A stretch of DNA of 64,000 nucleotides from a virus: the IMG/VR virus record IMGVR_UViG_3300042391_001376, positions 124,001 to 188,000 of that record, one strand, 5' to 3'. Made by a program: the position numbers and the translations under genes. The notes under the pieces are model-generated. The model saw nothing but the letters and a program-made list of their open reading frames with translations, did no database searches and had not been told where the DNA came from. Every line of letters starts with the position of its first letter. Position 1 is the first letter of the stretch. Below are positions 1 to 64,000 of the stretch, one piece after another.

Positions 1-105
1 TAAGTCAGTGTGCTGCTTGTGATGCGGAACTACAGTTGAATTTAAGTTATCATTAGCTGTTGGATTTACAAAATTATCTAATGATGCTGGATAGTTTGTG
101 GCCAT
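1..105 (-). CDS. Phage tail/structural protein, N-terminal part only
   Basis: An open frame begins at the ATG at 105 with an AGGAG ribosome site nine bases upstream and runs off the left edge. The first residues (MATNYPASLDNF, then a VPHHKQHTDL segment) resemble the N-terminus of tail fibre, hinge or collar proteins of other tailed phages, where a similar Asn/His-rich opening is common. Only about 35 residues are visible, so the role is inferred from this opening and from its place at the end of the virion gene block. Confidence 0.55.
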   Translation of the reverse strand, partial: MATNYPASLDNFVNPTANDNLNSTVVPHHKQHTDL

Positions 106-113
106 AAAAACTC

Positions 114-527
114 CTAAATGGAAAGTATTTTAGTATTTGAATCACTCCAGATTATAGTAACGGGAGTGTCGCTGTTAGATCCTGCAAATGGTAGACCGCT
201 TGAAGTATCTATGAAAAATATTAATTTTGAATTGGAATCTGAGCTTCCGCTTTGATACAAAACAATTGCACTAAAGCTTTCACCGCTATAGTCACTGATA
301 GAAACATTATCTGCATCTAACACACCTAAAGAGTTAACTACATTGGTTATACTATTTGATCTTTTTTTTATGGCACTTGCGGGTATATCCGATATATACC
401 TATCGGTGTCTTCGTTTGGTGTGTATAAAGATTTATCAATAAGAAGAACTTTTAAGCTATTTGAACTTAAGTTAAATTCACCATTCAATAAAGATTCTTT
501 AGCTTTTTTGTATACAAAATTAGCCAT
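114..527 (-). CDS. Small virion (minor tail-type) protein
   Basis: About 137 residues from the ATG at 527; the longer frame to 581 would run far into the upstream gene, and the MANFVYKKAKESLL start fits better. The pattern 'KESLLNGEFNL...LKVLLID...SDIPASAI...DADNVSISDYSG...IVLYQSG...IDTSSGLPF' is typical of a small beta-rich protein found in tail gene clusters of many phages, whose exact role is unsettled. It overlaps the stop of the preceding gene by a few bases, indicating coupled translation. Confidence 0.6.
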   Translation of the reverse strand: MANFVYKKAKESLLNGEFNLSSNSLKVLLIDKSLYTPNEDTDRYISDIPASAIKKRSNSITNVVNSLGVLDADNVSISDYSGESFSAIVLYQSGSSDSNSKLIFFIDTSSGLPFAGSNSDTPVTIIWSDSNTKILSI

Positions 528-528
528 A

Positions 529-1296
529 TTAAATTCCAATATCTTTAGAAATTTTAATTCTATATTTATAACCTTGTTCAAAATAATCTTTATCAGCAGT
601 AAAATACGATGGGGTTGCGTCTAGCGAAGGGAAGTCAATATACACTTCTGCCCTCCAAGAATGGGTGCTCACACTTGTGGTAATGTTTTCCCACCTAGAA
701 GGACCTTTTTGTATTTTCTTTCTTTGGCACAAAAAATATCTATTGTTTAAAAAGTTTGAAGCTGGTTTTTCGTTAAAGGTTACAGTAACTCTTCCATAGT
801 TATAATCATTCGACAAGTAGAAATCACCATCAACTGGGTCAATATTCTCTATGTAGAATAAAGGATTTTTAGCTATAACATTGTAGCTAATGTCTACTTC
901 TGTTTTTACGGATCTATCTTCAATCAAAACAGGGATCGTACCTGGATCAACAAATTCTTTGTCCGATGGAGTAGCCGAAGAAACATAAGTGAACTTTATG
1001 ATTTCGTAAGGAACTATTGATCCAGCTGAATCTACAATGTTTTCAATTCTTATAAAATAAGATTGACCATCAACTAAATTAGCTTTCCAATAAAGACTTA
1101 TAATTCTAGAAATTTGATTATAATCTTTTATTGTATTAATAATTTCAAATGGAGCGCTTACCTGTGCCGGAGTAGCTGCATCCGTATAGACTTTAAAGTT
1201 TTCATTTTTTAATGAAGATATTTTTACTGTTCTACCAAACTTTATAGACGCACTGTACGCATTTACTTTGGCTTGATCAATGAGAAATAGGGCCAC
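529..1296 (-). CDS. Virion structural protein, beta-rich, function unknown
   Basis: A 255-residue protein starting MALFLIDQAKVNAYSASIKFG. It is rich in beta-prone stretches and has repeated 'FIRIENIVDSAGSIVPYE'-like segments resembling fibronectin or Ig-type folds of tail proteins. It lies between the capsid gene and a small tail-type protein in the same transcription direction. No catalytic motif is visible, and I cannot name a specific family. Confidence 0.5.
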   Translation of the reverse strand: MALFLIDQAKVNAYSASIKFGRTVKISSLKNENFKVYTDAATPAQVSAPFEIINTIKDYNQISRIISLYWKANLVDGQSYFIRIENIVDSAGSIVPYEIIKFTYVSSATPSDKEFVDPGTIPVLIEDRSVKTEVDISYNVIAKNPLFYIENIDPVDGDFYLSNDYNYGRVTVTFNEKPASNFLNNRYFLCQRKKIQKGPSRWENITTSVSTHSWRAEVYIDFPSLDATPSYFTADKDYFEQGYKYRIKISKDIGI

Positions 1297-1359
1297 AATT
1301 ATTCTCCAAAATTATTAACTAGTATCAATAGTAATAAACAAAACGGAAATATGAAAATA

Positions 1360-1386
1360 GGGGGTGGAGATTTCTCTCACACCCCC
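1360..1386 (-). terminator. Probable terminator after the major capsid gene
   Basis: GGGGGTG at 1360-1366 pairs with CACCCCC at 1380-1386, extended inward by GAGA/TCTC. On the minus strand the hairpin is followed by a T-rich stretch (TATTTTCATATTT). It sits 48 bases after the capsid stop codon, so it may end or attenuate the highly expressed capsid message. Confidence 0.6.
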
Positions 1387-1433
1387 CATTCTCTAGGGAT
1401 TCGTAACTATAACTAACCCTAAGGTTTTTGTTA

Positions 1434-2492
1434 TTATGCCATCTCGTTTGTAACTTGTACTTCGTAGTTACGAGCAAGATTAACGTTTCTAGCAACAGTG
1501 ATACCTTCACCGTCACCAAGCATTACGATGTCGTAACGCTCTTTCATCTTCATCTGACGAATGTCACGAGTTGGATCATCAAACTGATCTGTGCTCATTT
1601 CATCCTTGACAAGGAGGGTACCAACTTCGTTGCGGTCAATCAAGAACACGTCAGACTTAGCTGGCGTTGCACCTGACTTAGCAGTGAAGCTTACGAATGG
1701 TGTGACAATTACATTCAGACCCATTGGGGCTGTCGAATTGAGTGCACCACTTGGTGAGTCTGGACGGTAGCCCCAGCTTGTGTTAACAGCTGCAGCGGAT
1801 CCACCAGTGTGGAAAATCGCATCCTTCAAGAATACCGACCACATCAATGGGTGGAGGATAAAGTCTGTTGGGACATGATTTTCTGCCATCAGAACAGCAG
1901 CCATGTCGACAACATCATCCCAGTGAAGAGTGTCGTTGAACGCGCCATCGATCCCTCTACCGGTTGTATCATCATATGAACCACTGTCGTTGTCGAACAC
2001 AATTGTTGCTGCGTCCTTGAAACGGCTAAGGGCAATTTGTTCCTTCAAACGGGCCATTGCACGACCTGCTGCGCGAACATGAAGACCTACAATGTCCCAA
2101 AGGGAGTCTGCGATGACTTCCTCTGTGAAGGAGAGCTTGACGCCCTTCTTCGAGACTTTGCCTTCAATCTGCTTAGCAAATGCGAGTGCCTGTTCTGGGT
2201 ACTCTTGTCCTTCTGGAATTTCTGCTGCTTGAATTGCGTTTACGGCTGGAAACTCCAAGGAGCGTCCCTTTCCTAGTCGCACTGTTGATAACAATGGAGT
2301 CACGAGTAACTGTGGCTCTGCTGCTTCTCTAAGTGTACGAGAGATGACCTTAGGAAAAAGTGCTGCTGCATCTGGTGATGCAAAAGCCTCTTTGATGGTC
2401 ACTCTATTGTTTTCGTCGATGTGCCCATCCTCGGTTAATACAGTCTCCCATGCTGGGAGACCCGAGAGGAGCTCTTGGATTGTCTTACTCAT
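1434..2492 (-). CDS. Major capsid protein
   Basis: 352 residues. The order protease, decoration-like protein, this protein is the usual head gene order. The sequence has features of HK97-fold capsid proteins: a helical N-terminal arm, a central 'VTPLLSTVRLGKGRSLEFP' segment, an extended 'EGQEYPEQALAFAKQIEGKVSKKG' strand region, and a 'ENHVPTDFILHPLMWS' segment typical of phage capsid A-domains. GC-richer codon use than neighbouring tail genes is consistent with high expression. A hairpin terminator follows. Confidence 0.8.
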   Translation of the reverse strand: MSKTIQELLSGLPAWETVLTEDGHIDENNRVTIKEAFASPDAAALFPKVISRTLREAAEPQLLVTPLLSTVRLGKGRSLEFPAVNAIQAAEIPEGQEYPEQALAFAKQIEGKVSKKGVKLSFTEEVIADSLWDIVGLHVRAAGRAMARLKEQIALSRFKDAATIVFDNDSGSYDDTTGRGIDGAFNDTLHWDDVVDMAAVLMAENHVPTDFILHPLMWSVFLKDAIFHTGGSAAAVNTSWGYRPDSPSGALNSTAPMGLNVIVTPFVSFTAKSGATPAKSDVFLIDRNEVGTLLVKDEMSTDQFDDPTRDIRQMKMKERYDIVMLGDGEGITVARNVNLARNYEVQVTNEMA

Positions 2493-2521
2493 CTTAGGAT
2501 CTTTCCTCCTGCTATTGTTTC

Positions 2522-3295
2522 TTAAAGTGTGAGGTTGACGCGGAATGCACCAACCACATTTGTAACGTCCAAGTTAGAACGTATACCCAGTTTACCTGAG
2601 AATGAACCCGAGCGTGTGAGCTCGTATACAGTCTTCAAAGCACCTGGGTCTGACGGCAATTGCATGTAGGAAAGCAGACCATCATCAAAGTTGGTTGCAA
2701 ACTTTTCTACCTCAATAACCTTACCAACCTGGAGGTAAGAATAAACGTCAGTCGAATCTAAGAAATCCGCTGCCGCTGCCTTAACTGGACGTCCCATGCT
2801 ATCCGATCTTACGAGCGAACCAACAGTTACGTCAGCGTTCAATCCACTAACCATTGGGTACTCTACGTAACCATGGGTAATGAAACCTGCACCTTGTGAT
2901 GTACCCTTATCGAATGGACGATAGAGGTCATACTGTGCGACACCAATTGGAATAGAGCGAGCAGACACAGTTACTGTGTCAGTTGCGCCCGATGAATAGT
3001 TTGGCGTTGCGCCATTCATTGGATCCCAGGTTGAAGGCATATTGTCTCCATAAGCCTTGCTTGATGATGTACCGTTTGCAGGAACAACGCGTGCGTCGCC
3101 ATTGCTGTCAGCAATTACCGAAAGGATTGTTCCCTTGGTGATTACTACTTCAAAACGATCATCTTCCGAATCTGTATACCAGGTTGGAAGACCTGGGTGT
3201 GTAAGCAAGTAGGCTGCAGGTGCGATACCCTGCGAAACTACAAAGCGACCAGCACCGGTTTTGGTGCCAACTTTACGAAATTTTGCTAAACTCAT
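2522..3295 (-). CDS. Probable head decoration or capsid-associated protein
   Basis: 257 residues, beginning MSLAKFRKVGTKTGAGRF. It is Gly/Ser/Thr/Asp rich with alternating hydrophobic residues, without catalytic motifs. It lies between the prohead protease and the major capsid gene, where decoration or stabilising proteins are commonly encoded, and has the same high-expression codon style as the capsid gene. The function is inferred from position and composition. Confidence 0.5.
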   Translation of the reverse strand: MSLAKFRKVGTKTGAGRFVVSQGIAPAAYLLTHPGLPTWYTDSEDDRFEVVITKGTILSVIADSNGDARVVPANGTSSSKAYGDNMPSTWDPMNGATPNYSSGATDTVTVSARSIPIGVAQYDLYRPFDKGTSQGAGFITHGYVEYPMVSGLNADVTVGSLVRSDSMGRPVKAAAADFLDSTDVYSYLQVGKVIEVEKFATNFDDGLLSYMQLPSDPGALKTVYELTRSGSFSGKLGIRSNLDVTNVVGAFRVNLTL

Positions 3296-3324
3296 TTAAG
3301 TATCTCCTTAAGATATTATTTTTT

Positions 3325-4872
3325 TTAAAGTTTACGACGGCCCATAAGAGCATCTACAAAGATATCTTCAAATGGTGTTGCTTCTACTGTTTCTTTTTCT
3401 TGATCTTTTCCATCGAGAGTTATGACACCTGTCTCATTCTCGCTAGCTTCGATTTCAGAATTGATTTCTGGCATAGCTACTTTGGCCTTTTTGGCTGCTG
3501 GCATACCTGCAAGATCTCTTAAAGAATCAGCTAAAGAAGAAGCTGTACGCTTAACGTGATCAGCTACTAATGCTTCTCTAGCATCGTATGATTCAATACC
3601 AACTGTAATCTTTGCATCAACAACTCTTTCTGCAAGAGTTCTATGTAATGCACTTCTAAGCTTCTGGTTTTCTTCTTCAAGAGCCTGAAGTTTATTGACT
3701 GAATCATCCGCATTTTGCTCAGGGGCAACTGTTTCGCCAGTGAGCTCTGCTTCTGTTCCTTCAGTCTCTTTATTTTCTTCAGAAATTTCAGCTTTAACAG
3801 AATCAACAACTACTTTATCCTGTTCTTCTGTTGCTACTGCAACTTCTGTAGATTCTTCTTCTGCGGCTGGTGCTGCAGAAACGATCTGTGCTTCAAGTTC
3901 GATTATGCGAGCCTTAGCTTTTGCTAATTCGTCATCCGACTCAACTGCGACTTCTTCTTCAAGAGGCTTTACTTCTTCTACTTCAACTTTTGCTGATTCA
4001 TTCGTTTCATCAGCTACTTCTTCTGCTGACTCCTCTTCCTTAGAGGCGCTTGCCAATGTTGAAAGGTCTTCGCTAAGCTCTTGGGCGACGGCGAGGATGT
4101 CTTCGTTTACTGCAACATCATCCATTTTAAGATTCTCCTCATATTTTTTCTCAATAGAGTCTTCATTAGATAGTAATGAAGCCTGCTCGTTAATTACATT
4201 TTCACTCTCTTGGACAGCCATCGCACTAAGGAATGCTCCTTTAAGATGCAGGTAAACTGGTCTTGATTCTTTTTTCTTCATATTCTTAAACATTGATTCA
4301 TTTTCATTTATTGAAACAATATCTTCATTATCCATGTGTAGGATAAAAGCTGAACTTCTAGCCACCCAATTCTCTGAGTCAGCGACCGGTGCCTTGCCCT
4401 CTACAGGCTTAGAACCTCTTACGCCAGATCTTTGGTCTGCTGGCTGGTTAACAAAAGAGTATTCCTTAAAAGAAATGTCTTGCATATCAACAAAAGCCAT
4501 TTTACCCTTATATACTTTGCCTCTTTTAAACCTAGCAACGTTTGGCTTGCCGCTTGCATCTTCTGAAGCCAGATCATCGCCAGATATTGAACAAACAGCT
4601 TTGCCGGCTCTTCCGCCGACGGAACCGGTCATGTATCTTTTATCAGCTATCTTCTGTGCGGCAACTGGGTCAGTCACGGCAATCTGCAAACGAACGAAAG
4701 AAGAACCATCTTCTTCTTTGTCCATTCTTGCAGCCATAACACGGCCAATTGGCTCAGAGTTTAAATCGTGATTAAGAATGATTGGCTTAGGATACGGCTC
4801 AACCCAAGACTGGAGAGCCTTTTCTAATTCTATTGCTGAGTAGTTATTGTAGTTTGCTGTCAATCCGCTCAT
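3325..4872 (-). CDS. Prohead maturation protease fused to scaffold-like domain
   Basis: 515 residues from the ATG at 4872. The first 170 residues look like a capsid maturation protease: 'YPKPIILNHDLNSEPIGRVMAA', 'YMTGSVGGRAGKAVCS' and 'EYSFVNQPAD', with candidate catalytic His in NHD and Ser in GSVGG. Residues about 230-470 are very acidic and helical, as expected for a scaffold. No ribosome site precedes 4872, and the upstream small frame (4844-4993) ends in sequence that would join this protein after a +1 shift, so the true protein may start at 4993. Confidence 0.75.
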   Translation of the reverse strand: MSGLTANYNNYSAIELEKALQSWVEPYPKPIILNHDLNSEPIGRVMAARMDKEEDGSSFVRLQIAVTDPVAAQKIADKRYMTGSVGGRAGKAVCSISGDDLASEDASGKPNVARFKRGKVYKGKMAFVDMQDISFKEYSFVNQPADQRSGVRGSKPVEGKAPVADSENWVARSSAFILHMDNEDIVSINENESMFKNMKKKESRPVYLHLKGAFLSAMAVQESENVINEQASLLSNEDSIEKKYEENLKMDDVAVNEDILAVAQELSEDLSTLASASKEEESAEEVADETNESAKVEVEEVKPLEEEVAVESDDELAKAKARIIELEAQIVSAAPAAEEESTEVAVATEEQDKVVVDSVKAEISEENKETEGTEAELTGETVAPEQNADDSVNKLQALEEENQKLRSALHRTLAERVVDAKITVGIESYDAREALVADHVKRTASSLADSLRDLAGMPAAKKAKVAMPEINSEIEASENETGVITLDGKDQEKETVEATPFEDIFVDALMGRRKL

Positions 4873-4993
4873 GTATAGCGGCGACTTCGATTATTAGCCC
4901 TTGCTTACTATCAAATGATTCCATAAAATTATAATTAGAGTCGGCAAACTTGGGCATCTCTATCGTGAAGTTTTCTACAAAATCAAAAGCCAT
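4844..4993 (-). CDS. Small ORF, likely the displaced N-terminus of the prohead protease
   Basis: 49 codons beginning at the ATG at 4993 with a good AAAGGA ribosome site. The product begins MAFDFVENFTIEMPKF and reads '...LIIEVAAIH' just where the protease frame opens with 'SGLTANYNNYS'. Related proteases carry an uninterrupted 'AIHxGxTxNYxxY' region (recalled, not searched), so a +1 shift at CAT-G-AGC would give one 556-residue protein. Alternatives are an assembly error or a separate short coupled peptide. Confidence 0.55.
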   Translation of the reverse strand: MAFDFVENFTIEMPKFADSNYNFMESFDSKQGLIIEVAAIHERIDSKLQ

Positions 4994-5075
4994 TATTTGT
5001 TCCTTTATTACTGATCAGCTATATAGTAAATTTGTTTTTATAAGATTAAACAATCTTATATAAATATATCATACT

Positions 5076-5849
5076 TTATCGAACTTGATTAGTTCTAATA
5101 TTACCCCTATTGTCGCCGTTTGTCAAATAATGCTGATACATATCTTTAGACATAAGATGTGGGGCATAGATGTACGATGCGCTATATAATTTAAAACCTT
5201 TTTCTGTAGCGTTTTTTGCCCAGCCAAGATCTTCGCCTTGTTTATGAAACTGATAATCCACATTATTATAAACATCTTTAGACATCATTTTTGCAGCCAT
5301 AATAACATCTGATTGGAAATAATCCCCTAAAGGATATTTTTCCTTTCTATAAGCTACACTGTGATCTTCGTCTTTCCAACTCATCACACTAGGAAATCTT
5401 GAATCCACAGGCGTCATAAACATCAAAGGCGAAACTGCGTCTGCGCCATCTTTAATATGAGCTATTAATAACTCTATCGTATTAGGATTTTGTAACAAAA
5501 TATCAGAGTCTAAACTTAGATAATAATCTGGCTGATATTCTCTTACTCTTTGAAGTATTGAATTCCTTAAAGACACCATGTTATGATACTTGGACATAGT
5601 CCACTGTCTTCCATTGTTCTCGTGTTCAAAATGAGGTATATCTTTTCTCTCATTAATCTCAAAAGTTTGGAATCTTTTATCTAATCTTTTCCAAGTTATT
5701 AAAGAGTTAGTAGTTTCAAAATCATCAGGTGATGTTTCAAAAATTAAACCAACATCTTTCATATCAATGGATTGATTGATAATACATCTAATCCATTCCG
5801 GAAGAATCCAATCTCTTTTATAAATTGGACAGCCAATTATTAATTTCAT
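5076..5849 (-). CDS. GT-A type glycosyltransferase
   Basis: 257 residues. The N-terminal 'MKLIIGCPIYKRDWILPEW' and central 'DYYLSLDSDILLQNP' (metal-binding D-x-D) are typical of family 2-like GT-A glycosyltransferases, and the C-terminal 'EDLGWAKNATEKGFKLY' matches the acceptor-side region with its conserved Glu-Asp. The start overlaps the upstream gene by four bases. Located among virion genes, it probably glycosylates a virion or host surface component. Substrate unknown. Confidence 0.75.
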   Translation of the reverse strand: MKLIIGCPIYKRDWILPEWIRCIINQSIDMKDVGLIFETSPDDFETTNSLITWKRLDKRFQTFEINERKDIPHFEHENNGRQWTMSKYHNMVSLRNSILQRVREYQPDYYLSLDSDILLQNPNTIELLIAHIKDGADAVSPLMFMTPVDSRFPSVMSWKDEDHSVAYRKEKYPLGDYFQSDVIMAAKMMSKDVYNNVDYQFHKQGEDLGWAKNATEKGFKLYSASYIYAPHLMSKDMYQHYLTNGDNRGNIRTNQVR

Positions 5850-6127
5850 TTTTCTTCAGTTTGTACTTTTTCTTCTTTTAGCTCAGCTTTTTTTGCTGCT
5901 GGTTTTTTTTCTTCTTCAACCTTTGGTTCTACAACTTCTTCGGTAACCGAATCATCTTCTGTTTCAATAAGAAGATCAAACGCTTCCATAAAAGTATCAA
6001 TTATTTCTGTTAGAACCTTCAAAGCAAGTTGTTGCTGATTATTAGCAACTGCCTTCTTGAAACCTTGAACAGCGTCTTCTTCTAGCAAGAATTGCTTGCT
6101 AATCTCTGAATTAATTATTAAGCCCAT
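5846..6127 (-). CDS. Small acidic/lysine-rich protein after the portal gene
   Basis: About 93 residues. Three consecutive ATG codons lie at 6133, 6130 and 6127; the third has the best spacing from AAAGG. The N-terminal half is helical ('EISKQFLLEEDAVQGFKKAV'), the C-terminal half is a Glu/Lys repeat ('VEEEKKPAAKKAELKEEK') likely to be disordered. It overlaps the portal stop. No family recognised; an assembly chaperone or portal-associated role is only a positional guess. Confidence 0.6.
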   Translation of the reverse strand: MGLIINSEISKQFLLEEDAVQGFKKAVANNQQQLALKVLTEIIDTFMEAFDLLIETEDDSVTEEVVEPKVEEEKKPAAKKAELKEEKVQTEEK

Positions 6128-7805
6128 CATCATCCTTTGGAATATTTGACATTAAGTCATCTGCGTCTATAACAGTATACTCTTTTTCCAAAAGATTTTC
6201 AACTACTGACAACCAAGATAAATCATCTGCTCTTCTAATGTTTGGAGATGTTCTTGTGCCTTGTTGGTTTGTTGGTCTAATAATATTCCCTGGTCCCTTT
6301 GTTTTGTTGGGCATGTTAGTAGACTTAGGCTGCTTTGGTGCCGCTATTTTTGTATTGCCACCGCTTGGTGAAGTTTTAGTTGTTGCACCCTGCTCAGGGG
6401 CTGTAGCAGCCTGGACATCGGCCTGGTGAGTTGCTATGTCCATTTGAATTCTTGCCTGTATAGCTCCAAATAATTCTGATTCATCAATTTCTGGATCAAG
6501 GCCTAATTCTTTTCTAGTTTCAGACAAAGAAATAATAGAGTTCGTATACTTCTGTATTACGTGAGTTTCTTTTTTAACTTGAGTATCTACGTCAATTTCA
6601 TTAAACTTAAAGTAACAACGGTCTGATACATCACTCTCAATTGGGTTCTTAATTGGATCAAAACCACCCTCAAACAATAGTTCGTTAAAAATATTAACTC
6701 TAACAATTTCAGCAAATTGTTTTTGGTACTGTTTGATCTTGTCATAAAGAGCTACATCTAATCTGTCTGTTACTGATCTATTTCCACCATTCATCATCAT
6801 GCCAAGATGGTGAGGTGCTAGACCTAAGCCAACAGCAACTCTTTCCTTGAAGTGCTCAAGATACTTTGAGGCATCAAGTAGCTGATTGCCCGATGCAACA
6901 ACATCAATGTCATGTCTAAACGGAAGTATCAAACCACCTTCGGTTCTAAGGTTTTCAATTTCTGCTGCAGCACGCGATATCTCTTCTGGCTCCGCTGGTT
7001 GTTCAGCTGTACCAATCTTGTATTTATACAGAGGAAACAATTCTCTGTGGACAAGATTTTGAATATCTTCTTCTAATTGTCTTAAGGCAATTACGTCATC
7101 CAAAACGTTTACTAGAAATGGCGTACCAAAAGCTCTGCCGGCTTTTTTGTCAAAATTTAAATGGATAACTCTATCTGCTGCCCAAACTGGCGTCTTAGCG
7201 GAAGGCGAATACGTTAAAGGATCAGTTCTTTGTTCATATGACTTAGGTCTGTTAAATTTATCTCTAAGAATTCTGACTTGTTCTGTTGGGATTAAATAAT
7301 ATCCTATTATGGTTTGCTCAGCTGAAACTGGAGTTAACTTATCTGGAAAATATTCGGAAATATCTCCTCTAGCTTTAACCACGAAACAGTTAGCGTACTT
7401 GAAAAGTTGATCGGAAACTTCTATCAAGAAATCCAAGAATGGTCTCTTCATGGTCATTTCTAAAAAGTCTATTCTTTGATATAGATAAGCTACTGCTTCA
7501 GGGTTTTCGCCAACTATCTTCCAATTTTCTTTCCAGAATAAATCTTTATATTTATTCATTGCTTGACGGATATACGAGTCGGTATCTACCGCCTGCATAA
7601 TTCTGTCAAAGTCGTATGGCGATGGCTCAAATGTTGCTCTAGTATTATACCAGTAAACTGAACCATGGTAACCAAGGGCAAGCGATGCCACTCTCATGAC
7701 CTTACCCAAAGTACCTACGTCTTCAGGCTCTATAGTTTTTGCTACAAAGTTACCACTGTTAAAGTCGTCTATCTGACGAAATGGTAAATAGTCTAATAGT
7801 GGCAT
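6111..7805 (-). CDS. Portal protein
   Basis: 564 residues. It shows portal-like features: N-terminal 'YDFDRIMQAVDTDSYIRQAMNKY', central 'YYLIPTEQVRILRD', 'VIHLNFDKKAGRAFGTPFL', then 'RELFPLYKYKIG' and 'GLGLAPHHLGMM', all common in portals of myo- and siphoviruses. The C-terminal tail is Pro/Thr/Gly-rich. Its place between TerL-side genes and the prohead protease is the canonical arrangement. Confidence 0.85.
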   Translation of the reverse strand: MPLLDYLPFRQIDDFNSGNFVAKTIEPEDVGTLGKVMRVASLALGYHGSVYWYNTRATFEPSPYDFDRIMQAVDTDSYIRQAMNKYKDLFWKENWKIVGENPEAVAYLYQRIDFLEMTMKRPFLDFLIEVSDQLFKYANCFVVKARGDISEYFPDKLTPVSAEQTIIGYYLIPTEQVRILRDKFNRPKSYEQRTDPLTYSPSAKTPVWAADRVIHLNFDKKAGRAFGTPFLVNVLDDVIALRQLEEDIQNLVHRELFPLYKYKIGTAEQPAEPEEISRAAAEIENLRTEGGLILPFRHDIDVVASGNQLLDASKYLEHFKERVAVGLGLAPHHLGMMMNGGNRSVTDRLDVALYDKIKQYQKQFAEIVRVNIFNELLFEGGFDPIKNPIESDVSDRCYFKFNEIDVDTQVKKETHVIQKYTNSIISLSETRKELGLDPEIDESELFGAIQARIQMDIATHQADVQAATAPEQGATTKTSPSGGNTKIAAPKQPKSTNMPNKTKGPGNIIRPTNQQGTRTSPNIRRADDLSWLSVVENLLEKEYTVIDADDLMSNIPKDDDGLNN

Positions 7806-7862
7806 TTAGGGCTCCCGTATAAATCTAATAGAATAGTACTTATTAGATTATATTTTTATAAG

Positions 7863-8057
7863 TTAGTTACCTTGCTCAAGGCCAGCTTTATTAAAAGCAT
7901 TCTTAATAATAAGGTCTTTTACTGCCTCAAGCCAAAAAACGGTCTCAGCTTCAGCGAAATCGCTTCTATATGAAAGATTTTGCTCACTAATCTTAATCTC
8001 TACAGAAAAATCTTTTTTTTCTTCAGTTACTTCTGTTGGTTCTGTTGCGTCACTCAT
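7863..8057 (-). CDS. Small acidic protein, unknown
   Basis: 64 residues beginning MSDATEPTEVTEEKKDFSVEIKISEQNL. Acidic and probably partly disordered at the N-terminus with a helical second half. It sits just upstream of the portal gene and two bases from the previous small gene, in one operon. No recognisable family. Confidence 0.6.
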   Translation of the reverse strand: MSDATEPTEVTEEKKDFSVEIKISEQNLSYRSDFAEAETVFWLEAVKDLIIKNAFNKAGLEQGN

Positions 8058-8058
8058 T

Positions 8059-8256
8059 TTAAATTTGTCCTTTTAATCGTTGAATAATATTTGCTTGTTG
8101 TTTAATTGTTGCTTCTTTTATAACTAATTCTGTCATTAAATTACTAAGCTTTTCTTGGAAAACAGCTATAATTAAATTAACGTCTAAATTAGAATCATTA
8201 ATATCTGATTCAGGAATTCCCATTACACCAGTTTCTTGTTTGCTTATTTTAGACAT
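8059..8256 (-). CDS. Small coiled-coil protein, unknown
   Basis: 65 residues; the second half ('VFQEKLSNLMTELVIKEATIKQQANIIQRL') has heptad-like spacing of hydrophobics, suggesting a coiled coil. It is tightly linked to the following gene (two bases between stop and start). Role unknown; size and position would fit a small assembly factor. Confidence 0.6.
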   Translation of the reverse strand: MSKISKQETGVMGIPESDINDSNLDVNLIIAVFQEKLSNLMTELVIKEATIKQQANIIQRLKGQI

Positions 8257-8301
8257 CTGATAATTATACCACCATTTTACTTAAGACCCAAATTCTGTAG
8301 A

Positions 8302-9144
8302 TCATGAATGCCTATGAAGTAAATATTCTTCATAAGAAAGCACTTTGTCGCCTACCGCATAGAGCATATATTTTTCCATTTCTATATCTACTCTTTTCTT
8401 TTCCATCTCAGCCCATTTTGATGCCCCATAAGTTTTTTGATTTTCTAGCCATTCTTTACTTCCATCATAATCGTAAATCATAAAATTTCTAACCATAAAT
8501 TTATCTCCATTTTTAATGGTTTTTACACCATGATAATAAGGTGCACCAGAAGGGAAAACTAGAATATCGCCAGCTTTTGGTTTGTGATTAATCGAATCAC
8601 CATTTATGTAAAAAGAAATATCACCACCATCATAATTGTCATTTATATAAGCTGTACATGTTAAGAAAAATTTTTGACCAGGAGTATCTTTTTCGCAAAT
8701 AATATAATCGGTATGATACTGCATTGTTAAGTTATTTTTTATAGATTCAAGATTTCTACCATATTTACAAAAAGATGAATTTGTCAATCTAGTATTGTAC
8801 GGCAGTTCGACGTTAAATCTTTTTATGTAATCTTTAGTTGCAATACTGGATGCTTCAGCTAATCTATCCACAAGGTACTTCTCGTCTTTGTGCATCTGCA
8901 CATTTTCCTCAGCGGGACTAAAAGTCGTATATTTTTGACTAGAATATATACCAAAAACAGACCATTTATCCCAGGTATTTAAATAAAATTTACCTTGAGA
9001 ATCATCTGAAGATTTTTTCATGGTTTCATGCAAAATATCAGAATCCGATAGCAACCCTCTATATAAAACAACTTTTGGATATATTTCAACAGAAAAAAAA
9101 TTAATACCAGGCTTTTGTTGTTCTTGGTCGTTTATTTCAGGCAT
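8302..9144 (-). CDS. 2-oxoglutarate/Fe(II) oxygenase, prolyl 4-hydroxylase-like
   Basis: 280 residues. The double-stranded beta-helix core is visible: 'MQYHTDYIICE' gives the first iron ligands (H-x-D), 'NDNYDGGDISFYIN' is the usual following strand, and 'PSGAPYYHGVKTIKNGDKFMVRNF' supplies the distal His and the 2-oxoglutarate-binding basic residue (Arg in MVRNF). Embedded in the tail gene block, it could hydroxylate a virion protein or host component. Substrate unknown. Two further enzymes of this class are at 26167 and 28508. Confidence 0.8.
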   Translation of the reverse strand: MPEINDQEQQKPGINFFSVEIYPKVVLYRGLLSDSDILHETMKKSSDDSQGKFYLNTWDKWSVFGIYSSQKYTTFSPAEENVQMHKDEKYLVDRLAEASSIATKDYIKRFNVELPYNTRLTNSSFCKYGRNLESIKNNLTMQYHTDYIICEKDTPGQKFFLTCTAYINDNYDGGDISFYINGDSINHKPKAGDILVFPSGAPYYHGVKTIKNGDKFMVRNFMIYDYDGSKEWLENQKTYGASKWAEMEKKRVDIEMEKYMLYAVGDKVLSYEEYLLHRHS

Positions 9145-9156
9145 TCTGCCAGTATA

Positions 9157-11268
9157 TCATGAGTTTAGTCTAGACTCAAGTTCGTTAACTTTTGTAGATA
9201 GCTCTTGAATAGCTTTTACTAAAAGAGGAATTATTTCAATTGTATTCCACATAGCTGGATTCCAAGCATCTATGTCAAAAATTCCACCTTCTTCATCCCA
9301 TGGTAATTCGTGTGATGGTGGTTGAAAGGTCACCAGTTCGGGTTGCGCTTCAAGAACTTCTTCCACTATAAAACCATAAGATCTATTTAGGCTCATAAGA
9401 TCTTTAGCTTGATCGGTCCATGGTTCATTCGTAACCGGATCTATTTCTCCCATTTTCCAACTAAAAATTCTTGGTCTTAAATTATTAACCACAGAAAGAC
9501 CATTTGGAATATCTTCTATATTTTCTTTAAATTCTCTCAAAGAAGTAAATCTAACTATTCTTTCAACACCTTGTCCACCAAGTGATTGAGCATAAAGTGG
9601 TCCGACTCCACTACCCGCTGTTGGAAAACTGCCTTGGGCTCTATAGGAATAATTGTTTTCTACCGTGATATTTAAGCAGTCGATTGTTGATCCTGAAATA
9701 GCCCCGCCAAAAGTGCCGGTAGAACCTGAAATATCACCGTTTACAGAAAGCGTTGCCCCGTTCCAGGAAATCGATCCAGAACCAAGGCTAAATGTTCCGT
9801 TATTTAAGTCTAAATAACTTGTATTTCCAGGAGAAGCTAATAAACCAGTTCTTATTACATCTCCAGATATCTGTGTTAAAAAACCATTATTATCAACGCT
9901 AATGCCAGCTCCACCAATTGTTATCTTATTACTAGCTGTGTTGAACGCATCGTCCGCATATTGATACGCAGCATCAGCTGTGCTAGACGCAGCATTTGCT
10001 TCATTGTATGCATTTTGGATTGTGGTATAAGTTGTGCCGCCGGTAATAGCTACGTTACCAGTTATACTTAAGGTTGCTCCATCCCAAGTTAATTTATCAC
10101 CCAAAGAAAAGTTAGCTTGTCCACCAGAATTTTTGCCAACAAAGAAAGCAGTGTTGCCGCTAGCAAAAGTTCCGTTTCCGTAATACATTGTATTAGCAGA
10201 TATTGTTAAGCCACCTATAAAGCCATCTTCGTATATTGAGTTACCAAACTCATCAACTATAAGTTCAACATCTTCTGCGTTCAGAACATCTGAACCATCG
10301 CTAAGCTTTAAGGTGCCCTGTACAGTAAGACTGTTGCCATCCCATGTTAGTTTATCACCCAAAGAAAATTGCTCAGTAGCATCAACATAGAAGGCGGTAT
10401 CCGTATTGCTGTAATTGCCAGCTCCCAAAAATATTTTACCTCCAGTAGCCAATTCGGTTAAGCCTGTTAAGGTAAGACTGCTGGCTGTAATATCTCCAGT
10501 GTTAGTCACCCTAAATGGAGCTATCGAAAAGCTAGTGCTATTTGAACCGCTCCACATGTTTCCGTTTGAATCAACATGAAATGACGTAGCGTCTGATGTT
10601 CCTTGATCTTCACCAATGTCTAAACTAGATCTAATGCTAGCGTCATTAAATACAGCTTTTCCATCTCCACTTATCTTCCAACCGGTTCCACCAAATGTAG
10701 TATTCGCTGCGGCATAGTTGTTAGATTTTAGAATGGAGTTAGCCCCAGACAAGGTTATTGTTTGTGCGCCTATTGTTCCAGCTGTTATTTTTGATGCAGT
10801 TAAGCTGCTGATATATTGGCTATCAATTAGCGGTGTTGATTGATCAGTTTGAGTTAAAGCTGTCCATGGACCAAGGTTGCCAGTCGTATCTACCGATCTA
10901 ACTCTTCCCCAATAAGTTTTGGCAACCGTGTCTGTACTGTTTGGTACCGCTACCGTAAACACGTTTGCAGAACTAAAGCCCGTTAAAGTTGCCGTCCCGG
11001 TGCCGGCCCCATTGTCATATAGTTCATATTCATATTTGTCTATATCTAAATCATTACTGAAGTCAAAAACAAACATCACATTTTCAAATGATGCGTACAA
11101 GGCTAGATTAGATATAGCGTCAGGTATCGTAGTATCCTTGGGGATTGAAACTAATATAGAATCTATACTCTCAGAGTAAGCATTAATGTCAGTATTTTTT
11201 GTTCTTACACTAAATATATAATTCTTGCCTGGTTTTAGGTTCTCAATTTTTTTTATAATCTCAGCCAT
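9157..11268 (-). CDS. Tail tip/fibre protein with C-terminal S74 intramolecular chaperone
   Basis: 703 residues. The N-terminus looks like a fibronectin-type fold ('LKPGKNYIFSVRTKN', 'YWGRVRSVDTTGNLGPW'), followed by 'ITAGTIGAQTITLSG' and many repeats such as 'FSLGDKLTWDG' and 'NGATLSVNGDIS' typical of trimeric fibre shafts. The last 130 residues are a peptidase S74 chaperone ('TSLREFKENIEDIPNGL' with the Ser/Lys pair, 'YGFIVEEV'), which assists trimerisation then cleaves itself off. Its ATG overlaps the stop of the upstream gene. Confidence 0.85.
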   Translation of the reverse strand: MAEIIKKIENLKPGKNYIFSVRTKNTDINAYSESIDSILVSIPKDTTIPDAISNLALYASFENVMFVFDFSNDLDIDKYEYELYDNGAGTGTATLTGFSSANVFTVAVPNSTDTVAKTYWGRVRSVDTTGNLGPWTALTQTDQSTPLIDSQYISSLTASKITAGTIGAQTITLSGANSILKSNNYAAANTTFGGTGWKISGDGKAVFNDASIRSSLDIGEDQGTSDATSFHVDSNGNMWSGSNSTSFSIAPFRVTNTGDITASSLTLTGLTELATGGKIFLGAGNYSNTDTAFYVDATEQFSLGDKLTWDGNSLTVQGTLKLSDGSDVLNAEDVELIVDEFGNSIYEDGFIGGLTISANTMYYGNGTFASGNTAFFVGKNSGGQANFSLGDKLTWDGATLSITGNVAITGGTTYTTIQNAYNEANAASSTADAAYQYADDAFNTASNKITIGGAGISVDNNGFLTQISGDVIRTGLLASPGNTSYLDLNNGTFSLGSGSISWNGATLSVNGDISGSTGTFGGAISGSTIDCLNITVENNYSYRAQGSFPTAGSGVGPLYAQSLGGQGVERIVRFTSLREFKENIEDIPNGLSVVNNLRPRIFSWKMGEIDPVTNEPWTDQAKDLMSLNRSYGFIVEEVLEAQPELVTFQPPSHELPWDEEGGIFDIDAWNPAMWNTIEIIPLLVKAIQELSTKVNELESRLNS

Positions 11269-12209
11269 TACAAAGTTGCTCCTGTGACGATTCTTCCCAA
11301 TAATGATGAACTTACTTCTTCTTTGTTTAAGCTCAAATAATTATTTAAAGAAAAACTATATTTTTTTATGTTCATTTTTCCATCTGAAGATAGTATGTTT
11401 TTTTCATGATTAGAAACTATTTCAAATACATAGTTTTTATATGATAAATCTGTTTTAGAAAAGACTAGAGCATCTGTGCTTTTGCTCTGACTGTATAGAT
11501 CAACGTCTTGCCAATCTAAGACAACTTTATTATCTATATCTTGGTCAGAACCATAAGCTGTAATTCTTATTTTAAACTTACCGTAATCTGGACCTTTGTC
11601 ACAATATATCTTTATATTTGGTCCAGTGAAAGTTCCTATTAAAGAAGCTCCTGAATTTTTTGAAACACCAGAATCCCAATTAGATTCACTATTAATAAAT
11701 GATAAATTATAGTAATTATCTGAAGTTAAATCTCTTACATATGAAGAAACATTTACTTCTTCTTCAGAGCTAACAAATTCCGATTGAGCTTCTTCGCATG
11801 CTTGATACTGATTGTCTTGAGTTCTTTTTTTAATTAGTTTTAAATTTGGAGTTTTATAATATAAACTATATTGCTTATTTATTTCAATATCTTTAGAGTG
11901 ATTTTCTGCTGCCTTAAAATACAGAAGATTGCCAACAATTTGGCTTATCACTGGGGTTGAGTCATAGTTCTCAGAAGACTTATCTTCATAAACAACTAAA
12001 TAAGAATCTGGATCAGTAGAAGCTGTTTTGGTAAAAATTGAACCTTCTTTATTTAAAGCGTAGTAAATGTCAACATCTAAATTTTCTACATCAATAAAAA
12101 GCCAAGAATCTTTAACAATGTTTTCTTTAGCTATTGGAAAAGTTATTTTTTTCCTTAAATTAGGATAAACATAATTTCCATCTAAATCATAATATCTAAA
12201 CCAAGCCAT
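11268..12209 (-). CDS. Tail/baseplate structural protein, unknown
   Basis: 313 residues beginning MAWFRYYDLDGNYVYPNLRKK. Predicted mostly beta with many Tyr/Ser/Asn; no enzyme motif seen. Stop and start codons overlap with the downstream S74 fibre gene (TAATG), so the two are translationally coupled and probably form parts of the same tail-tip structure. Confidence 0.6.
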   Translation of the reverse strand: MAWFRYYDLDGNYVYPNLRKKITFPIAKENIVKDSWLFIDVENLDVDIYYALNKEGSIFTKTASTDPDSYLVVYEDKSSENYDSTPVISQIVGNLLYFKAAENHSKDIEINKQYSLYYKTPNLKLIKKRTQDNQYQACEEAQSEFVSSEEEVNVSSYVRDLTSDNYYNLSFINSESNWDSGVSKNSGASLIGTFTGPNIKIYCDKGPDYGKFKIRITAYGSDQDIDNKVVLDWQDVDLYSQSKSTDALVFSKTDLSYKNYVFEIVSNHEKNILSSDGKMNIKKYSFSLNNYLSLNKEEVSSSLLGRIVTGATL

Positions 12210-12211
12210 AA

Positions 12212-13777
12212 TTAAACCTCATAAACAAAAACTTCATATTCGTGATTAACAGCAACATCGCCATCTTCTATCTCTATCGTTATTACGGCATCAACGACCG
12301 GTATTCCACCATCTATTATATCCTGTTGTATGTTCGTAATCTGTATAGACTTAGCTTTAGGTACAACTACAGTAGTATCTGTTCTCACAATATCATAATC
12401 AATGTCTGTTGATTTAATTTTTTGGCTACCGTCATTACCCGTATGCGCGTGACCAGATAGTGAAACTCCGTCTATCCTCATGCCAGGATCAACGGAAATA
12501 TTCCCAGTTATTGTTCCGCCATCTTTTAGTAAATATTGTGGGTGATGATTTTCAGTTAGGTTATGTAAGCTTGCATGATCAGAAATTAAATCACTTTGAT
12601 CTTTATAAGTTATATGAGAATTCTTATATATTTCAGAATAATTATCTTCTGTTATTGTTTTGCGAATAACTTTTTTATTTTGTCCCTTAAATGAAAGTTG
12701 AAATATATAATTAGAATATCTTCTTTTTTGTTGAATTAAATCTAATAATTTTTCTACTCTAGATCTTATAATTTGATTTCTTTGTATCAAGTCACTAAGT
12801 ATCATCCCAAAGTTTGCGTTTATCACATTTGTGGCTATAACTAACTCTTCTGTTAAAGTCGGAAATCTAGACGCAAATGTTGTTGTATAAAAGTTTGCCT
12901 CCATGGGGGAAACTATCTTTGTTTTAAAATTTAATGTTTGCGATAAATATCTGTCATAAAAAATACTGCAGTTGTCTACATAATCTCTTTTTAGGTTGTT
13001 TAATAAACTTGCGATTTCTTCATTTAAAGCTTCTAGTCTAATCGAAAAAAATGCTTGGAATTCAACGGCTTGTTTTTCTGTGATTTGATCCAACTCGGAA
13101 GCTGTGATTTCTCCTGGTGATGATGAGATCGATTGGACAATGCGTTTCGTGCATTGTGCTGCGACCTTTGCCCATGCGTCAAATTGTACTGCGACTTCTT
13201 TTTGTGAGTCATCTTCATACTGCTCCTGGAAATTTATTAATATAAAATTTTTAATATAAAAAGCTTCATTTAACATTGCGTTTAATAAATTCCTATAATT
13301 TAACAAATAAGAAAAAACGCTTTGTGAACAAATTTGGTTAAACTCGGCTATAAATCTTCTGGCAACCGTAGACATAGATCTTTCGGCGTATTTATATTCT
13401 TCAAAGGAAACAAAGTCTGGTTCCGGCAGTTTGACGTCGTTATATTTGCATAATTCCTCCCAAAGTTTTGTGTGACATTCTTCCATATTTGGAGTTAATT
13501 TTTGATCTAGATAAACTTTATATAATATATTATCTATGGACTTAATCGTTTCTTGAATGTAATTATATGTTTGAAAAGATTGATTTTTTAAAAAGTTTAA
13601 ATCAACTGTCATACTTGGTATTAAGCTGTAATCAAGATTTGTTGGGATACTATTGGCGTATTTATTTACAGTAATGTCGTCTCTTGTTTCTTCTTCAAAA
13701 AAAGATACGTCCGTTTTATAGCCACCAAATATGTCACTGGTTGGACCAAAATTATTTTCGATGTTGTTAATAGACAT
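12212..13777 (-). CDS. Tail fibre/baseplate protein
   Basis: 521 residues. The first 380 are helical and polar; a segment 'DHASLHNLTENHHPQYLLKDGGTITGNIS' near residue 400 is a recurrent fibre motif (Asn-His-His-Pro-Gln-Tyr), followed by a beta-rich end with 'SLSGHAHTGNDGSQKI'. Such H-x-H/N-H-H-P motifs bind iron or stabilise trimers in tail fibres. Lies two bases from the next gene. Confidence 0.65.
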   Translation of the reverse strand: MSINNIENNFGPTSDIFGGYKTDVSFFEEETRDDITVNKYANSIPTNLDYSLIPSMTVDLNFLKNQSFQTYNYIQETIKSIDNILYKVYLDQKLTPNMEECHTKLWEELCKYNDVKLPEPDFVSFEEYKYAERSMSTVARRFIAEFNQICSQSVFSYLLNYRNLLNAMLNEAFYIKNFILINFQEQYEDDSQKEVAVQFDAWAKVAAQCTKRIVQSISSSPGEITASELDQITEKQAVEFQAFFSIRLEALNEEIASLLNNLKRDYVDNCSIFYDRYLSQTLNFKTKIVSPMEANFYTTTFASRFPTLTEELVIATNVINANFGMILSDLIQRNQIIRSRVEKLLDLIQQKRRYSNYIFQLSFKGQNKKVIRKTITEDNYSEIYKNSHITYKDQSDLISDHASLHNLTENHHPQYLLKDGGTITGNISVDPGMRIDGVSLSGHAHTGNDGSQKIKSTDIDYDIVRTDTTVVVPKAKSIQITNIQQDIIDGGIPVVDAVITIEIEDGDVAVNHEYEVFVYEV

Positions 13778-13779
13778 AA

Positions 13780-15630
13780 TTAAAACATCTTTCTTTTACC
13801 GTTAGATATAACAGAACTTTTTTTTCTAAACTTAGTTGCAGCCAAACCATCATTTCTGCCAACTATTGCATACTTTGGTTTTTCTTCTTCATCTTGGACC
13901 GTATTAACCTTTGGCATGTAAAAGTCGTTAGAGAAAGTTTCGGTATTCATAGCATAGTTACCTTTTGAAAATTCTCCATAGTTTTGGGTTATGGCTAAAA
14001 GTGCCAACATTAAAGCGTCGTGCGCGTGGTCCATTGCGGTTCCGCTTGCTTCAAATATTGGTCTTCCAATTTGAGTTGTTCTTATCACAACATATGAAAT
14101 TAATTGGAGGTATAGTTCTTCGTCCGATTCTGGAAAAACTATTTTTTCTTTTTCCAAGAACTGACGAAGATTATCTACCATGTACGGTTTTATTTCTTTT
14201 TTAACCAACATTTTTGTATATGGGTCTCTCACCTCTATCGCCTCAGCAAAAGATACGCCTTTAACTTTTTCTTTAAGACCGGATCTAGGATTCTCAACGC
14301 CATATTTATGCAGTAGTTCGACCTGGACTTCTCCAAATCCTCTGTCAACATAAATATGTTTTGGTTTGAATATTTCGTTAAGCTCAAATATTCTGTCTAC
14401 AGCTTTAGTTAAAGTATATTCAGACCTATCTATTTCTTCCCTATATGCCACTCTGGATCTTCCTCTAAATCTTGGATCCTCGTGGTTATCTGAGCATGCT
14501 TCAACAACAACTATGTTAGTCCCAGCTCCGTATTTGTCCCAGTCAACGCCTATAACATGGAAAGATCTTGCCGAAGTTATCTCTGGCTCATAAGTCCACG
14601 AAGGGCTAAGAAATGCTTTGTCCACAAATTTTCTTGGGTATACGCCTTCTGAGTCTTCGCCCCAGTCTGCTTCTATTTCATGGCGATAACCCATTTCGGT
14701 GTATTGTTCTCTAAACTCATCTTCTTGATCTTTAGAAAAATAAGGGTTGCAATATGATGGAAACCAAAATTCTTGGAATCTTTCAGACCTACACCATTCC
14801 CAAAATTTTTCTCTTCTACCAGTTGGAGTAGAAGCGCCAATCATCATTTTATCTGGTTGATCTTCCGCAGTTTTCTGCAACATGGCATACAATGCGTCTA
14901 GGTCATCCGTATGCATGTAGTCCATTTCGTCTAACACAATCACGTGTGCTTCTTGACCACGAGCTACGTCTGACTTACCGCCGGAACGCATGCCAGATGT
15001 AAAGAATCTAATAGTTGACCCGTTGGAGAATTCCATCATAAATTGAGGACTGCTAACTTTTCTTGTTATTGAATTCATAACAACTTCATTTTTTCCAGCT
15101 ATTCTTCCGATTTCCTGGTAAATAAGTTCTACCTGTGTTTTCATTGGAGCAATAACAAGACATCTTCCATCTTTATGTGTATAGCTATAATGCAAAAGTG
15201 TGATAGCAAGTGTGAAGGTTTTTCCTAAACGACGACCAGCTCTTAATACTTTTCTTAATGATGGATCTCTTAGTATTAATATTTGATAAACTCTAGGTTG
15301 AACCTGTAAAAAGTTTTTTGCCCAAACAACAGGATCTTTAGCTAAATGCATTTGCCTTTGTTGTTCGCCAGATATTCCAACATCTAAAAGTTCTCTATCT
15401 ATCTCAAATGGTTCATCAATTAAGAAAGATAATTCTCTATTAGTTAGAGGTCTTCCAGTTATGGGTGTCCCATCAGCCCAGTTAATGTGTTGTAGTTTAT
15501 TTTCAAAAACCCATTCAATTCTATTAACCTGTTTAAACAATTCTATATCTTGATCTTTAATTAATTCTAAAAGATCTTCTCTAGAAAGTTTTTCTAGTCT
15601 TCTTCTAAATTCTTTAGTTTTATGATCCAT
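13780..15630 (-). CDS. terL: Terminase large subunit
   Basis: 616 residues. The ATPase domain has an adenine/Walker A region 'LRAGRRLGKTFTLA', Walker B 'AHVIVLDEMDYM' with catalytic Glu, and coupling motif 'MIGASTPTGRREKFW'. The C-terminal RNase H-like nuclease is marked by 'FHVIGVDWDKYGAGTN', 'KHIYVDRGFGEVQVELL' and 'AMDHAHDALMLALLA', giving the three acidic clusters. Packages DNA into proheads through the portal. The N-terminal 90 residues are a small extra helical region. Confidence 0.92.
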   Translation of the reverse strand: MDHKTKEFRRRLEKLSREDLLELIKDQDIELFKQVNRIEWVFENKLQHINWADGTPITGRPLTNRELSFLIDEPFEIDRELLDVGISGEQQRQMHLAKDPVVWAKNFLQVQPRVYQILILRDPSLRKVLRAGRRLGKTFTLAITLLHYSYTHKDGRCLVIAPMKTQVELIYQEIGRIAGKNEVVMNSITRKVSSPQFMMEFSNGSTIRFFTSGMRSGGKSDVARGQEAHVIVLDEMDYMHTDDLDALYAMLQKTAEDQPDKMMIGASTPTGRREKFWEWCRSERFQEFWFPSYCNPYFSKDQEDEFREQYTEMGYRHEIEADWGEDSEGVYPRKFVDKAFLSPSWTYEPEITSARSFHVIGVDWDKYGAGTNIVVVEACSDNHEDPRFRGRSRVAYREEIDRSEYTLTKAVDRIFELNEIFKPKHIYVDRGFGEVQVELLHKYGVENPRSGLKEKVKGVSFAEAIEVRDPYTKMLVKKEIKPYMVDNLRQFLEKEKIVFPESDEELYLQLISYVVIRTTQIGRPIFEASGTAMDHAHDALMLALLAITQNYGEFSKGNYAMNTETFSNDFYMPKVNTVQDEEEKPKYAIVGRNDGLAATKFRKKSSVISNGKRKMF

Positions 15631-15632
15631 AA

Positions 15633-17039
15633 TTACCCAAAATGAGCTGCCATCATAGACGCTTCCGAACCCAATGCACTTCTTGCATTTAACCTAGAAT
15701 TTTGTATAGCCATAACGCCTCTTGACCTCGATGTAGCAGCTGCTTCAGTGTCTCTATATCCCATCCCAAACATAGGTTTACTAAATGATCCTTGTAAGGA
15801 TTTTTCTGCGTCTCTAGCTAAGTTTATACCACTTTTGATTACTTCGCCACCCATTTTGCCAATATCATAAACTAAAGATGCTGTAGCTAATAAATTAAGC
15901 CCAGGGATAGCCATTGCTGCACCTCTTGCCCCAAGCACCTTCATGCCGGCTTTAGTACTAAAGGCTTCCATCGTACCTTTTGCTCCAAGAGTTTTGAATG
16001 CACCTTCTTTAAGAATTTGTTTTGCAGCAGTTTCTCCTGCAAGTTTTTCTCCAGCTTTACCAGCAATTCCCTCTGTGCCTAAAGCACTAGTCATGTTGGC
16101 TATCGCCTTTTGAGCACCAGCGAAAGCTTCGCCTTCAAGCCCAGCTACACCAGCAAATCCTTGTGCTCCTCTAAAGTACCCAGACATATAGCGGGTACCT
16201 TTACCTGCCATAGAAGATGCCAATAGGTTTCCCCTAGCTCCAATCTCACCACTTCTTGCAGCCACCATTCCTTCTGATAATGCTGTTCCAGAACTTGTCA
16301 TTCTTTCAAGCATCGGTATTCCAGCTGGAGACCCCATTGTCATTGTCGTCATTCGTGCATTATTCATTCCAGCCATTCTTTGTATACCGATATCTGATTG
16401 ACTCAATCTTGACATGGCTCTTGCATTTCCGCTTAGCGCTTTACGTTCTAATAAATCCATTTTTCTTCCAGCGGTTATTCCAGAAAACAAACCAGGGCCA
16501 AGAAGAGCTTCATCTCTTGCCGTTCCACTTGCTTCTGCCAATTTTCCCAAAGGACCGAACCTTGCCTTAGAAAGAGGACCCCTTATACCTTGTGCGTAAG
16601 TGTACGTTCTTTGGTCTTCAGCAAATGCACTTAAGCTTGACATCCTTCTTAGTGCTCTAGGTCTAGCTGTTACAGTGTTAACTCTTGCACCATAATAAAT
16701 TGGTTGTCTTCCTGCTTCCCCTGCGAGTCTAGCTCCTCTTCCACTTCTCCTGCCAAAAGAAAGAAATTGTTGTCCAGAACTCAAATCATTTGGGTCAAGA
16801 CTCATTGCCCCACTTCTAAAAGCTCCATACCTTTGAGCCTTTTTGTCTACCCCAAACCTCGAGGCGTCGTCCATGAATCCGCCGCCAGCCATAATTGTTC
16901 TAGCACCACGGCCAGCCTGGAACCCAATACCCGCAGTTATCCCAGGAAGATTCTCTAACGTTCTTGCATACAGAGGAGTTTCAAGCATCTCGTCTTGGGT
17001 ATAAGGCTTTGGCATTCCTGTCATTGGATCAATTGGCAT
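15633..17039 (-). CDS. Gly/Ala/Arg-rich basic virion protein (possible ejection protein)
   Basis: 468 residues, very rich in Gly, Ala, Arg and Met ('GFQAGRGARTIMAGGG', 'FGRRSGRGARLAG', 'GARGAAMAIPGLNLLA'). It has amphipathic and hydrophobic stretches but no enzyme motif. It is coupled to the glycine-zipper protein upstream (shared ATG/stop at 17039) and adjoins the giant exonuclease protein. Composition and context suggest a DNA-associated internal or ejection protein; this is inference. Confidence 0.55.
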   Translation of the reverse strand: MPIDPMTGMPKPYTQDEMLETPLYARTLENLPGITAGIGFQAGRGARTIMAGGGFMDDASRFGVDKKAQRYGAFRSGAMSLDPNDLSSGQQFLSFGRRSGRGARLAGEAGRQPIYYGARVNTVTARPRALRRMSSLSAFAEDQRTYTYAQGIRGPLSKARFGPLGKLAEASGTARDEALLGPGLFSGITAGRKMDLLERKALSGNARAMSRLSQSDIGIQRMAGMNNARMTTMTMGSPAGIPMLERMTSSGTALSEGMVAARSGEIGARGNLLASSMAGKGTRYMSGYFRGAQGFAGVAGLEGEAFAGAQKAIANMTSALGTEGIAGKAGEKLAGETAAKQILKEGAFKTLGAKGTMEAFSTKAGMKVLGARGAAMAIPGLNLLATASLVYDIGKMGGEVIKSGINLARDAEKSLQGSFSKPMFGMGYRDTEAAATSRSRGVMAIQNSRLNARSALGSEASMMAAHFG

Positions 17040-17782
17040 TAGTAACTCTTCCTTGAATTATGCATTCCGAGAACTATGTCTCCTGAAGCGTTTAATGCTT
17101 GAGCTGTTGCAAGTGAAGTGCTGTATGGGCTACTTGATAGTAGTTGTCTATTATCTCTTACTCTTGACATCGCCATGCCAGGCACTACAGCAGCGCCCCC
17201 GAGGCCGCCTATTGTTGCCCCGATTGCAGTTCCTATGGCTGCTTTTTTAAAACTTTTTCCATGACCATAACCCAAACCACCTATTGCTCCACCCACAGCT
17301 GCACCAATGCCTGCTGTGGCGAGATTTGCTCCTACAGTAGGATCTGGTCCATAAACACTAAAAGTATCGCTCATACCCCCACCTGAGGCCCCAACCGCTG
17401 CTCCGATTGCCCCTGCTCCAGCAATCATAGTTCCTCTGCCCATGCCATACCCAGCTAATTTGCCAAGTTCTGCGCCTTTAGGTATTAACTTTGCTGCTGC
17501 CCCGCCACCAATTAATCCGCCAATTGCCATAGCTCCAAGGCCAAGGCTAACAGCACCAGCTGTACCGTGAGTCGCTGCTGCTCCCAAAAATCCACTAGAC
17601 ATAGGTCTCCCCATGAATGTTTCATCTGCATACGGATCGTTGAAGGCTGCATCTAAAACTGCTTCTTTAGCTGATGGACCTATGCCCTTTGCGACGCCGG
17701 CCAAACCAATTGCGCCCATAGCTAAGCCAGTCGTTCCGCCAAACTTACTTCCAACTTTTGCTCCAACATTTAATAAACCCAT
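17039..17782 (-). CDS. Glycine-zipper membrane-active protein (possible ejection pore)
   Basis: 247 residues with repeated small-residue motifs ('GAMAIGGLIGGGAAAK', 'AGAGAIGAAVGASGGG', 'AGIGAAVGGAIGGLGYG', 'AIGTAIGATIGGLGGAAV'). GxxxG/glycine-zipper repeats pack membrane helices in pore-forming proteins. Between two probable internal virion proteins, it may form a channel through the cell envelope during DNA entry. No sequence family named. Confidence 0.55.
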   Translation of the reverse strand: MGLLNVGAKVGSKFGGTTGLAMGAIGLAGVAKGIGPSAKEAVLDAAFNDPYADETFMGRPMSSGFLGAAATHGTAGAVSLGLGAMAIGGLIGGGAAAKLIPKGAELGKLAGYGMGRGTMIAGAGAIGAAVGASGGGMSDTFSVYGPDPTVGANLATAGIGAAVGGAIGGLGYGHGKSFKKAAIGTAIGATIGGLGGAAVVPGMAMSRVRDNRQLLSSSPYSTSLATAQALNASGDIVLGMHNSRKSY

Positions 17783-17787
17783 TTAAT

Positions 17788-20748
17788 TTATCCTCCAAAT
17801 AAATGAGCGTGTTTTTTTGAACTCATATTATGATGGCCAATTTTATTTCTATCCAAATTCCCAACAACTCCAGCAGTAACAAGCGGATCTCTTCTATATG
17901 AAGAAAGACTAGCTTGAGGTTGCATTGTTTGTCTCATCATTTCACCATTAGACACCTTTTGTGTTATTGGCTGTTGCTGTATTGTTTCGTCGTAAATTTG
18001 GTTTTCTTTATGCCTACCATACATATAGTAACCAACTCCTGCTGCAAGTATGCCGGCACCAGTCCCATAAATTGATTTTTTATTTTCTATAAAAAAGTTT
18101 AAAGCTTTATTTTCACCAAAACCAAGCCTAGATCTAGTCATAACTTTTCTAGCTTCTGCAGCCGTACCATCCTGGCTTAAAATATCTGCTGCTTTATTAA
18201 GCGAGTTAATGACACCCTTATTGGTTTCTTCCATTCTTCCGGAAACTCCAGCTGCTGCCAATGTTGCTTCATCGGCAAAAGCTGAAACCCTAACGGTATC
18301 GCCAACTACATCTAGGTGTGATGCTCTTTCTGTTATTAGTTTATCGTTGATTAAATCCCAGCCAGCTCTTAATAAACTCTTAATTGTTCCTTCTGCCCTT
18401 GCTCCACTCTGAGTAGCATATCCTATCCCTCCTTCTTGGAAACTTGATGCCAGGACTCCCACTAAATGACCTTTATCTTTCCCAGATAAATCCATAGATG
18501 CTTGAAATTCTGCCCCTAAATTCTGAAGAGCTCTTACCTTACTAACACCTTCTTCTACTCCAACATCTGTTGCTCTTGCCGTATGTGCTGCCAAAGCGTC
18601 ATCTACAAGTTGCGCTGCTATTGCTTCATAATCTGTAGATTTTGCTTCTGAACCTAATTGCCAAAAAAGATTTATTGTATTTTGATTTTCATTATTTTTA
18701 AGTACGCTTAAAGAAACTTTTCCTTTTTGCATTGCGTTTTCGCCAATAGTAGATTTTATTGATTCACTATTTAATACATCTTGCAAAACTTCTGTTGGCA
18801 AAAATACTCTTGATCCAACTTCTATAGAAGACCCTGTTGAAGCCTTTAGCCCGAGGTAAGCTTCTTTTTGTGTTTGGAAATGTGATATACCTGTTTCAGA
18901 TAATATATCCATATAAGAAGAATAATTTAGACTTTCTAACTGAGCCTTCAAAGAAGCTCTTACTTCCTCGCTTATTCCTTCTTGACTAAGTCTGTTTGCA
19001 ATAGTTGTTCTAGCTAATTCTGCGTTAGCTTGTGTGCCTTCGGACATGATTGTGCTAAATACTCTACTCTTTGCGTCAAGAAAATCGTAGCCAATTCCAC
19101 TTTTGCCAGCTGCTTTCGATGCATCTAGTGTTCTTACTAAGTAATCATCTAAGCTGTTAACTCCAAAACCGAGTTGAAAAGGAGCTTCTGCTGATCTTCC
19201 ACCTATGCTTATTTTTACTGCTTCAGATAGAGTTGGAGCAGAAGAGAAATTCTTATACACTTTTCCTATAGATCCAAGTATACTTTCTTTGGTTATTTCT
19301 CCAGAAGCTGACTCCCCAACAGCTTGTGTTATTCTTCTTATTTCTTGTATTCTACTTTCTTGACCATACGTAATGCCAAAGTTGGCAATCGAATTTATTG
19401 CATCTGCGTTGCCAGACCTTGCTGCGACTATAGTTCTTCTAACCTCATACGCTCCTCTGTCTGCGCTACCACCCATGTAGTCAATAACACCCTCTGGAGA
19501 ATGTTGGACAAATTTAGCTTGAGTCGTATCATACCTAATGTAACCTTTTGTCACATCTTTGTCTGCAAACATTGTTACATTTTTAGTTCCTTCATCTGTT
19601 AAAAGGTAATTAAAAGTTGCTTCAGACAAATGTTGTACATCAGCTATATTTTTGGTTGGAACATTAGCGCTAGATCTATAAATTTTTCTTCTCATATTGT
19701 CGGCTATTTGCTTTGCATCTTCTGACAAAGCTTCGTATACGGAACTACTTCTTCCTCCTCCTGGCCTAGCCAATTGAAGTCTTTCCTTATCTGACGTTGT
19801 ATATCTAAAAATAAAACTTTGCAAAAGTGTGTCATTATCTGCTAAGTGAGAACCTCTTTGCATTTTGTCAAGTAACATTATTGCTGCTTCATCTCCGGCT
19901 TCTGCGTCTCTTACTATTCTAGCTGTGAGATCGGTATTTAAAGACATTGCTTCTACAGATGAATATGCTGCTCCGCCACCAACTTTTACATCAGCCATTG
20001 TTTCTGGAGAATACATAAACTGTCTATGAAGTTCAGCTACTTTAGAATCAGTTCTTGTTATGCCAGTTCTTGCAAATTCATCATCGACAGCTTTATTGAC
20101 TAAATCATTCATGTATGATCTATTATATTCTAGTGTGTCAACAAGTAAAGTTTCCCCACTTTTAATTCTAGAATGCAATCTTTCAATTGCAGCTTTTGCT
20201 TCAGAATGAGAAGAGTAACCCCCCATTTGTTTCATTGTTCCAGTTAACTTTTGAATATCAAAATTAATATTATGACCTGCAATAACTGAATTGGATTCAA
20301 CTAGATTATTGATTAATTTTACTCCTTCATCAAGAAAGTCTTTTCCACCATTTTCTGAACCAACAACTTTTCCAGAAGAAAATAAGTTTACAAAAGGATT
20401 ACCTTCTCCATACATTAACCCATTGAGTTGCGGTGATTTAAAGCTTGTATTTAATCCTGCTGATATCTTTCCACTGCTTGCTATATCCGCTGTAGCCATT
20501 TGAACTATTTGTGAATTTCTAAATATTCCAGAAGTTTCAACGTCAAACATTTTTACTGATCTACCAGCAATAACTTCTGACATATTCCTCAATACAGTTT
20601 CACCGGTTATTTCATCTATCTTAAACATCTGACTTAAAGCTCTATGTCCCATAAGATTAGAAGTTCCAACATTAAATGCTTCAAAACCAGATTTATTTGG
20701 ATTTACGTTAAACATTGTTCTATTCAAAACAACTTGAGCTGGATTCAA
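17788..20748 (-). CDS. Giant virion-region protein with N-terminal DEDDh 3'-5' exonuclease domain
   Basis: 986 residues from a TTG at 20748 (alternative ATG at 20715). Residues about 60-315 form a DnaQ-like exonuclease: 'MFDVETSG' (D69, E71), 'IAGHNINFDIQKL' (D164) and 'GSHLADNDTL' (H301, D306), the full DEDDh set. The remaining 650 residues are helical, unlike any polymerase. A single hydrophobic helix (about residue 915, 'GAGILAAGVGYYMYG') is near the C-terminus. With neighbours that are glycine-zipper and basic virion proteins, it is probably carried in the virion. It overlaps the previous gene by 29 bases in another frame, possibly a frameshift join. Confidence 0.7.
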   Translation of the reverse strand: MNPAQVVLNRTMFNVNPNKSGFEAFNVGTSNLMGHRALSQMFKIDEITGETVLRNMSEVIAGRSVKMFDVETSGIFRNSQIVQMATADIASSGKISAGLNTSFKSPQLNGLMYGEGNPFVNLFSSGKVVGSENGGKDFLDEGVKLINNLVESNSVIAGHNINFDIQKLTGTMKQMGGYSSHSEAKAAIERLHSRIKSGETLLVDTLEYNRSYMNDLVNKAVDDEFARTGITRTDSKVAELHRQFMYSPETMADVKVGGGAAYSSVEAMSLNTDLTARIVRDAEAGDEAAIMLLDKMQRGSHLADNDTLLQSFIFRYTTSDKERLQLARPGGGRSSSVYEALSEDAKQIADNMRRKIYRSSANVPTKNIADVQHLSEATFNYLLTDEGTKNVTMFADKDVTKGYIRYDTTQAKFVQHSPEGVIDYMGGSADRGAYEVRRTIVAARSGNADAINSIANFGITYGQESRIQEIRRITQAVGESASGEITKESILGSIGKVYKNFSSAPTLSEAVKISIGGRSAEAPFQLGFGVNSLDDYLVRTLDASKAAGKSGIGYDFLDAKSRVFSTIMSEGTQANAELARTTIANRLSQEGISEEVRASLKAQLESLNYSSYMDILSETGISHFQTQKEAYLGLKASTGSSIEVGSRVFLPTEVLQDVLNSESIKSTIGENAMQKGKVSLSVLKNNENQNTINLFWQLGSEAKSTDYEAIAAQLVDDALAAHTARATDVGVEEGVSKVRALQNLGAEFQASMDLSGKDKGHLVGVLASSFQEGGIGYATQSGARAEGTIKSLLRAGWDLINDKLITERASHLDVVGDTVRVSAFADEATLAAAGVSGRMEETNKGVINSLNKAADILSQDGTAAEARKVMTRSRLGFGENKALNFFIENKKSIYGTGAGILAAGVGYYMYGRHKENQIYDETIQQQPITQKVSNGEMMRQTMQPQASLSSYRRDPLVTAGVVGNLDRNKIGHHNMSSKKHAHLFGG

Positions 20749-21064
20749 TAATCCGTTCTTCTGTGTCTACGCCATATCTAAATGCATGCCTGTATCTGTT
20801 GCTTGAAGGCATTTGTATACCAGGATTGCCTATATCCCTAAACATTTTTGGTAGCCTGAGAACATCTTCTCTATATTCTCTTTCAAGCATGGTCTTTGCT
20901 TCCGCGTTTAATATGTCTAGATTTATTGCGCCACCATTCATTATAAAATCTAAATCAACACCTTGCGCTTTGCCAACATCTAAATTTTTTAAAAGTTCCG
21001 ACTGATATCTTTTCTCAAACTGAGAATATCTTTCCAAAAAATCTTTACCAGTTCCGGTAAACAC
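20720..21064 (-). CDS. Fragment-like ORF preceding the exonuclease protein
   Basis: 114 residues from a GTG at 21064 with no ribosome site. The content ('FTGTGKDFLERYSQFEKRYQ', 'RDIGNPGIQMPSSNRYRH') is soluble and helical. Both ends overlap neighbours in a different frame: the upstream 44-codon ORF and the downstream 986-residue gene each could be joined by a +1 shift, giving one protein of roughly 1130 residues. Alternatively it is a separate gene translated by coupling. Confidence 0.5.
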   Translation of the reverse strand: MFTGTGKDFLERYSQFEKRYQSELLKNLDVGKAQGVDLDFIMNGGAINLDILNAEAKTMLEREYREDVLRLPKMFRDIGNPGIQMPSSNRYRHAFRYGVDTEERIIESSSSCFE

Positions 21065-21179
21065 TATTAGCAGATGAACTACTTATCCTGCCAAAAAAAG
21101 AACCTTTAGTTCCAGTATTGCGCAGTGCGTTAGCTAATAAGTTAGACGGGTGCGTGCTGAAGTCATTGATTATCGCCAT
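21045..21179 (-). CDS. Short ORF, possible true N-terminus of the exonuclease protein
   Basis: 44 codons from the ATG at 21179, preceded by GAGG. The product begins MAIINDFSTHPSNLLANALR and its last useful residues (SSSSANSV) lie where the next frame opens with FTGTGKD. It overlaps the stop of the 21163 gene by 17 bases. Reading through with a +1 shift would connect it to the following ORF. Confidence 0.45.
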   Translation of the reverse strand: MAIINDFSTHPSNLLANALRNTGTKGSFFGRISSSSANSVYRNW

Positions 21180-21903
21180 TTGGCGGAGCCTCTAATTCTT
21201 TACTAGATGCTTCAATATAATCATCAACTTCATATGTTCCAAGTTTTTGTCTTAACAATTTTTCTTTTTCAATTTGCACAGATTGTACCTTATATAGAAT
21301 ATCAGATATAGCCTGTGCGCTGTCTGCTTGCATTTGACCAGCTTTAGCTTTAGCTTCTCTGGTTGCAAGAAGTTGATTACGTAAATCTTTTCTTCTCTTA
21401 TGCAATCTATCTTCCAGCTCAACTGCCATGTGTAGTTCTTTCTTTAATATTGGACTACCCTCTTGATCAACTCCAATAATGTTTTCTTGAATAAAATGTT
21501 CTTTAGCCAATAACTTTGTCTTACGAAGATATTGCACTTCTTGATCCACAAGATCTCTAATCATTGAAACTTCAATTAAATTATCAGAATGAACATCTAG
21601 CTGTTCCATATATTCAGCAGTGAACTGTGCAACCATCGCCATTTCTATCGGACATGGTTTTCCTTTCGGAGCAAGATTTTCTTTTAATAAAGGACATGTC
21701 GCTGCAAAAATGCATTTGATAGATTCACAATTCATAGGTATTGAAGAAAACATCGTTGACCTAGTTTTTTGAGGCCTTATTAATTCAACAGCTTTTGTTC
21801 TTTCTTCATCAGTCCAATTTTCTGGAAAAAATAAATCTGGACGAAGTGATTCAAAGCTTTTTAAAAATTGTTCTTTATCATTAAACTTTTGTATATCAGC
21901 CAT
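21163..21903 (-). CDS. Cysteine-cluster, coiled-coil protein, unknown
   Basis: 246 residues from the ATG at 21903 (a TTG three codons earlier is less likely). Residues about 60-90 carry four cysteines ('CESIKCIFAATCP', then 'GKPCPIE') that could bind a metal or Fe-S cluster. The C-terminal half is a long charged coiled coil ('MAVELEDRLHKRRKDLRNQLL'). Its place before the ejection-type genes and TerL would allow a packaging or small-terminase role, but that is a guess. Confidence 0.6.
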   Translation of the reverse strand: MADIQKFNDKEQFLKSFESLRPDLFFPENWTDEERTKAVELIRPQKTRSTMFSSIPMNCESIKCIFAATCPLLKENLAPKGKPCPIEMAMVAQFTAEYMEQLDVHSDNLIEVSMIRDLVDQEVQYLRKTKLLAKEHFIQENIIGVDQEGSPILKKELHMAVELEDRLHKRRKDLRNQLLATREAKAKAGQMQADSAQAISDILYKVQSVQIEKEKLLRQKLGTYEVDDYIEASSKELEAPPNGDNQ

Positions 21904-22078
21904 TAAAATCAATCCAATCAGAGCTATAAAATTCGGAACCTTTAAAACATTCTATTAAAGCACAAACGCAATTATTACAAAAGTACTCTTTCTTAGACTC
22001 GACCGAAAGTTTTCCATATTCGACAAATCTTTCTTCAGTCATTAACTCCATGCGATAATCGCAACGAGGGCAAAACAT
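21896..22078 (-). CDS. Small zinc-ribbon protein
   Basis: 60 residues with 'MFCPRCDYRMEL' and 'YFCNNCVCALIEC', two C-x2-C knuckles about 30 residues apart, as in zinc ribbons. It overlaps the next gene start by eight bases. Function unknown; such ribbons bind nucleic acid or protein. Confidence 0.65.
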   Translation of the reverse strand: MFCPRCDYRMELMTEERFVEYGKLSVESKKEYFCNNCVCALIECFKGSEFYSSDWIDFNG

Positions 22079-22080
22079 AA

Positions 22081-22497
22081 TTAACTAATATCTTCTAAAA
22101 GCTTCATTAAACCTTTTTGAAGTTTTTCTTGAACTTCGCTATCTTGCATAGCGTTAACAAAAGTGCTTACTTCTCTCATTTCATCTGGAGATAAATAGGA
22201 AGATATTTTATATCTTGAACCTTTACAGACATCACAGTAAGGCTCTGATCTATCAACGTAGCAAACACATTTTTCTAGAATGTCAAAATACTCTAACGCA
22301 TCTGCTATGTTTAACCATTTGTTCTTAAATAATTTTTTTGTTTGCTCTTTATAAGCCCTCAGCTTATATTGATCATTAGACAACAATGTTCCCATGTCTA
22401 AAGAATTTTTCATCAATTCATTAATGCTTTTATACAAAAAATTTGCTAGTTGAAAATCACCATTAACATCTGTATAACTCTTCCAATCATTCATCAC
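22081..22497 (-). CDS. Hypothetical protein with central Cys cluster
   Basis: 138 residues. The centre has 'ILEKCVCYVDRSEPYCDVCKG', four cysteines in a zinc-binding arrangement, between helical halves. Start at 22497 or the next ATG at 22494. It is followed two bases later by the zinc-ribbon gene, so both may act together. No family recognised. Confidence 0.6.
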   Translation of the reverse strand: MMNDWKSYTDVNGDFQLANFLYKSINELMKNSLDMGTLLSNDQYKLRAYKEQTKKLFKNKWLNIADALEYFDILEKCVCYVDRSEPYCDVCKGSRYKISSYLSPDEMREVSTFVNAMQDSEVQEKLQKGLMKLLEDIS

Positions 22498-22515
22498 ATT
22501 TCCTAACTTTTTTAC

Positions 22516-22920
22516 TTATGGGTTTCTACCTGATCCTGGCCTTGCCCTTGTCATTGGACTTGGGCCACCTCTTGATCCACTACTTCTACCATTATACATG
22601 CCCATTGTTCCAAGGCCAATGGCTCCAGCTGCATATCTTCCCCCAACTTGTCTTTGTCTTGCAGAAACAAGCGAATCTCTAGTGGCGACTTTTCTACCCA
22701 TAGCCACTCTCTCTGCCGGGGAAAGGCCACCCATGCCAACTCTAGCCCCAGTATCGGCGCCCCTTCTTGCTGCTGTACCTGGCCTCATTCTTCTGCCAAC
22801 TTTAGCACCTAAACGTTCTACCCTGGCACCGCCGCGATCAACGTGTCTTGCAGCCGCTCCTGCACCTAAACCAAGTTTATCTAAAACATATGGAAGTTTT
22901 TTACCTGGTAAAGCTGGCAT
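22516..22920 (-). CDS. Basic Gly/Arg-rich virion-region protein
   Basis: 134 residues, strongly basic and Gly/Ala rich ('RVERLGAKVGRRMRPGTAARRGAD', 'GGLSPAERVAMGRKVATRDS'). Similar composition to the protein at 15633. The stop-start distance to its neighbour at 22922 is one base. DNA binding or condensation within the virion is plausible; nothing more specific is visible. Confidence 0.55.
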   Translation of the reverse strand: MPALPGKKLPYVLDKLGLGAGAAARHVDRGGARVERLGAKVGRRMRPGTAARRGADTGARVGMGGLSPAERVAMGRKVATRDSLVSARQRQVGGRYAAGAIGLGTMGMYNGRSSGSRGGPSPMTRARPGSGRNP

Positions 22921-22921
22921 G

Positions 22922-23128
22922 TTAGTAGTTCCTTATTCCTTTTTGTGAACCTGGCATTCTTTGCCCAGTTCCAGAACCTCTACGGCCCCTCATGGCCCCA
23001 TAGCCAAAAACTGCTCCAGCTCCAATGGCCATGCTCTTCTTAGGGTTTTTTTTGATGGCTGCGCCAATTGATCGACCACTAGTTTTTGTGCGAGCAACTG
23101 CTCCAGAAAGTCTTGTTGCTTCTCCCAT
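22922..23128 (-). CDS. Small basic protein with short hydrophobic centre
   Basis: 68 residues: basic N-terminus ('RTKTSGRSIGAAIKKNPKKS'), a central small-residue stretch ('MAIGAGAVFGYGAM'), then a Gly/Arg tail. Composition resembles the adjacent 22516 product. Probably a virion-internal or membrane-active peptide; role unknown. Confidence 0.5.
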   Translation of the reverse strand: MGEATRLSGAVARTKTSGRSIGAAIKKNPKKSMAIGAGAVFGYGAMRGRRGSGTGQRMPGSQKGIRNY

Positions 23129-23172
23129 AGAAACTCCTAATCTAATACTTAATATTAATAGTAATGACTCAG

Positions 23173-24588
23173 TTATGTGGTTTTTACTTTTTTAGCTGGT
23201 TTAATAACTGTAAAGTGAAAGTTGTCATCCAAATAGTCTAAAGTAAATGTTGTACCTTTAGGAACTGATGTATTGACTATAGTCTTGGCTAATGAGGTTT
23301 CTATCTTATCTCTACGAACTTGAGCCAATCCTCTTGCCCCCTTGACAGTATCAATTCCTCTGTCAATCAAACCATTGATAACATTTTGATTATATTCAAT
23401 ATTAAAACCTTTTTTGTTTAATTTGTCAGAAATTATTCGCATTTCTAATTCAGCTATTCTTTCGCAGTCAGCTCTAGTTAAATGATTAAACACAACAACT
23501 TTATCAATTCTATTTAATAATTCAGGTCTAAAGTATTTTCTTGCTGCGTCCATCGTATTTCTTTCAACCATAGACTTTAGCGGAATAGCGGATGTGGACC
23601 CCTGATAATTTACATTCTTATTAAAACCTGTTCCAGTGCCAATCATATGATCTACTGTTTTTTCGTTACCAAGATTAGTTGTTAATATTATTATCGTATT
23701 TCTAAAGTCTACTTTTTCACCTTTGCCATCAGTAATAACTCCTTCGTCAAATACTCTTAAAAATGTATTCCAAATATCTGGATGAGCTTTTTCTACTTCA
23801 TCTATCAACACTACTGAGTTAGGATTTTTCTGGATCTGGTTAACCAACTGTCCACCCTCATCATGGCCGACATACCCTGGCGGTGAACCTATTAGCTTTT
23901 GGTTCTCATGTTTTTGTTGGAATTCACCACAATCTATTCTTACCATCGGATAATCTAATGTAAATAAATATTCATGCAACGTTCTTGCTAGATGCGTCTT
24001 ACCTACGCCTGAAGCGCCGGCAAACATAAAAACACCTAATGGTCTATTAGAATCATTTAAGCCAGCTTGAGATCTAATCAATGCTTCGCAAATGGATTCT
24101 ACTGCTTCGTCTTGGCCGATAATACTATTCTTAAGATGATGTTCTAATCCAAGAAACTTTTGTTTACTTATCTTCTTGGCAGTTTGTACTGCTTTATCTT
24201 GCCCCTTAGAACTTTTCTTGTCTTTTACTTTACTGAGTATATTTTTTAGTTCTTCAAAGTTTCTATCTGTAGATAGATCATATTCTTCAGCACCAAATGA
24301 ATAAGCAATAGCAACCCAGTAATCTATGTCCAAACCAGGGTTTAGCATTACACATCCCGTATACAAGGCTTCTACGCATCTTTCTGCATCTGGTCTAGAC
24401 ATCAACCCCAATGCTTGGGATATTTCTGTTTTTAAATTAAAAATTACATATTGAAGAACTTTTCTTCTTCGTTCTTTTTCTGTCTTGGCATTCACTTGTG
24501 AAACAAACGATTCTATTTCTTCTGGTTCTAATACTTTGTATTTAACGTATGCGTTAAGATCCGGAACATATATTTGGTATATCTTCAT
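23173..24588 (-). CDS. AAA+ unfoldase, ClpA/ClpB D2-type, single ATPase domain
   Basis: 471 residues. After a 150-residue N-terminal domain unlike Clp N-domains, the protein has Walker A 'GASGVGKTHLA', the substrate pore loop 'GSPPGYVGHDEGG', Walker B 'SVVLIDEVEKAH', sensor 1 'IIILTTNLG', and 'FRPELLNRIDKVVVF' with the arginine finger, followed by a small C-terminal lid ('DTVKGARGLAQVRRD'). This is the second ATPase domain of Clp proteins without the first. As the first gene of the virion block it may remodel capsid or ejection proteins. Confidence 0.82.
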   Translation of the reverse strand: MKIYQIYVPDLNAYVKYKVLEPEEIESFVSQVNAKTEKERRRKVLQYVIFNLKTEISQALGLMSRPDAERCVEALYTGCVMLNPGLDIDYWVAIAYSFGAEEYDLSTDRNFEELKNILSKVKDKKSSKGQDKAVQTAKKISKQKFLGLEHHLKNSIIGQDEAVESICEALIRSQAGLNDSNRPLGVFMFAGASGVGKTHLARTLHEYLFTLDYPMVRIDCGEFQQKHENQKLIGSPPGYVGHDEGGQLVNQIQKNPNSVVLIDEVEKAHPDIWNTFLRVFDEGVITDGKGEKVDFRNTIIILTTNLGNEKTVDHMIGTGTGFNKNVNYQGSTSAIPLKSMVERNTMDAARKYFRPELLNRIDKVVVFNHLTRADCERIAELEMRIISDKLNKKGFNIEYNQNVINGLIDRGIDTVKGARGLAQVRRDKIETSLAKTIVNTSVPKGTTFTLDYLDDNFHFTVIKPAKKVKTT

Positions 24589-24688
24589 TTTGTGCTCCGT
24601 TCATGTTTTAAAAATTAAGATTCTATATATTAATATAATATATTATTATATATATACATATTATTTATAACATATATGTATATAGTAA

Positions 24689-24707
24689 GGGGGTAGGGGG
24701 TAGGGGG
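24689..24707 (+). repeat. Triple GGGGGTA repeat
   Basis: Three runs of five G separated by TA (24689-24693, 24696-24700, 24703-24707) inside an otherwise very AT-rich stretch (24589-24746) between the Clp-like gene and a small minus-strand gene. The rest of that stretch is (TA)n-like sequence without a gene. Confidence 0.7.
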
Positions 24708-24746
24708 TAAAATCCCAGTCTACTATTTTTTCATCTCTACTTCAAG

Positions 24747-24908
24747 TCACTTGCCAATTTTCTTTATGTTTTCTATTTCAGGCTGTCCTTCATCACAAGG
24801 TCCCGCGTATGCCCAGTACTTAACAAGGTCAGTTACGTTATTAAATCTATTCTTAAGCAAATATACTGCTCTGTAAAAATTGTCATCTAATTCTATTTTG
24901 CGTTGCAT
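24747..24908 (-). CDS. Small hypothetical protein
   Basis: 53 residues from the ATG at 24908 (ATG at 24920 would add four). Begins MQRKIELDDNFYRAVYLLKN, with a C-terminal 'YWAYAGPCDEGQPEIEN'. A TATAAT box on the minus strand at 24943-24948 lies suitably upstream. This is the first minus-strand gene next to the switch of transcription direction. Confidence 0.55.
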   Translation of the reverse strand: MQRKIELDDNFYRAVYLLKNRFNNVTDLVKYWAYAGPCDEGQPEIENIKKIGK

Positions 24909-24973
24909 TTTGTATCCCATCTGTATATAATTTCTTGTAGTAATTATACCATCTAGATTAGGAGACCCTCACA

Positions 24974-25153
24974 ATGAGCAAAACAATAAAGCCATCATTT
25001 ACTTATCTTAAGCAGTTAACTAAGTTGCGCGAACAAGTAAGACAATCAATGCTTGGTCAAGATCCACAAACTCAAGCTGAACTTAGATTTGTTGAAGCTA
25101 AAGTTGTGGACAAGATGAAGGAAGTCCAAGCAGCTTTAGCATTGAAAGTATGA
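24974..25153 (+). CDS. Small helical protein before recA
   Basis: 59 residues from the ATG at 24974 with AGGAGA upstream. The sequence (MSKTIKPSFTYLKQLTKLRE..., ending AALALKV) is almost entirely helical and charged. It is the first plus-strand gene after the divergent junction and is followed by recA within 13 bases, so both share a message. Function unknown. Confidence 0.6.
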   Translation: MSKTIKPSFTYLKQLTKLREQVRQSMLGQDPQTQAELRFVEAKVVDKMKEVQAALALKV

Positions 25154-25165
25154 TAGAATATCTCT

Positions 25166-26152
25166 ATGGATGAATCAAAAACTTTAGAAGTAATCATCGC
25201 TCAATTAGAGCGTCAATTTGGTGCCGGATCCGTAATTACTCTCGGGTCTACCAATGTGCAAAAATGGCCTTGTATCCCCACCGGTGCTGCTACGCTAGAT
25301 AATATTCTCGGTATAGGCGGCTTACCTAGAGGGAGAATAGTGGAAATATATGGACCAGAGTCTTCTGGCAAATCCACCATTGCTCTTACTGTTATTACAG
25401 AAGCCCAAAAAATGGGCTTGAAGTGCGCTTATATAGATGCCGAGCATGCTTTAGACCCAATTTACATGACCGCTTTAGGCGTGGATTTAGATAAGTTAAT
25501 CTTTTCTCAACCAGATTACGGCGAGCAAGCTTTAGAAATAGTTGACCGTCTTGTACGCTCAGGTGAAGTGGGAGTTGTCGTAATTGACTCTGTTGCTTCA
25601 CTCATTCCAAAAGCAGAGCTAGAAGGTGAGATGGAGTCCGCTCAGATGGGCCTACAAGCTCGTCTAATGGCCAAAGCGATGCGAAAGCTAGTTTCGGCCG
25701 CATCCGAGACAAAAACGCTCCTATTGTTTATAAATCAGTTGCGCAACAAAATTGGTGTTATGTTTGGTAATCCCGAAACCACTCCTGGTGGTATGGCTCT
25801 TAAGTATGCTGCCTCGGTACGCATTGACTTGCGTAAGAAGGAAGATCTTAAGGATAAATCTGGTGAGGCAATAGGAATCAAGGTTAAGGCTAAGATTATT
25901 AAAAACAAAATGGCTCCTCCACTAAAAATTACAGAATTTGACATTCTTTACGGTAAGGGCGTGGATCAATTTGGCTGCTTGTTTGATCTTGCTTTGGGCC
26001 AAGGTATGTTCACTCAAAAAGGTGCTTGGGTTTATCTTGATGGTGAAAACTTTGCTCAAGGTAGAGACAACGCTGTAGAAAAATTAAAATCTAGAGAAGA
26101 TCTTATTATTAAGATTAAGTCTAACCTAGAGGTTAAATCACCCAATTTATAA
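25166..26152 (+). CDS. recA: RecA recombinase
   Basis: 328 residues, slightly shorter than cellular RecA (about 350) because the acidic C-terminal tail is missing. Walker A 'YGPESSGKSTIAL', Walker B 'VGVVVIDSVASLIP', 'QARLMAKAMRKL' and the L2 DNA-binding loop 'GVMFGNPETTPGGMALKYAAS' are intact, as is the L1 region 'KAELEGEMESAQMG'. The N-terminal self-polymerisation helix is shortened. Catalyses strand exchange for recombination or recombination-dependent replication. Confidence 0.95.
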   Translation: MDESKTLEVIIAQLERQFGAGSVITLGSTNVQKWPCIPTGAATLDNILGIGGLPRGRIVEIYGPESSGKSTIALTVITEAQKMGLKCAYIDAEHALDPIYMTALGVDLDKLIFSQPDYGEQALEIVDRLVRSGEVGVVVIDSVASLIPKAELEGEMESAQMGLQARLMAKAMRKLVSAASETKTLLLFINQLRNKIGVMFGNPETTPGGMALKYAASVRIDLRKKEDLKDKSGEAIGIKVKAKIIKNKMAPPLKITEFDILYGKGVDQFGCLFDLALGQGMFTQKGAWVYLDGENFAQGRDNAVEKLKSREDLIIKIKSNLEVKSPNL

Positions 26153-26166
26153 GGTACAATTATATT

Positions 26167-27024
26167 ATGTCTATGTATAAAGAATCTTTTAGAAAAAATC
26201 CAAATATAAAACAATTAGCTCCTAAATTGTTTATATATAAAAATTTTATAAAAGATGATTTATTAAAAAAAATAAACTCTATTTTAAAAGAACATTTAAA
26301 AGACTCAAACATTCAACATAATCAAGATTGGTACAACTCAAGAGTTACCCCGTTAATTCCTGAGATGCATGAGGTTTGGGAAAAAGCCAGTGAGTTGCTC
26401 TACCCGGAGCTTTCTATGCATCCACAACTTTCCTTATTAAGGTCCAAGGTTGGTCAACCAGGCATGTATCATCATGCAGATGCTCCTGGGGCAGTTCATG
26501 AAGATTGTGGTCCAGTTTGTGAAACATGTGATATATCTTCAAGGGTTTTAATTTCTCCGGATATGTGGGGCACGTGTTGCCGTCTTCATTATGGGTTAAT
26601 TGTTTATTTTGGAGATTTTGAAGGTGGAGAAGTATATTATCCAAATTTTAATAATAAACTAGAATTTGTAGGAGGACTTTTACCTCTTGATAATGGTGAA
26701 GAACTTTTGGTTAAACCAGAAAATGGAGATTTAATAATTCATGGATCACATGGAGATTATTGCCATGGAGTTAAAGAAGTCACTAGCGGGGTGCGTTTTG
26801 CGTACTCAAACTTTGTATTACCGTCGTCTAGTAACCCTGGTACATTTTTCTGTTACAAAACTGCAGAGTACGAACAGCAAATAAAAAATATAAAAGAAGA
26901 TCCACACAATAGATGGTCGACTTGGTGCACTCCTGTAAATGGATTTATTTGGGAGGAACCCCTGGAACTTATAGAGGAAAAGAAAAAGGGGATAACCGCT
27001 GTAAGATACAGGGATATTCATTAG
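26167..27024 (+). CDS. 2-oxoglutarate/Fe(II) oxygenase, prolyl hydroxylase-like
   Basis: 285 residues. Iron ligands are seen in 'GMYHHADAPG' (H-x-D) and 'DYCHGVKEVTSGVRFAYSNF' (distal His plus Arg for 2-oxoglutarate). 'FGDFEGGEVYYPNF' is the intervening strand. Inserted between the ligands is a Cys-rich segment ('EDCGPVCETCDISS') that could bind zinc. First gene of a four-gene cassette with a luciferase-like enzyme, an SGNH-like protein and a second 2OG oxygenase. Substrate unknown. Confidence 0.8.
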   Translation: MSMYKESFRKNPNIKQLAPKLFIYKNFIKDDLLKKINSILKEHLKDSNIQHNQDWYNSRVTPLIPEMHEVWEKASELLYPELSMHPQLSLLRSKVGQPGMYHHADAPGAVHEDCGPVCETCDISSRVLISPDMWGTCCRLHYGLIVYFGDFEGGEVYYPNFNNKLEFVGGLLPLDNGEELLVKPENGDLIIHGSHGDYCHGVKEVTSGVRFAYSNFVLPSSSNPGTFFCYKTAEYEQQIKNIKEDPHNRWSTWCTPVNGFIWEEPLELIEEKKKGITAVRYRDIH

Positions 27025-27028
27025 TAAA

Positions 27029-27817
27029 ATGAAGTTACATTTAATGTACGTTAATGGCTCATCTAATATAGATGGTTTGAAAAAAATTTCAGAATTAGCA
27101 AATAAATGCAACTATTATTCTGTTCTTTTAGTTTATCATTCTTTAGAAAATGATTTTTGGATAAAATGCGCAAATGTTTTAGATACAACGCATACATTTA
27201 AATATATGATAGCAATACGAACATATGCAATAAGCCCAGAATATTTCGTTATGATGTACAGAGGCTTTAGCGAAATTCAAGAAAATAGAATAATGTTCAA
27301 TATAGTATCTGGTGACATTCATGATTCTGAAACATCTGTAGATGATATTATTTTTAATAAAGAAAATTTTTATACTAGTCAAAAAAGAGTAAAGTATACA
27401 CATGAATGGATTAAGAAAGTATTATCTATAATAGATAAAAAAAAGGTACCAGAAATTGTTATGTCTGGCACGTCAGATAATACTCTTGATTCAGCTTCGG
27501 TTTTTGCCGATTACAACTTGTGTATGATGGATAGTTTTGTAGATAATCCAAAAAAATTTAAAAGAAATAACAATAGAATGGTTTGCGCTGCTCTAATAAT
27601 TAGAAACACTTATGAAGAAGCAGAAAAAGTTGTAGATCAAATAAAACAAAAACATCAAAAAAGATGGACGATTTTTGGGACAGAAGAACAAGTTTTAGAA
27701 AAGATAGAATATTTGAAGAGTATTGGTGTAACTGATTTGATGATAAGAAATCATAAAGAAGATAATAAATACAATTTAGTACATGAATTTGTAGCTAAAA
27801 ATAAAGGAATAATTTAA
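27029..27817 (+). CDS. Luciferase-like flavin monooxygenase, SsuD-like
   Basis: 262 residues. It matches the TIM-barrel pattern of bacterial luciferase/alkanesulfonate monooxygenase: 'ISELANKCNYYSVLLVYHSLENDFWIKCA' (strand 2 and substrate pocket), 'FKYMIAIRTYAISPEYFVMMYR' and 'ENRIMFNIVSGDIHD' (SsuD has similar RP..SP and FN.V.G segments), then 'IVMSGTSDNTLDSASVFADYNLCM'. It is shorter than cellular SsuD (about 380), lacking C-terminal elements. Would need reduced FMN from the host. No ribosome site is seen at its ATG. Confidence 0.72.
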   Translation: MKLHLMYVNGSSNIDGLKKISELANKCNYYSVLLVYHSLENDFWIKCANVLDTTHTFKYMIAIRTYAISPEYFVMMYRGFSEIQENRIMFNIVSGDIHDSETSVDDIIFNKENFYTSQKRVKYTHEWIKKVLSIIDKKKVPEIVMSGTSDNTLDSASVFADYNLCMMDSFVDNPKKFKRNNNRMVCAALIIRNTYEEAEKVVDQIKQKHQKRWTIFGTEEQVLEKIEYLKSIGVTDLMIRNHKEDNKYNLVHEFVAKNKGII

Positions 27818-27821
27818 TAAT

Positions 27822-28511
27822 ATGAAAAAAATATATTTGATTGGCGATTGCCATGTTTCTAGAGTCTCTGAACATTATAATAAGAATAAAGCAATGCATA
27901 ACTTAGTCGATGTTGTCTTTTGGGGCAAAGCGGCAAAAAAGGTTTGGGATCTTGATTTTAAGAAAATGTATGAGGAAGAAGAATTGTCTTCAGGTAAAGA
28001 GGAACAGCTTTTCTATGGTGATGGGGTTATACCGTTTTCGGACATAAAAGATGACGGCATACTTCTTTCATGGTTTGGCTATGTTGATATAAGGACTTTT
28101 CTTTCAGGCTACGACAACGCTGATGAAGTAGCTAAAAAATATATAAAAGAAATTGTAAATAATTTTAAAAATTCTACTATAGTAATTATAGAGCCACTTC
28201 CACAGTTTACTGAAATGATGCTTAAGTATGAGGGAATTAGTCCTCATTATACGTATCAGCAAAGATTAAATCAAAATAAAAAATTCTTAGATAGTTTACA
28301 CAAGTATGCGCATGATGCTGGAATAACTAATTTTATTTTTCAATCTCAGATTCTTGATGCAGTTGGGGTAAAAGAACTAACTCCAGATATGACCCATAAT
28401 AAAGCCCATCATCCAGTAGATGGTCTTAAGGATGAGTATAATAGTAAAATATTAGATTTGTTTATTAAGAAAAGTTTGGAGCTATTAAATGATTGGTCTT
28501 GGATTAGATGA
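27822..28511 (+). CDS. SGNH/GDSL-like hydrolase, tentative
   Basis: 229 residues. The opening 'IYLIGDCHVSRVSEHY' resembles block I of SGNH proteins, though the usual Ser of GDS is Cys here. 'LSWFGYVDIRTF' could be block II/III, and 'DMTHNKAHHPVDGLKDEY' fits block V (D-x-x-H). The Ser to Cys change may mean a Cys nucleophile or loss of hydrolase activity. Coupled to the downstream gene by an ATGA overlap. Confidence 0.5.
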   Translation: MKKIYLIGDCHVSRVSEHYNKNKAMHNLVDVVFWGKAAKKVWDLDFKKMYEEEELSSGKEEQLFYGDGVIPFSDIKDDGILLSWFGYVDIRTFLSGYDNADEVAKKYIKEIVNNFKNSTIVIIEPLPQFTEMMLKYEGISPHYTYQQRLNQNKKFLDSLHKYAHDAGITNFIFQSQILDAVGVKELTPDMTHNKAHHPVDGLKDEYNSKILDLFIKKSLELLNDWSWIR

Positions 28512-29050
28512 TTAGGTTAACTGATGATATTTTATTATTTACAGATCTTTTTCAGGATTTAGATCAAATATTTTTAGATCTAGATAAGTCTGAGTGGCAA
28601 TTGTGGGGCAGAAACAATAATGACCCTAATCATAGAATTGGCGAATTAAACTTTATAAAAAAAAATAGTTACATATTTGAACAGATAAATTCTGCCACCC
28701 GAATATGTTTAGACCAGTATATGGCTGAACTCAATATAAATAATGATTTATACTATTATGATGAGGATGGGATCTATATAAGGAAATGGGACTTTCCTAT
28801 GAGAGGTATGAGCGCCCACAGGGATTATGCCTATGACGGTAGCGGTAATGCAAGGCCGGTTGAGTATACGCTATGTGGATACTTAAATGAAGATTACGAG
28901 GGGGGGCTGATAGAATTCCCGGAATATGGCCTTTCGTTAAAGCCGCCGGCTGGTTCGGCTATTGTCTTTGCTGCTCATGAGTTACATCTTGTAACAGATC
29001 TGATAGATAGACATAGATATATGTGGTCTTCTTTTGTTTACAAGAAATAA
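28508..29050 (+). CDS. 2-oxoglutarate/Fe(II) oxygenase, small
   Basis: 180 residues. 'MSAHRDYAYDG' gives the H-x-D pair, 'CGYLNEDYEGGLIEFPE' the middle strand, 'AAHELHLVTDLIDRHRYMWSSF' the distal His and Arg. The size is near the minimum for a prolyl-hydroxylase-like fold. Its ATG overlaps the upstream TGA, so expression is tied to the SGNH-like protein. Confidence 0.75.
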   Translation: MIRLTDDILLFTDLFQDLDQIFLDLDKSEWQLWGRNNNDPNHRIGELNFIKKNSYIFEQINSATRICLDQYMAELNINNDLYYYDEDGIYIRKWDFPMRGMSAHRDYAYDGSGNARPVEYTLCGYLNEDYEGGLIEFPEYGLSLKPPAGSAIVFAAHELHLVTDLIDRHRYMWSSFVYKK

Positions 29051-29137
29051 CAAATCTTTGGGCTTCCCCGCAAGTTCCGCGCAAAAATTATTTTTTTTAT
29101 TTTTTAACAGATTACTATAAGAGTATCATCTAGTAGA

Positions 29138-29458
29138 ATGATGTGTATGGACTTTTTCAAAAAATTGTTTGAACTTATAATCTATAATAGGGAAAACGGG
29201 GAAGAGTTAGAAGAACAGGTCTTCTTGCTTGATGATGATGACTTAGAGACTGAGAGTGTGGTCACCTTCCATCCTGATGGCAATGGTAACTTAGTATTCA
29301 ACGTTTTTAGTATTGAAGTGTGGGAAATGATCGATGATATTTCCGAGCTTACCGGTAGGGATAAATTTTCTATCATAGAGGGCTTGTGCGAAGAGGATGG
29401 TATTGAATCCTGGGTTATCGATCCTAGGGAGTTTCCTAACGATTTAAATGATCTATAA
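29138..29458 (+). CDS. Acidic hypothetical protein
   Basis: 106 residues (another ATG at 29147 would give 103). Strongly acidic ('EELEEQVFLLDDDDLETES'), with 'IDDISELTGRDKFSIIEGL' in the second half. Not recognised. It is the last gene before a strong terminator. Confidence 0.55.
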   Translation: MMCMDFFKKLFELIIYNRENGEELEEQVFLLDDDDLETESVVTFHPDGNGNLVFNVFSIEVWEMIDDISELTGRDKFSIIEGLCEEDGIESWVIDPREFPNDLNDL

Positions 29459-29480
29459 TAATACTTATATAAGGATATAA

Positions 29481-29511
29481 AAAAACCCCCCGGTATATCC
29501 AGGGGGTTTTT
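29481..29511. terminator. Bidirectional terminator between converging genes
   Basis: AAAAACCCCC at 29481-29490 pairs perfectly with GGGGGTTTTT at 29502-29511 around an 11-base loop. It therefore has a U tract in either direction. It separates the plus-strand gene ending at 29458 from the minus-strand gene whose stop is at 29531. Confidence 0.9.
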
Positions 29512-29530
29512 CTTTTATATACGTTAAATA

Positions 29531-29725
29531 TTAGTCATTATAGCCGTAGTTGTCGAAATCATAATCTTCAACCTCAACGTAAGCTGACTTAGCTCCATAG
29601 TATGTCTTAGAGTTAAACTGATAGAAGACATCATCTTCCACGTCTAACCCTTCATAATCCTCGAACATATCCAGTTGAATATCATCCTGTGATTTTTGTG
29701 TCAACGTACTCTTGTTGTTATTCAT
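29531..29725 (-). CDS. Small acidic protein with sliding-clamp motif QLDMF
   Basis: 64 residues from the ATG at 29725, chosen because AAAGGA precedes it. The sequence 'QDDIQLDMFEDYEG' contains QLDMF, matching the bacterial DnaN clamp-binding consensus QL[SD]LF with Met at position 4. The rest is Asp/Glu/Tyr rich ('YVEVEDYDFDNYGYND'). It could bind or titrate the host or phage clamp. It is isolated on the minus strand between plus-strand blocks. Confidence 0.6.
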   Translation of the reverse strand: MNNNKSTLTQKSQDDIQLDMFEDYEGLDVEDDVFYQFNSKTYYGAKSAYVEVEDYDFDNYGYND

Positions 29726-30057
29726 TTTCTTATCCTTTTGTACTAGGCATTGATGGTTATATGATTCTTGTACATGATATCTATATGACAACAAAGATAA
29801 TAGCAAAGCATGTTTACCTTTGACAACCTCTATCACAATATATTCCAAACTTTTTTTTGCCGGCCGATTTCCTATATAGGTATAAAAATAAGGGAAAAAT
29901 TTTTGGTGTAAAAACATATATAAAAAAAACTAATAGGCTAAAAATATGGAAAAAATATGGGCCAGTAGTAGTGGGTATATACACACCCTTAAGATCTTTA
30001 ACGTGCCCACCCGGGTATGGGGTCTTAAGGTTAAACAATTAACAAGAGGAGAGTAAT
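29726..30057. other. Divergent intergenic region with leader stem-loop
   Basis: 332 bases without a gene between the minus-strand 29725 start and the plus-strand 30058 start. CCTTAAGATC (29987-29996) pairs with GGTCTTAAGG (30021-30030) with one wobble around a loop that itself pairs CCC with GGG. An AGAGGAG ribosome site follows at 30044. The left part is AT-rich with TATATA-like boxes, the likely place for divergent promoters. Confidence 0.55.
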
Positions 30058-30234
30058 ATGATTACTGTTAATAACAGCAACACACCTAGCCGTGGGCCAA
30101 GGGTATGCACATGGGGTACAGGTAAGGAATTGTCAGTAAAGCACACACCTTTCTTTCAGGTAAATGATGAAGGAAAGACTGTATGTTGGCACATGCATGC
30201 TGATGGCACTGAGTGCAGGGTAACTAAGGACTAA
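30058..30234 (+). CDS. Small hypothetical protein
   Basis: 58 residues from the ATG at 30058 (AGAGGAG upstream), beginning MITVNNSNTPSRGPRVCTWG. Contains 'CTWGTGKEL' and 'CWHMHADGTEC', three Cys and two His in a possible metal site. First gene of a long run of small early-type genes. Function unknown. Confidence 0.6.
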   Translation: MITVNNSNTPSRGPRVCTWGTGKELSVKHTPFFQVNDEGKTVCWHMHADGTECRVTKD

Positions 30235-30250
30235 GTACCCCAGTAATACT

Positions 30251-30264
30251 GTCCATTGGTGGAC
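30251..30264 (+). repeat. Intergenic hairpin, copy 1 of a covarying pair
   Basis: GTCCA-TTGG-TGGAC, a 5-bp stem with a TTGG loop. It lies 16 bases after a stop codon and is flanked by TAAGTAC on the left and CTAAACAACATGAACC-like sequence on the right. The same arrangement recurs at 30860 with a compensating base-pair change. Confidence 0.65.
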
Positions 30265-30342
30265 ACTAAACAACATGAACCATACGATAGCCATGGTATG
30301 TAAAACATTGGGCTTTATTCACTTCAAACATAGGAGATAGTC

Positions 30343-30492
30343 ATGGACCATAACAGGACATCATATGCACGTACGTACCGTAAGTACCTACTGCATTGTG
30401 TAAAGCACAACATACCAGTAAATGCAAAGACATGTGCCTATGTAAGGGCATACCTAGTAGAAACATCAATCACCAATAAGGGAGGAAAGTAA
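30343..30492 (+). CDS. Small basic hypothetical protein
   Basis: 49 residues from the ATG at 30343 with AGGAGA upstream, beginning MDHNRTSYARTYRKYLLHCV. Basic, with two Cys and several His/Tyr. Its C-terminal 'NKGGK' is encoded by the ribosome site of the next gene, which starts three bases after the stop. Function unknown. Confidence 0.6.
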   Translation: MDHNRTSYARTYRKYLLHCVKHNIPVNAKTCAYVRAYLVETSITNKGGK

Positions 30493-30494
30493 CC

Positions 30495-30848
30495 ATGTTA
30501 CCAGTAACACTAACCACGTGTGAGCAGATGGCTCAGGCGTACAACACACATGCACAGTATGCCGAGGTTATTGGCAAGTACGTGTGCCATGATGGCCAGG
30601 CAGTGTGGATACAGCTTGTTGGGTGCGGTGCATCTGATAGCCATACATTCACACATACCCATAACATCCCAGAGTACATGAATAAGATGTACAATGGAAA
30701 GATTGTCCGCCTTCTAGGTGAGCGTTCATGGGATTCACGTGCACGCATGTGGGGCTACCGCTGGACCCTTCATTCAGTAAACCTATGGGAAGAGTCAGTA
30801 AAGGCTTCTCCTGCAGGTATTAAAGCCTTGTGCGGCACTAACTGCTAA
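30495..30848 (+). CDS. Hypothetical protein
   Basis: 117 residues beginning MLPVTLTTCEQMAQAYNTHAQ; GGAGGA nine bases upstream. Soluble, mixed alpha/beta, with scattered Cys, His and Trp ('HTFTHTHNIPEYM', 'RMWGYRWTLHSVNLW'). No family recognised. Tightly packed after the 30343 gene. Confidence 0.65.
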   Translation: MLPVTLTTCEQMAQAYNTHAQYAEVIGKYVCHDGQAVWIQLVGCGASDSHTFTHTHNIPEYMNKMYNGKIVRLLGERSWDSRARMWGYRWTLHSVNLWEESVKASPAGIKALCGTNC

Positions 30849-30859
30849 TTAAGTACATT

Positions 30860-30873
30860 GTCTATTGGTAGAC
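30860..30873 (+). repeat. Intergenic hairpin, copy 2 of a covarying pair
   Basis: GTCTA-TTGG-TAGAC: identical loop to the copy at 30251, while the stem pair C-G has become T-A. It is also preceded by TAAGTAC directly after a stop codon and followed by TAAC..CATGACCC. Confidence 0.65.
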
Positions 30874-30953
30874 GTTAACTTCATGACCCAACCGTTAATC
30901 AAGAGGTTGTAAATCACATGGTTATTTATCCAATATCAATTAAGGAGAAAGCA

Positions 30954-31229
30954 ATGAGTAAAGCAACAAAAATGTTCGTTGTTCTTATTGTCGCAATTGC
31001 GGCTTTAATAGCATCGGGCTTGCTAATCAATAAGCCAACATACTGTTACGTAAGTTCAGTTGTTGCATACGAAGGAGATACTCTTTGGAGTATAGCCAAG
31101 GCCAATTGCTACGGCAATAGCACCACAAATATGGTTGGTGATATCGTGGACCTCAATCCAGAATTGAAGACTCGTTATTTACGAATCGGTGAATCAATTA
31201 AGCTACCAACAGAAAACGCAGGAAAGTAA
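30954..31229 (+). CDS. Membrane-anchored LysM-domain protein
   Basis: 91 residues from the ATG at 30954 (AAGGAGAAAGCA upstream; the ATG at 30918 has no site). Residues 7-27 form a transmembrane helix ('FVVLIVAIAALIASGLLI'). Residues about 37-88 are a LysM: 'VVAYEGDTLWSIAKANC' and 'DIVDLNPELKTRYLRIGESIKLP'. LysM binds peptidoglycan, so the protein probably links the membrane to the wall on the outer side. Confidence 0.78.
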   Translation: MSKATKMFVVLIVAIAALIASGLLINKPTYCYVSSVVAYEGDTLWSIAKANCYGNSTTNMVGDIVDLNPELKTRYLRIGESIKLPTENAGK

Positions 31230-31265
31230 ACATGTCAACAAACAACAATCCAAAAGGAGAAACGA

Positions 31266-31469
31266 ATGTCTGAAGAAAATGTACCAAAACCAAGAGTGTT
31301 CACTGCCGAAGAAATTGTAGCAAAAATACTACAAGAAAAACTAAGCAAGAAAGCACTCATCAATGAATTGGTTTTTGCATTGAACGACGCAGAGGCCAAC
31401 AAGCAAGAAAAAGATGCAGACATCTACTGGAATGCAATTATGGTCTTGACGAAAGGCCGAATGCTCTAA
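31266..31469 (+). CDS. Small helical hypothetical protein
   Basis: 67 residues, beginning MSEENVPKPRVFTAEEIVAK. Charged and helical ('KILQEKLSKKALINELVFAL'). AAAGGAGAAACGA provides the ribosome site. No family recognised. Confidence 0.6.
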   Translation: MSEENVPKPRVFTAEEIVAKILQEKLSKKALINELVFALNDAEANKQEKDADIYWNAIMVLTKGRML

Positions 31470-31529
31470 GATAGATTTTTGCAATCAACAGAAAAACAGT
31501 AAGCCAAAAAACAACAAAGGAGACAAGTA

Positions 31530-32057
31530 ATGTTAGAAAACAATAATAAATTCCAGTCAAGGCTGGATTTAATCTCAAAAGCTGAAATTGTGTTACATCA
31601 CATGGGAGAATGGCATGAGGTTAAAATCCAATCAAATGACAATCGGCTAACAAGTGGAGCATTGACGTATACCCAATACGAAAATGTGTGTGATGAAACA
31701 AAATCATCATATTCATTTGTTGGCATTTCAGATGATGGTGCAATTGTTAATGGCTTTATCCATGATGGATCCAATAAAATTGGTCGTGGTTATGGAGGCC
31801 AGTCATTTGAATTGACAATGCAAGATGGATCACACAGGGTTCTTACCGGACCATGGAGTGGAAGGCCATCAGTCCACACTGCCAATAGCGGTATTCAATA
31901 CACCGAGGTTAACGTTAATAATACTTTGTATGGATTCTCGAAAGAATTCATTGAAGCCATAATTGATCGGTTTAACCTCAACGCAAGCCTTGAATTGACA
32001 TGCCGAGACATGGAAATTGAATTACGAGTAACAAACAACAACCAAGGAGAAAAGTAA
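31530..32057 (+). CDS. Hypothetical protein
   Basis: 175 residues with AAAGGAG upstream. Beta-rich with many Gly/Ser/Asn ('RGYGGQSFELTMQDGSHRVL', 'GPWSGRPSVHT'). Soluble, no catalytic motif. Its stop overlaps the next ATG by one base (TAATG). Confidence 0.62.
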   Translation: MLENNNKFQSRLDLISKAEIVLHHMGEWHEVKIQSNDNRLTSGALTYTQYENVCDETKSSYSFVGISDDGAIVNGFIHDGSNKIGRGYGGQSFELTMQDGSHRVLTGPWSGRPSVHTANSGIQYTEVNVNNTLYGFSKEFIEAIIDRFNLNASLELTCRDMEIELRVTNNNQGEK

Positions 32058-32284
32058 TGAGTGATATATTCAAATTAGGTGTGCTTGATTTAGACAGGCA
32101 AGCATACTTTGATTTCTGCGAAAAGAACAATGGCGGATATCTTTTAAGTTCTCGCCAGCAGAAACAGTTAGAAAAGCATCTCATAATCTGGAAATTAAAC
32201 ACGCACATTCAGAAATGTGGTTCGTGTGGTTGGTGTGAGAAAAATGCAAAACAATTCCTAGAAGAAAACATAAAGGGGGAGTAA
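32057..32284 (+). CDS. Small protein with C-terminal Cys cluster
   Basis: 75 residues. The C-terminal 'KCGSCGWCEKNAKQF' has three Cys in a C-x2-C-x2-C pattern and there is 'DFCEKNNGG' earlier. Such spacing can bind Zn or Fe-S. Coupled by TAATG to both the upstream and downstream genes. Confidence 0.6.
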   Translation: MSDIFKLGVLDLDRQAYFDFCEKNNGGYLLSSRQQKQLEKHLIIWKLNTHIQKCGSCGWCEKNAKQFLEENIKGE

Positions 32285-32535
32285 TGGCAAGGTTACATTG
32301 GAAGAACTATTCCCGTTTTGCTCGGGATTCAGAGAAAGAGGTGTGGTGTGCCTTAGGCAAACACTATGTTCACATAGCTAATGCTTGGATTACGTTTTAC
32401 CCAGTAAAGCGTGTGTGGTGCACCGAATGCAAAGCAGGCAGTGAAACTAGGGTCGAGAAGAAGAAACTAGTATCTCAAGCAAAGCAAACAATGAAAGACA
32501 ACCAACTATCACTATTCAACGAGGAAGGAAAGTAA
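32284..32535 (+). CDS. Small protein with Cys pair and clamp-binding motif QLSLF
   Basis: 83 residues. 'VWCTECKAGS' is a zinc-knuckle-like C-x2-C, with another Cys at 'EVWCALGKHYVH'. The C-terminus 'MKDNQLSLFNEEGK' has QLSLF, an exact match to the DnaN clamp-binding consensus. A C-terminal clamp peptide on a small protein suggests recruitment to, or interference with, the replication clamp. Confidence 0.65.
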   Translation: MARLHWKNYSRFARDSEKEVWCALGKHYVHIANAWITFYPVKRVWCTECKAGSETRVEKKKLVSQAKQTMKDNQLSLFNEEGK

Positions 32536-32537
32536 TC

Positions 32538-33341
32538 ATGAAGCCATTCAATCCAGGGGACAAGGTACGTTCCAAGGCAAAGCCTCATATAACAGGCACT
32601 GTAAAGTGGGTTAGGTTTGAACCCAATGGAGTATCTGTTAATAGGCAAAATTCACGTGGAAAATGGAACTATGTCCAGAAGATACCAAAGGGAGGTTATA
32701 CCGTATCTATTAACTGGGATCCAGTCCCACAACTTGGTTACTACCCAGAGCGTCCTTTGCACGGTCTACAGGGGTCTACCGCAATTGAGTTAGTGCCGCA
32801 AGAAAATGTCAATCAAGAAACAACAAACAACGAAAGGAAAGAAGCCATGTCAAATCAACCAACAACAATTCGGGAGGTAAATCCGATGAAGCAGTGCAAA
32901 CACCAAGTCTGGGATTGGAAATTAATTCCAGGACAAGTAAACACAGACTACAAGGCAGTTTATTGTGAACTGTGTGGAGAGCAACTGGCTCAACTTGCAC
33001 CAAAGAACAAACCAATGACAGATAAGCAGATAAAGTTTATCCGGTCTTTGTTCTTGGAAGTTAAATCAAACATGACAATTGATGAGCAGGAGTCTTTGAC
33101 AACAAAGATGAAAGCACATATCGATGGGACAAATGTACTCACCACCAAGTGGGCATCAGCAGCTATTGACAAGCTTAAGGCATACAAGCCTAAGCCTGTT
33201 AAGCCTGTTCAAGTCATGGAAGAGGATGAGCCATTTGGCAAAGTTGAATGTCATGTATGTGGCACGAAATACCAGCCAGAAGAAATGGGCGGATCAGGCA
33301 CTGAAGTATTCACCAACGGATGCATCGCATGTCTGTATTAA
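32538..33341 (+). CDS. Zinc-finger protein, possibly a fusion of two genes
   Basis: 267 residues. The first 85 are a beta-rich domain ('FNPGDKVRSKAKPHITGTVKW', KOW/SH3-like). A linker at 90-115 is encoded by DNA that looks like an intergenic region, including GGGAGGTAAA before an internal ATG at 32887. The second part has 'QCKHQVWDWK...CELCGEQLAQL', a helical segment, and C-terminal 'ECHVCGTKYQ...GCIACLY', i.e. two zinc modules. Internal initiation at 32887 could give a second product. Function unknown. Confidence 0.6.
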   Translation: MKPFNPGDKVRSKAKPHITGTVKWVRFEPNGVSVNRQNSRGKWNYVQKIPKGGYTVSINWDPVPQLGYYPERPLHGLQGSTAIELVPQENVNQETTNNERKEAMSNQPTTIREVNPMKQCKHQVWDWKLIPGQVNTDYKAVYCELCGEQLAQLAPKNKPMTDKQIKFIRSLFLEVKSNMTIDEQESLTTKMKAHIDGTNVLTTKWASAAIDKLKAYKPKPVKPVQVMEEDEPFGKVECHVCGTKYQPEEMGGSGTEVFTNGCIACLY

Positions 33342-33385
33342 ATCAATCAAACAATCAACCAACAACAAATGGGGAGGTAAAACCC

Positions 33386-36061
33386 ATGGAAACACCACAA
33401 CAAAAGCTCAATCGTTTAACGACAGAGCCTCAACAGAAAGGAGCAGAAGTGATTGCATTCATGCATGACTTCTTCCATACCATCACCAACGACCCAACAG
33501 AGCGTGAGTCATTGGCCTATTCAACCGTAAAGAAGACGGGCAAACCATTCAAGATGGGGACAACAGTTCGCACTGGTGAGAATGGTGCATACAACCACCA
33601 TATCTGGCTTATGCCAATCAACAACAACCCTACTTGGAAGTATGGACTCTTGGAGCACAAGCTTAACAGCCGCGGTAAGAAGTTCAAGCTTAAGATGATC
33701 ACAATCAATGAGCTGAAGCAGTGGATCAGCAAGGACAACGGAGACTTAGATGCACTCATCAAAGAATCCAACTTTGCTTGGGCTAATGCAACACATGCTT
33801 TCTTCTTGAAGATGCGTGAAGACAACAACTGGTCATTGGATGATCTTGGTGTCAGCGTAATCGACATGAAGAAGACATCAAAGCGACTTCAAGAAATCAC
33901 ACGGTTTACTCAGGTATATCGTTCAAGGTCAATGAAGTCAGTCACCACTAAGGCTTATACGAACGAATGGCTTGAGCAATACTACTCTAGCTATGGATTG
34001 AAGTATGATCCAGCAGATGAGGTGATGTTCGATGGACCAGCCTTCATGCGCAAATCAGCATTCATCAAAGCTTGTTTCCCTATCAAAGATGCGGAAGTAA
34101 GAGGCAAGATGATTGGTGGTGTACACGGTGACAATCGCACTTGGTTGTTCCGTATGAAAATGGAAGGCTGCATGCTTAAGGGCTTGTTGCACATTGTTGA
34201 GGATGATGAAATCCCAGCAGACATTGTGTACCATGAATCAATGGAAAAGAAGGAATTGTCCACAACAGATGGTAATTATACATTTGTAGCGTGGCCGATG
34301 CCAACTCTGTACGAAGTAACGATTGACGATCAATCAATGATCAATAATCCATGGTTGTACACCACTGAACACCTCAAAACTACATGCGACAGTCTTTTGT
34401 CTGACTTCAAGAAAGAAATCGAAGTGGGCAATATGCCAGAATGGATGACTGTTAGCATGGATGACCAAGAGGATCATGGAGTAGTCAACGAAGACAATGA
34501 ACTCCAAGAGTGGCAAGCAAACTACATCAAGTGGCAAAAGGCTGGGTTCTCATTGTATGACAGCTCAAACTTTATTCACATGGCGTACGGTCAGCTTGCT
34601 AATCGCATGAGTGCATCAGTTAAGCGTGGTAACATCTGGTTGCCAATGTTTAACGCATTCATGGCTCCTGTCATTACTCATGAGGCATTGCAAATCATGG
34701 GTGGACAAGAACTGCCAGAGTCAAAGTCAAATGTTGTATGGTATGACAAGCGCTTCGGTGCAATCATCCCAGGCAACCGCTTTGTTGAGACAGCAGATCT
34801 TCACGACACATGGGACCAAGATGGTGACATGGCCAGGTTCATCCGCATTAAGTTGTGGAGCTCTTCGCCAGTTGTAACTCTCTATGGGTTGTCACACCAG
34901 GAATTCAGGGATGGATTTGTTATCCCAGCTGACCTGGAAGTACCAACCACACCAGAAGAAGCAATCGACATGGTTGTCATCATTCGTTCACCAAACGGAC
35001 CTGGTGGTTATTCAATCGAGCGTTACGATGCAGAGACAATGCCATTTATGCGTGTAAACGAGGACATGGTACAGGTAATTGACCTTAGCAAAGCAACATT
35101 GCCGATGAGCACACTGCTTAAAGACACTATTGTTGACACTAAGCTCAATGAAATCCTGAACTCAACACAGTACACCAAGAGGGGATTCACACGGGATAAC
35201 GCCAAGGACATGATTGATGCACAACTGCACAACCCTGGGTTTGGTTCATTCTCAAACTTCATGATGGTGCATGCAAGTGTGTTCGGTCCAAGCTACCCAA
35301 CCTACATGCCAGCTAGTGGTAATGACATTATCGATGCAAGCTCTCAGACAGCAAACATTGAGGCATTCCGCTTTATCAGTGGCAGCGTATCAACCATGTG
35401 GCAATCATTGATCGATGATATGGTCAAACAAGATATCAAGATTGACAGCTACATGATGAGTCGTATCCCTGATCGGTTCAAGCATGAGTTGGAAGGTAAT
35501 GTCTATGATGGACCATTGGCAGAGCTCAGTGAGCACTACATCAAGGTACTCAAGGATGTACGCGAAGAGAAGAAGAACACCATCTATCTCCGCATGCGTT
35601 CTGAGTTAATTCCTCAACTGCAACAGTTAATCCCTACACTGTCAGATCAAACACAGGCTGTCTGTGAAGCATTCAACACCAAGTATATCCACATGTTGCG
35701 TGCATTTGACGAGCGTAAGGCAGAAGCTAAGGCAGAAGAGACAAAGTGGTCAAGCCGCTACTTCAAGGCATGGAACGCTGTGTATTCTTCAACCGAGTTG
35801 GAAGCCATTGTCAAGATGATGGTCGATGAGATTGAAACGTCCAAGTCACCAACCAAGATGGCTGTTGCTATCTATCGCTGGATGACTGATCCAAAGATGA
35901 GCTACGAGAGGGTGTATCACGAAGGTCGTGGCGAATACATCAAGGCCAATGCTCATCTGCGTTATGGTCTAGTTGACCGTGTAATGTTCCAAGCCGGCAA
36001 GCGTGGGCAGAAATCAATGATGGATCTGCTTATCCAGGGGCTCAAGGATCTGGGCCTCTAG
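33386..36061 (+). CDS. Putative single-chain two-barrel RNA polymerase (YonO/QDE-1-like)
   Basis: 891 residues from the ATG at 33386 (GGGAGGTAAAACCC upstream). Seen: 'EVMFDGPAFMRKSAF' (D216, G217), 'EGCMLKGLLHIVED' (K265), 'WDQDGDMARF' (D477, D479, D481), and 'GFGSFSNFMMVHASVF' with 'IIDASSQT' later. Known: QDE-1/RdRp and YonO enzymes have DG near a lysine barrel, then DxDGD about 240 residues after the Lys, then an N-containing helix before a conserved acidic segment. The spacing here (212) fits. Caution: the 'RSPN' element (R534) follows instead of precedes DxDGD. The 45897 protein is a paralogue. Confidence 0.55.
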   Translation: METPQQKLNRLTTEPQQKGAEVIAFMHDFFHTITNDPTERESLAYSTVKKTGKPFKMGTTVRTGENGAYNHHIWLMPINNNPTWKYGLLEHKLNSRGKKFKLKMITINELKQWISKDNGDLDALIKESNFAWANATHAFFLKMREDNNWSLDDLGVSVIDMKKTSKRLQEITRFTQVYRSRSMKSVTTKAYTNEWLEQYYSSYGLKYDPADEVMFDGPAFMRKSAFIKACFPIKDAEVRGKMIGGVHGDNRTWLFRMKMEGCMLKGLLHIVEDDEIPADIVYHESMEKKELSTTDGNYTFVAWPMPTLYEVTIDDQSMINNPWLYTTEHLKTTCDSLLSDFKKEIEVGNMPEWMTVSMDDQEDHGVVNEDNELQEWQANYIKWQKAGFSLYDSSNFIHMAYGQLANRMSASVKRGNIWLPMFNAFMAPVITHEALQIMGGQELPESKSNVVWYDKRFGAIIPGNRFVETADLHDTWDQDGDMARFIRIKLWSSSPVVTLYGLSHQEFRDGFVIPADLEVPTTPEEAIDMVVIIRSPNGPGGYSIERYDAETMPFMRVNEDMVQVIDLSKATLPMSTLLKDTIVDTKLNEILNSTQYTKRGFTRDNAKDMIDAQLHNPGFGSFSNFMMVHASVFGPSYPTYMPASGNDIIDASSQTANIEAFRFISGSVSTMWQSLIDDMVKQDIKIDSYMMSRIPDRFKHELEGNVYDGPLAELSEHYIKVLKDVREEKKNTIYLRMRSELIPQLQQLIPTLSDQTQAVCEAFNTKYIHMLRAFDERKAEAKAEETKWSSRYFKAWNAVYSSTELEAIVKMMVDEIETSKSPTKMAVAIYRWMTDPKMSYERVYHEGRGEYIKANAHLRYGLVDRVMFQAGKRGQKSMMDLLIQGLKDLGL

Positions 36062-36197
36062 GATAAGTATTATCTTAATGTTATATTCTAAACAAGCACC
36101 GTGCTCTGCCTAGTCCCCAAGACTTGGTTCCACTTTGATTCTAAACACGGTTCAAGAGATTTTCCGCGGTCTGGCCCCCATCACGGGTCTGGCCGTT

Positions 36198-36210
36198 GAA
36201 TAAGTCGGGG
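36198..36210 (+). repeat. Recurring motif GAATAAGTCGGGG, copy 1
   Basis: Copy of the AGGAATAAGTCGG motif (here TTGAATAAGTCGGGG), about 80 bases before the SSB-tail gene at 36291. Part of it (AAGTC) can also pair with GACTT downstream. Confidence 0.6.
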
Positions 36211-36272
36211 TCTTTCGGGACTTCGCCTACTGGTAACATCGGGTTGCTGGTAGTTTATGTGACTACGGTCAC
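36203..36272 (+). promoter_or_regulatory. Hairpin-rich leader of the SSB-tail gene
   Basis: Three successive stem-loops: AAGTC/GACTT (36203-36223); CTACTGGTAAC with GTTGCTGGTAG (36227-36253, eleven pairs including three wobbles, 5-base loop); and GTGAC-TACG-GTCAC (36259-36272), a stem closed by the exceptionally stable C(UACG)G tetraloop. The last ends two bases before the AGAAAGGGG ribosome site of the ATG at 36291, so folding could control translation. Confidence 0.6.
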
Positions 36273-36290
36273 AGAAAGGGGTTGGGTCTA

Positions 36291-36818
36291 ATGACTCTTC
36301 TCATCACTAAGGTTGGTGCACCTACAACGCACACACATAACTTGAAGGACGGCTCAGGCTCGTTCAGCAAGACCGAAATTCCTGTAACCCTACAGGCTAA
36401 GTTCGGTGAGGAAGCAGGCTTTCAGATTGGTGTGAACTACACTGTCTGGATGGACGCTGCTCGTGCAAGCAAAGTCGTCGCGATTGCTCAGGCATTCATT
36501 GATGGCACAGCCACTGACAGTAACGGTGAACTGTATCACCCAAGTTGCCGTCTTGCTGTACTCAACGACAGCGAGTGCTTTACTGCGGGCGAACTGCGGA
36601 CGAAAGACTTGACCAACAAGTTTGGTGGCACATACACTGTGACCAACCAGACCATTTGGTTGAAGGACGACACGGCTTTGACTTATGACATTGCCGAGTT
36701 GGCTGTTTCCCCTCAGCGTGGCAATATCGATGACCTCGATATCCTCGTTGACTTCCGTGGTGCTGGTTTGGTTGCGCCAGTTGTTACATCCACTGCTACT
36801 GCTGAAGTGCCTTTCTGA
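36291..36818 (+). CDS. Candidate ssDNA-binding protein with SSB-like C-terminal tip
   Basis: 175 residues from the ATG at 36291 (a TTG at 36282 is in frame; the ATG is better placed after AGAAAGGGG). Mostly beta-strand prone ('YTVWMDAARASKVVAIAQAF', 'LDILVDFRGAGLVAP'), which would fit an OB fold. The last residues are TATAEVPF. Bacterial SSB ends in DDDIPF; the terminal Pro-Phe preceded by an acid is the partner-binding tip. The same ATAEVPF ends the 39451 product. The OB fold is inferred. Confidence 0.45.
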   Translation: MTLLITKVGAPTTHTHNLKDGSGSFSKTEIPVTLQAKFGEEAGFQIGVNYTVWMDAARASKVVAIAQAFIDGTATDSNGELYHPSCRLAVLNDSECFTAGELRTKDLTNKFGGTYTVTNQTIWLKDDTALTYDIAELAVSPQRGNIDDLDILVDFRGAGLVAPVVTSTATAEVPF

Positions 36819-36940
36819 CACTTTAGTTTTAGCCCGTTTTGTCAGTCAGGTCGGTATGCCCCCCCGCATATCGGCTTGACTGACATTTTTTTTTGCAACT
36901 AGTTCCCTAATCTTTTTTTTGTTCCTAGTGTCCTAATCCT

Positions 36941-36954
36941 TAGGAATAAGTCGG
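36941..36954 (+). repeat. Recurring motif TAGGAATAAGTCGG, copy 2
   Basis: Thirty bases upstream of the ATG at 36971, separate from that gene's own AAAGGAG ribosome site. Confidence 0.65.
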
Positions 36955-36970
36955 AGAAAAGGAGAATAGC

Positions 36971-37129
36971 ATGAGTGAACCTTACATTTGCGGAACAGCA
37001 GCACCTGATCCTTGCGAATTTGAAAGCGTAGAGCATCATGACGCTACTTGTCAAGAATGTCTATCTTGGTTTCCAACATGGACAGCGGCTCAACAAGCAG
37101 CTAAAGCAGCAAGAGATCTGTGTAAATAA
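36971..37129 (+). CDS. Small Cys/His-rich protein
   Basis: 52 residues from the ATG at 36971 (AAAAGGAGAATAGC upstream). Cys at 7, 16, 29 and 32 plus 'EHHDATCQEC' give a likely zinc site. The C-terminus is an Ala-rich helix. Function unknown. Confidence 0.6.
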   Translation: MSEPYICGTAAPDPCEFESVEHHDATCQECLSWFPTWTAAQQAAKAARDLCK

Positions 37130-37394
37130 TCATAGGACACATATAAAAGCCTATGTACTGGTAGCCTGTAAACCAATGGATGTCGAATCAGGCTGAGTAG
37201 TCAACACTTATATATACATACGGTCGTTCTACCGATGTAAAGTTGATAATGAACAGTCGAGTTACAGCGACTTTTAAACATTTAGGGTAACCTAGGCCAC
37301 TGGTACAAGGGCGACATTATTGTACTGTCTGACATATGCAGGAATAGCGTTGTATCAATATGTTATATTATTCATCTCAATTGAAAGGATTGTT
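37130..37394 (+). other. 265-base structured intergenic region
   Basis: No gene seen. Stem-loops: CATAGG/CCTATG near 37132-37155, AGCCTG (37163-37168) with CAGGCT (37189-37194), CGGT/ACCG near 37221-37234, and AGTCG (37255) with CGACT (37268) followed by four T, terminator-like. A ribosome site (GAAAGGA) for the 37395 gene closes the region. Confidence 0.45.
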
Positions 37395-37673
37395 ATGGGA
37401 ATTCAAGATGACTCATTTGATGTTAATCTTATTGCGACCAAAGAAGGTCTAATAAAGATTAGCCAGATGACTTTGCTAGAAACGGTCAAGGAAATGAACC
37501 GCCGTACAGACTCATTGCTTGAGATCTGTGAATCACACCAAATACTTATTGAGCAGTTGTCCGATAAAGTTATTTCTTTACAGGACGCACTTGATAATCT
37601 CAAGCCTTGCCAATGCTGTGGAAACAACCCATGCCTCGAATCACTCGATGCAACTAAACATGGAGACTACTAA
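37395..37673 (+). CDS. Coiled-coil protein with C-terminal Cys knuckle
   Basis: 92 residues from the ATG at 37395 (GAAAGGATTGTT upstream; the ATG at 37320 is too far). A heptad-like helix runs through 'LIKISQMTLLETVKEMNRRTD' to 'IEQLSDKVISLQDALDNL', then 'PCQCCGNNPC' adds four cysteines. Its stop overlaps the following ATG. Role unknown. Confidence 0.6.
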   Translation: MGIQDDSFDVNLIATKEGLIKISQMTLLETVKEMNRRTDSLLEICESHQILIEQLSDKVISLQDALDNLKPCQCCGNNPCLESLDATKHGDY

Positions 37674-37915
37674 TGGATCTCATCTTACCTTTAGGCATTC
37701 TAATCCTCATATCAGCAGTCTTCGTTCGCGGGATTGTGCGATATGTTGCCGGCAACCCATGGAAGTTACATCGTTGCATGAACCACCAGTTCTACTTTGA
37801 AGAAATAGATTGTCGTGGAATATATTGTGGCGTATGTCACAAGGACATAGACATTGAGTATTATTCTAAAGGAATAAGTCGGGAGGGAATAACCCATGAA
37901 AATACAAATGATTGA
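37673..37915 (+). CDS. Small membrane protein with Cys-rich tail
   Basis: 80 residues. An N-terminal transmembrane helix ('LILPLGILILISAVFVRGIVRYV') is followed by a soluble tail with 'HRCMNHQFYF', 'IDCRGIYCGVCHKD', a plausible zinc ribbon. The 3' end is overlaid by a copy of the GGAATAAGTCGG motif and by the start of the next gene. Confidence 0.6.
   Translation: MDLILPLGILILISAVFVRGIVRYVAGNPWKLHRCMNHQFYFEEIDCRGIYCGVCHKDIDIEYYSKGISREGITHENTND
37868..37883 (+). repeat. Recurring motif AAAGGAATAAGTCGGG, copy 3
   Basis: Inside the 3' end of the 37673 gene and 13 bases before the ATG at 37896; the bases GGGAGGG that follow serve as that gene's ribosome site. Confidence 0.6.
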
Positions 37916-38072
37916 TGACATACCACGCAAAGGTTTGTGTGCCATATGTCACAAGACCAAACTCACAGTAACAGTATCAATCAAATCCAAAGGAAGTCCT
38001 ATAATCACCACTGAAGATTGGTGCTTAGAAGATTTCCACACACTACAAGATAAAACACTCACACTACACTGA
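37896..38072 (+). CDS. Small Cys-containing hypothetical protein
   Basis: 58 residues from the ATG at 37896, overlapping the upstream gene by 20 bases. 'KGLCAICHKTKLTV' and 'EDWCLEDFH' give a C-x2-C and later Cys/His that could bind zinc. Function unknown. Confidence 0.6.
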   Translation: MKIQMIDDIPRKGLCAICHKTKLTVTVSIKSKGSPIITTEDWCLEDFHTLQDKTLTLH

Positions 38073-38083
38073 AAGGTAGAACC

Positions 38084-38377
38084 ATGATATCAAAATATGA
38101 AACAAAAGATGAAAACTGGGAATCCTATGGTTTTCTTAATGTACTAACCGAATATCACACACGCCCTCAAGGTATGATCAGTTCAATGCGAGCTGAAAAA
38201 TACAACGATGGTAATGTTCATATTGAATTCAACATTCAAAGCCCAAGTGGTACACCAGATTCATCTGACTTCCTAACCTACACTATGCTAGAAATCAATT
38301 CATTTGAACGCGCTAAAGCTATTGTAGATATGTATGCAACCATGTTAGACTCTTACATTCTAAAGATGTCAGCATGA
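38084..38377 (+). CDS. Hypothetical protein
   Basis: 97 residues from the ATG at 38084 (GAAAGGTAGAACC upstream). Beta strands ('GNVHIEFNIQSPSG') followed by a helix ('FERAKAIVDMYATMLDSYIL'). Its last codons overlap the next start (ATGA). Unknown function. Confidence 0.6.
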   Translation: MISKYETKDENWESYGFLNVLTEYHTRPQGMISSMRAEKYNDGNVHIEFNIQSPSGTPDSSDFLTYTMLEINSFERAKAIVDMYATMLDSYILKMSA

Positions 38378-38478
38378 AAACATTCGGACTAATCTCAATA
38401 TCATTTGCTGCGGGTAGCATCTCAATGATGATGTGGATTCGCAAAATATTCAATAAAACAATGAAAGGAACCTTGTGA
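38374..38478 (+). CDS. Very small membrane protein
   Basis: 34 residues from the ATG at 38374, overlapping the upstream stop. One hydrophobic helix ('FGLISISFAAGSISMMMWI') then a basic tail. Together with the next peptide it makes a pair of tiny membrane proteins, each translated by overlap. Confidence 0.5.
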   Translation: MKTFGLISISFAAGSISMMMWIRKIFNKTMKGTL

Positions 38479-38570
38479 AAAAACTTGCAATCATCACTAC
38501 AACAATAGCATTCGTTATTGCCGGCTTAGCATTATACATCAAAAAGATGACATTGTTCAAAGGAGAATAA
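38475..38570 (+). CDS. Very small membrane protein
   Basis: 31 residues from a GTG at 38475, with AAAGGA seven bases upstream and a four-base overlap with the previous stop. Basic start (KK), then a hydrophobic helix ('LAIITTTIAFVIAGLALYI') and a short basic tail. Could be a holin-like or inhibitory peptide, but nothing confirms that. Confidence 0.45.
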   Translation: MKKLAIITTTIAFVIAGLALYIKKMTLFKGE

Positions 38571-38572
38571 AC

Positions 38573-38806
38573 ATGAAGCATAAAATACTACTAACATTTG
38601 CAATTCTTACTTTAGCTATTCCAGTTTCTACTGCAAACGCTAAAGGTGGAGGAAGTCATTGTGTAAAAATATTTAATCAATCAACTAAAATTTGGGGCTG
38701 GAATTGTGAAGGTAAACCTAAATTCTTTATATGTGGTAAAGCCTACAGATGCATGTCATTACCACCAGGAACTAAAATTTACGCTACAGGCCAAATTTAC
38801 CCTTAA
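38573..38806 (+). CDS. Small secreted Cys-rich protein
   Basis: 77 residues. A signal peptide ('MKHKILLTFAILTLAIPVSTANA') with an A-N-A cleavage site near residue 23 leads to a mature protein of about 54 residues with four Cys ('SHCVKIF', 'WNCEGK', 'FICGKAYRCMS') likely forming disulfides. Exported to the cell surface or medium; target unknown. Confidence 0.68.
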   Translation: MKHKILLTFAILTLAIPVSTANAKGGGSHCVKIFNQSTKIWGWNCEGKPKFFICGKAYRCMSLPPGTKIYATGQIYP

Positions 38807-38819
38807 AAGGAGAATAAGC

Positions 38820-39086
38820 ATGAACTATAAGAAACTATTCTGGGGCTACATGGCATTTAGTGCTATCACTGGCTTCTTTATTGGCATTGTGCGCGGCATT
38901 GAGCAAGAAAAGATCAAGCGTCGCTTACGCAATAACCCATTGTCTGCCAGTAAAGCATTTCAAGAAGTGTACGGACACTACAACAATGATGACCTAGACT
39001 TTCCTGAATGGGTCAACACTGATGAAGACGCTAGATTCAATAGCATTGTAGGCCGTCTAAACCATCCAACGAACCGACAGAAGTAG
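38820..39086 (+). CDS. Membrane-anchored hypothetical protein
   Basis: 88 residues from the ATG at 38820 (AAAAGGAGAATAAGC upstream). One transmembrane helix near the N-terminus ('YMAFSAITGFFIGIVRGI') and a charged cytoplasmic-type tail ('EQEKIKRRLRNNP', 'FPEWVNTDEDARF'). Function unknown. Confidence 0.62.
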   Translation: MNYKKLFWGYMAFSAITGFFIGIVRGIEQEKIKRRLRNNPLSASKAFQEVYGHYNNDDLDFPEWVNTDEDARFNSIVGRLNHPTNRQK

Positions 39087-39098
39087 GAATAAGTCGGG
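39084..39098 (+). repeat. Recurring motif TAGGAATAAGTCGGG, copy 4
   Basis: Overlaps the stop codon of the 38820 gene and precedes a GGAGGGGGG run. The next well-supported start is at 39192. Confidence 0.6.
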
Positions 39099-39121
39099 AT
39101 ATTTTCGGAGGGGGGTGACCG

Positions 39122-39178
39122 TTGTTTGATTGGCTATTCGATATTATCCAAGATATATTAGATTCAATATTCAACTAA
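39122..39178 (+). CDS. Possible 18-residue amphipathic peptide
   Basis: A TTG at 39122, six bases after the strong GGAGGGGGG site, opens an 18-codon frame (start residue then FDWLFDIIQDILDSIFN). The peptide would be an acidic amphipathic helix. A stop codon lies just upstream in frame, so TTG is the only start. Very short; a chance frame is quite possible. Confidence 0.25.
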   Translation: MFDWLFDIIQDILDSIFN

Positions 39179-39191
39179 GGAGAAAAACATT

Positions 39192-39371
39192 ATGTTAGGT
39201 AAATTTCTAGGCAAAGTTACTGGCAAATCAGTGGAAGTAGTTACTGCTACGCCAGATTTTCTAAAGACGAACACTAAAGCGACTATGGAAGCACTCAAGA
39301 GTGCAAAAGATGGATTCGTAACTGATTTCAAGGCTGAATACAACAAGCCTGAAGTAACTAACGAGGACTAA
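39192..39371 (+). CDS. Small hypothetical protein
   Basis: 59 residues from the ATG at 39192 (AAGGAGAAAAACATT upstream). Helical and charged, 'MLGKFLGKVTGKSVEVV' then 'MEALKSAKDGFVTDFKAEYN'. No family recognised. Confidence 0.6.
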   Translation: MLGKFLGKVTGKSVEVVTATPDFLKTNTKATMEALKSAKDGFVTDFKAEYNKPEVTNED

Positions 39372-39450
39372 TACAAAGATTTGGGCTAGTCCCAAAATAA
39401 GCAATAAACACATATCATATCCACATAATAAACACATAAGGAATAAACAC

Positions 39451-40494
39451 ATGTCATTACTCGAAAAATTCGGTTACAAGAAAGACGAGTTCGCAATCGC
39501 TTTGGAAAACCCAGAGTTGTTTGCATCAAACTCAACTACCACTAAAATTACTGTTGGTACACCAGCCAAGATTGCTGGTTCTATCAATGGCGTTGCTGTT
39601 CCAACCACCATTCTAGTAAAGAATGCTAACTGGAGCCGTCTCACCGTGCGTGACCATGTTATCCGTCGTCAGGACGCAGAGCCACGCATCAGCCAAGTAT
39701 TCGGTGGTGTATTCAATAACTTCCAAGCAGACATCACGCTTGAAGTTGATGGTACTGAAATGTCATTGTATGAACTCATGAAGCAGTTCTGCATCGAATC
39801 GTTCGGTACATCCCTTACAGATGACCAAGTAAACAAGATGTTGGAGAGCAACCTTTCGCTCAACGGCATTCGTAACGGTGGCCCTCTGATGTTCCAGCAA
39901 ATGGGTGCAAATCCTGCTGGTATCGCACACGCAGTAGAAGCGTTCCGTACAGCTGGAGCAATTGACGATATGAAGTCTGTTGCATCAAGCAAATCATTCA
40001 ATACAGCTTATAAGATTCCTGGCGATGGTGCTGGTCTTGAAGTTGTATCGTTTGAACTTGGTACATCTGACCGTTCACTCTCAAAGACAGGACAAGGCTT
40101 CATTGACATCGTCAGTGCAGTGACTGAGAACTTTGAGCGTGTAAAGAATCACAAGTCTGTTGCTAAAGTATTGCAGGACAAGTTGAACGCAAGCATCGGT
40201 TCAATGAGCCAAGAAGCAATCAAGAAAGCACAGGCAGAAATCAAGATTGAACTTGACATGGCTAAAGACTATGCTAACTGCTGGTCTGGTGCTGCTCGTC
40301 AAACCAAGATTGACAATGGTCGCAAGATCGTTGAGAACAAGTACAATGCAGTAAACGCCCCATGTGGTCGTTGGTCTGCAGTAGTTGCTGGTCAAACCAT
40401 CGACTTTGATGTATGGTCAAACTCGACAAAAGCACCAGTACAAACCGCAGAACAGCAGATCAGCGATATCGCAACCGCTGAGGTACCGTTCTAA
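39451..40494 (+). CDS. Abundant-type protein with SSB-like C-terminal tip, unknown
   Basis: 347 residues. The codon style is GC-richer than its neighbours, suggesting high expression. No enzyme motif was recognised; the middle is helical with 'LSKTGQGFIDIVSAVTENFERV'. Its last residues are ISDIATAEVPF, sharing ATAEVPF exactly with the 36291 protein. This shared tip could recruit both to the same replication partner. A recombination or annealing role would fit, but is only inferred. Confidence 0.5.
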   Translation: MSLLEKFGYKKDEFAIALENPELFASNSTTTKITVGTPAKIAGSINGVAVPTTILVKNANWSRLTVRDHVIRRQDAEPRISQVFGGVFNNFQADITLEVDGTEMSLYELMKQFCIESFGTSLTDDQVNKMLESNLSLNGIRNGGPLMFQQMGANPAGIAHAVEAFRTAGAIDDMKSVASSKSFNTAYKIPGDGAGLEVVSFELGTSDRSLSKTGQGFIDIVSAVTENFERVKNHKSVAKVLQDKLNASIGSMSQEAIKKAQAEIKIELDMAKDYANCWSGAARQTKIDNGRKIVENKYNAVNAPCGRWSAVVAGQTIDFDVWSNSTKAPVQTAEQQISDIATAEVPF

Positions 40495-40512
40495 GGTTAT
40501 CTAAATTTGGTG

Positions 40513-40618
40513 GGGTTGGCCTGACTGATCGCGGGTCAACCCTACTAATAAACTTTTAGTGGGTAGTAAGTGTGCACATTCCCGATGAATGCTGCGAACC
40601 AACCATTTGCTACCCACT
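40513..40618 (+). other. Two stem-loops between the 39451 and whiB-like genes
   Basis: GGGTTG (40513-40518) pairs with CAACCC (40537-40542), a possible terminator for the upstream gene. AGTGGGTAG (40558-40566) pairs perfectly with CTACCCACT (40610-40618), a nine-pair stem with a 43-base loop, followed by an AT-rich stretch before the WhiB start. The second may be a regulatory leader. Confidence 0.5.
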
Positions 40619-40664
40619 ATTTAAGTATAATAAAAAAAATTTTATTAACTCAAAAAGGATTAAC

Positions 40665-40928
40665 ATGAGCACCCCACTTGAAATGCTAAATATCCAGCGT
40701 TGGATGAAGGACGCCGCATGCAAAGGAAACACTGAAGGTGACTGGTTCCCAGAACAACCAGGCAGGACCCCAGCTATCAAAATAGCAATAGACATCTGTA
40801 AGCAATGCGCGGTAAAACAAGAATGCTATGATTATGCTATAAACCGCCCAGAACTACAAGGCATCTGGGGTGGAGTAACAGCACGCAAACGTGGGAACCT
40901 ACGATCCAAAGGAAAGAAAAGTGAATGA
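40665..40928 (+). CDS. WhiB-like iron-sulfur regulator 1
   Basis: 87 residues from the ATG at 40665 (AAAAAGGATTAAC upstream). Four Cys as in WhiB proteins: 'DAACKGNTEGDWFPEQ', 'DICKQCAVKQECYDY', followed by the 'GIWGG' turn and a basic tail ('TARKRGNLRSKGKK') that contacts DNA. WhiB proteins bind a [4Fe-4S] cluster and work with the principal sigma factor of actinobacteria, so this marks the host. Confidence 0.9.
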   Translation: MSTPLEMLNIQRWMKDAACKGNTEGDWFPEQPGRTPAIKIAIDICKQCAVKQECYDYAINRPELQGIWGGVTARKRGNLRSKGKKSE

Positions 40929-41298
40929 ATACCCAACAAATTATCCTAAGCATGGCTTTCACATGTGTCATGGGTGCGGGTCTATGGCTCCGCATCATAC
41001 TCAAGAAAACTTTCCAGATAATGGATGGGCATTTAATCTCAATCACTTCGGATACTATGCCGGCTTCACAGATCCAATCGGAGAACCAGAACAACTAGTC
41101 AGACTATGTCACGACTGCGTAATAAAGTTCCTAGACGCCTTCCCACTACTCAGTGTACTAGTAGGCAAAGGATGCCACAGCCAATCAGGCCCCAATGAAA
41201 AACCATGCTGTCAATATGCATGGAAAGCAGAATGGATAGGCAACAGTGCCATAACCTATTTAGCTTCAGAAGATGGCCAACAATGGATCATCCAATAA
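40921..41298 (+). CDS. Cys/His-rich hypothetical protein
   Basis: 125 residues from a GTG at 40921, chosen because AAAGGA lies upstream; it overlaps the WhiB stop by eight bases. 'HMCHGCGSMAPHH' and 'RLCHDCVIKFL' are C-x2-C pairs, with further Cys at 'GKGCHSQ' and 'KPCCQYAW'. Likely zinc-binding. Expression is coupled to the WhiB protein. Confidence 0.6.
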   Translation: MNEYPTNYPKHGFHMCHGCGSMAPHHTQENFPDNGWAFNLNHFGYYAGFTDPIGEPEQLVRLCHDCVIKFLDAFPLLSVLVGKGCHSQSGPNEKPCCQYAWKAEWIGNSAITYLASEDGQQWIIQ

Positions 41299-41345
41299 CA
41301 CTCTCTATTACTCCCTATATAACAATACTACTCCCCAAACCTTTT

Positions 41346-41431
41346 TTCTTGGGGGGCCGAGCGAAGCGAGGCCTCCCTTACCCTAGTAGACTTCCGCAAG
41401 GAAGCTCATAAAAAAATTCGAGGTAGTCCTC
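41346..41431 (+). other. Cluster of three hairpins
   Basis: GGGGGGCC pairs with GGCCTCCC around GAGCGAAGCGAG (about 41351-41377); CTTCC-GCAA-GGAAG (41391-41404) has a GNRA loop; GAGG-TAGT-CCTC is at 41420-41431. No U tract follows, so it is more likely a processed or structured RNA end than a simple terminator. Confidence 0.45.
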
Positions 41432-41527
41432 AGACCGCCGAGAAAAAAAGAGTACAGATGTTGCAAGTGAGTACACGAGACTGCTATACTGATATCCTAG
41501 GAAATAAACACTAAAAGGAGATTATGT

Positions 41528-41743
41528 ATGCCTCGGCAGCATCAATCTAAAGCTGTTCGGAAAGTTCTTGCAGAACTAACCAGACTAGGCTTTAACGTTG
41601 AACAAAAGAAATCAGGTGTCTATCGGATCACTCCACCCCCAGGGGTAGATGGTCCACTGTATACGACACATGGCACGGAATCAGCATTGCATCCGATGCG
41701 CCGTGACTTTAAAAAATATTATAACATAGATATCAACGTTTAA
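41528..41743 (+). CDS. HicA-like dsRBD-fold protein (orphan)
   Basis: 71 residues from the ATG at 41528. 'RKVLAELTRLGFNVEQKKSGVY' and 'YTTHGTESALHPMRRDF' resemble HicA/YcfA-type proteins carried by actinophages, which have the same short alpha-beta fold and a His (H48, TTHGTE) in the region of the HicA catalytic His. No HicB partner is adjacent. It may be an RNA-binding or nuclease protein. Confidence 0.5.
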   Translation: MPRQHQSKAVRKVLAELTRLGFNVEQKKSGVYRITPPPGVDGPLYTTHGTESALHPMRRDFKKYYNIDINV

Positions 41744-42181
41744 AGTGTTTGCTTCCATGGGAGAGCTCATCTCGTATCTCTACTAGGTGGTGGTAGCTAT
41801 ACTTGGGTGGGTGGGCTCTCCCGCCCCCCTACACTATAAGTATTAAATTAAGTTTAATAATAAGATTAAGCTTACACTACCTCTACCACACACACACAAA
41901 ACCTAGACCCAACCCAACAAAAATGTTAGACAAACCAATAAATGGAACCCTCTCGCCCCAGCACCCATTATAACTTATATAACTCAGTATAAATCGATAT
42001 AAACATATAGATACACATGTGTACACACATCTATTCCGTATACAGTACACTTGTGTACACAATAAAGAATTCTCCCTCTGAATTCTGATATAGGAATAAG
42101 ACAGATCAACAATGCCTAGTCCGTATAGGATAGTATTAGAATAGTATTAGAATAAACAATGTATCGTGAAAGGATACTTAT
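41744..42181 (+). other. 438-base AT-rich region with palindromes and short repeats
   Basis: GGGAGAGC (41759-41766) pairs with GCTCTCCC (41815-41822), enclosing CTAC/GTAG: a structured tail after the HicA-like gene. Two copies of the perfect palindrome TGTGTACACA lie at 42018-42027 and 42052-42061. GAATTCT occurs twice near 42068-42085. TAGTATTAGAA is tandemly repeated at 42131-42152. No gene is present. Operators, or an origin, are the likely contents. Confidence 0.5.
42091..42104 (+). repeat. Recurring motif TAGGAATAAGACAG, copy 5
   Basis: A diverged copy of TAGGAATAAGTCGG, about 78 bases before the ATG at 42182. Confidence 0.5.
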
Positions 42182-42613
42182 ATGCTCTTTATGATGATGA
42201 TATGGTTAGCTGTAGCTTCTACCGTAGTAGAAATGATGTTCGCGGCAAGGATCCCAGCCTGGCGTAAGAACGCACACAAATACAAATGGGTTAACATGGC
42301 ACTATCCTTACTCTTATCATTCGTCCTAGGTGTAATGTTCGGTGCAGCCGGACTAATCGCCTTAGGTGCAGCCATGATATCCACCGTCCTATCCATCCCA
42401 GGCTATGCTATCCTACACTGGAATTATGATTCCAAGGAAGCACAAAAGCATGGTGGCAATATGACGCATTACCTTCGCGGCAAATGGATACAAGCATTCA
42501 AAGACCTAGCAAAGGTTATTTACGGAATTATTAGAATAATCACATTCCCCATCTGGGCAACCAGAGCAGTAATAAATAAACTTAACTCAGTCAAACAACG
42601 TAGGACGGCATAG
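42182..42613 (+). CDS. Membrane protein with about three helices
   Basis: 143 residues from the ATG at 42182. Hydrophobic segments are at about residues 2-20, 38-60 ('MALSLLLSFVLGVMFGAAGLIAL') and 62-80, followed by an amphipathic/basic C-terminal half. Topology would suit a small inner-membrane protein with a cytoplasmic tail. GAAAGGATACTT is the ribosome site. Role unknown. Confidence 0.62.
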   Translation: MLFMMMIWLAVASTVVEMMFAARIPAWRKNAHKYKWVNMALSLLLSFVLGVMFGAAGLIALGAAMISTVLSIPGYAILHWNYDSKEAQKHGGNMTHYLRGKWIQAFKDLAKVIYGIIRIITFPIWATRAVINKLNSVKQRRTA

Positions 42614-42672
42614 ACATCCTGTCAGCGAAAGCAATATAACAAAAAATTACAAAAAAATTTCGCGCCGAACGG

Positions 42673-42745
42673 GCCTTGGTAGCTCAGGGGATAGAGCAAC
42701 GGACTTCTAATCCGCAGGTCGTAGGTTCAATTCCTACCCAAGGCG
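42673..42745 (+). tRNA. tRNA-Arg (TCT anticodon)
   Basis: Acceptor GCCTTGG pairs with CCAAGGC; D arm GCTC/GAGC; anticodon loop CTTCTAA with TCT at 42706-42708; T arm GTAGG/CCTAC. No CCA is encoded. Reads AGA codons, frequent in AT-rich phage genes. Confidence 0.93.
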
Positions 42746-42790
42746 CCCACTCAAAATCAAAGAAGTGACAACCAAAGCAAAGGACATGTA

Positions 42791-43156
42791 ATGGCCAAAT
42801 ACTCTATGACATGGGAAGACCACTACTTTATCTTCTACAAGATGAACCGCAACAGAACCATAACTTCTGTCGGTACACCAAAGGAAATAACCCTTTGTAA
42901 TAACAAATACAACGAAGCATTCTACGGCGTTCGAGCCGGCAAATACGGTATTTTTATACCGTCAGACGCAGAACGCTGGGGAGTCTTCAGTTTTATCAAT
43001 AACATATGGACACCACAATTTGGTGACCTTATACCTAAAGAATATGAACGCCAACTGTACACTCTGGACCAAGGACGCTTTGCGCTCCTCAGAAGAAGTA
43101 CAGTGAATATTAATTTCTCAATAACCACCAAAACAAACACAAAGGCTAAATCATGA
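42791..43156 (+). CDS. Hypothetical protein
   Basis: 121 residues beginning MAKYSMTWEDHYFIFYKM; a GAC...ATGTA region precedes the start and the stop overlaps the next ATG. Beta-rich, basic at the C-terminus ('STVNINFSITTKTNTKAKS'). No family recognised. Confidence 0.6.
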   Translation: MAKYSMTWEDHYFIFYKMNRNRTITSVGTPKEITLCNNKYNEAFYGVRAGKYGIFIPSDAERWGVFSFINNIWTPQFGDLIPKEYERQLYTLDQGRFALLRRSTVNINFSITTKTNTKAKS

Positions 43157-43797
43157 GTACCGTCCGAATCAACCTCCCAAATGACATCACTATTGAAGCA
43201 ACACCCGACCAAGCAGTTGCTATCCTAGCCAAGCTGTCTACCCCTAACGCAGAGACTGAAGATCAGCGTATTAACAGAATTAAAGCTCAGAATGCGGCAA
43301 TTAAGCCTAAGCTTGAAGCCGAACTAAAAGAGCTTGAAGCCAAGATTGTCAAAGACAAGAAGGCTCCAGCTAATAAAACAATCATTGCTGACCTTCCAGT
43401 ATCATCACAAATCAGTCGTCCACAGCGTGAAGTATTGGACTCAATATTCTTCTACGCCCCAAGCAGAACAAAGTCTAAAGGCAAAGCAGCTTATGTGGCG
43501 GCCATCTTAATGGATCGCGAAATACACAGCATGCAAGAGCTTAAGCGTCTTTCTAATGCGCCAACAAGCACCGTCACATTTGCTATACGCCGTCTACGCG
43601 AAGCTGGTAGCACCGTTGAAGTTAGCTCGCAAGTAATGAGTAAGAATACTTTAGTACAGCTTACTCGTCTTGCTAAACCTAAGTTTAAAGTTAACAGAAC
43701 ACTTACGCGTACTAAAACAAAGACACAGAATTCCTCTGCGTCAGCAAAGAATTCACCAATCATAATCCCTAAAGGATTCACAGAACTAACCGTGTAA
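43153..43797 (+). CDS. Probable DNA-binding protein with winged-helix-like segment
   Basis: 214 residues, overlapping the previous stop by four bases. N-terminal coiled/helical part ('KPKLEAELKELEAKIVKDKKAP'), then 'MQELKRLSNAPTSTVTFAIRRLREAGSTVEV', which has the helix-turn-helix and wing pattern of MarR-like proteins. The C-terminus is Thr/Lys-rich. A DNA-binding role is inferred. Confidence 0.5.
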   Translation: MSTVRINLPNDITIEATPDQAVAILAKLSTPNAETEDQRINRIKAQNAAIKPKLEAELKELEAKIVKDKKAPANKTIIADLPVSSQISRPQREVLDSIFFYAPSRTKSKGKAAYVAAILMDREIHSMQELKRLSNAPTSTVTFAIRRLREAGSTVEVSSQVMSKNTLVQLTRLAKPKFKVNRTLTRTKTKTQNSSASAKNSPIIIPKGFTELTV

Positions 43798-43817
43798 ACG
43801 GTTAACAAGTTGTCAGT

Positions 43818-43927
43818 ACTGGGCTATGTAATCAAGGTTGTTCATGGTCTGATTGCACAGGGTCCCTTTCAACTTAAACTTCCTGAGAGTTTAAGTCCGC
43901 TCCGCTTCCCCAGGCGTGAGCCCCAGT
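43818..43927 (+). ncRNA. Candidate structured RNA, 110 bases
   Basis: ACTGGGCT (43818) pairs with AGCCCCAGT (ending 43927) with one bulge, closing a domain that includes the perfect stem ACTTAAAC (43872-43879)/GTTTAAGT (43889-43896). It lies in a region without a gene between two coding regions, and is GC-richer than the flanks. No known RNA family was matched by eye. Confidence 0.45.
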
Positions 43928-43951
43928 CTGGCATTTATTTAAAGGAATATT

Positions 43952-44413
43952 ATGACCATAACACAAACAGAAATACCAGCACATATAGAGCAATTACTTG
44001 ATGTACACAATACATTATGGGATGCTCTCTCAGACTCCTATGCCGGTTTAAAATTAGACTATAAAGGCAGTAAGTATGATATATATAAGCCAGAACATAA
44101 TGGCTTTACATCTACTGTTCTATCTAATGACAACGGCAAAAACTTTTTGTGGATTACACAAAATTTAAACAAGTCATCTTACGGTTCATTCGAAATTAAA
44201 AGAGCTCGCTCTCAAGGAGACGATAAACGTATCACTTGGATAGTTGATAACAGCAATGATAAATTTTATTATTGCGCTCTTATTAAAACTTGTGTTTATT
44301 TTGATGGCAAAAAAGATATTCTTGTCGAAAGATATATCAACGATAACACAGAAGTTGTTTATTGTACCAATCCAACTTATGCAAGTTACGTTACACACAA
44401 ATCAAAATATTAA
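43952..44413 (+). CDS. Hypothetical protein
   Basis: 153 residues, beginning MTITQTEIPAHIEQLLDVHN; AAAGGAATATT upstream. Mixed alpha/beta with 'KFYYCALIKTCVYFDGKKDILV'. Codon use is as AT-rich as the right arm. No recognisable domain. Confidence 0.6.
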   Translation: MTITQTEIPAHIEQLLDVHNTLWDALSDSYAGLKLDYKGSKYDIYKPEHNGFTSTVLSNDNGKNFLWITQNLNKSSYGSFEIKRARSQGDDKRITWIVDNSNDKFYYCALIKTCVYFDGKKDILVERYINDNTEVVYCTNPTYASYVTHKSKY

Positions 44414-44488
44414 CTCAAAAATGTTGGACACCTTAATTTATACACCTTAGGTGTTCACGCATACATTATATATATATTTCTTGTAATG

Positions 44489-44517
44489 TTGCATTCTAAT
44501 AAATTAAGTGTTATACT
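44489..44517 (+). promoter_or_regulatory. Sigma-70 type promoter
   Basis: TTGCAT (44489-44494), a 17-base spacer and TATACT (44512-44517), close to the consensus TTGACA-17-TATAAT. It would start transcription about 80 bases before the HTH gene at 44604. A palindrome ACACCTTAGGTGT (44442-44454) upstream could be an operator. Confidence 0.6.
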
Positions 44518-44603
44518 ATATTTCTAGTAAAAATAAGATATTATTTATATACCTATATATACCTTTCATAACTCAAATTAACTCACATTAAGGACATATT
44601 ATC

Positions 44604-44807
44604 ATGGCTAAGCCTTCAAAAACACCCCTCATTCAAGAATTCATTTCAATGAATAATGGAAAGACATTTTCCACAAAAGAGATGTGCAAAGAAATCGGAG
44701 TAAGTCTTCCTACTCTTCTTGCATTCATCAAAAACAATCCAGACACCTTTAGCTCAATGAGCTATGGCGTCTACAAGATCGAAGTAAACATACAGGCTAC
44801 ATACTAA
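44604..44807 (+). CDS. Small helix-turn-helix protein
   Basis: 67 residues. 'KTFSTKEMCKEIGVSLPTLLAFIKNNPDTF' fits a helix-turn-helix, with a short beta wing ('SMSYGVYKIEVNIQ') after it, so a winged-helix DNA-binding regulator. AAGGAC lies about 13 bases before the ATG. It has its own canonical promoter. Target unknown. Confidence 0.6.
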   Translation: MAKPSKTPLIQEFISMNNGKTFSTKEMCKEIGVSLPTLLAFIKNNPDTFSSMSYGVYKIEVNIQATY

Positions 44808-44969
44808 AACATATATACAAATAAAGAATGAAACTTAACTTTTATTCTTTATACAGGTACTATTCATCTATCGTTAATAAACGATAGCGCAGGTAAGTTA
44901 ACACTTACCCATCCCCTAAACAAGGATATGTATTGAATAGATACTTGTTACACCACCATATATGTGATA
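44808..44969 (+). other. Intergenic hairpins after the HTH gene
   Basis: ATAAAGAAT (44821-44829) pairs perfectly with ATTCTTTAT (44844-44852), and CTATCGTT-AATA-AACGATAG forms an eight-pair hairpin at 44868-44887. Neither has a strong U tract. The remainder leads into the riboswitch. No gene is seen. Confidence 0.5.
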
Positions 44970-45126
44970 GAATAATACCAATGCCCGTAACCAGCGGGCA
45001 GGGGAATAATCCCTAACGTAACAGAGAAATACTGTGAAGTCGGAGATGGCTAACCTTGCCACTGTGACGGGCATTTCGTATATGTCCGCACATCTTCGGT
45101 TTCGCAACCTGCGCCGTACTAATGGT
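44970..45126 (+). promoter_or_regulatory. Cobalamin-class riboswitch, probable
   Basis: Conserved boxes occur in the canonical order: a GCCCG/CGGGC stem (44983-44999) directly followed by AGGGGAA, then GTGAAGTCGG (known GTGxAAxTCCG box), TTGCCACTGTGACGGG (known GCCACTGT box), and AACCTGCGCC (known xACCTGCC box). ATGCCCGT (44981-44988) also pairs with ACGGGCAT (45067-45074). ACCA near 44977 can pair with TGGT at 45123 to close P1. A TTTCC/GGAAA hairpin (about 45126-45140) before the AAAGGAG site is a possible expression platform. Cobalamin riboswitches usually turn genes off when B12 binds. The assignment is by eye, not by covariance model. Confidence 0.62.
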
Positions 45127-45173
45127 TTCCATTTCGGAAATCAGACAAAGACGAAAAGGAGCGAACACGGAAT

Positions 45174-45770
45174 ATGCAGAATAAATATAACAAATCAATT
45201 ATAGGTGTTATAGCTATATTTTTAGCTTTAACAACTGGAGCCAATGCGCTACTTGCGCAAAAAGTTCCTGACATGGAACCTCCCAGTACCCCTTGGGTAC
45301 TTAGACACATTCCCGACATAATTGAAAGTAAAACAGCACAAGAACCAATTGCCTTTAAACATGGTGATGTATCATGGTTGGCAGACCTAGCTATTAAAGT
45401 AGGCTGGCCCAAGAAAACAATACCTCGCTTAGAGCACATTGTTCTTCGCGAATCAGGCGGTTGTCCTAACCGCATTGGTGGATCCATAGTTGATAAGAAC
45501 TGTAATATTATTGGACACACAGGTGCTACCAATAAATCCGACTCAGGATTATTACAGATCAACGGTGTTAACTGGGATCCTAAAAGACCAGGAACACAAA
45601 TTGCTTGTGCTCGACTTAGGATATGTACACAGGAAGCTATATTAGATCCTGTCAACAATCTTAAAGTGGGACTTCTTCTTTATGAAGAAGCTGGTTGGGG
45701 ACCTTGGGACCCATGTCAGTGGGGCCCAGAGTACGCAAGCAGATGCAAAACAATGCCTAAAATGCCTTGA
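45174..45770 (+). CDS. Secreted lysozyme-like / Rpf-type cell-wall hydrolase
   Basis: 198 residues. Signal peptide or signal anchor at residues 7-27 ('SIIGVIAIFLALTTGANALLA'), then a 30-residue linker. The lysozyme-like fold is indicated by 'LEHIVLRESGG' (candidate catalytic Glu), 'SDSGLLQINGVNWD' and 'VNNLKVGLLLYEEAGWGPW', a pattern shared by phage transglycosylases and Rpf proteins. Four Cys could form disulfides outside the cell. Ribosome site AAAGGAG. The leader carries the cobalamin-type riboswitch; a terminator follows. Confidence 0.75.
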   Translation: MQNKYNKSIIGVIAIFLALTTGANALLAQKVPDMEPPSTPWVLRHIPDIIESKTAQEPIAFKHGDVSWLADLAIKVGWPKKTIPRLEHIVLRESGGCPNRIGGSIVDKNCNIIGHTGATNKSDSGLLQINGVNWDPKRPGTQIACARLRICTQEAILDPVNNLKVGLLLYEEAGWGPWDPCQWGPEYASRCKTMPKMP

Positions 45771-45792
45771 TGATAATAATCATTTAGGTTTA

Positions 45793-45806
45793 TAGGAATA
45801 AGACGG
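45793..45806 (+). repeat. Recurring motif TAGGAATAAGACGG, copy 6
   Basis: Lies immediately before the terminator hairpin at 45805 and about 90 bases upstream of the RNA polymerase paralogue. Confidence 0.55.
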
Positions 45807-45829
45807 GGGGCCGAAAGGCCCCCCTTTTT
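45805..45829 (+). terminator. Strong intrinsic terminator
   Basis: GGGGGGCC-GAAA-GGCCCCCC is a perfect eight-pair stem with a GNRA loop, followed by TTTTT. It separates the lysozyme-like gene from the 45897 gene, so the latter needs its own promoter or readthrough. Confidence 0.95.
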
Positions 45830-45896
45830 AGTTAACCCAAAAAACATCTTTTTTTGCTAATTCAAAAGTATAGCAAAAACTTAAACTGAAAGGTAC

Positions 45897-48530
45897 ATGA
45901 ACATGCCAATATATCAGCCTGCCGTCCGTTTACAAACAATGCACAACGGACCATTGCGAAGCATTAACGATTATCAATTTGGATTCTATGATGTCGGCTT
46001 CGGTCGGCAAGCTCTTCAATATCTTCACGAAGTAGAAGGTCTTGAAAATCCAATATTTAGAATGGCTACTATGCCAATTCCTTCCAATAAGATTGAAGCA
46101 AAGATTGCAGAAGCATACATCCGTAATCCTAACATCTGCTATTCAATAGTAGATAAAAATAAGATCGTATTAGTACATATCAACGGCAACGATGGTTGGC
46201 TTGATGTATACAAGAAACTTGGTTATGAAATCCTTAGTGGCGACAAGACAGCTAAGCGACTCAAAACCTTCCACCGTGCAGCATTGTTAAATGCTCACTT
46301 CACTAAAGATGAAATCAATGTCCAGATCGTAGATCCAGATGAATATTCATCTTGGTCATTTGAAGATCCATCCTTTCAAGAATGGGCTACAAAAGAATAC
46401 CCTAATATCGACGTTACAGATCCTAAGGTCATCGAGCGTTTGCTTGATGGCGGTTTCGTAATCTCTCGTAAGTTTATTCAGCGTGCAGCTGAAAACTTAC
46501 CAGTATACGAACCACACAAAACTTTAGATACTAAAGAATATTATTACGACTGGCGTGTTCGTAAGAACTTTATTAAAGATATGATGGAATGCTCTATATT
46601 CAATACTCGTATTGTATTCGAAGAGGGTTTCCTCAAGGGCAATGCCATCGTATCTGACAACATGCCAGAAGGTGTAGATATTATCACTACACGCACAAAT
46701 ATAAAGAACGAAATCAAGTATCACAATGGCTTTCAGTTTCTAGCTGAGCCAGTGGGATCGTATGATTCTGTTCTTACTGACACCCAAACTGTTATTAATC
46801 TTCCTAAACTATTCCCTAACGCTGATCTAGAGTATTGGCTTGACGAAGAATACAAAAAGATCTTTGATCTTGCTGTATCCGACAAGCTACTCACTAACTG
46901 GCGTGCAGTTTACAAGCGTCAGTTCCGCAAAATCCACGAAGCAGAAGACGAAGAAGCATATGCCCGCATGAACTATGTGGGCTATCGTTGGCGTAAGCTT
47001 GGCATGAAAATCACTGATTCACCATGGTTGTTTGAAACCTTGGCGATCAGTCATGCCCGACCATTTGCCGATTCATCTAAGCCTCGTATACCAGTTCCAT
47101 GCGCAATAAGTGAACAGGTTATTCCTGAGTCACTTTCTCGTATGGCTGGCTATGACATCGAAGTAGACCAAGGCAAGATACGACGTATCGAAGAACTTGG
47201 TGTACACGTAGTTAGTGACCTTGACTGGCTAGAAATGTATGAGAGCCATGGCGGTCACGACGAGGACGACTACTTCAAGCTGTTCTATCGCACCATGCGT
47301 GGTGGCGAATACGACGGCAAGAAGGTAGTTATCATCTGCCGTTCACCCAATGACCTTGGTGAGTATTCAATCTTTGAATACACCGAAGGTGATTGGTCTC
47401 CAGTATGGCACAACGCTGCTGGTATCCCAACAGAATTTCCAGAAATAAGCGGACGTGACTGGCCAAAGCGTTTAAGTAAAGCTATCTTTGATGGCGACAT
47501 TACTTATTCAGGTTTGCCATCTAAATCACTACCTAAAACTAAGCCTGAACAGGCACCCTATACACCTGACGACGTCATTCGAGATATGAATATCGCAATG
47601 GCTGGCGGTCAAATCGGTGGATATGTAAATGCTTGCATGCTTTATTCTTCGGTGATTCACCGTCACCGTCCAATTCAATTGTGCACTTTAGAGACTGCTC
47701 TCGACAAATGCATTAACCCAGATTCTATAGAAGATGTTATAGCAATTGACAACGAAGCTAAAGCTATTGTTCGTCAAGTTATCGAAAGCAAAACCCCAAT
47801 CGATCAATTCGTTTGGAGTACTCGTGGTTCAGCCCGTTTACTTGAAGAAGATGATGATCTTCTGATAGATGAAAACGGCAAGCTAACCATGATGTCTAAA
47901 TTATGCTATGATAAATTTGCAGAACACACTGCTCGCGTTCGTGAATGGGCACAAAATAATGCCCGTCCATCCGATCCACGCATAGCAGAATTGGGCAATA
48001 GCCAATTGCAAATGTTCTATCATGCACTACCAATTGTCAACCAGTTCCGCTCAGGCATATGGTCAATTAATACATCTGAAGCAACAGCTGAAAATGGATC
48101 TATTGTACGCAACTCTTGGGAATATTTATATTCCAAACAAGTTGACATCATCAATTCATTTGAACTTGAATCTGATCGTCACGACTTCGTACTTGCACTA
48201 TATTCTGTCTGTCTTAATGTGCCAACCAAAGGTGGCAAAATTACAGACCATTATATGATGAACAGATTTGTTTATCCATATCTAGAATCCGCTTTGCAGT
48301 ATTATGGTTTGGGCAAATCTGTCAACTTCCTGATGCAAGAAGATGGTGATGTTAAGATTCTCGAAACATTAGTTACCGAATGGAAGTTTACCGATCCTGA
48401 AGGCAACTCAACTTTATTCAATGATCCAATTGAATTTCAACAAGCTCAGTCTGTTTATTCTAAAGTTCAATTTGTTACAAATTCTGCTTCGTTACTTTCT
48501 TCGGAAGTACGAACTACTTCAAAGTATTAA
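45897..48530 (+). CDS. Paralogue of the putative two-barrel RNA polymerase, altered metal loop
   Basis: 877 residues from the ATG at 45897 (or 45903; AAAGG lies just upstream). It aligns by eye with the 33386 protein: 'EEGFLKGNAIVSD' (K247) matches 'EGCMLKGLLHIVED'; 'GGHDEDDYFKLF' (D455, D457, D458) matches 'WDQDGDMARF' at nearly the same distance from the Lys (208 versus 212); 'VVIICRSPNDLGEYSI' matches 'VVIIRSPNGPGGYSI'. The later 'GGQIGGYVNACMLYSS' and 'VIAIDNEAKAI' match the helix and acid region after the metal loop. The Gly of DxDGD is missing. It may be an active divergent polymerase or a partner subunit. Confidence 0.5.
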   Translation: MNMPIYQPAVRLQTMHNGPLRSINDYQFGFYDVGFGRQALQYLHEVEGLENPIFRMATMPIPSNKIEAKIAEAYIRNPNICYSIVDKNKIVLVHINGNDGWLDVYKKLGYEILSGDKTAKRLKTFHRAALLNAHFTKDEINVQIVDPDEYSSWSFEDPSFQEWATKEYPNIDVTDPKVIERLLDGGFVISRKFIQRAAENLPVYEPHKTLDTKEYYYDWRVRKNFIKDMMECSIFNTRIVFEEGFLKGNAIVSDNMPEGVDIITTRTNIKNEIKYHNGFQFLAEPVGSYDSVLTDTQTVINLPKLFPNADLEYWLDEEYKKIFDLAVSDKLLTNWRAVYKRQFRKIHEAEDEEAYARMNYVGYRWRKLGMKITDSPWLFETLAISHARPFADSSKPRIPVPCAISEQVIPESLSRMAGYDIEVDQGKIRRIEELGVHVVSDLDWLEMYESHGGHDEDDYFKLFYRTMRGGEYDGKKVVIICRSPNDLGEYSIFEYTEGDWSPVWHNAAGIPTEFPEISGRDWPKRLSKAIFDGDITYSGLPSKSLPKTKPEQAPYTPDDVIRDMNIAMAGGQIGGYVNACMLYSSVIHRHRPIQLCTLETALDKCINPDSIEDVIAIDNEAKAIVRQVIESKTPIDQFVWSTRGSARLLEEDDDLLIDENGKLTMMSKLCYDKFAEHTARVREWAQNNARPSDPRIAELGNSQLQMFYHALPIVNQFRSGIWSINTSEATAENGSIVRNSWEYLYSKQVDIINSFELESDRHDFVLALYSVCLNVPTKGGKITDHYMMNRFVYPYLESALQYYGLGKSVNFLMQEDGDVKILETLVTEWKFTDPEGNSTLFNDPIEFQQAQSVYSKVQFVTNSASLLSSEVRTTSKY

Positions 48531-48539
48531 GGAGACAAC

Positions 48540-48770
48540 ATGAAAATATCATCTAAACTTGGCAAGTACACAGGTAAATTCTGTCGTTTTATGAAACGAA
48601 GAGAAACACGCGCAGCGTGGCTAACAGCAGAATGGGCCGCAAGTACTTTAGCATTTGCTACAACAGTTTATGCATTGCTTGTAATTGGTTCCCCTTTACT
48701 AGCATTGCTCTTTTTAGCTATTTACGCTTACGGTAGTTACGCATTGTTTTCAATAATGCTATCTAAATAG
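48540..48770 (+). CDS. Small membrane protein, two helices
   Basis: 76 residues. Basic N-terminus ('CRFMKRRETRAAWL'), then two closely spaced hydrophobic helices ('STLAFATTVYALLVIGSPLLALLFLAIYAYGSY'). A compact helical hairpin such as this resembles class II holins, but position and sequence give no proof. AAGGAGACAAC is the ribosome site. Confidence 0.55.
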   Translation: MKISSKLGKYTGKFCRFMKRRETRAAWLTAEWAASTLAFATTVYALLVIGSPLLALLFLAIYAYGSYALFSIMLSK

Positions 48771-48781
48771 ATTGGATTTAT

Positions 48782-49384
48782 ATGTCTGATATTAAATATT
48801 CTAACTTAGAAATGTTCTGCAAAGAACCACAACAAGAAATAATTAACATAAAGAAATCATTCGAAGAACACGTATCACTTGTCCCCGATACAAAGTTTAG
48901 ACCTAAACTTATGTTGTTTGATTTCTTTGGAACTAAGAAATTTGGTATATCTTCTAAACAATATGATACCGAAAAAGATTTCTATATTTCAATTTCAGAA
49001 ATGCTTTATGCCTACTCTGGCTTTAATGCTGGTTCATGTCTTTTGGTATTAGATTCTAATTCTAAAATAAATGATCATTCTTCTGGCGCTTTAGTTGTTT
49101 ACTTTGCGTCAGACGATGCAGCTGCAAGCATCAAACTCTATTACCATCAAACTGAGTCTAACTCAATTGAATGGATTGAATCTGAAGATGAACATGAAGT
49201 GATAGATTTAAAATCTAAAGATTCACCAAATAGAATAGTTGAACTATTATTTGTTCACACTCATCTCGATAGAGAACCATTCACTCAATCTGAATTACTT
49301 TCCTACTATTCATTGAAAGGTTATAACTTTAGATCTTTTAAAGATTTAAAAACTTTTTATATAGACTATAGTTTTAAAAACTAA
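48782..49384 (+). CDS. Hypothetical protein
   Basis: 200 residues beginning MSDIKYSNLEMFCKEPQQ. Soluble, alternating strands and helices ('GALVVYFASDDAAASIKLYY'). No family recognised; no strong ribosome site is visible before the ATG at 48782 (GATTGGATTT). Confidence 0.6.
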   Translation: MSDIKYSNLEMFCKEPQQEIINIKKSFEEHVSLVPDTKFRPKLMLFDFFGTKKFGISSKQYDTEKDFYISISEMLYAYSGFNAGSCLLVLDSNSKINDHSSGALVVYFASDDAAASIKLYYHQTESNSIEWIESEDEHEVIDLKSKDSPNRIVELLFVHTHLDREPFTQSELLSYYSLKGYNFRSFKDLKTFYIDYSFKN

Positions 49385-49386
49385 TT

Positions 49387-49554
49387 ATGAAACATAAAGA
49401 ATATAAAAATAACGCAAAACAAAACAACAAAAAAATCTGTTCTATTTCAAACAAGTCTGTATTAATTTCTACTATAATTAATGAAGACGAAAGTGATGAA
49501 GTAGACCAGTTAATGGCAACTCACAAAACATTTCATTGGACGGAGTCTTACTAA
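49387..49554 (+). CDS. Small hypothetical protein before the helicase
   Basis: 55 residues from the ATG at 49387. Basic N-terminus ('MKHKEYKNNAKQNNKK'), acidic second half ('INEDESDEVDQLMA'). One base separates its stop from the helicase start. Function unknown. Confidence 0.5.
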   Translation: MKHKEYKNNAKQNNKKICSISNKSVLISTIINEDESDEVDQLMATHKTFHWTESY

Positions 49555-49555
49555 A

Positions 49556-51235
49556 ATGACTTTAACTTTAAGACCTTATCAGATAGAAGCACTTGAATCT
49601 ATTCAAAATCATCTAGACAAAGGTATAGTTAAACAACTTGTCGTTCTCCCAACTGGAGCCGGCAAGACTGTAATTTTTAGTAATATTCCTCAGACCATAA
49701 AAGACAGTTTACCTATGCTAGTTTTAGCTCACCGTGGTGAGTTATTAACCCAAGCTAAAGATAAAATTCTTTGGTCTAATCCTCAACTGGATGTTCAGAT
49801 TGAAAAAGCTGAAGATACAGCTGATCTATGCGATGTTGTAGTAGCATCTGTACCCACTTTGGGTAGAGCTGATTCTCAAAGAATATTAAAATATCCTAAA
49901 GACTATTTTAAAACTATTATCATTGATGAAGCACACCACGCTGCTGCTGAAACATACCGTAGAATACTTGATTACTTTACTCCTAAATTTCTATTGGGTG
50001 TTACAGCAACTCCTCAGAGATCTGACTCTGTTAGATTAACTGATGTATTTGATGAAATCACCTACTATAAAACTATTCAAGACTTGATCCAAGAAGGATA
50101 CTTATGTAGACTTGTTGGCTATAGAATAAAGACCGACACTGACATTTCAGAAGTGGAGACTTCGCATGGCGACTACATGGCATCCCAGTTGGAAGATACT
50201 ATCAATACTCCTACTCGTAACGCTATTGTTGTTAAATCTTATTTTGAGTTTGCGCAGAACAAAAAAGCAGTCGTATTCGCATCCGGTGTTAAGCACGCCA
50301 GAGACTTGGCCGCATCCTTTGCGCAAAAGCAGATACCTGTACGAGTAATACTTGGAGACACTCCAGATGATGAACGAAAACAAGCACTTGCTGACTTTGC
50401 ATCTGGTACTATCAAGGTAATAGTTAACGTTGGCGTACTAACAGAAGGGTTCGATGAGCCTTCTATCGGTGCGATTATACTTGCCCGACCAACACGTTCT
50501 TCCCTACTGTATACACAAATAGTAGGTCGTGGTACTAGACTTTACGAAGGTAAAGACAACTGCATTATCATAGATATTGCTGACACCACTAAAGGCAAGA
50601 AGCCTTTGGGATTACCAACTTTGTTGGGAATGCCACCTGAATTCGACCTGAAGGGTCAAGACCTAGTTGATGTAGCAGAAAAATATAAAGAGCTTGAAGA
50701 CTACTGTCCTGGTGAAGCTGTTCGTGTTTTATCTTTAGATGATATAGAACTAGCTTACAAACGTATCGATCTCTTTATGCCACCACCACCTAACGAAATA
50801 GTTCAAACCTATTCTCGTTTTGTTTGGGCCGAAGTAGCCGAAAATGATTTTCATTTAGGTATCAATCAGGATGAATCTATTAGAATTCATGTTGATGCTT
50901 TAGGCAGATGGACTACCACTCTAAAACAAAAAATAAAAGACGGTTCTAAAGATACTGTGCTTGGTCATCCAGAAGATATGCGTGAAGCATTTGTTCGTAC
51001 CGATAGGTGGATTACAAGTAACAGATCTTATAACCTAAATCTTTTAGATAATACTGCTGCTTGGAGATCTGATTCTCCAACAGATAAACAACACAAGATG
51101 CTTAAGCGCATGGGTATCCCAATCACTGCTGATATGACTAAAGGAACTGCTAGTCAGATTATATCTAAATACTATGAAGCTAATCCCAAGCCTAAATGGC
51201 TTGAAAACAAAATAGCTTCTAAAAAATGGAATTAA
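49556..51235 (+). CDS. Superfamily 2 DEAH-type helicase
   Basis: 559 residues. Motifs: Q-like 'LRPYQIEALESI', I 'LPTGAGKTVIF', Ia 'LAHRGELLTQAKD', II 'IIIDEAHHAAA', III 'LLGVTATPQRSDS', V 'VNVGVLTEGFDEP', VI 'QIVGRGTRLYEGK'. Similar to UvsW/Ssl2-like and type III restriction helicase domains. The C-terminal 200 residues lack a nuclease and carry a small helical domain. Probably unwinds DNA forks or recombination intermediates. Confidence 0.9.
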   Translation: MTLTLRPYQIEALESIQNHLDKGIVKQLVVLPTGAGKTVIFSNIPQTIKDSLPMLVLAHRGELLTQAKDKILWSNPQLDVQIEKAEDTADLCDVVVASVPTLGRADSQRILKYPKDYFKTIIIDEAHHAAAETYRRILDYFTPKFLLGVTATPQRSDSVRLTDVFDEITYYKTIQDLIQEGYLCRLVGYRIKTDTDISEVETSHGDYMASQLEDTINTPTRNAIVVKSYFEFAQNKKAVVFASGVKHARDLAASFAQKQIPVRVILGDTPDDERKQALADFASGTIKVIVNVGVLTEGFDEPSIGAIILARPTRSSLLYTQIVGRGTRLYEGKDNCIIIDIADTTKGKKPLGLPTLLGMPPEFDLKGQDLVDVAEKYKELEDYCPGEAVRVLSLDDIELAYKRIDLFMPPPPNEIVQTYSRFVWAEVAENDFHLGINQDESIRIHVDALGRWTTTLKQKIKDGSKDTVLGHPEDMREAFVRTDRWITSNRSYNLNLLDNTAAWRSDSPTDKQHKMLKRMGIPITADMTKGTASQIISKYYEANPKPKWLENKIASKKWN

Positions 51236-51249
51236 CCTGATATACTTTC

Positions 51250-51711
51250 ATGGTGAATAGATTTGATATTAAACATCCTCAAATAACTCCTGAAAAATAT
51301 ATCTTAAATAAATCAGATAAAAGATATAATTATTTAAAAGGATTATACATCCCATCTGATCCTGTAGAAACTCCTAAAATAATATACGCTGATCCTAACG
51401 ATGCTTTAGAAGAATACATATCTTATGATAGCAAGCTTGATATAATTCCATTACATAGCCGCTATCATATGTACGTTGATTTACTATATTATGTTGATCC
51501 CGATAGTATTAATATTATTGCAACAAAAATATATAGATTAGCTTTTGCTAATAACATTGGAAGAAACAGTACAGAAATAATACATGGACCTGTAATGATT
51601 TACGGAACTTCAATTGATTCACTTAATTCTAAATATAAAAATTGTTCTGTTCCTTACGAAGTAATAGAACAAGCATTTAGATTATATGACAACTATTGTT
51701 ACGAAATTTAA
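51250..51711 (+). CDS. Hypothetical protein
   Basis: 153 residues beginning MVNRFDIKHPQITPEKYIL, close behind the helicase gene. Rich in Tyr, Ile and Asp with no visible motif. Role unknown; may act with the helicase. Confidence 0.6.
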   Translation: MVNRFDIKHPQITPEKYILNKSDKRYNYLKGLYIPSDPVETPKIIYADPNDALEEYISYDSKLDIIPLHSRYHMYVDLLYYVDPDSINIIATKIYRLAFANNIGRNSTEIIHGPVMIYGTSIDSLNSKYKNCSVPYEVIEQAFRLYDNYCYEI

Positions 51712-51767
51712 GTTACAGCAAAACCTCGGGGATAGACACAAACCCATACAATAAATAAGGAAACAAT

Positions 51768-51968
51768 ATGTTAAGTGTAGTTATAGGTAACGACATCAAA
51801 GATGTAGAAAAATTAAATACTGCTATTGATAAACTACAACAACTTAATAACGACAATCAAACAGATGAAGTTATTGATTGGTTAAAGGGTATACATAGCA
51901 TCTTGACTGATAAAAATTTTGGTCAAGAAATGTATGACACGTCTGAATTACTAGACGAAACATTATAA
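51768..51968 (+). CDS. Small acidic helical protein
   Basis: 66 residues from the ATG at 51768 (AAGGAAACAAT upstream). Two or three helices ('DVEKLNTAIDKLQQLNNDNQTDE', 'VIDWLKGIHSILT'), acidic C-terminus. Not recognised. A tRNA gene starts eight bases after its stop. Confidence 0.55.
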   Translation: MLSVVIGNDIKDVEKLNTAIDKLQQLNNDNQTDEVIDWLKGIHSILTDKNFGQEMYDTSELLDETL

Positions 51969-51976
51969 CCGGTTAT

Positions 51977-52062
51977 GCCCAGGTGGCGGAACCGGTAGAC
52001 GCAAGGGGCTTAAACCCCCTCGATTAGAAATGATCGTACGGGTTCGATCCCCGTCTTGGGCA
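51977..52062 (+). tRNA. tRNA-Leu (TAA anticodon)
   Basis: Class II tRNA with long variable arm (86 bases). Acceptor GCCCAGG pairs with CTTGGGC; anticodon stem GGGGC/ACCCC-type around CTTAAAC, giving TAA; variable stem near TCGATTAGAAATGATCGTA; T arm ACGGG(TTCGATC)CCCGT. Reads UUA. Confidence 0.93.
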
Positions 52063-52082
52063 CAAAAGAACAAAGGAACTCT

Positions 52083-53522
52083 ATGCGGAATAAGAGCCAC
52101 TATCTAAAACTGTTGTTAACAACAGCATTAATGTTAACAGTTCTTGTTAACTCAAAAACTAATACAGCTAATGCTGGCGATGTTGCACCAGCTGTTTCAA
52201 CTGTTAAGTTTTATCGTAAACTGACCAACTATTATTTGCCCAATTTATCATCTGCAGTCCCAAGAATGGGTGCAGATATAGCTTACAATAATAACTTCAG
52301 AGGACAAGATTCCTTTATAGTTATTCTTGATACTGGCATTGAAGCTGTCCACTCATTCTTTGGTGGCAGAGTAGCACTTGAAGCTTGCTTCGCCGTCAAA
52401 TGCCCCAATGGTCAAATATCTATGGTTGGTTCTGGTGCAGCAGCCCCAATTCATTGGCACGGTACCCATGTTGCAGGCATTGCCGCTGGACTTAACTCAT
52501 CTATTAGAGGTATAGCACCAAGCGCAAAGATCATTGCAGTAAATGTTTTTGCTGCAGATGGTTCTGCTTCAGACTCTGATCTTATTCGCGCATTACAATG
52601 GGTTGATTCTATATCTGATCAATATAATATTGCGGCTGTCAACATGTCTCTTGGTACACCAGGAACATTTAAATCTTCATGCAACTCTTATATACCAGAT
52701 TTAACTTCAATTATTTCTACATTGAAGTCTAAAAATATTGCTACTGTAGTTTCAGCCGGCAACGAAGGCCAGCGTGGAATGAGTTCCCCAGCATGCATTA
52801 CAGACACTGTCAGTGTTGCCGCAACTTACACTGCTGGAGACGGCAGTGACAGAGTTACTAGCTTTAGCAACGTTAATGAATTAACTGATTTATCAGCTCC
52901 TGGATACAACATAGTGTCTTCCAAACTTATGGGTGCATATGGTGCATCTTCAGGAACATCTATGTCAGCACCTATGGTTGCTGGCGCATTTGCAGTATAC
53001 CGTTCTAAGTTTGGCGTACAATCAGTAGATAAAGTAGTATCTGACTTTCAATCTACTGGAATCAACGCAGTAGATGATTACACCAAAATTGTTACAAAAA
53101 GAATAGATTTTAGATCCCTGTTTTCAACACCTGGATCTACACCCCCACCACCCACCACAACTATTCCCTCACCAACTACAACAACTCCATCACCTACTAC
53201 CACCGTACTTGATGAAGATGATGAATCAGAAGACTATTTAAATATTCCTTACATTATAACTTTGAAAAAGTTTGCAACTAGACTATCTTATATTCGATTA
53301 GACTTTACATACAGATATACAAATATACCTGTGTCTAATTTTATTTTAAGGTGCAGATATGCAGACAATAAAATTGTTGATAAAGTTATTAGCAATAGAA
53401 ACAGAACAACTAATTCTTACTTTATATCAATATCTTCATTAAATATTCGCTCATGTAGAATGGCCGCAGTATCAACAGATGGTACTGTCGGTCAATTCTC
53501 CAAATACATATTGGTGAAATAA
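52083..53522 (+). CDS. Secreted subtilisin-like (S8) serine protease
   Basis: 479 residues from the ATG at 52083; a longer frame would begin inside the tRNA, and AAAGGAAC precedes 52083. Signal peptide about residues 1-31 ('LLLTTALMLTVLVNS..TANAG'). Catalytic D83 ('VILDTGIE'), H126 ('HGTHVAGIA'), oxyanion N227 ('SAGNEGQ') and S293 ('SGTSMSAPMVAG') are complete. A Pro/Thr linker at about 355-378 leads to a beta-rich C-terminal domain, possibly for surface binding. Secreted by infected cells or used in lysis. Other subtilisins usually need a prodomain; here it is very short. Confidence 0.85.
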   Translation: MRNKSHYLKLLLTTALMLTVLVNSKTNTANAGDVAPAVSTVKFYRKLTNYYLPNLSSAVPRMGADIAYNNNFRGQDSFIVILDTGIEAVHSFFGGRVALEACFAVKCPNGQISMVGSGAAAPIHWHGTHVAGIAAGLNSSIRGIAPSAKIIAVNVFAADGSASDSDLIRALQWVDSISDQYNIAAVNMSLGTPGTFKSSCNSYIPDLTSIISTLKSKNIATVVSAGNEGQRGMSSPACITDTVSVAATYTAGDGSDRVTSFSNVNELTDLSAPGYNIVSSKLMGAYGASSGTSMSAPMVAGAFAVYRSKFGVQSVDKVVSDFQSTGINAVDDYTKIVTKRIDFRSLFSTPGSTPPPPTTTIPSPTTTTPSPTTTVLDEDDESEDYLNIPYIITLKKFATRLSYIRLDFTYRYTNIPVSNFILRCRYADNKIVDKVISNRNRTTNSYFISISSLNIRSCRMAAVSTDGTVGQFSKYILVK

Positions 53523-53524
53523 TT

Positions 53525-53581
53525 ATGTATATACTTCCATTAATTGGCATATTAATTATACTTGTTGTACTTTTAACTTAA
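53525..53581 (+). CDS. Possible 18-residue membrane peptide
   Basis: An ATG at 53525, two bases after the protease stop, opens a frame of 18 codons (MYILPLIGILIILVVLLT), an all-hydrophobic helix. GGTGA precedes by about nine bases. Very short, so a chance frame cannot be excluded. Confidence 0.35.
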   Translation: MYILPLIGILIILVVLLT

Positions 53582-53593
53582 AAACGGAGTTCT

Positions 53594-53908
53594 ATGAACT
53601 GGCAAGACAGAGCTTATTGCAAAGGGTTTACCCATATATTTTATGGTAAACTTGCTGAAAGACCACAAGCTACAGCTCGTAGAGAAGCAATTGCATATTC
53701 TATTTGCGCAAAATGTCCAGTCTTTAACGAATGCAGACAACATGCTAGAGCTCATGGCGAGCTAGGATATTGGGCTGGAGAAAATGAATATGATAGATAT
53801 TTGTTAGGTTTTAAACCAATAGTTTCATTTGGTGCTTTTTTAAGATCTGCTCAGATTTATTTAGAAAGAAAACAAAAATTAATTAAAAAGGAAAATAAAA
53901 CATCATGA
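53594..53908 (+). CDS. WhiB-like iron-sulfur regulator 2 (divergent)
   Basis: 104 residues with CGGAG upstream. The four Cys are kept ('DRAYCKGFTH', 'SICAKCPVFNECRQH') but the usual GVWGG turn is 'GYWAG', and the C-terminal region is 'ERKQKLIKKENK'. This suggests a WhiB protein with changed sigma-factor contact. Its stop overlaps the next ATG. Confidence 0.8.
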   Translation: MNWQDRAYCKGFTHIFYGKLAERPQATARREAIAYSICAKCPVFNECRQHARAHGELGYWAGENEYDRYLLGFKPIVSFGAFLRSAQIYLERKQKLIKKENKTS

Positions 53909-54147
53909 CTAAGAACAAAAAAATTGATTCTAAAATTAATGATATCAAAGATCATTTAGCAACGGCTATTTACACTAGAAGAACTAGTCTCGGATATACA
54001 CAACAACAGCTTGCTGATGTTTGTGCTATAGACCGCAAAACAATTAATCGTATTGAAAATGGACATTTTTCCCCAAACCTTGATACATTAGTGCGGATCT
54101 TTGATATACTAGACATCAAATCAAAATCAGTGTTTGAAGCTAAGTAG
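53905..54147 (+). CDS. XRE/Cro-type repressor-like regulator
   Basis: 80 residues. 'LATAIYTRRTSLGYTQQQLADVCAIDRKTINRIENGHFSPNLDTLVRI' is a full lambda-repressor-like helix-turn-helix domain. The start overlaps the upstream WhiB-like gene by four bases, so the two regulators are made together. There is no effector or protease-sensitive domain. Confidence 0.82.
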   Translation: MTKNKKIDSKINDIKDHLATAIYTRRTSLGYTQQQLADVCAIDRKTINRIENGHFSPNLDTLVRIFDILDIKSKSVFEAK

Positions 54148-54156
54148 TAAAACATT

Positions 54157-54261
54157 ATGAATTGGTTTGACTGGCTTAGAATTGCACTTGTTATTCCAGC
54201 TACTTTAGCTGTTATTGGATTAATTTTAGTGTTAGTTGATGACATTAAACAAAACAAATAA
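54157..54261 (+). CDS. Very small membrane protein
   Basis: 34 residues from the ATG at 54157, beginning MNWFDWLRIALVIPATLAVI, one transmembrane helix then 'VDDIKQNK'. Eleven bases after the XRE stop. Function unknown. Confidence 0.45.
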   Translation: MNWFDWLRIALVIPATLAVIGLILVLVDDIKQNK

Positions 54262-54327
54262 ATATTAATAGGGGATCCGTTAGCGTATAGCTCGGCTTAA
54301 ACGACACTGTGGTGTGCCCTATTATAT

Positions 54328-54403
54328 TGGCGAGTAGCTCAGTTGGCAGAGCAAGGGACTGTTAATCCCTGGGTCGTAGGTTCGAGCCCTACCTCGCCAG
54401 CCA
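54328..54403 (+). tRNA. tRNA-Asn (GTT anticodon), CCA encoded
   Basis: Acceptor TGGCGAG pairs with CTCGCCA, discriminator G, and CCA follows at 54401-54403. D arm GCTC/GAGC, anticodon loop CTGTTAA, T arm GTAGG/CCTAC. The A of the encoded CCA is also the A of the ATG that starts the next gene. Confidence 0.93.
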
Positions 54404-54561
54404 TGATACAACTTATAAAACAAATAATTTTACCTGGACCATTTGATCCAGACTTAAGACTACCAATTATTATTATTATATCAATGATTTTTTATATGAG
54501 AAATTATATAAAAAGAAATTGGGATTACATTCAAGATGAACTTGATAGTGATTGGGAATAA
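54403..54561 (+). CDS. Small membrane protein starting inside the tRNA 3' end
   Basis: 52 residues from the ATG at 54403, beginning MIQLIKQIILPGPFDPDLRL, with a transmembrane helix ('PIIIIISMIFYM') and an acidic tail ('QDELDSDWE'). It has no ribosome site, since tRNA-Asn ends at its first base. Cutting the tRNA 3' end would leave a leaderless message. Function unknown. Confidence 0.5.
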   Translation: MIQLIKQIILPGPFDPDLRLPIIIIISMIFYMRNYIKRNWDYIQDELDSDWE

Positions 54562-54574
54562 CATTTAATAGATT

Positions 54575-54647
54575 GCGCTTTTAGCTCAGTCGGTAGAGCA
54601 CCGGACTTTTAATCCGTTGGTCCTGGGTTCGAACCCCAGAGAGCGCA
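54575..54647 (+). tRNA. tRNA-Lys (TTT anticodon)
   Basis: Acceptor GCGCTTT pairs with AGAGCGC (one wobble), D arm GCTC/GAGC, anticodon loop CTTTTAA, T arm CTGGG/CCCAG, discriminator A, no encoded CCA. An ACATA/TATGT hairpin followed by CTTTT lies downstream near 54668-54690. Confidence 0.93.
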
Positions 54648-54712
54648 CAAGTGCTCGAAATAAAAACATACTGTGATATGTCTTTTGGCACAAGAACTAC
54701 AAAAGGAACAAT

Positions 54713-55426
54713 ATGAAAAACAAAATTAAATTATCTTTAGTTACATCTTTATTAATACTAGGATCTTTATCTTTTCCAACAGCTTTACTTGCTAATAATC
54801 AGGAGCCTATATTGATTCAAATATATGATACTGATATTGGCACTGAAGCTTTTGAGCAGTTGGTTAATTACGGCAATGGCGGTCATGCTGCATTAGGTGC
54901 TATACTTGGGGATGCCCAAAATATGCAACAGAACCCAGGTATCGGCCTTGGCATTGGTTCAGGTGGCCTCGGTTATAGGCCTTCTGTTACTATCGCCGTA
55001 TGGACTGATGCAGTCTTTGACAAATCTCTTGGATTGGCTACTATTAAAAGTTACTTTAATGTACCTAGCAGTCCAGTAACTACCAACGGTGATTGTGCTA
55101 TAGCTTGCGATGGAACAGTTCAACAACCTGAACCTGTCCAACAAATAGTGGAGACTGTTGTTCAACAACCTGTTTTAATTCAACAGCCAGAACCGCAAGA
55201 ACAAGCATCAGCACCACAAATATTATTAGATAATACACCACAGCATATAGAGCCCACAGTATCTCTTGAACCACTTTCTTCATATACTACTCCAGCTGTT
55301 TTGACTCTTCAATCATCTATTAGTAACAAAGTTGTTTCTGATAAAAAAGTTATTAACAAAAAGAAAATTATCACCAAGAAAGTAGCACGACATGCCACCA
55401 GTAAAGCAGTTAAAAGACACCCGTAG
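54713..55426 (+). CDS. Secreted protein with Pro/Gln-rich and basic tail
   Basis: 237 residues from the ATG at 54713 (AAAAGGAACAAT upstream). Signal peptide at about 1-27 ('LSLVTSLLILGSLSFPTALLA'). Residues 30-135 form a possible globular part ('NYGNGGHAALGAILG', 'VTIAVWTDAVFD', two Cys near 'DCAIACDG'); the rest is Gln/Pro repeats ('QQPEPVQQIVETVVQQP') and a basic C-terminus ('KKVINKKKIITKKVARH'). Looks like an exported wall- or nucleic-acid-binding protein; not recognised. Confidence 0.55.
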   Translation: MKNKIKLSLVTSLLILGSLSFPTALLANNQEPILIQIYDTDIGTEAFEQLVNYGNGGHAALGAILGDAQNMQQNPGIGLGIGSGGLGYRPSVTIAVWTDAVFDKSLGLATIKSYFNVPSSPVTTNGDCAIACDGTVQQPEPVQQIVETVVQQPVLIQQPEPQEQASAPQILLDNTPQHIEPTVSLEPLSSYTTPAVLTLQSSISNKVVSDKKVINKKKIITKKVARHATSKAVKRHP

Positions 55427-55724
55427 TCCAGAAGAAATTGCCATCCAATCCGCAATGACTTCACACTATACTATTTTGGTTCCAGGCTATAAAGCTAAAA
55501 ATGTACGCATTAAAAATCCACTTACTGGTAAAGACCCACTCTTTAGCGTAGAAGATCCACAATTCTTTGAGTTGTTTTATGATCTTGCTCAAAAAGGTCT
55601 TAAAGAAAAAATGATGCGCGAGATTGAAACATTTGCTGCCAATCTAGATCCTGATTGGCAAGCTGTTTATTCTGCTCTTGAAGGTTACTTCAAAGCAAAA
55701 GAATCTTCTAATGAGATTGCTTAA
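55392..55724 (+). CDS. Hypothetical protein
   Basis: 110 residues beginning MPPVKQLKDTRSPEEIAIQS, overlapping the upstream gene by 35 bases. Helical with 'DPQFFELFYDLAQKGLKEKMM'. Coupled to the next gene as well (overlap at 55711). No family recognised. Confidence 0.55.
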   Translation: MPPVKQLKDTRSPEEIAIQSAMTSHYTILVPGYKAKNVRIKNPLTGKDPLFSVEDPQFFELFYDLAQKGLKEKMMREIETFAANLDPDWQAVYSALEGYFKAKESSNEIA

Positions 55725-55911
55725 ATCTTTAGTTACACGTAATATCCAACATGCTAGAACAAGACGATCTGAAATTTTAGAAAATGATATTTCAACTATT
55801 CGTTATTGGGATGGATACATAAGTGCTTTAGAATCCATAGTGCACGTTTTACCTGAAGACACCGAAACACATGAACAACAAGAAAAAATACATGGACACC
55901 AAACAGATTAA
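55711..55911 (+). CDS. Small hypothetical protein
   Basis: 66 residues from the ATG at 55711 (14 bases before the upstream stop). Basic N-terminus ('MRLLKSLVTRNIQHARTRR'), then 'YWDGYISALESIVHVLP'. The segment 'YWDGYISALESI' resembles 'YWEGYEAALDFAI' near the end of the 56462 protein, so the two share a short motif. Function unknown. Confidence 0.5.
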   Translation: MRLLKSLVTRNIQHARTRRSEILENDISTIRYWDGYISALESIVHVLPEDTETHEQQEKIHGHQTD

Positions 55912-56224
55912 ATCAGGAAGTTCTACGCTTCTAATCCTAAATTACTTAGGTATGCGAAAGCGTATGGATAAACCTTGGGCAACAGATTTAAATATAGCTC
56001 AGTTTTTTTCACATAAGTTACAAAAAAGAACTAAGCAGGGCGCGGATGCTAGACAGGCTTTAGATAATTTGCTTAAAGCAGATTATGTTGTCAAAAAAAA
56101 AATTAAAGGTATTGATTATTATTCTATTACAGAATTAGGTTGTCGCATACCTTATATAGTTGCAAACCGTCTAGCTAGCAGCCCTACTTATCAACACAGA
56201 ACTAAACATCACAACGATGATTAA
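55871..56224 (+). CDS. Small winged-helix-like protein
   Basis: 117 residues (ATG at 55892 is an alternative). 'RQALDNLLKADYVVKKKIKGIDYYSITELG' is the pattern of a winged helix: recognition helix then beta wing ('YYSITELG'). Basic, suitable for DNA binding. Its 3' end overlaps the convergent minus-strand gene at 56221. Confidence 0.5.
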   Translation: MNNKKKYMDTKQIKSGSSTLLILNYLGMRKRMDKPWATDLNIAQFFSHKLQKRTKQGADARQALDNLLKADYVVKKKIKGIDYYSITELGCRIPYIVANRLASSPTYQHRTKHHNDD

Positions 56225-56385
56225 TTAAATCTGCGTGGTTCTTTGATCGCATCCCAATACATTTGTCCTACGCGATCTTCGTAACTTCTAGGTGTATTGT
56301 GATATTCGTAGTTGTTTACTGCTTTCATTGTAAATTTATGAAATGTAAATGCTATTGCTGTTAAAATTATTAGTGTGATTATCAT
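56221..56385 (-). CDS. Lone minus-strand small membrane protein
   Basis: 54 residues from the ATG at 56385. One hydrophobic helix ('MIITLIILTAIAFTFH') then a polar tail ('YEDRVGQMYWDAIKEPRR'). It is the only minus-strand gene in the right arm and meets the 55871 gene stop to stop. No ribosome site is seen; TACTAT lies upstream at a distance that would put transcription close to the ATG. Confidence 0.5.
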   Translation of the reverse strand: MIITLIILTAIAFTFHKFTMKAVNNYEYHNTPRSYEDRVGQMYWDAIKEPRRFN

Positions 56386-56461
56386 GTTCTACATAGTATC
56401 ATGCTATCACGTTAAGTGAACCCACTAACTTGTAGTATCTCTAAAATAGATAGGTCCCATC

Positions 56462-57001
56462 ATGCATGAAGAAGTATTAGCTTGTTCGTATTCTAAATGT
56501 GATGTTTATCTTTTGAAGCCCGGCAAAGCTCAATGTTCTTATGAGGGCACTGATGAATGCAAGGCTGAAACAGAATATTTACAGAACACTATTGATAAAA
56601 CTAAAGTTCTTAAAACAGATAAAGAATCTTTTAACGAAATCAAAAAATTGGAAGATGACATTAAACTTTGGAAGAAAATTGCAGATGATTGGAGACAAGC
56701 AGCTATTGCACTAGCAACAGACGCAGGTGATCCTTACATGGCTATAGACTGTTATGAAGATATTAGCAGTGGACTATACGATACAGTCCGCGAAAGAATG
56801 TATGTTAGTCCATCAACTAAACAAAGAGCTTTTGATGGCATTCATGATTATGCAACTTTGATTTGTACAAAAGCAGGCGAAGCTCAAGAACTTAGAGTTG
56901 CAGCAGAAGATGTTAGTGATGCTGAGAATACCTATTATTGGGAAGGCTATGAAGCAGCATTAGACTTTGCTATTGACTCATTGCCAAATTATAACAATTA
57001 A
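56462..57001 (+). CDS. Helical Cys-containing hypothetical protein
   Basis: 179 residues beginning MHEEVLACSYSKCDVYLLKP. The N-terminal 33 residues have four Cys ('ACSYSKCD', 'QCSYEGTDEC') like a zinc finger; a coiled segment follows ('EIKKLEDDIKLWKKIADDW'). The last part shares 'YWEGYEAALDFAI' with the 55711 protein. Function unknown. Confidence 0.58.
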   Translation: MHEEVLACSYSKCDVYLLKPGKAQCSYEGTDECKAETEYLQNTIDKTKVLKTDKESFNEIKKLEDDIKLWKKIADDWRQAAIALATDAGDPYMAIDCYEDISSGLYDTVRERMYVSPSTKQRAFDGIHDYATLICTKAGEAQELRVAAEDVSDAENTYYWEGYEAALDFAIDSLPNYNN

Positions 57002-57006
57002 TTATG

Positions 57007-57079
<73 letters not shown>

Positions 57080-57081
57080 CT

Positions 57082-57303
57082 ATGAAAAAAATACTTATAT
57101 TATTTATATTAATAACAACACTTTCTAGTTGTGCTACTTCTAGCTACGATAACTATTATCAAGAAGAACCTTATCCAGGTTATAGTGATGGTTATGATCA
57201 AGACTGTTCAGACATTGGTCAAGAAGTTCCAGTCCCATATGATGATCCAGATGGTCTTGATGCTGATGGCGATGGCTGGGGTTGTGAAAGTTACGGAGGC
57301 TAA
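57082..57303 (+). CDS. Excalibur-domain lipoprotein
   Basis: 73 residues from the ATG at 57082. The N-terminal signal ('MKKILILFILITTLSSC') ends in a lipobox (L-S-S-C). The C-terminal 'DCSDIGQEVPVPYDD' and 'LDADGDGWGCE' match the Excalibur motif (paired Cys, D-x-D-G-D-G), a small domain found on exported actinobacterial and Firmicute proteins and thought to bind calcium. It lies directly behind tRNA-Met with no room for a ribosome site. Confidence 0.78.
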   Translation: MKKILILFILITTLSSCATSSYDNYYQEEPYPGYSDGYDQDCSDIGQEVPVPYDDPDGLDADGDGWGCESYGG

Positions 57304-57305
57304 TT

Positions 57306-57476
57306 ATGAAAACAGAATCTGAACAACAACCATATATTAAACAAATGCCTAAGGGTGAATGTACTTATTGCGACCTAGAGTATGATAAGCCTACTGGCTT
57401 CTTTCCGCCTCACACAGCGTCTCCTAGGTGCCAATCAGGGCATCACAGTCACTGTACCTGCGATACTTGTTTTTAG
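57306..57476 (+). CDS. Small Cys/His-rich protein
   Basis: 56 residues from the ATG at 57306. 'GECTYCDLEYD', 'SPRCQSGHHSHCTCDTCF' have seven Cys and clustered His, so one or two zinc sites (Zn-ribbon-like). Start three bases after the previous stop. Function unknown. Confidence 0.6.
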   Translation: MKTESEQQPYIKQMPKGECTYCDLEYDKPTGFFPPHTASPRCQSGHHSHCTCDTCF

Positions 57477-57482
57477 GACTTT

Positions 57483-57752
57483 ATGAAAAAATATATTATA
57501 ATACCAATATTAACTTTAGTGTTAGCCTCTTGTTCTATTGGTGAGCCCTGGTCACAGCAGCGCACTGAGAAATTAAGAGAAGAGTTTTGCGTTGATCTTA
57601 TGGAAGAACAACCATACTCTGGAAGTTGTGATTGTTTTGTCGCAGCAACACTAAAGAACTTTAAAACATTTACATCTTATGCTAGAGCAAGTGGTCCATC
57701 AGAACAATACCGCAAAGACCTTGAGTGGTGCGGTTATTTACTAAAACCATAA
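57483..57752 (+). CDS. Small lipoprotein
   Basis: 89 residues. Signal 'MKKYIIIPILTLVLASC' with lipobox (L-A-S-C). The mature part has five Cys besides the lipid one ('EFCVDLM', 'SGSCDCF', 'EWCGYLL'). Membrane-anchored on the outer face. The second lipoprotein in a row. Function unknown. Confidence 0.7.
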   Translation: MKKYIIIPILTLVLASCSIGEPWSQQRTEKLREEFCVDLMEEQPYSGSCDCFVAATLKNFKTFTSYARASGPSEQYRKDLEWCGYLLKP

Positions 57753-57773
57753 TTACAAATAGGAGTAAACTTT

Positions 57774-58094
57774 ATGATTAATCAATCTATGAAACATTGG
57801 TCAAAAGAAGAAAGAAAAAGTTTTAATCAAACACTTGATCAAATTGCCAATCAACTTGGTTACGCTTTAAAGTATTCTGCAGATGGCCCAGTTTTTGAAA
57901 TAGGTACAATGGAACAGCTTCAAGAGACTGTTACCTTTTTTGAAGAACAGGACGCTATGTGCGGTTGCAAAAAAGCTAGTAGTCTTGTTATCGTTCCAAT
58001 ATCAGAATTACATTGGAGCACAAGACGTAGTTTGGTAAAAGAAAAACTTGAACGTAGAGCTCTTATGGATGCAGTAGACAGTCAAAATAATTAA
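57774..58094 (+). CDS. Hypothetical protein
   Basis: 106 residues with AGGAGTAAACTTT upstream. Helical; 'DAMCGCKKASSLVIVPISELHW' contains a C-x-C. Charged C-terminus ('RRSLVKEKLERRAL'). No family recognised. Confidence 0.58.
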   Translation: MINQSMKHWSKEERKSFNQTLDQIANQLGYALKYSADGPVFEIGTMEQLQETVTFFEEQDAMCGCKKASSLVIVPISELHWSTRRSLVKEKLERRALMDAVDSQNN

Positions 58095-58120
58095 ACCTTT
58101 AAATATAAAAAAGGAACAAC

Positions 58121-58345
58121 ATGCAAACAATAACATTGCCTTTAAACCCAGCCAATTACTTTGGCACATTGCCAGCAGTAACTAATCTATCTGTTGGTGA
58201 TATACTTTATATTGGCCCAAGAGACTTAGTCGAAGAAATGACAATTCAATCTTTTGAAAGAGATGATGTTAATTTTATTATTAATACCGACAAAGCCGTA
58301 CTTGTAGCCACAAGAACTACACGCGTTAACAGAAAAGATATTTAG
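58121..58345 (+). CDS. Small beta-rich hypothetical protein
   Basis: 74 residues with AAAAGGAACAAC upstream. Strand-rich ('LSVGDILYIGPRDLVEE', 'VNFIINTDKAVLVATR'), like a small SH3/beta-barrel domain. One base separates it from the next gene. Function unknown. Confidence 0.58.
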   Translation: MQTITLPLNPANYFGTLPAVTNLSVGDILYIGPRDLVEEMTIQSFERDDVNFIINTDKAVLVATRTTRVNRKDI

Positions 58346-58346
58346 C

Positions 58347-58802
58347 ATGGGTATGGATGTTTACGGAACAGAACCTATTGACCCAAAGGGTGAATACTTC
58401 CGCAATAATGTTTGGTGGTGGCGTCCACTTTGGGACTACTGTTTAACTCATCATCCAGATCCTGCAGCAAAAGTGGAAAATGGACACTCCAATGATGGAG
58501 ATGGACTCAACGCTACAGATGCCACAAAACTTGGTACACTTTTAAAACAGGATATACTTTCCGGTAAAGTGGATTCATATGAAGAAAAATACAAACAGGA
58601 ACTTGAATCATTACCTATGGGCAAATGTGAACATTGTTCCGGTACTGGAATACGCAATGACGAATATGTTCAGGGCACTTGTAACGCTTGCAAAGGCGAA
58701 GGCAAAGTAAAGCATTGGGCAACCAGTTATCCTTTTAGTAAAGAAAATATTCAAGAGTTTTCTGAATTCTTAATTAATTCTGGTGGCTTTAGCATTTGTT
58801 AA
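58347..58802 (+). CDS. DnaJ-type zinc-finger protein common in phages
   Basis: 151 residues. The N-terminal 'MGMDVYGTEPIDPKGEYFRN' and 'WWWRPLWDYCL' are typical of a phage protein family seen widely; the C-terminal half has 'GKCEHCSGTGIRND' and 'GTCNACKGEGKV', a DnaJ-like zinc finger (C-x2-C-x-G-x-G twice). Function in phages is not established. A tRNA-Thr follows within seven bases. Confidence 0.72.
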   Translation: MGMDVYGTEPIDPKGEYFRNNVWWWRPLWDYCLTHHPDPAAKVENGHSNDGDGLNATDATKLGTLLKQDILSGKVDSYEEKYKQELESLPMGKCEHCSGTGIRNDEYVQGTCNACKGEGKVKHWATSYPFSKENIQEFSEFLINSGGFSIC

Positions 58803-58808
58803 ACCATC

Positions 58809-58880
58809 GCCCGTTTAGCTCAGTGGTAGAGCTCTGCACTTGTAATGCAGTGGTCCTCGGTTCAATCCCGAGAGCGGGCT
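58809..58880 (+). tRNA. tRNA-Thr (TGT anticodon)
   Basis: Acceptor GCCCGTT pairs with AGCGGGC (one wobble), D arm GCTC/GAGC, anticodon loop CTTGTAA, T arm CTCGG/CCGAG, discriminator T, no CCA. Confidence 0.93.
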
Positions 58881-58882
58881 CT

Positions 58883-58973
58883 AAGACAGTAGCGTGTCCT
58901 ACTTAATCGTGGGCGAACCCAATGATGCAATAAGCACGTGAGACCCATATTCTCTTGGCATCACTGCTGTCTT
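58883..58973 (+). ncRNA. Structured RNA after tRNA-Thr, domain 1
   Basis: AAGACAGTAG (58883-58892) pairs with CTGCTGTCTT (58964-58973), ten pairs with one wobble, closing an 81-base domain of non-coding sequence. The 3' strand runs straight into TTT. It begins two bases after the tRNA and shares GAxAGTAGCG with the next domain. Confidence 0.5.
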
Positions 58974-58982
58974 TTATCTTCA

Positions 58983-59067
58983 TGATAGTAGCGCATTTCA
59001 ATGTTGGTAATGATAGAATATAATGCGTACTACAACTTCCCGTTGTGGAACTCTATCACTACTATCA
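58983..59067 (+). ncRNA. Structured RNA after tRNA-Thr, domain 2
   Basis: TGATAGTAG (58983-58991) pairs with CTACTATCA (59059-59067), nine pairs. Inside are CGCATT/AATGCG and CTACAAC-TTCCC-GTTGTGG (seven pairs). CCTTTT follows at once, as after a terminator. Together this looks like a multi-branched RNA of about 85 bases. Confidence 0.52.
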
Positions 59068-59093
59068 CCTTTTACAGAAAGATAATTAAATGT

Positions 59094-59205
59094 CAACTAA
59101 CCGAATAGGTAGCCGCTAATATACAGGGCGGTATACCCTCACTCTTATAAAGTGTTGAAAGGTTAGTTGGTCCACGTGGGTTCAATCCCCACCCGCCCTA
59201 CTAGT
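59094..59205 (+). ncRNA. tRNA-like RNA lacking a normal D arm
   Basis: AGGGCGG near 59125 pairs with CCGCCCT near 59193; between them is a tRNA-type T arm, GTGGG(TTCAATC)CCCAC, and a CACT-CTTATAA-AGTG stem-loop resembling an anticodon arm with TAT. There is no D arm. Instead GGTTAGTTG (59161-59169) pairs perfectly with CAACTAACC (59094-59102) upstream of the acceptor. Could be a decayed tRNA-Ile, or a tRNA mimic. Confidence 0.5.
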
Positions 59206-59216
59206 CAGGCATCAAA

Positions 59217-59549
59217 ATGTTAATAGAACGAAAGCCCTGGATGCAGGAATCTTCTTGTAATGAAGAAGATACAATTGTATTTTTCCCTAACAGATATACT
59301 GAAGCTACAGTGGCTAAGCCATTTTCTCTATGCGACACATGTTTAGTTAAAGCCGACTGTCTTTACGAGGCAATGATTACTGATTCTGTTGGCATATGGG
59401 GCGGAACAACCGAATACCAACGACTCATGCTTTTATCTAAATTATTTAATGATAACTCAAAAAATGTTAACATGAAAGCAATTATTAAGATAATAGAAAA
59501 CAACTACTACTCAATACCAATTTCATCTAGATATGAACAAAAATATTAA
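59217..59549 (+). CDS. WhiB-like iron-sulfur regulator 3
   Basis: 110 residues from the ATG at 59217. Four Cys ('QESSCNEEDT', 'SLCDTCLVKADCLYE') and the 'GIWGGTTEYQR' turn. The C-terminal 'MKAIIKIIENNYYSIPISSR' is unusual, replacing the basic AT-hook-like tail of host WhiB proteins. The start is 12 bases after the tRNA-like element and lacks a clear ribosome site. Confidence 0.85.
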   Translation: MLIERKPWMQESSCNEEDTIVFFPNRYTEATVAKPFSLCDTCLVKADCLYEAMITDSVGIWGGTTEYQRLMLLSKLFNDNSKNVNMKAIIKIIENNYYSIPISSRYEQKY

Positions 59550-59590
59550 TTCTAAAAAAAGCCTTATAGATCAAAAGAGTAGGTAGCATA

Positions 59591-60334
59591 ATGACAAACG
59601 AAGCTTTCTCCAACGATGATGACCTGTTTTCTTACGACCCTTCGCAAGAACCAGTAATTGATAAATCAGATTTTTCTGCTAGTGCCTCAGGCAAAGTTAA
59701 TTCTGACATATTAGAAGACATATCTAAACGGATAGATGGCGCAAAGGATGATGATATCCTTGGATCTTTTAGTATGAAAATAAGATTTGCTCAATCCTTC
59801 ATTGAATCATATACTTATTTCATTCAAACTAGTAACACCTTTTTCCATAGAGCTGTACACCAAACTTTAGATCAATTAACTTCTGGTAGATTCTCTATGA
59901 TATACATGTTTAATCATTTAGAGCATAACTTGTTGCGCCGGCTAAATGTTAAGTATATCTTAGAGAATACTTTTTTAGATACCGGTGAACCATCTTCTGA
60001 AGATTTTCAAACATTTCTTAAAAGAGTTGGTTTAGATTTAGATGAAACTTTTATTGGTTGCTATATTCAAAGTAATATAGATATCAACAATCATGTCATT
60101 AATAACGAACGGTCTTTGTACATGGAACTAGCAGAACGCTTAGACTTAAACCCACACCACGTCATTGCTAATTCAAATCCAACACTAGACGATTTGGTAG
60201 GGTCTCTTCCAACTTCTGTAGACAGATATCATCAAGAAATGTATGAAGCCATGTTCGCTTCATTAGCTGATTCTGGGTATACAGATAAACTTTCTGATCT
60301 TTATTCTGACAAAGTTAGGCTATCTCAAATATGA
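59591..60334 (+). CDS. Hypothetical protein
   Basis: 247 residues beginning MTNEAFSNDDDLFSYDPSQ. The first 60 residues are acidic and probably disordered; the rest is helical ('QSFIESYTYFIQTSNTFFHRAV', 'LRRLNVKYILENTFL'). Its stop overlaps the next ATG. First gene of the cluster leading to the E2-like protein. No family recognised. Confidence 0.58.
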   Translation: MTNEAFSNDDDLFSYDPSQEPVIDKSDFSASASGKVNSDILEDISKRIDGAKDDDILGSFSMKIRFAQSFIESYTYFIQTSNTFFHRAVHQTLDQLTSGRFSMIYMFNHLEHNLLRRLNVKYILENTFLDTGEPSSEDFQTFLKRVGLDLDETFIGCYIQSNIDINNHVINNERSLYMELAERLDLNPHHVIANSNPTLDDLVGSLPTSVDRYHQEMYEAMFASLADSGYTDKLSDLYSDKVRLSQI

Positions 60335-60789
60335 GCAAAAAGCATTTAAAACAATTTTTACTGTCCGTGGCTACAGCTTCTGCTGTTGCTGCAATAAACT
60401 ATACTATATTTCATAGTCATTTTGTTTTTGTAGTATTAATGGTTTTAATTGCTCACGAACTTGGTCACTATATAACAGCAAGAATGAATGGCGCTAAAGC
60501 AGATCTTCCATACTTTATCCCATTTCCAATAATTTCTATTGGCATAACACATATTAAGAATATGAAGTTTCTTTCTAAATCTACTAGAAAGAAAATATTG
60601 GCTTATGGTCCCATAACTGGATTCATTACAGCTTTTTATTTTTTATTATTATCACTTCTCTTTTCATCACTCCCATCAGCTCCACTTTTATTTATTTGTT
60701 TTTCTGAATTGGTATTTAATTATTTTGGTTCTGATGGTAAAAAATATCGTCAAATAAAAGAACAGGAATTATCTTTATGTATTTCATAA
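60331..60789 (+). CDS. M50-like (site-2) membrane metalloprotease
   Basis: 152 residues. 'LMVLIAHELGHYITARMNGA' holds the H-E-x-x-H zinc site (H42, E43, H46) within a membrane helix, followed by 'PYFIPFPIISIG', typical of M50 proteases. A second helix pair surrounds 'YGPITGFITAFYF', and 'FNYFGSDGKKY' near the end is in the place of the third zinc ligand Asp (LDGG-like). Small for the family. Cleaves transmembrane substrates; target unknown. Confidence 0.72.
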   Translation: MSKKHLKQFLLSVATASAVAAINYTIFHSHFVFVVLMVLIAHELGHYITARMNGAKADLPYFIPFPIISIGITHIKNMKFLSKSTRKKILAYGPITGFITAFYFLLLSLLFSSLPSAPLLFICFSELVFNYFGSDGKKYRQIKEQELSLCIS

Positions 60790-60992
60790 TTGCACCATTG
60801 GTGTTAATAGGTTTAGCTGCAAAGCTAATAAACAATAAAATAGATAAACAAAAACAAAATAATGACTCATTGTTATTTAACAGTGAGCTTTCCAAATTCA
60901 TGCAACAGATAACCAAAGAGGCAGATACCAGTGACACCGACAGAAACAATATACGACAATTCACCAAAAAACCAAAGCGCAATCAATTCTAA
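60777..60992 (+). CDS. Small membrane-anchored protein
   Basis: 71 residues, overlapping the end of the M50-like gene by 13 bases. One N-terminal helix ('YFIIAPLVLIGLAAKLI') followed by a charged soluble tail ('DKQKQNNDSLLFNSE'). Likely anchored beside the protease and could be its partner or substrate; inferred from coupling only. Confidence 0.55.
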   Translation: MYFIIAPLVLIGLAAKLINNKIDKQKQNNDSLLFNSELSKFMQQITKEADTSDTDRNNIRQFTKKPKRNQF

Positions 60993-61173
60993 AAAAATAC
61001 AATCTTATTTAGATGATTGTTGTTTTGATATGCAAGTAAACCCAAACAGCACACTATCTGGAACAGAAGCATATATCATAAAAATGATATCTAAAATTGC
61101 TGTTGGTTCTGCGACTGTGTGGTGGTCGGTTATTGAACTTAGACAATTTATTAAAAATCGCAAATCCTTGTAA
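60931..61173 (+). CDS. Small hypothetical protein, possible membrane helix
   Basis: 80 residues from a GTG at 60931 (overlapping the previous gene by 62 bases). 'SYLDDCCFDMQVNPN' has a Cys pair; 'MISKIAVGSATVWWSVIELRQFI' is a weakly hydrophobic helix. Function unknown. Confidence 0.48.
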   Translation: MTPTETIYDNSPKNQSAINSKKIQSYLDDCCFDMQVNPNSTLSGTEAYIIKMISKIAVGSATVWWSVIELRQFIKNRKSL

Positions 61174-61182
61174 GGAGAAATA

Positions 61183-61566
61183 ATGAGCTCAGAAGATTAT
61201 AAAAAGTTAGATAAAATTAAAAAATTTAACTTTTCTTTTGATATGGTAACAAAAAGTAAAGCTGAGCTCCAAGAACAACGCGATGCAGTAAAGGAAAGAA
61301 TAGACAAGATCGTTAACCATTTTACGATAGACGATGTACCTATTCTTTCCTACATACTGCATGTAACTACTTCTCGTGTAGAATTAAAGAAGCTAGCTAA
61401 AGCTATAGACAGACTCGCTGATTTAGCTGATGTCAATACTGCCTTAAGTAATAAGCTTAAAGTTATCGAAGCTGCAGAGTCAGACCCAAATTGGTTTGCT
61501 CTAGCTTTTGGTGACTTTGACCAAGAAATTGATCTTGATCTAGAAAAATTTTTTACCCAAGAATAG
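61183..61566 (+). CDS. Helical hypothetical protein
   Basis: 127 residues with AAGGAGAAATA upstream. Long helices ('KSKAELQEQRDAVKERIDKIV', 'LKKLAKAIDRLADLADV') and an acidic end ('DFDQEIDLDLEKFF'). Directly precedes the E2-like gene by 18 bases, so part of the same operon. No family recognised. Confidence 0.58.
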   Translation: MSSEDYKKLDKIKKFNFSFDMVTKSKAELQEQRDAVKERIDKIVNHFTIDDVPILSYILHVTTSRVELKKLAKAIDRLADLADVNTALSNKLKVIEAAESDPNWFALAFGDFDQEIDLDLEKFFTQE

Positions 61567-61584
61567 CCTAAGGAATATAATATC

Positions 61585-63228
61585 ATGGATAAAGTTTCTT
61601 ACAGTTTTGTAAAAGAAGACAGCAATCTTATCTTTCGGTCTAAAGTAAATTCATTTAATCTTGACCACGTTACAGATAAAGATATAACTTCATTTTTTAC
61701 ATCTTTTTCTAATTATGCTTACTTTGATACTGGCTTGCTTCCTGTTGATGGAACTGGCTTATTAGGTATCAGACGCGCAGGAGACCACACTCAAGTTATA
61801 TACCAGTATAAGCCTGGTATGTATTATGTTAATTGGGGTGCATATGAAAGAGACTCTGATTACACTAAGTATTATTTAGCTCAACCTTACAGGATTGTTG
61901 TTATAGACTTTCTTAGCGACAACCTTTTAGGTGCTAGAACATTTTATACTGTAGAGCCGGCTATCCATTCTGCTGTTCAGCTTTACCATGTAAACTTACC
62001 AAACATTAATTGCAGAGGTTACCGAGGCAACGGTGTTGGTTGGATTTGCCTATACCATAATGAAGATTGGTCTACTCTTCCATTTAATGAAAGATTGAAC
62101 AGAGCTCTTGAGCGTTGTTCTGGCGTTGAAGTATATAACGATGCCAACATGAGTGAAACAGACGGCCCACGCTTTTACCAAGAAAGAGAAATGCCTTTGT
62201 ATACTTGGTCCCCAAGTAAGTGGGAAAAAAAATCTACTGAAGAAGGTTGGGAATGGACTTTAGATTCATCTAATTGGATACCAATTCATGTTGAAAGCAG
62301 AGACAGCCAAGGGCAACACAAAGAAGGCGGCATTCCCCTTACTTTAGTAGACGCAATTATTGGCAACTATAGTTCATACTATGGAGATACTTATTTGCCA
62401 AAACCAGTAAACGCTTTGACTCGTTCAGATCTTGAAATTAATCCAATACAAGTTACTGATTGGTTTGTTAAATCTTATAATTCATCTAAAACTACATTTT
62501 CTGGGTTAGACCCATATTCTGCTAGTTCACAAATCAGAGAACAAAATTCTGTAGCTGTACCTAATTTGTTTGATGAAGACGAAGAAGAAATTGATGAAGA
62601 CAGCGAAGACTACATAGCCTGTACAATGACAGGTGAAGCTACACCAATCGAAGATTGTTCAAAAGATCATTCTTATTACAATGTTAATACAGGCAAATGC
62701 ATGAAGATTTGTTCTGAATGCATAAGCAGTCACGAGATGGTTTACGCAGAAAACACCATGCAGTTTTATGTCCCTGATCATATGGGCGACAGCCTTTATT
62801 ATGATACACACCACGATCAGTATTACGACACTAATGCCATAAAGACTCCTTGGGGCAACTGCTCTAATTGCGGAGGTATTCACATTTCTCCATTCCCAGA
62901 TAAACAATTATTCTTAATTTGGGAAAATCAACAAGAAGAACATTCTTCACTTTGTGCTTTCTGTATAGGTGGAGAAAATGTTGCTGATTGTATTAATTGT
63001 GGCGTCAATGTACCAAGTCACACTTCTCAACATTTTGATCCAACAACAGTAAAGTATGATCCTTCCACACAATACTACCATTGTGCGGTGTGTGTTGAAA
63101 TCCTTCAATCAGCCAATTCTGAAGACGTAGCAGAATCAAACCAAGCTGAAGCTAAAAATTTATTACAACTATTGTCAGAACTTACAGATGGTACTTTAAT
63201 TATATCTTCTGATGAAGAACCGTTCTAA
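61585..63228 (+). CDS. Candidate E2-like (PRTRC protein B-type) protein with zinc modules
   Basis: 547 residues. Residues about 45-175 recall prokaryotic E2-like proteins of PRTRC/Ub-like clusters: 'DTGLLPVDGTGLLGIRRAGDHTQVIY', 'AQPYRIVVIDFLSDNLL', and 'YHVNLPNINCRGYRGNGVGWICLY', the last like the 'PFPNVxxxGxVCxG' strand-loop, with Cys143 as a candidate. Residues about 375-520 carry five C-x2-C pairs, treble-clef or RING/LIM-like. The C-terminal SDEEPF resembles an SSB tip. A JAB protease is encoded next. The E2 assignment is by eye and tentative. Confidence 0.42.
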   Translation: MDKVSYSFVKEDSNLIFRSKVNSFNLDHVTDKDITSFFTSFSNYAYFDTGLLPVDGTGLLGIRRAGDHTQVIYQYKPGMYYVNWGAYERDSDYTKYYLAQPYRIVVIDFLSDNLLGARTFYTVEPAIHSAVQLYHVNLPNINCRGYRGNGVGWICLYHNEDWSTLPFNERLNRALERCSGVEVYNDANMSETDGPRFYQEREMPLYTWSPSKWEKKSTEEGWEWTLDSSNWIPIHVESRDSQGQHKEGGIPLTLVDAIIGNYSSYYGDTYLPKPVNALTRSDLEINPIQVTDWFVKSYNSSKTTFSGLDPYSASSQIREQNSVAVPNLFDEDEEEIDEDSEDYIACTMTGEATPIEDCSKDHSYYNVNTGKCMKICSECISSHEMVYAENTMQFYVPDHMGDSLYYDTHHDQYYDTNAIKTPWGNCSNCGGIHISPFPDKQLFLIWENQQEEHSSLCAFCIGGENVADCINCGVNVPSHTSQHFDPTTVKYDPSTQYYHCAVCVEILQSANSEDVAESNQAEAKNLLQLLSELTDGTLIISSDEEPF

Positions 63229-63267
63229 TCAAAAACAACGAATACAATATAACATTAGGGAGAACAT

Positions 63268-64000
63268 ATGTCTCAGCAAGTTGAACAAACTAGCAAGATA
63301 ACTCTTGATCAACTCCAATACTTTTGGATGCCATCAGGTTTGCCTTGCTTCGTCGCAGACAGGGATAGTATTTGCGACATAGTAGAAGATTTTGGTTTTA
63401 ATATTTATTATCTTCTAGCTAATAAAAAAACTGTTAAAACCATTCCGAACAACAGTGTTAAAACCACGACCACAACTGGTTATTCAAGTGGCGCTACAAC
63501 ATACAACTATCCGAGTGCTCAGCCAACACAAGTTATAACATATAACTCTTCTTTGTTTAAAGTTATAAATAATTTTGTTGGTAGAGTTATAGAGCTTTCC
63601 GACGATGAACTTCCAGAAACATTCTTTGTAGCTGAAGAAACATGCGAGTACAATATGCCCGCTATGCCGCATGTTCTTGTTGACAAAATGGATCAATTCT
63701 TTAGACTTGTTTATTCTCAACATGGCACTGAATCAATTGTCTTGTTGACATATGATATGACTAAGACTGGTCCAGAAGGTTGGGGAGTTTTAGTTCCTGA
63801 ACAGTCAAACACCGCAGCACATTGTAAGTATGATGCAGACAGCATTGCTCTTATTAAGCCAGAAGATGTTTTGATTGTCGGATCTGTTCATAGTCACCCA
63901 GAAATGTCGGCTTATGCTTCTGGCACAGACCACGCTGACCAGGCTGATTTTGATGGTCTTCACATTACTTACGGTTGGCAGAAGTCTCAAAACAATGGTG
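63268..64000 (+). CDS. JAB/JAMM metalloprotease (partial, runs off the right edge)
   Basis: Starts at the ATG at 63268 (TTAGGGAGAACAT upstream) and is open to the edge, 244 residues visible. 'VGSVHSHPEMSAYASGTDHAD' is the JAMM signature H-x-H-P-x6-S-x2-D (H208, H210, S218, D221). An upstream Glu is expected in the 'EGWGVLVPEQ' region. JAMM proteins remove or process ubiquitin-like proteins, or cleave peptidoglycan when fused to NlpC. Paired here with the E2-like gene. Confidence 0.8.
   Translation, partial: MSQQVEQTSKITLDQLQYFWMPSGLPCFVADRDSICDIVEDFGFNIYYLLANKKTVKTIPNNSVKTTTTTGYSSGATTYNYPSAQPTQVITYNSSLFKVINNFVGRVIELSDDELPETFFVAEETCEYNMPAMPHVLVDKMDQFFRLVYSQHGTESIVLLTYDMTKTGPEGWGVLVPEQSNTAAHCKYDADSIALIKPEDVLIVGSVHSHPEMSAYASGTDHADQADFDGLHITYGWQKSQNNG

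Follow-up and report, generated by a model that had tools for sequence, protein, structure and literature searches.

To our knowledge, all cellular transcription rests on a two-barrel active site, and neither the layout of its barrels nor its DxDxD loop is regarded as variable. Among phage enzymes of this fold, YonO and the P23-45 enzymes are DNA-dependent RNA polymerases (PMC5467207, PMC10770324), and both P23-45 and the jumbo phages carry paired polymerases (PMC10770324, PMC7598289). In the duplicated pair of P23-45, one enzyme serves the pre-early genes and the other serves the early and some of the middle genes (PMC10770324). An aquatic "moraphage" lineage has been reported to be without RNA polymerase genes (PMC12619734). 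The strand order of the double-psi barrel has been published as b3-b1'-b2-b2'-b1-b3' (PMC11258233), which places b3' next to b3 at the closure of the barrel.

Here we describe two polymerase-like genes, P0001 and P0002, in a stretch of 64,000 nucleotides (the window) taken from a virus record of 204,904 bases, which at about 205 kb represents an environmental phage with a jumbo-size genome. We regard the P0001 family as a previously unannotated branch, and a variant one, of the two-barrel polymerases that consist of a single chain. The best explanation for our observations, which we consider likely, is that P0001 and P0002 are ancient paralogous polymerases of this type, probably DNA-dependent RNA polymerases, with a rearranged aspartate barrel.

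Two paralogous genes and their predicted fold

P0001, the type I paralog, occupies positions 33386 to 36061 on the plus strand and is predicted from its translation, AF2 model, and Foldseek matches to be a single-chain two-barrel RNA polymerase of 891 amino acids. Its frame is open as far back as 33320 (913 amino acids), but the ATG at 33386 is probably the true start, since a Shine-Dalgarno-like GGGGAGG (33371 to 33377, plus strand), read directly from the sequence, lies 8 nucleotides upstream. A 267-amino-acid open reading frame (32538 to 33341, plus strand), for which only weak zinc-ribbon-like matches were found, runs at its own end into the long P0001 frame and could be a cotranscribed partner of P0001.

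The translation of 33386 to 36061 places D216-G217, the LKG motif with K265, and DQDGD at residues 477 to 481 exactly where the preliminary description had located them. D216-G217 (34031 to 34036) belongs to the lysine barrel (DPBB-B), is invariant in all 30 homologs, and aligns with TDGCG of YonO, while the catalytic-lysine motif L264-K265-G266 (34175 to 34183), with K265 and G266 likewise invariant, has VKGLL as its YonO counterpart. In the aspartate barrel (DPBB-A), translation and homolog alignment identify DQDGD (34814 to 34828) as the predicted metal-binding loop; the best, although weak, local alignment of this segment is to DNDGD of YonO, and the lysine and the first aspartate are 212 residues apart. 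Downstream follow the R-x-P element RSPN (residues 534 to 537; 34985 to 34996), with R, P, and N present in 30 of 30 homologs, and G620..N624 (35243 to 35257; G620 in 30 and N624 in 27 of 30), which corresponds to the IGxxSN motif conserved after the active site in YonO-like enzymes. All of these features lie on the plus strand.

The second two-barrel polymerase gene in the window, P0002 (45897 to 48530, plus strand; 877 amino acids, type II), had not been noted in the preliminary description and was recognized by blastp, its AF2 model, and Foldseek. P0001 and P0002 are 22% identical in a blastp alignment that spans the shared motifs (E 7e-6), and their families cross-match in profile searches with E values down to 1e-23. 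LKG and RSPN are common to both proteins, whereas P0002 has HDEDDYF in place of WDQDGDM. The homolog alignment places the P0002 motifs, all on the plus strand, at D184-G185 (46446 to 46451), K247-G248 (46635 to 46640), DEDD at residues 455 to 458 (47259 to 47270), and RSPN at residues 482 to 485 (47340 to 47351), 27 residues past the first aspartate. A second, IFDGD-like stretch at residues 530 to 536 (about 47484 to 47504) is paired by hhalign with the aspartate loop of YonO; we rejected it as a metal site because it is not conserved among relatives.

Our homolog set comprises 30 proteins, of which 10 are type I (P0001-like), 17 type II (P0002-like), and 3 type III, and all homologs found come from uncultured viral contigs. 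Thirteen residues (D216, G217, R256, K265, G266, D279, K288, E290, D477, D479, R534, P536, and N537) do not vary among the 30 proteins, even across paralogs with about 18 to 20% identity, and the P0001 motifs are therefore not chance occurrences in the sequence. In the 30-row tree, the P0001-like and P0002-like sides separate with 100/100 support, and the long-branch companions L076, L085, and L090, which we named type III, are placed between them. Most phages with homologs pair one protein of each type, the type I or III gene usually lying about 10 to 16 kb from the type II gene in the same record, and from this co-occurrence in the sequences we conclude that the duplication that gave rise to the pair is older than the phage group itself. 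In one record of 267 kb, two type II genes take the place of a mixed pair. A tblastn search of 50,697 cultured-phage records with P0001, P0002, and L040 gave no match, one scan of genome contigs turned up no relative, and the Pfam, PHROG, and PDB sequence libraries returned no significant match, only noise. A PHROG match of P0002 to "RNA-dependent RNA polymerase" was set aside at an E value of 0.05.

In two records, additional domains precede the P0001 homolog in the same frame, namely a NADAR domain, without an intervening stop, in L008 (7422 to 8000; PF08719, E 1.6e-23) and a weak 2OG-Fe(II) oxygenase-like region in L004 (7293 to 8000; PF13640, E 0.0029). In the window, the upstream frame reads NGEVKP-M across the Shine-Dalgarno sequence and ATG of P0001, and the L004 linker is the same peptide, so it is possible that such upstream domains and the P0001 homologs are translated separately rather than fused; in L008, either a fusion or a start inside the long frame would fit.

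The AF2 models were built from alignments of 25 rows for P0001 (pLDDT 78.3, pTM 0.75) and 24 rows for P0002 (pLDDT 84.4, pTM 0.81), which have most rows in common, so that neither model is entirely independent of the other. In Foldseek searches of the PDB, the P0001 model matched QDE-1 and plant RDR2 best (E 5.0e-7 to 4.6e-5, probability 1.00), followed by the P23-45-type phage RNA polymerases gp64 and gp62 (E 1.7e-3 and 1.4e-2) and then by formylmethanofuran dehydrogenase subunits, which are DPBB proteins. The P0002 model matched RDR2 (E 2.7e-9), QDE-1 (E 9.2e-9), and gp62/gp64 (E about 2e-3), and a match in BFVD was to a phage protein named "RNA dependent RNA polymerase" (E 1.1e-5). Foldseek TM-scores for the RDR matches were 0.30 to 0.43 with large rmsd, so the likeness to RDR structures is restricted to the catalytic core, and such a core-only match is what is expected for the two-barrel polymerase class. 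The structure prediction proposed earlier as a check of the two-barrel assignment thus bore it out, with QDE-1, RDR2, and gp64/gp62 leading the Foldseek lists. For both paralogs, the matches of the predicted models point to two double-psi beta-barrels as in QDE-1, and the catalytic lysine of the first barrel, with DG upstream, is found in all 30 proteins (YonO segment alignment, P 0.006). Judging from these models, P0001 and P0002 almost certainly belong to the two-barrel polymerase fold class.

The metal loop and the position of the R-x-P element

The third aspartate of the P0001 loop, D481, is conserved without exception in the P0001-like group alone, where all 10 type I proteins read DQDGD or DSDGD. 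In the remaining 20 of the 30 homologs (types II and III, including P0002), a loop that had escaped the preliminary description reads D-x-D-D, in which the third aspartate directly adjoins the second, so that DxDxD is not literally present. Since a strand begins directly past the last aspartate in both AF2 models, the metal loop seems to have become shorter by one residue in D-x-D-D. Because the type III companions carry it too, this short loop has probably kept its function.

We compared 12 known two-barrel enzymes of phages for motif order, and in every one of them, including YonO, YonO relatives, gp64, TSP4, gp96, and gp66, R-x-P lies 38 to 68 residues before DxDxD, whereas in all 30 homologs of the family the invariant R-x-P lies 26 to 57 residues after the first aspartate. 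The earlier proposal that RSPN sits on the opposite side of DxDGD therefore stands with respect to these 12 phage enzymes and across the 30 family members. What the family lacks is an invariant R-x-P before the metal loop, a feature observed in all 12 of these known enzymes rather than published as defining, and this sets the family apart as a variant. Profile alignment with hhalign against the YonO family gave P values of 0.0029 (all 25 rows), 0.0088 (type II only), and 0.09 (A4), with a weak signal outside the lysine barrel, and no signal was obtained against gp64, gp96, or gp66. This approach pairs RSPN with RSPH of the YonO relatives, and when the lysine, aspartate, RSPN, and GxxxN segments were aligned singly, each landed first on the corresponding YonO motif, with a small P value for the lysine segment only. 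From these alignments, YonO has the order lysine, R-x-P, Asp, GxxxN, whereas the present family has lysine, Asp, R-x-P, GxxxN, and on this evidence the motif order is, at the level of sequence, very likely swapped relative to the known phage enzymes.

The AF2 secondary structure has no strand at the usual place of the third strand, where the P0002 model leaves only about 10 residues for b3, and has one strand directly after the post-loop strand. If b3 were supplied by a hairpin after b3', the tip with R-x-P would be left beside the metal loop, and the strand ending in the nucleotide-contacting R-x-P would have moved from before the metal loop to right after it. The hairpin would run from the metal loop through a strand, a turn, and a second strand to RSPN, which would form the end of the return strand. 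In P0002, the modeled strand pair 459 to 468 and 476 to 481, which separates the metal loop from RSPN, fits such a hairpin. A half-barrel circular permutation was set aside because the 7 residues between these two strands could not accommodate the two further strands and the helix that it would require. On the strength of the models, we consider it reasonably likely that the R-x-P-bearing strand is relocated within the aspartate barrel; RSPN would then lie at the predicted position in space.

Alternative readings, function, and genomic setting

One might instead regard RSPN as another conserved post-loop element of the cellular enzymes, in which case the ordinary R-x-P strand would have been lost or would correspond to the RIPIPC segment of type II. 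In E. coli beta-prime, DFDGD is followed about 28 residues later by an RNI[LV][ST]P..NG segment, and the 26 to 28 residues between the first aspartate and R-x-P in types II and III would fit this spacing; moreover, some R-x-P occurs between the lysine and the metal loop in 16 of 17 proteins of type II and is RIPIPC-like in 15. We nevertheless consider this rather unlikely, since hhalign sets RSPN against RSPH of YonO and not against a post-loop segment, the sequence hhhRNPND of two type III proteins resembles the RNP of TR-TP1, L069, and gp96, and the downstream arginine is present in 30 of 30 proteins, the upstream one being missing in types I and III and in two proteins of type II. It is similarly doubtful that only one paralog is active, with P0002 having lost or altered catalysis and serving P0001 as a structural or regulatory partner, as might be suspected from the noncanonical spacing of its D-E-D-D loop and from the dimeric state of QDE-1 (PMC1750930). 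The three aspartates (D455, D457, and D458 in P0002) are invariant in 17 of 17 type II proteins, and the phages behind L076, L085, and L090 also have a D-L-D-D companion paralog; with every copy short-looped in these phages, whose records may be incomplete, at least one such copy would have to work.

QDE-1 and RDR2 are the nearest structures, and P0001 and P0002 might accordingly copy RNA in a QDE-1-like manner, or synthesize DNA or primers, instead of transcribing the phage genome. This is improbable, given that the YonO-like and P23-45 enzymes of the same fold use DNA templates to make RNA (PMC5467207, PMC10770324) and that the phage has an open reading frame resembling, by eye, a DnaE-type DNA polymerase. 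Less probable still is that P0001 is a large phage protein of another kind, its motifs being accidental and its low-depth model misleading: although no library recognizes P0001 and the alignment is shallow, the two models converge on one fold class, which tops all matches, and the catalytic residues are among the invariant positions.

By analogy, P0001 and P0002 likely have RNA polymerase activity and would transcribe parts of the phage genome from a DNA template, with the L-K-G lysine of the first double-psi barrel and the putatively metal-binding aspartates of the second forming the usual two-metal active site. A division of labor as in P23-45 is a reasonable guess. We lean slightly toward a new large-phage branch in which the third strand follows the metal loop, the loop is mostly D-x-D-D, and an ancient paralog pair may act in a stage-specific manner.

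Profiles of beta and beta-prime (PF00562, PF00623) found nothing across the record, the positive controls being matched, and P0001 had no Pfam match to the T7-type palm (PF00940), for which the control of the genome-wide search matched nowhere either. Two adjacent open reading frames in L053 (17571 to 18448, minus strand, same genome coordinates) may together represent a single phage sigma factor that is frameshifted or interrupted: one contains a segment like sigma-70 region 4 (PF08281, E 3.1e-5, just below the cut-off), the other resembles, by eye, the start of a sigma factor, and a search with PF04542 gave no match. The region 4-like frame suggests that the host polymerase is also used. The window further contains a WhiB transcription factor gene (53594 to 53908, plus strand; PF02467, E 2.4e-10), and, WhiB factors being actinobacterial, this hints at an actinobacterial host. 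Also present are a subtilase-family protease (52056 to 53522, plus strand; PF00082, E 9.7e-33), which has a signal-peptide-like start and adjoins the tRNA-Leu gene, and six tRNA genes (Arg, Leu, Asn, Lys, Met, and Thr) between 42673 and 58881 on the plus strand.

If our reading is true, a family that retains the lysine and the aspartates while moving R-x-P and tolerating D-x-D-D shows how far the core can be rewired and makes models of barrel evolution testable. It also adds a paired-polymerase class that goes unrecognized by the annotation libraries we used, so more phages may encode their own transcription enzymes than has been recorded.

Comparison with described polymerases

The best structural matches to P0001 and P0002, the eukaryotic RNA-silencing polymerases QDE-1 and RDR2, likewise consist of one chain with the lysine barrel first and the aspartate barrel second, and the lysine-to-aspartate distance of P0001 is similar to the value of about 240 given for the QDE-1 class in the preliminary description. 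No sequence match to them was detected, and in QDE-1 and RDR2 the R-x-P precedes the aspartate loop. YonO of phage SPbeta and its relatives resemble P0001 as single chains of about 850 amino acids, and their motifs DG, R, KGLL, RSP, DxDGD, and GxxSN can be likened to those of the family, although the profile match is weak; RSPH of YonO lies 43 residues before DNDGD, whereas RSPN follows the loop in the P0001 family. The tblastn searches with P0001 and P0002 find no YonO-bearing cultured phage either.

Both gp64 (nvRNAP) and gp96 (vRNAP) of P23-45, like P0001 and P0002, form an anciently duplicated pair of single-chain two-barrel enzymes within one phage (PMC10770324), and enzymes of this type are the Foldseek matches 8f72 and 8f5m. 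Unlike the P0001 family, they keep the canonical order, RRP..DYDGD in gp64 and RNP..DFDGD in gp96, and gp96 forms one polypeptide with the tail tape measure, a fusion that P0001 and P0002 do not have. The virion RNA polymerase gp66 of crAss-like phage phi14:2 is of the same single-chain two-barrel class as P0001, but it has 2180 amino acids, carries RIP before DFDID, adjoins a virion structural gene, and gives no profile signal with the family. The jumbo phages phiKZ and AR9 have two polymerases each, as does the phage described here, yet their barrels are split over several subunits (PMC7824862, PMC7598289), whereas P0001 is a single chain in a record without a beta or beta-prime match.
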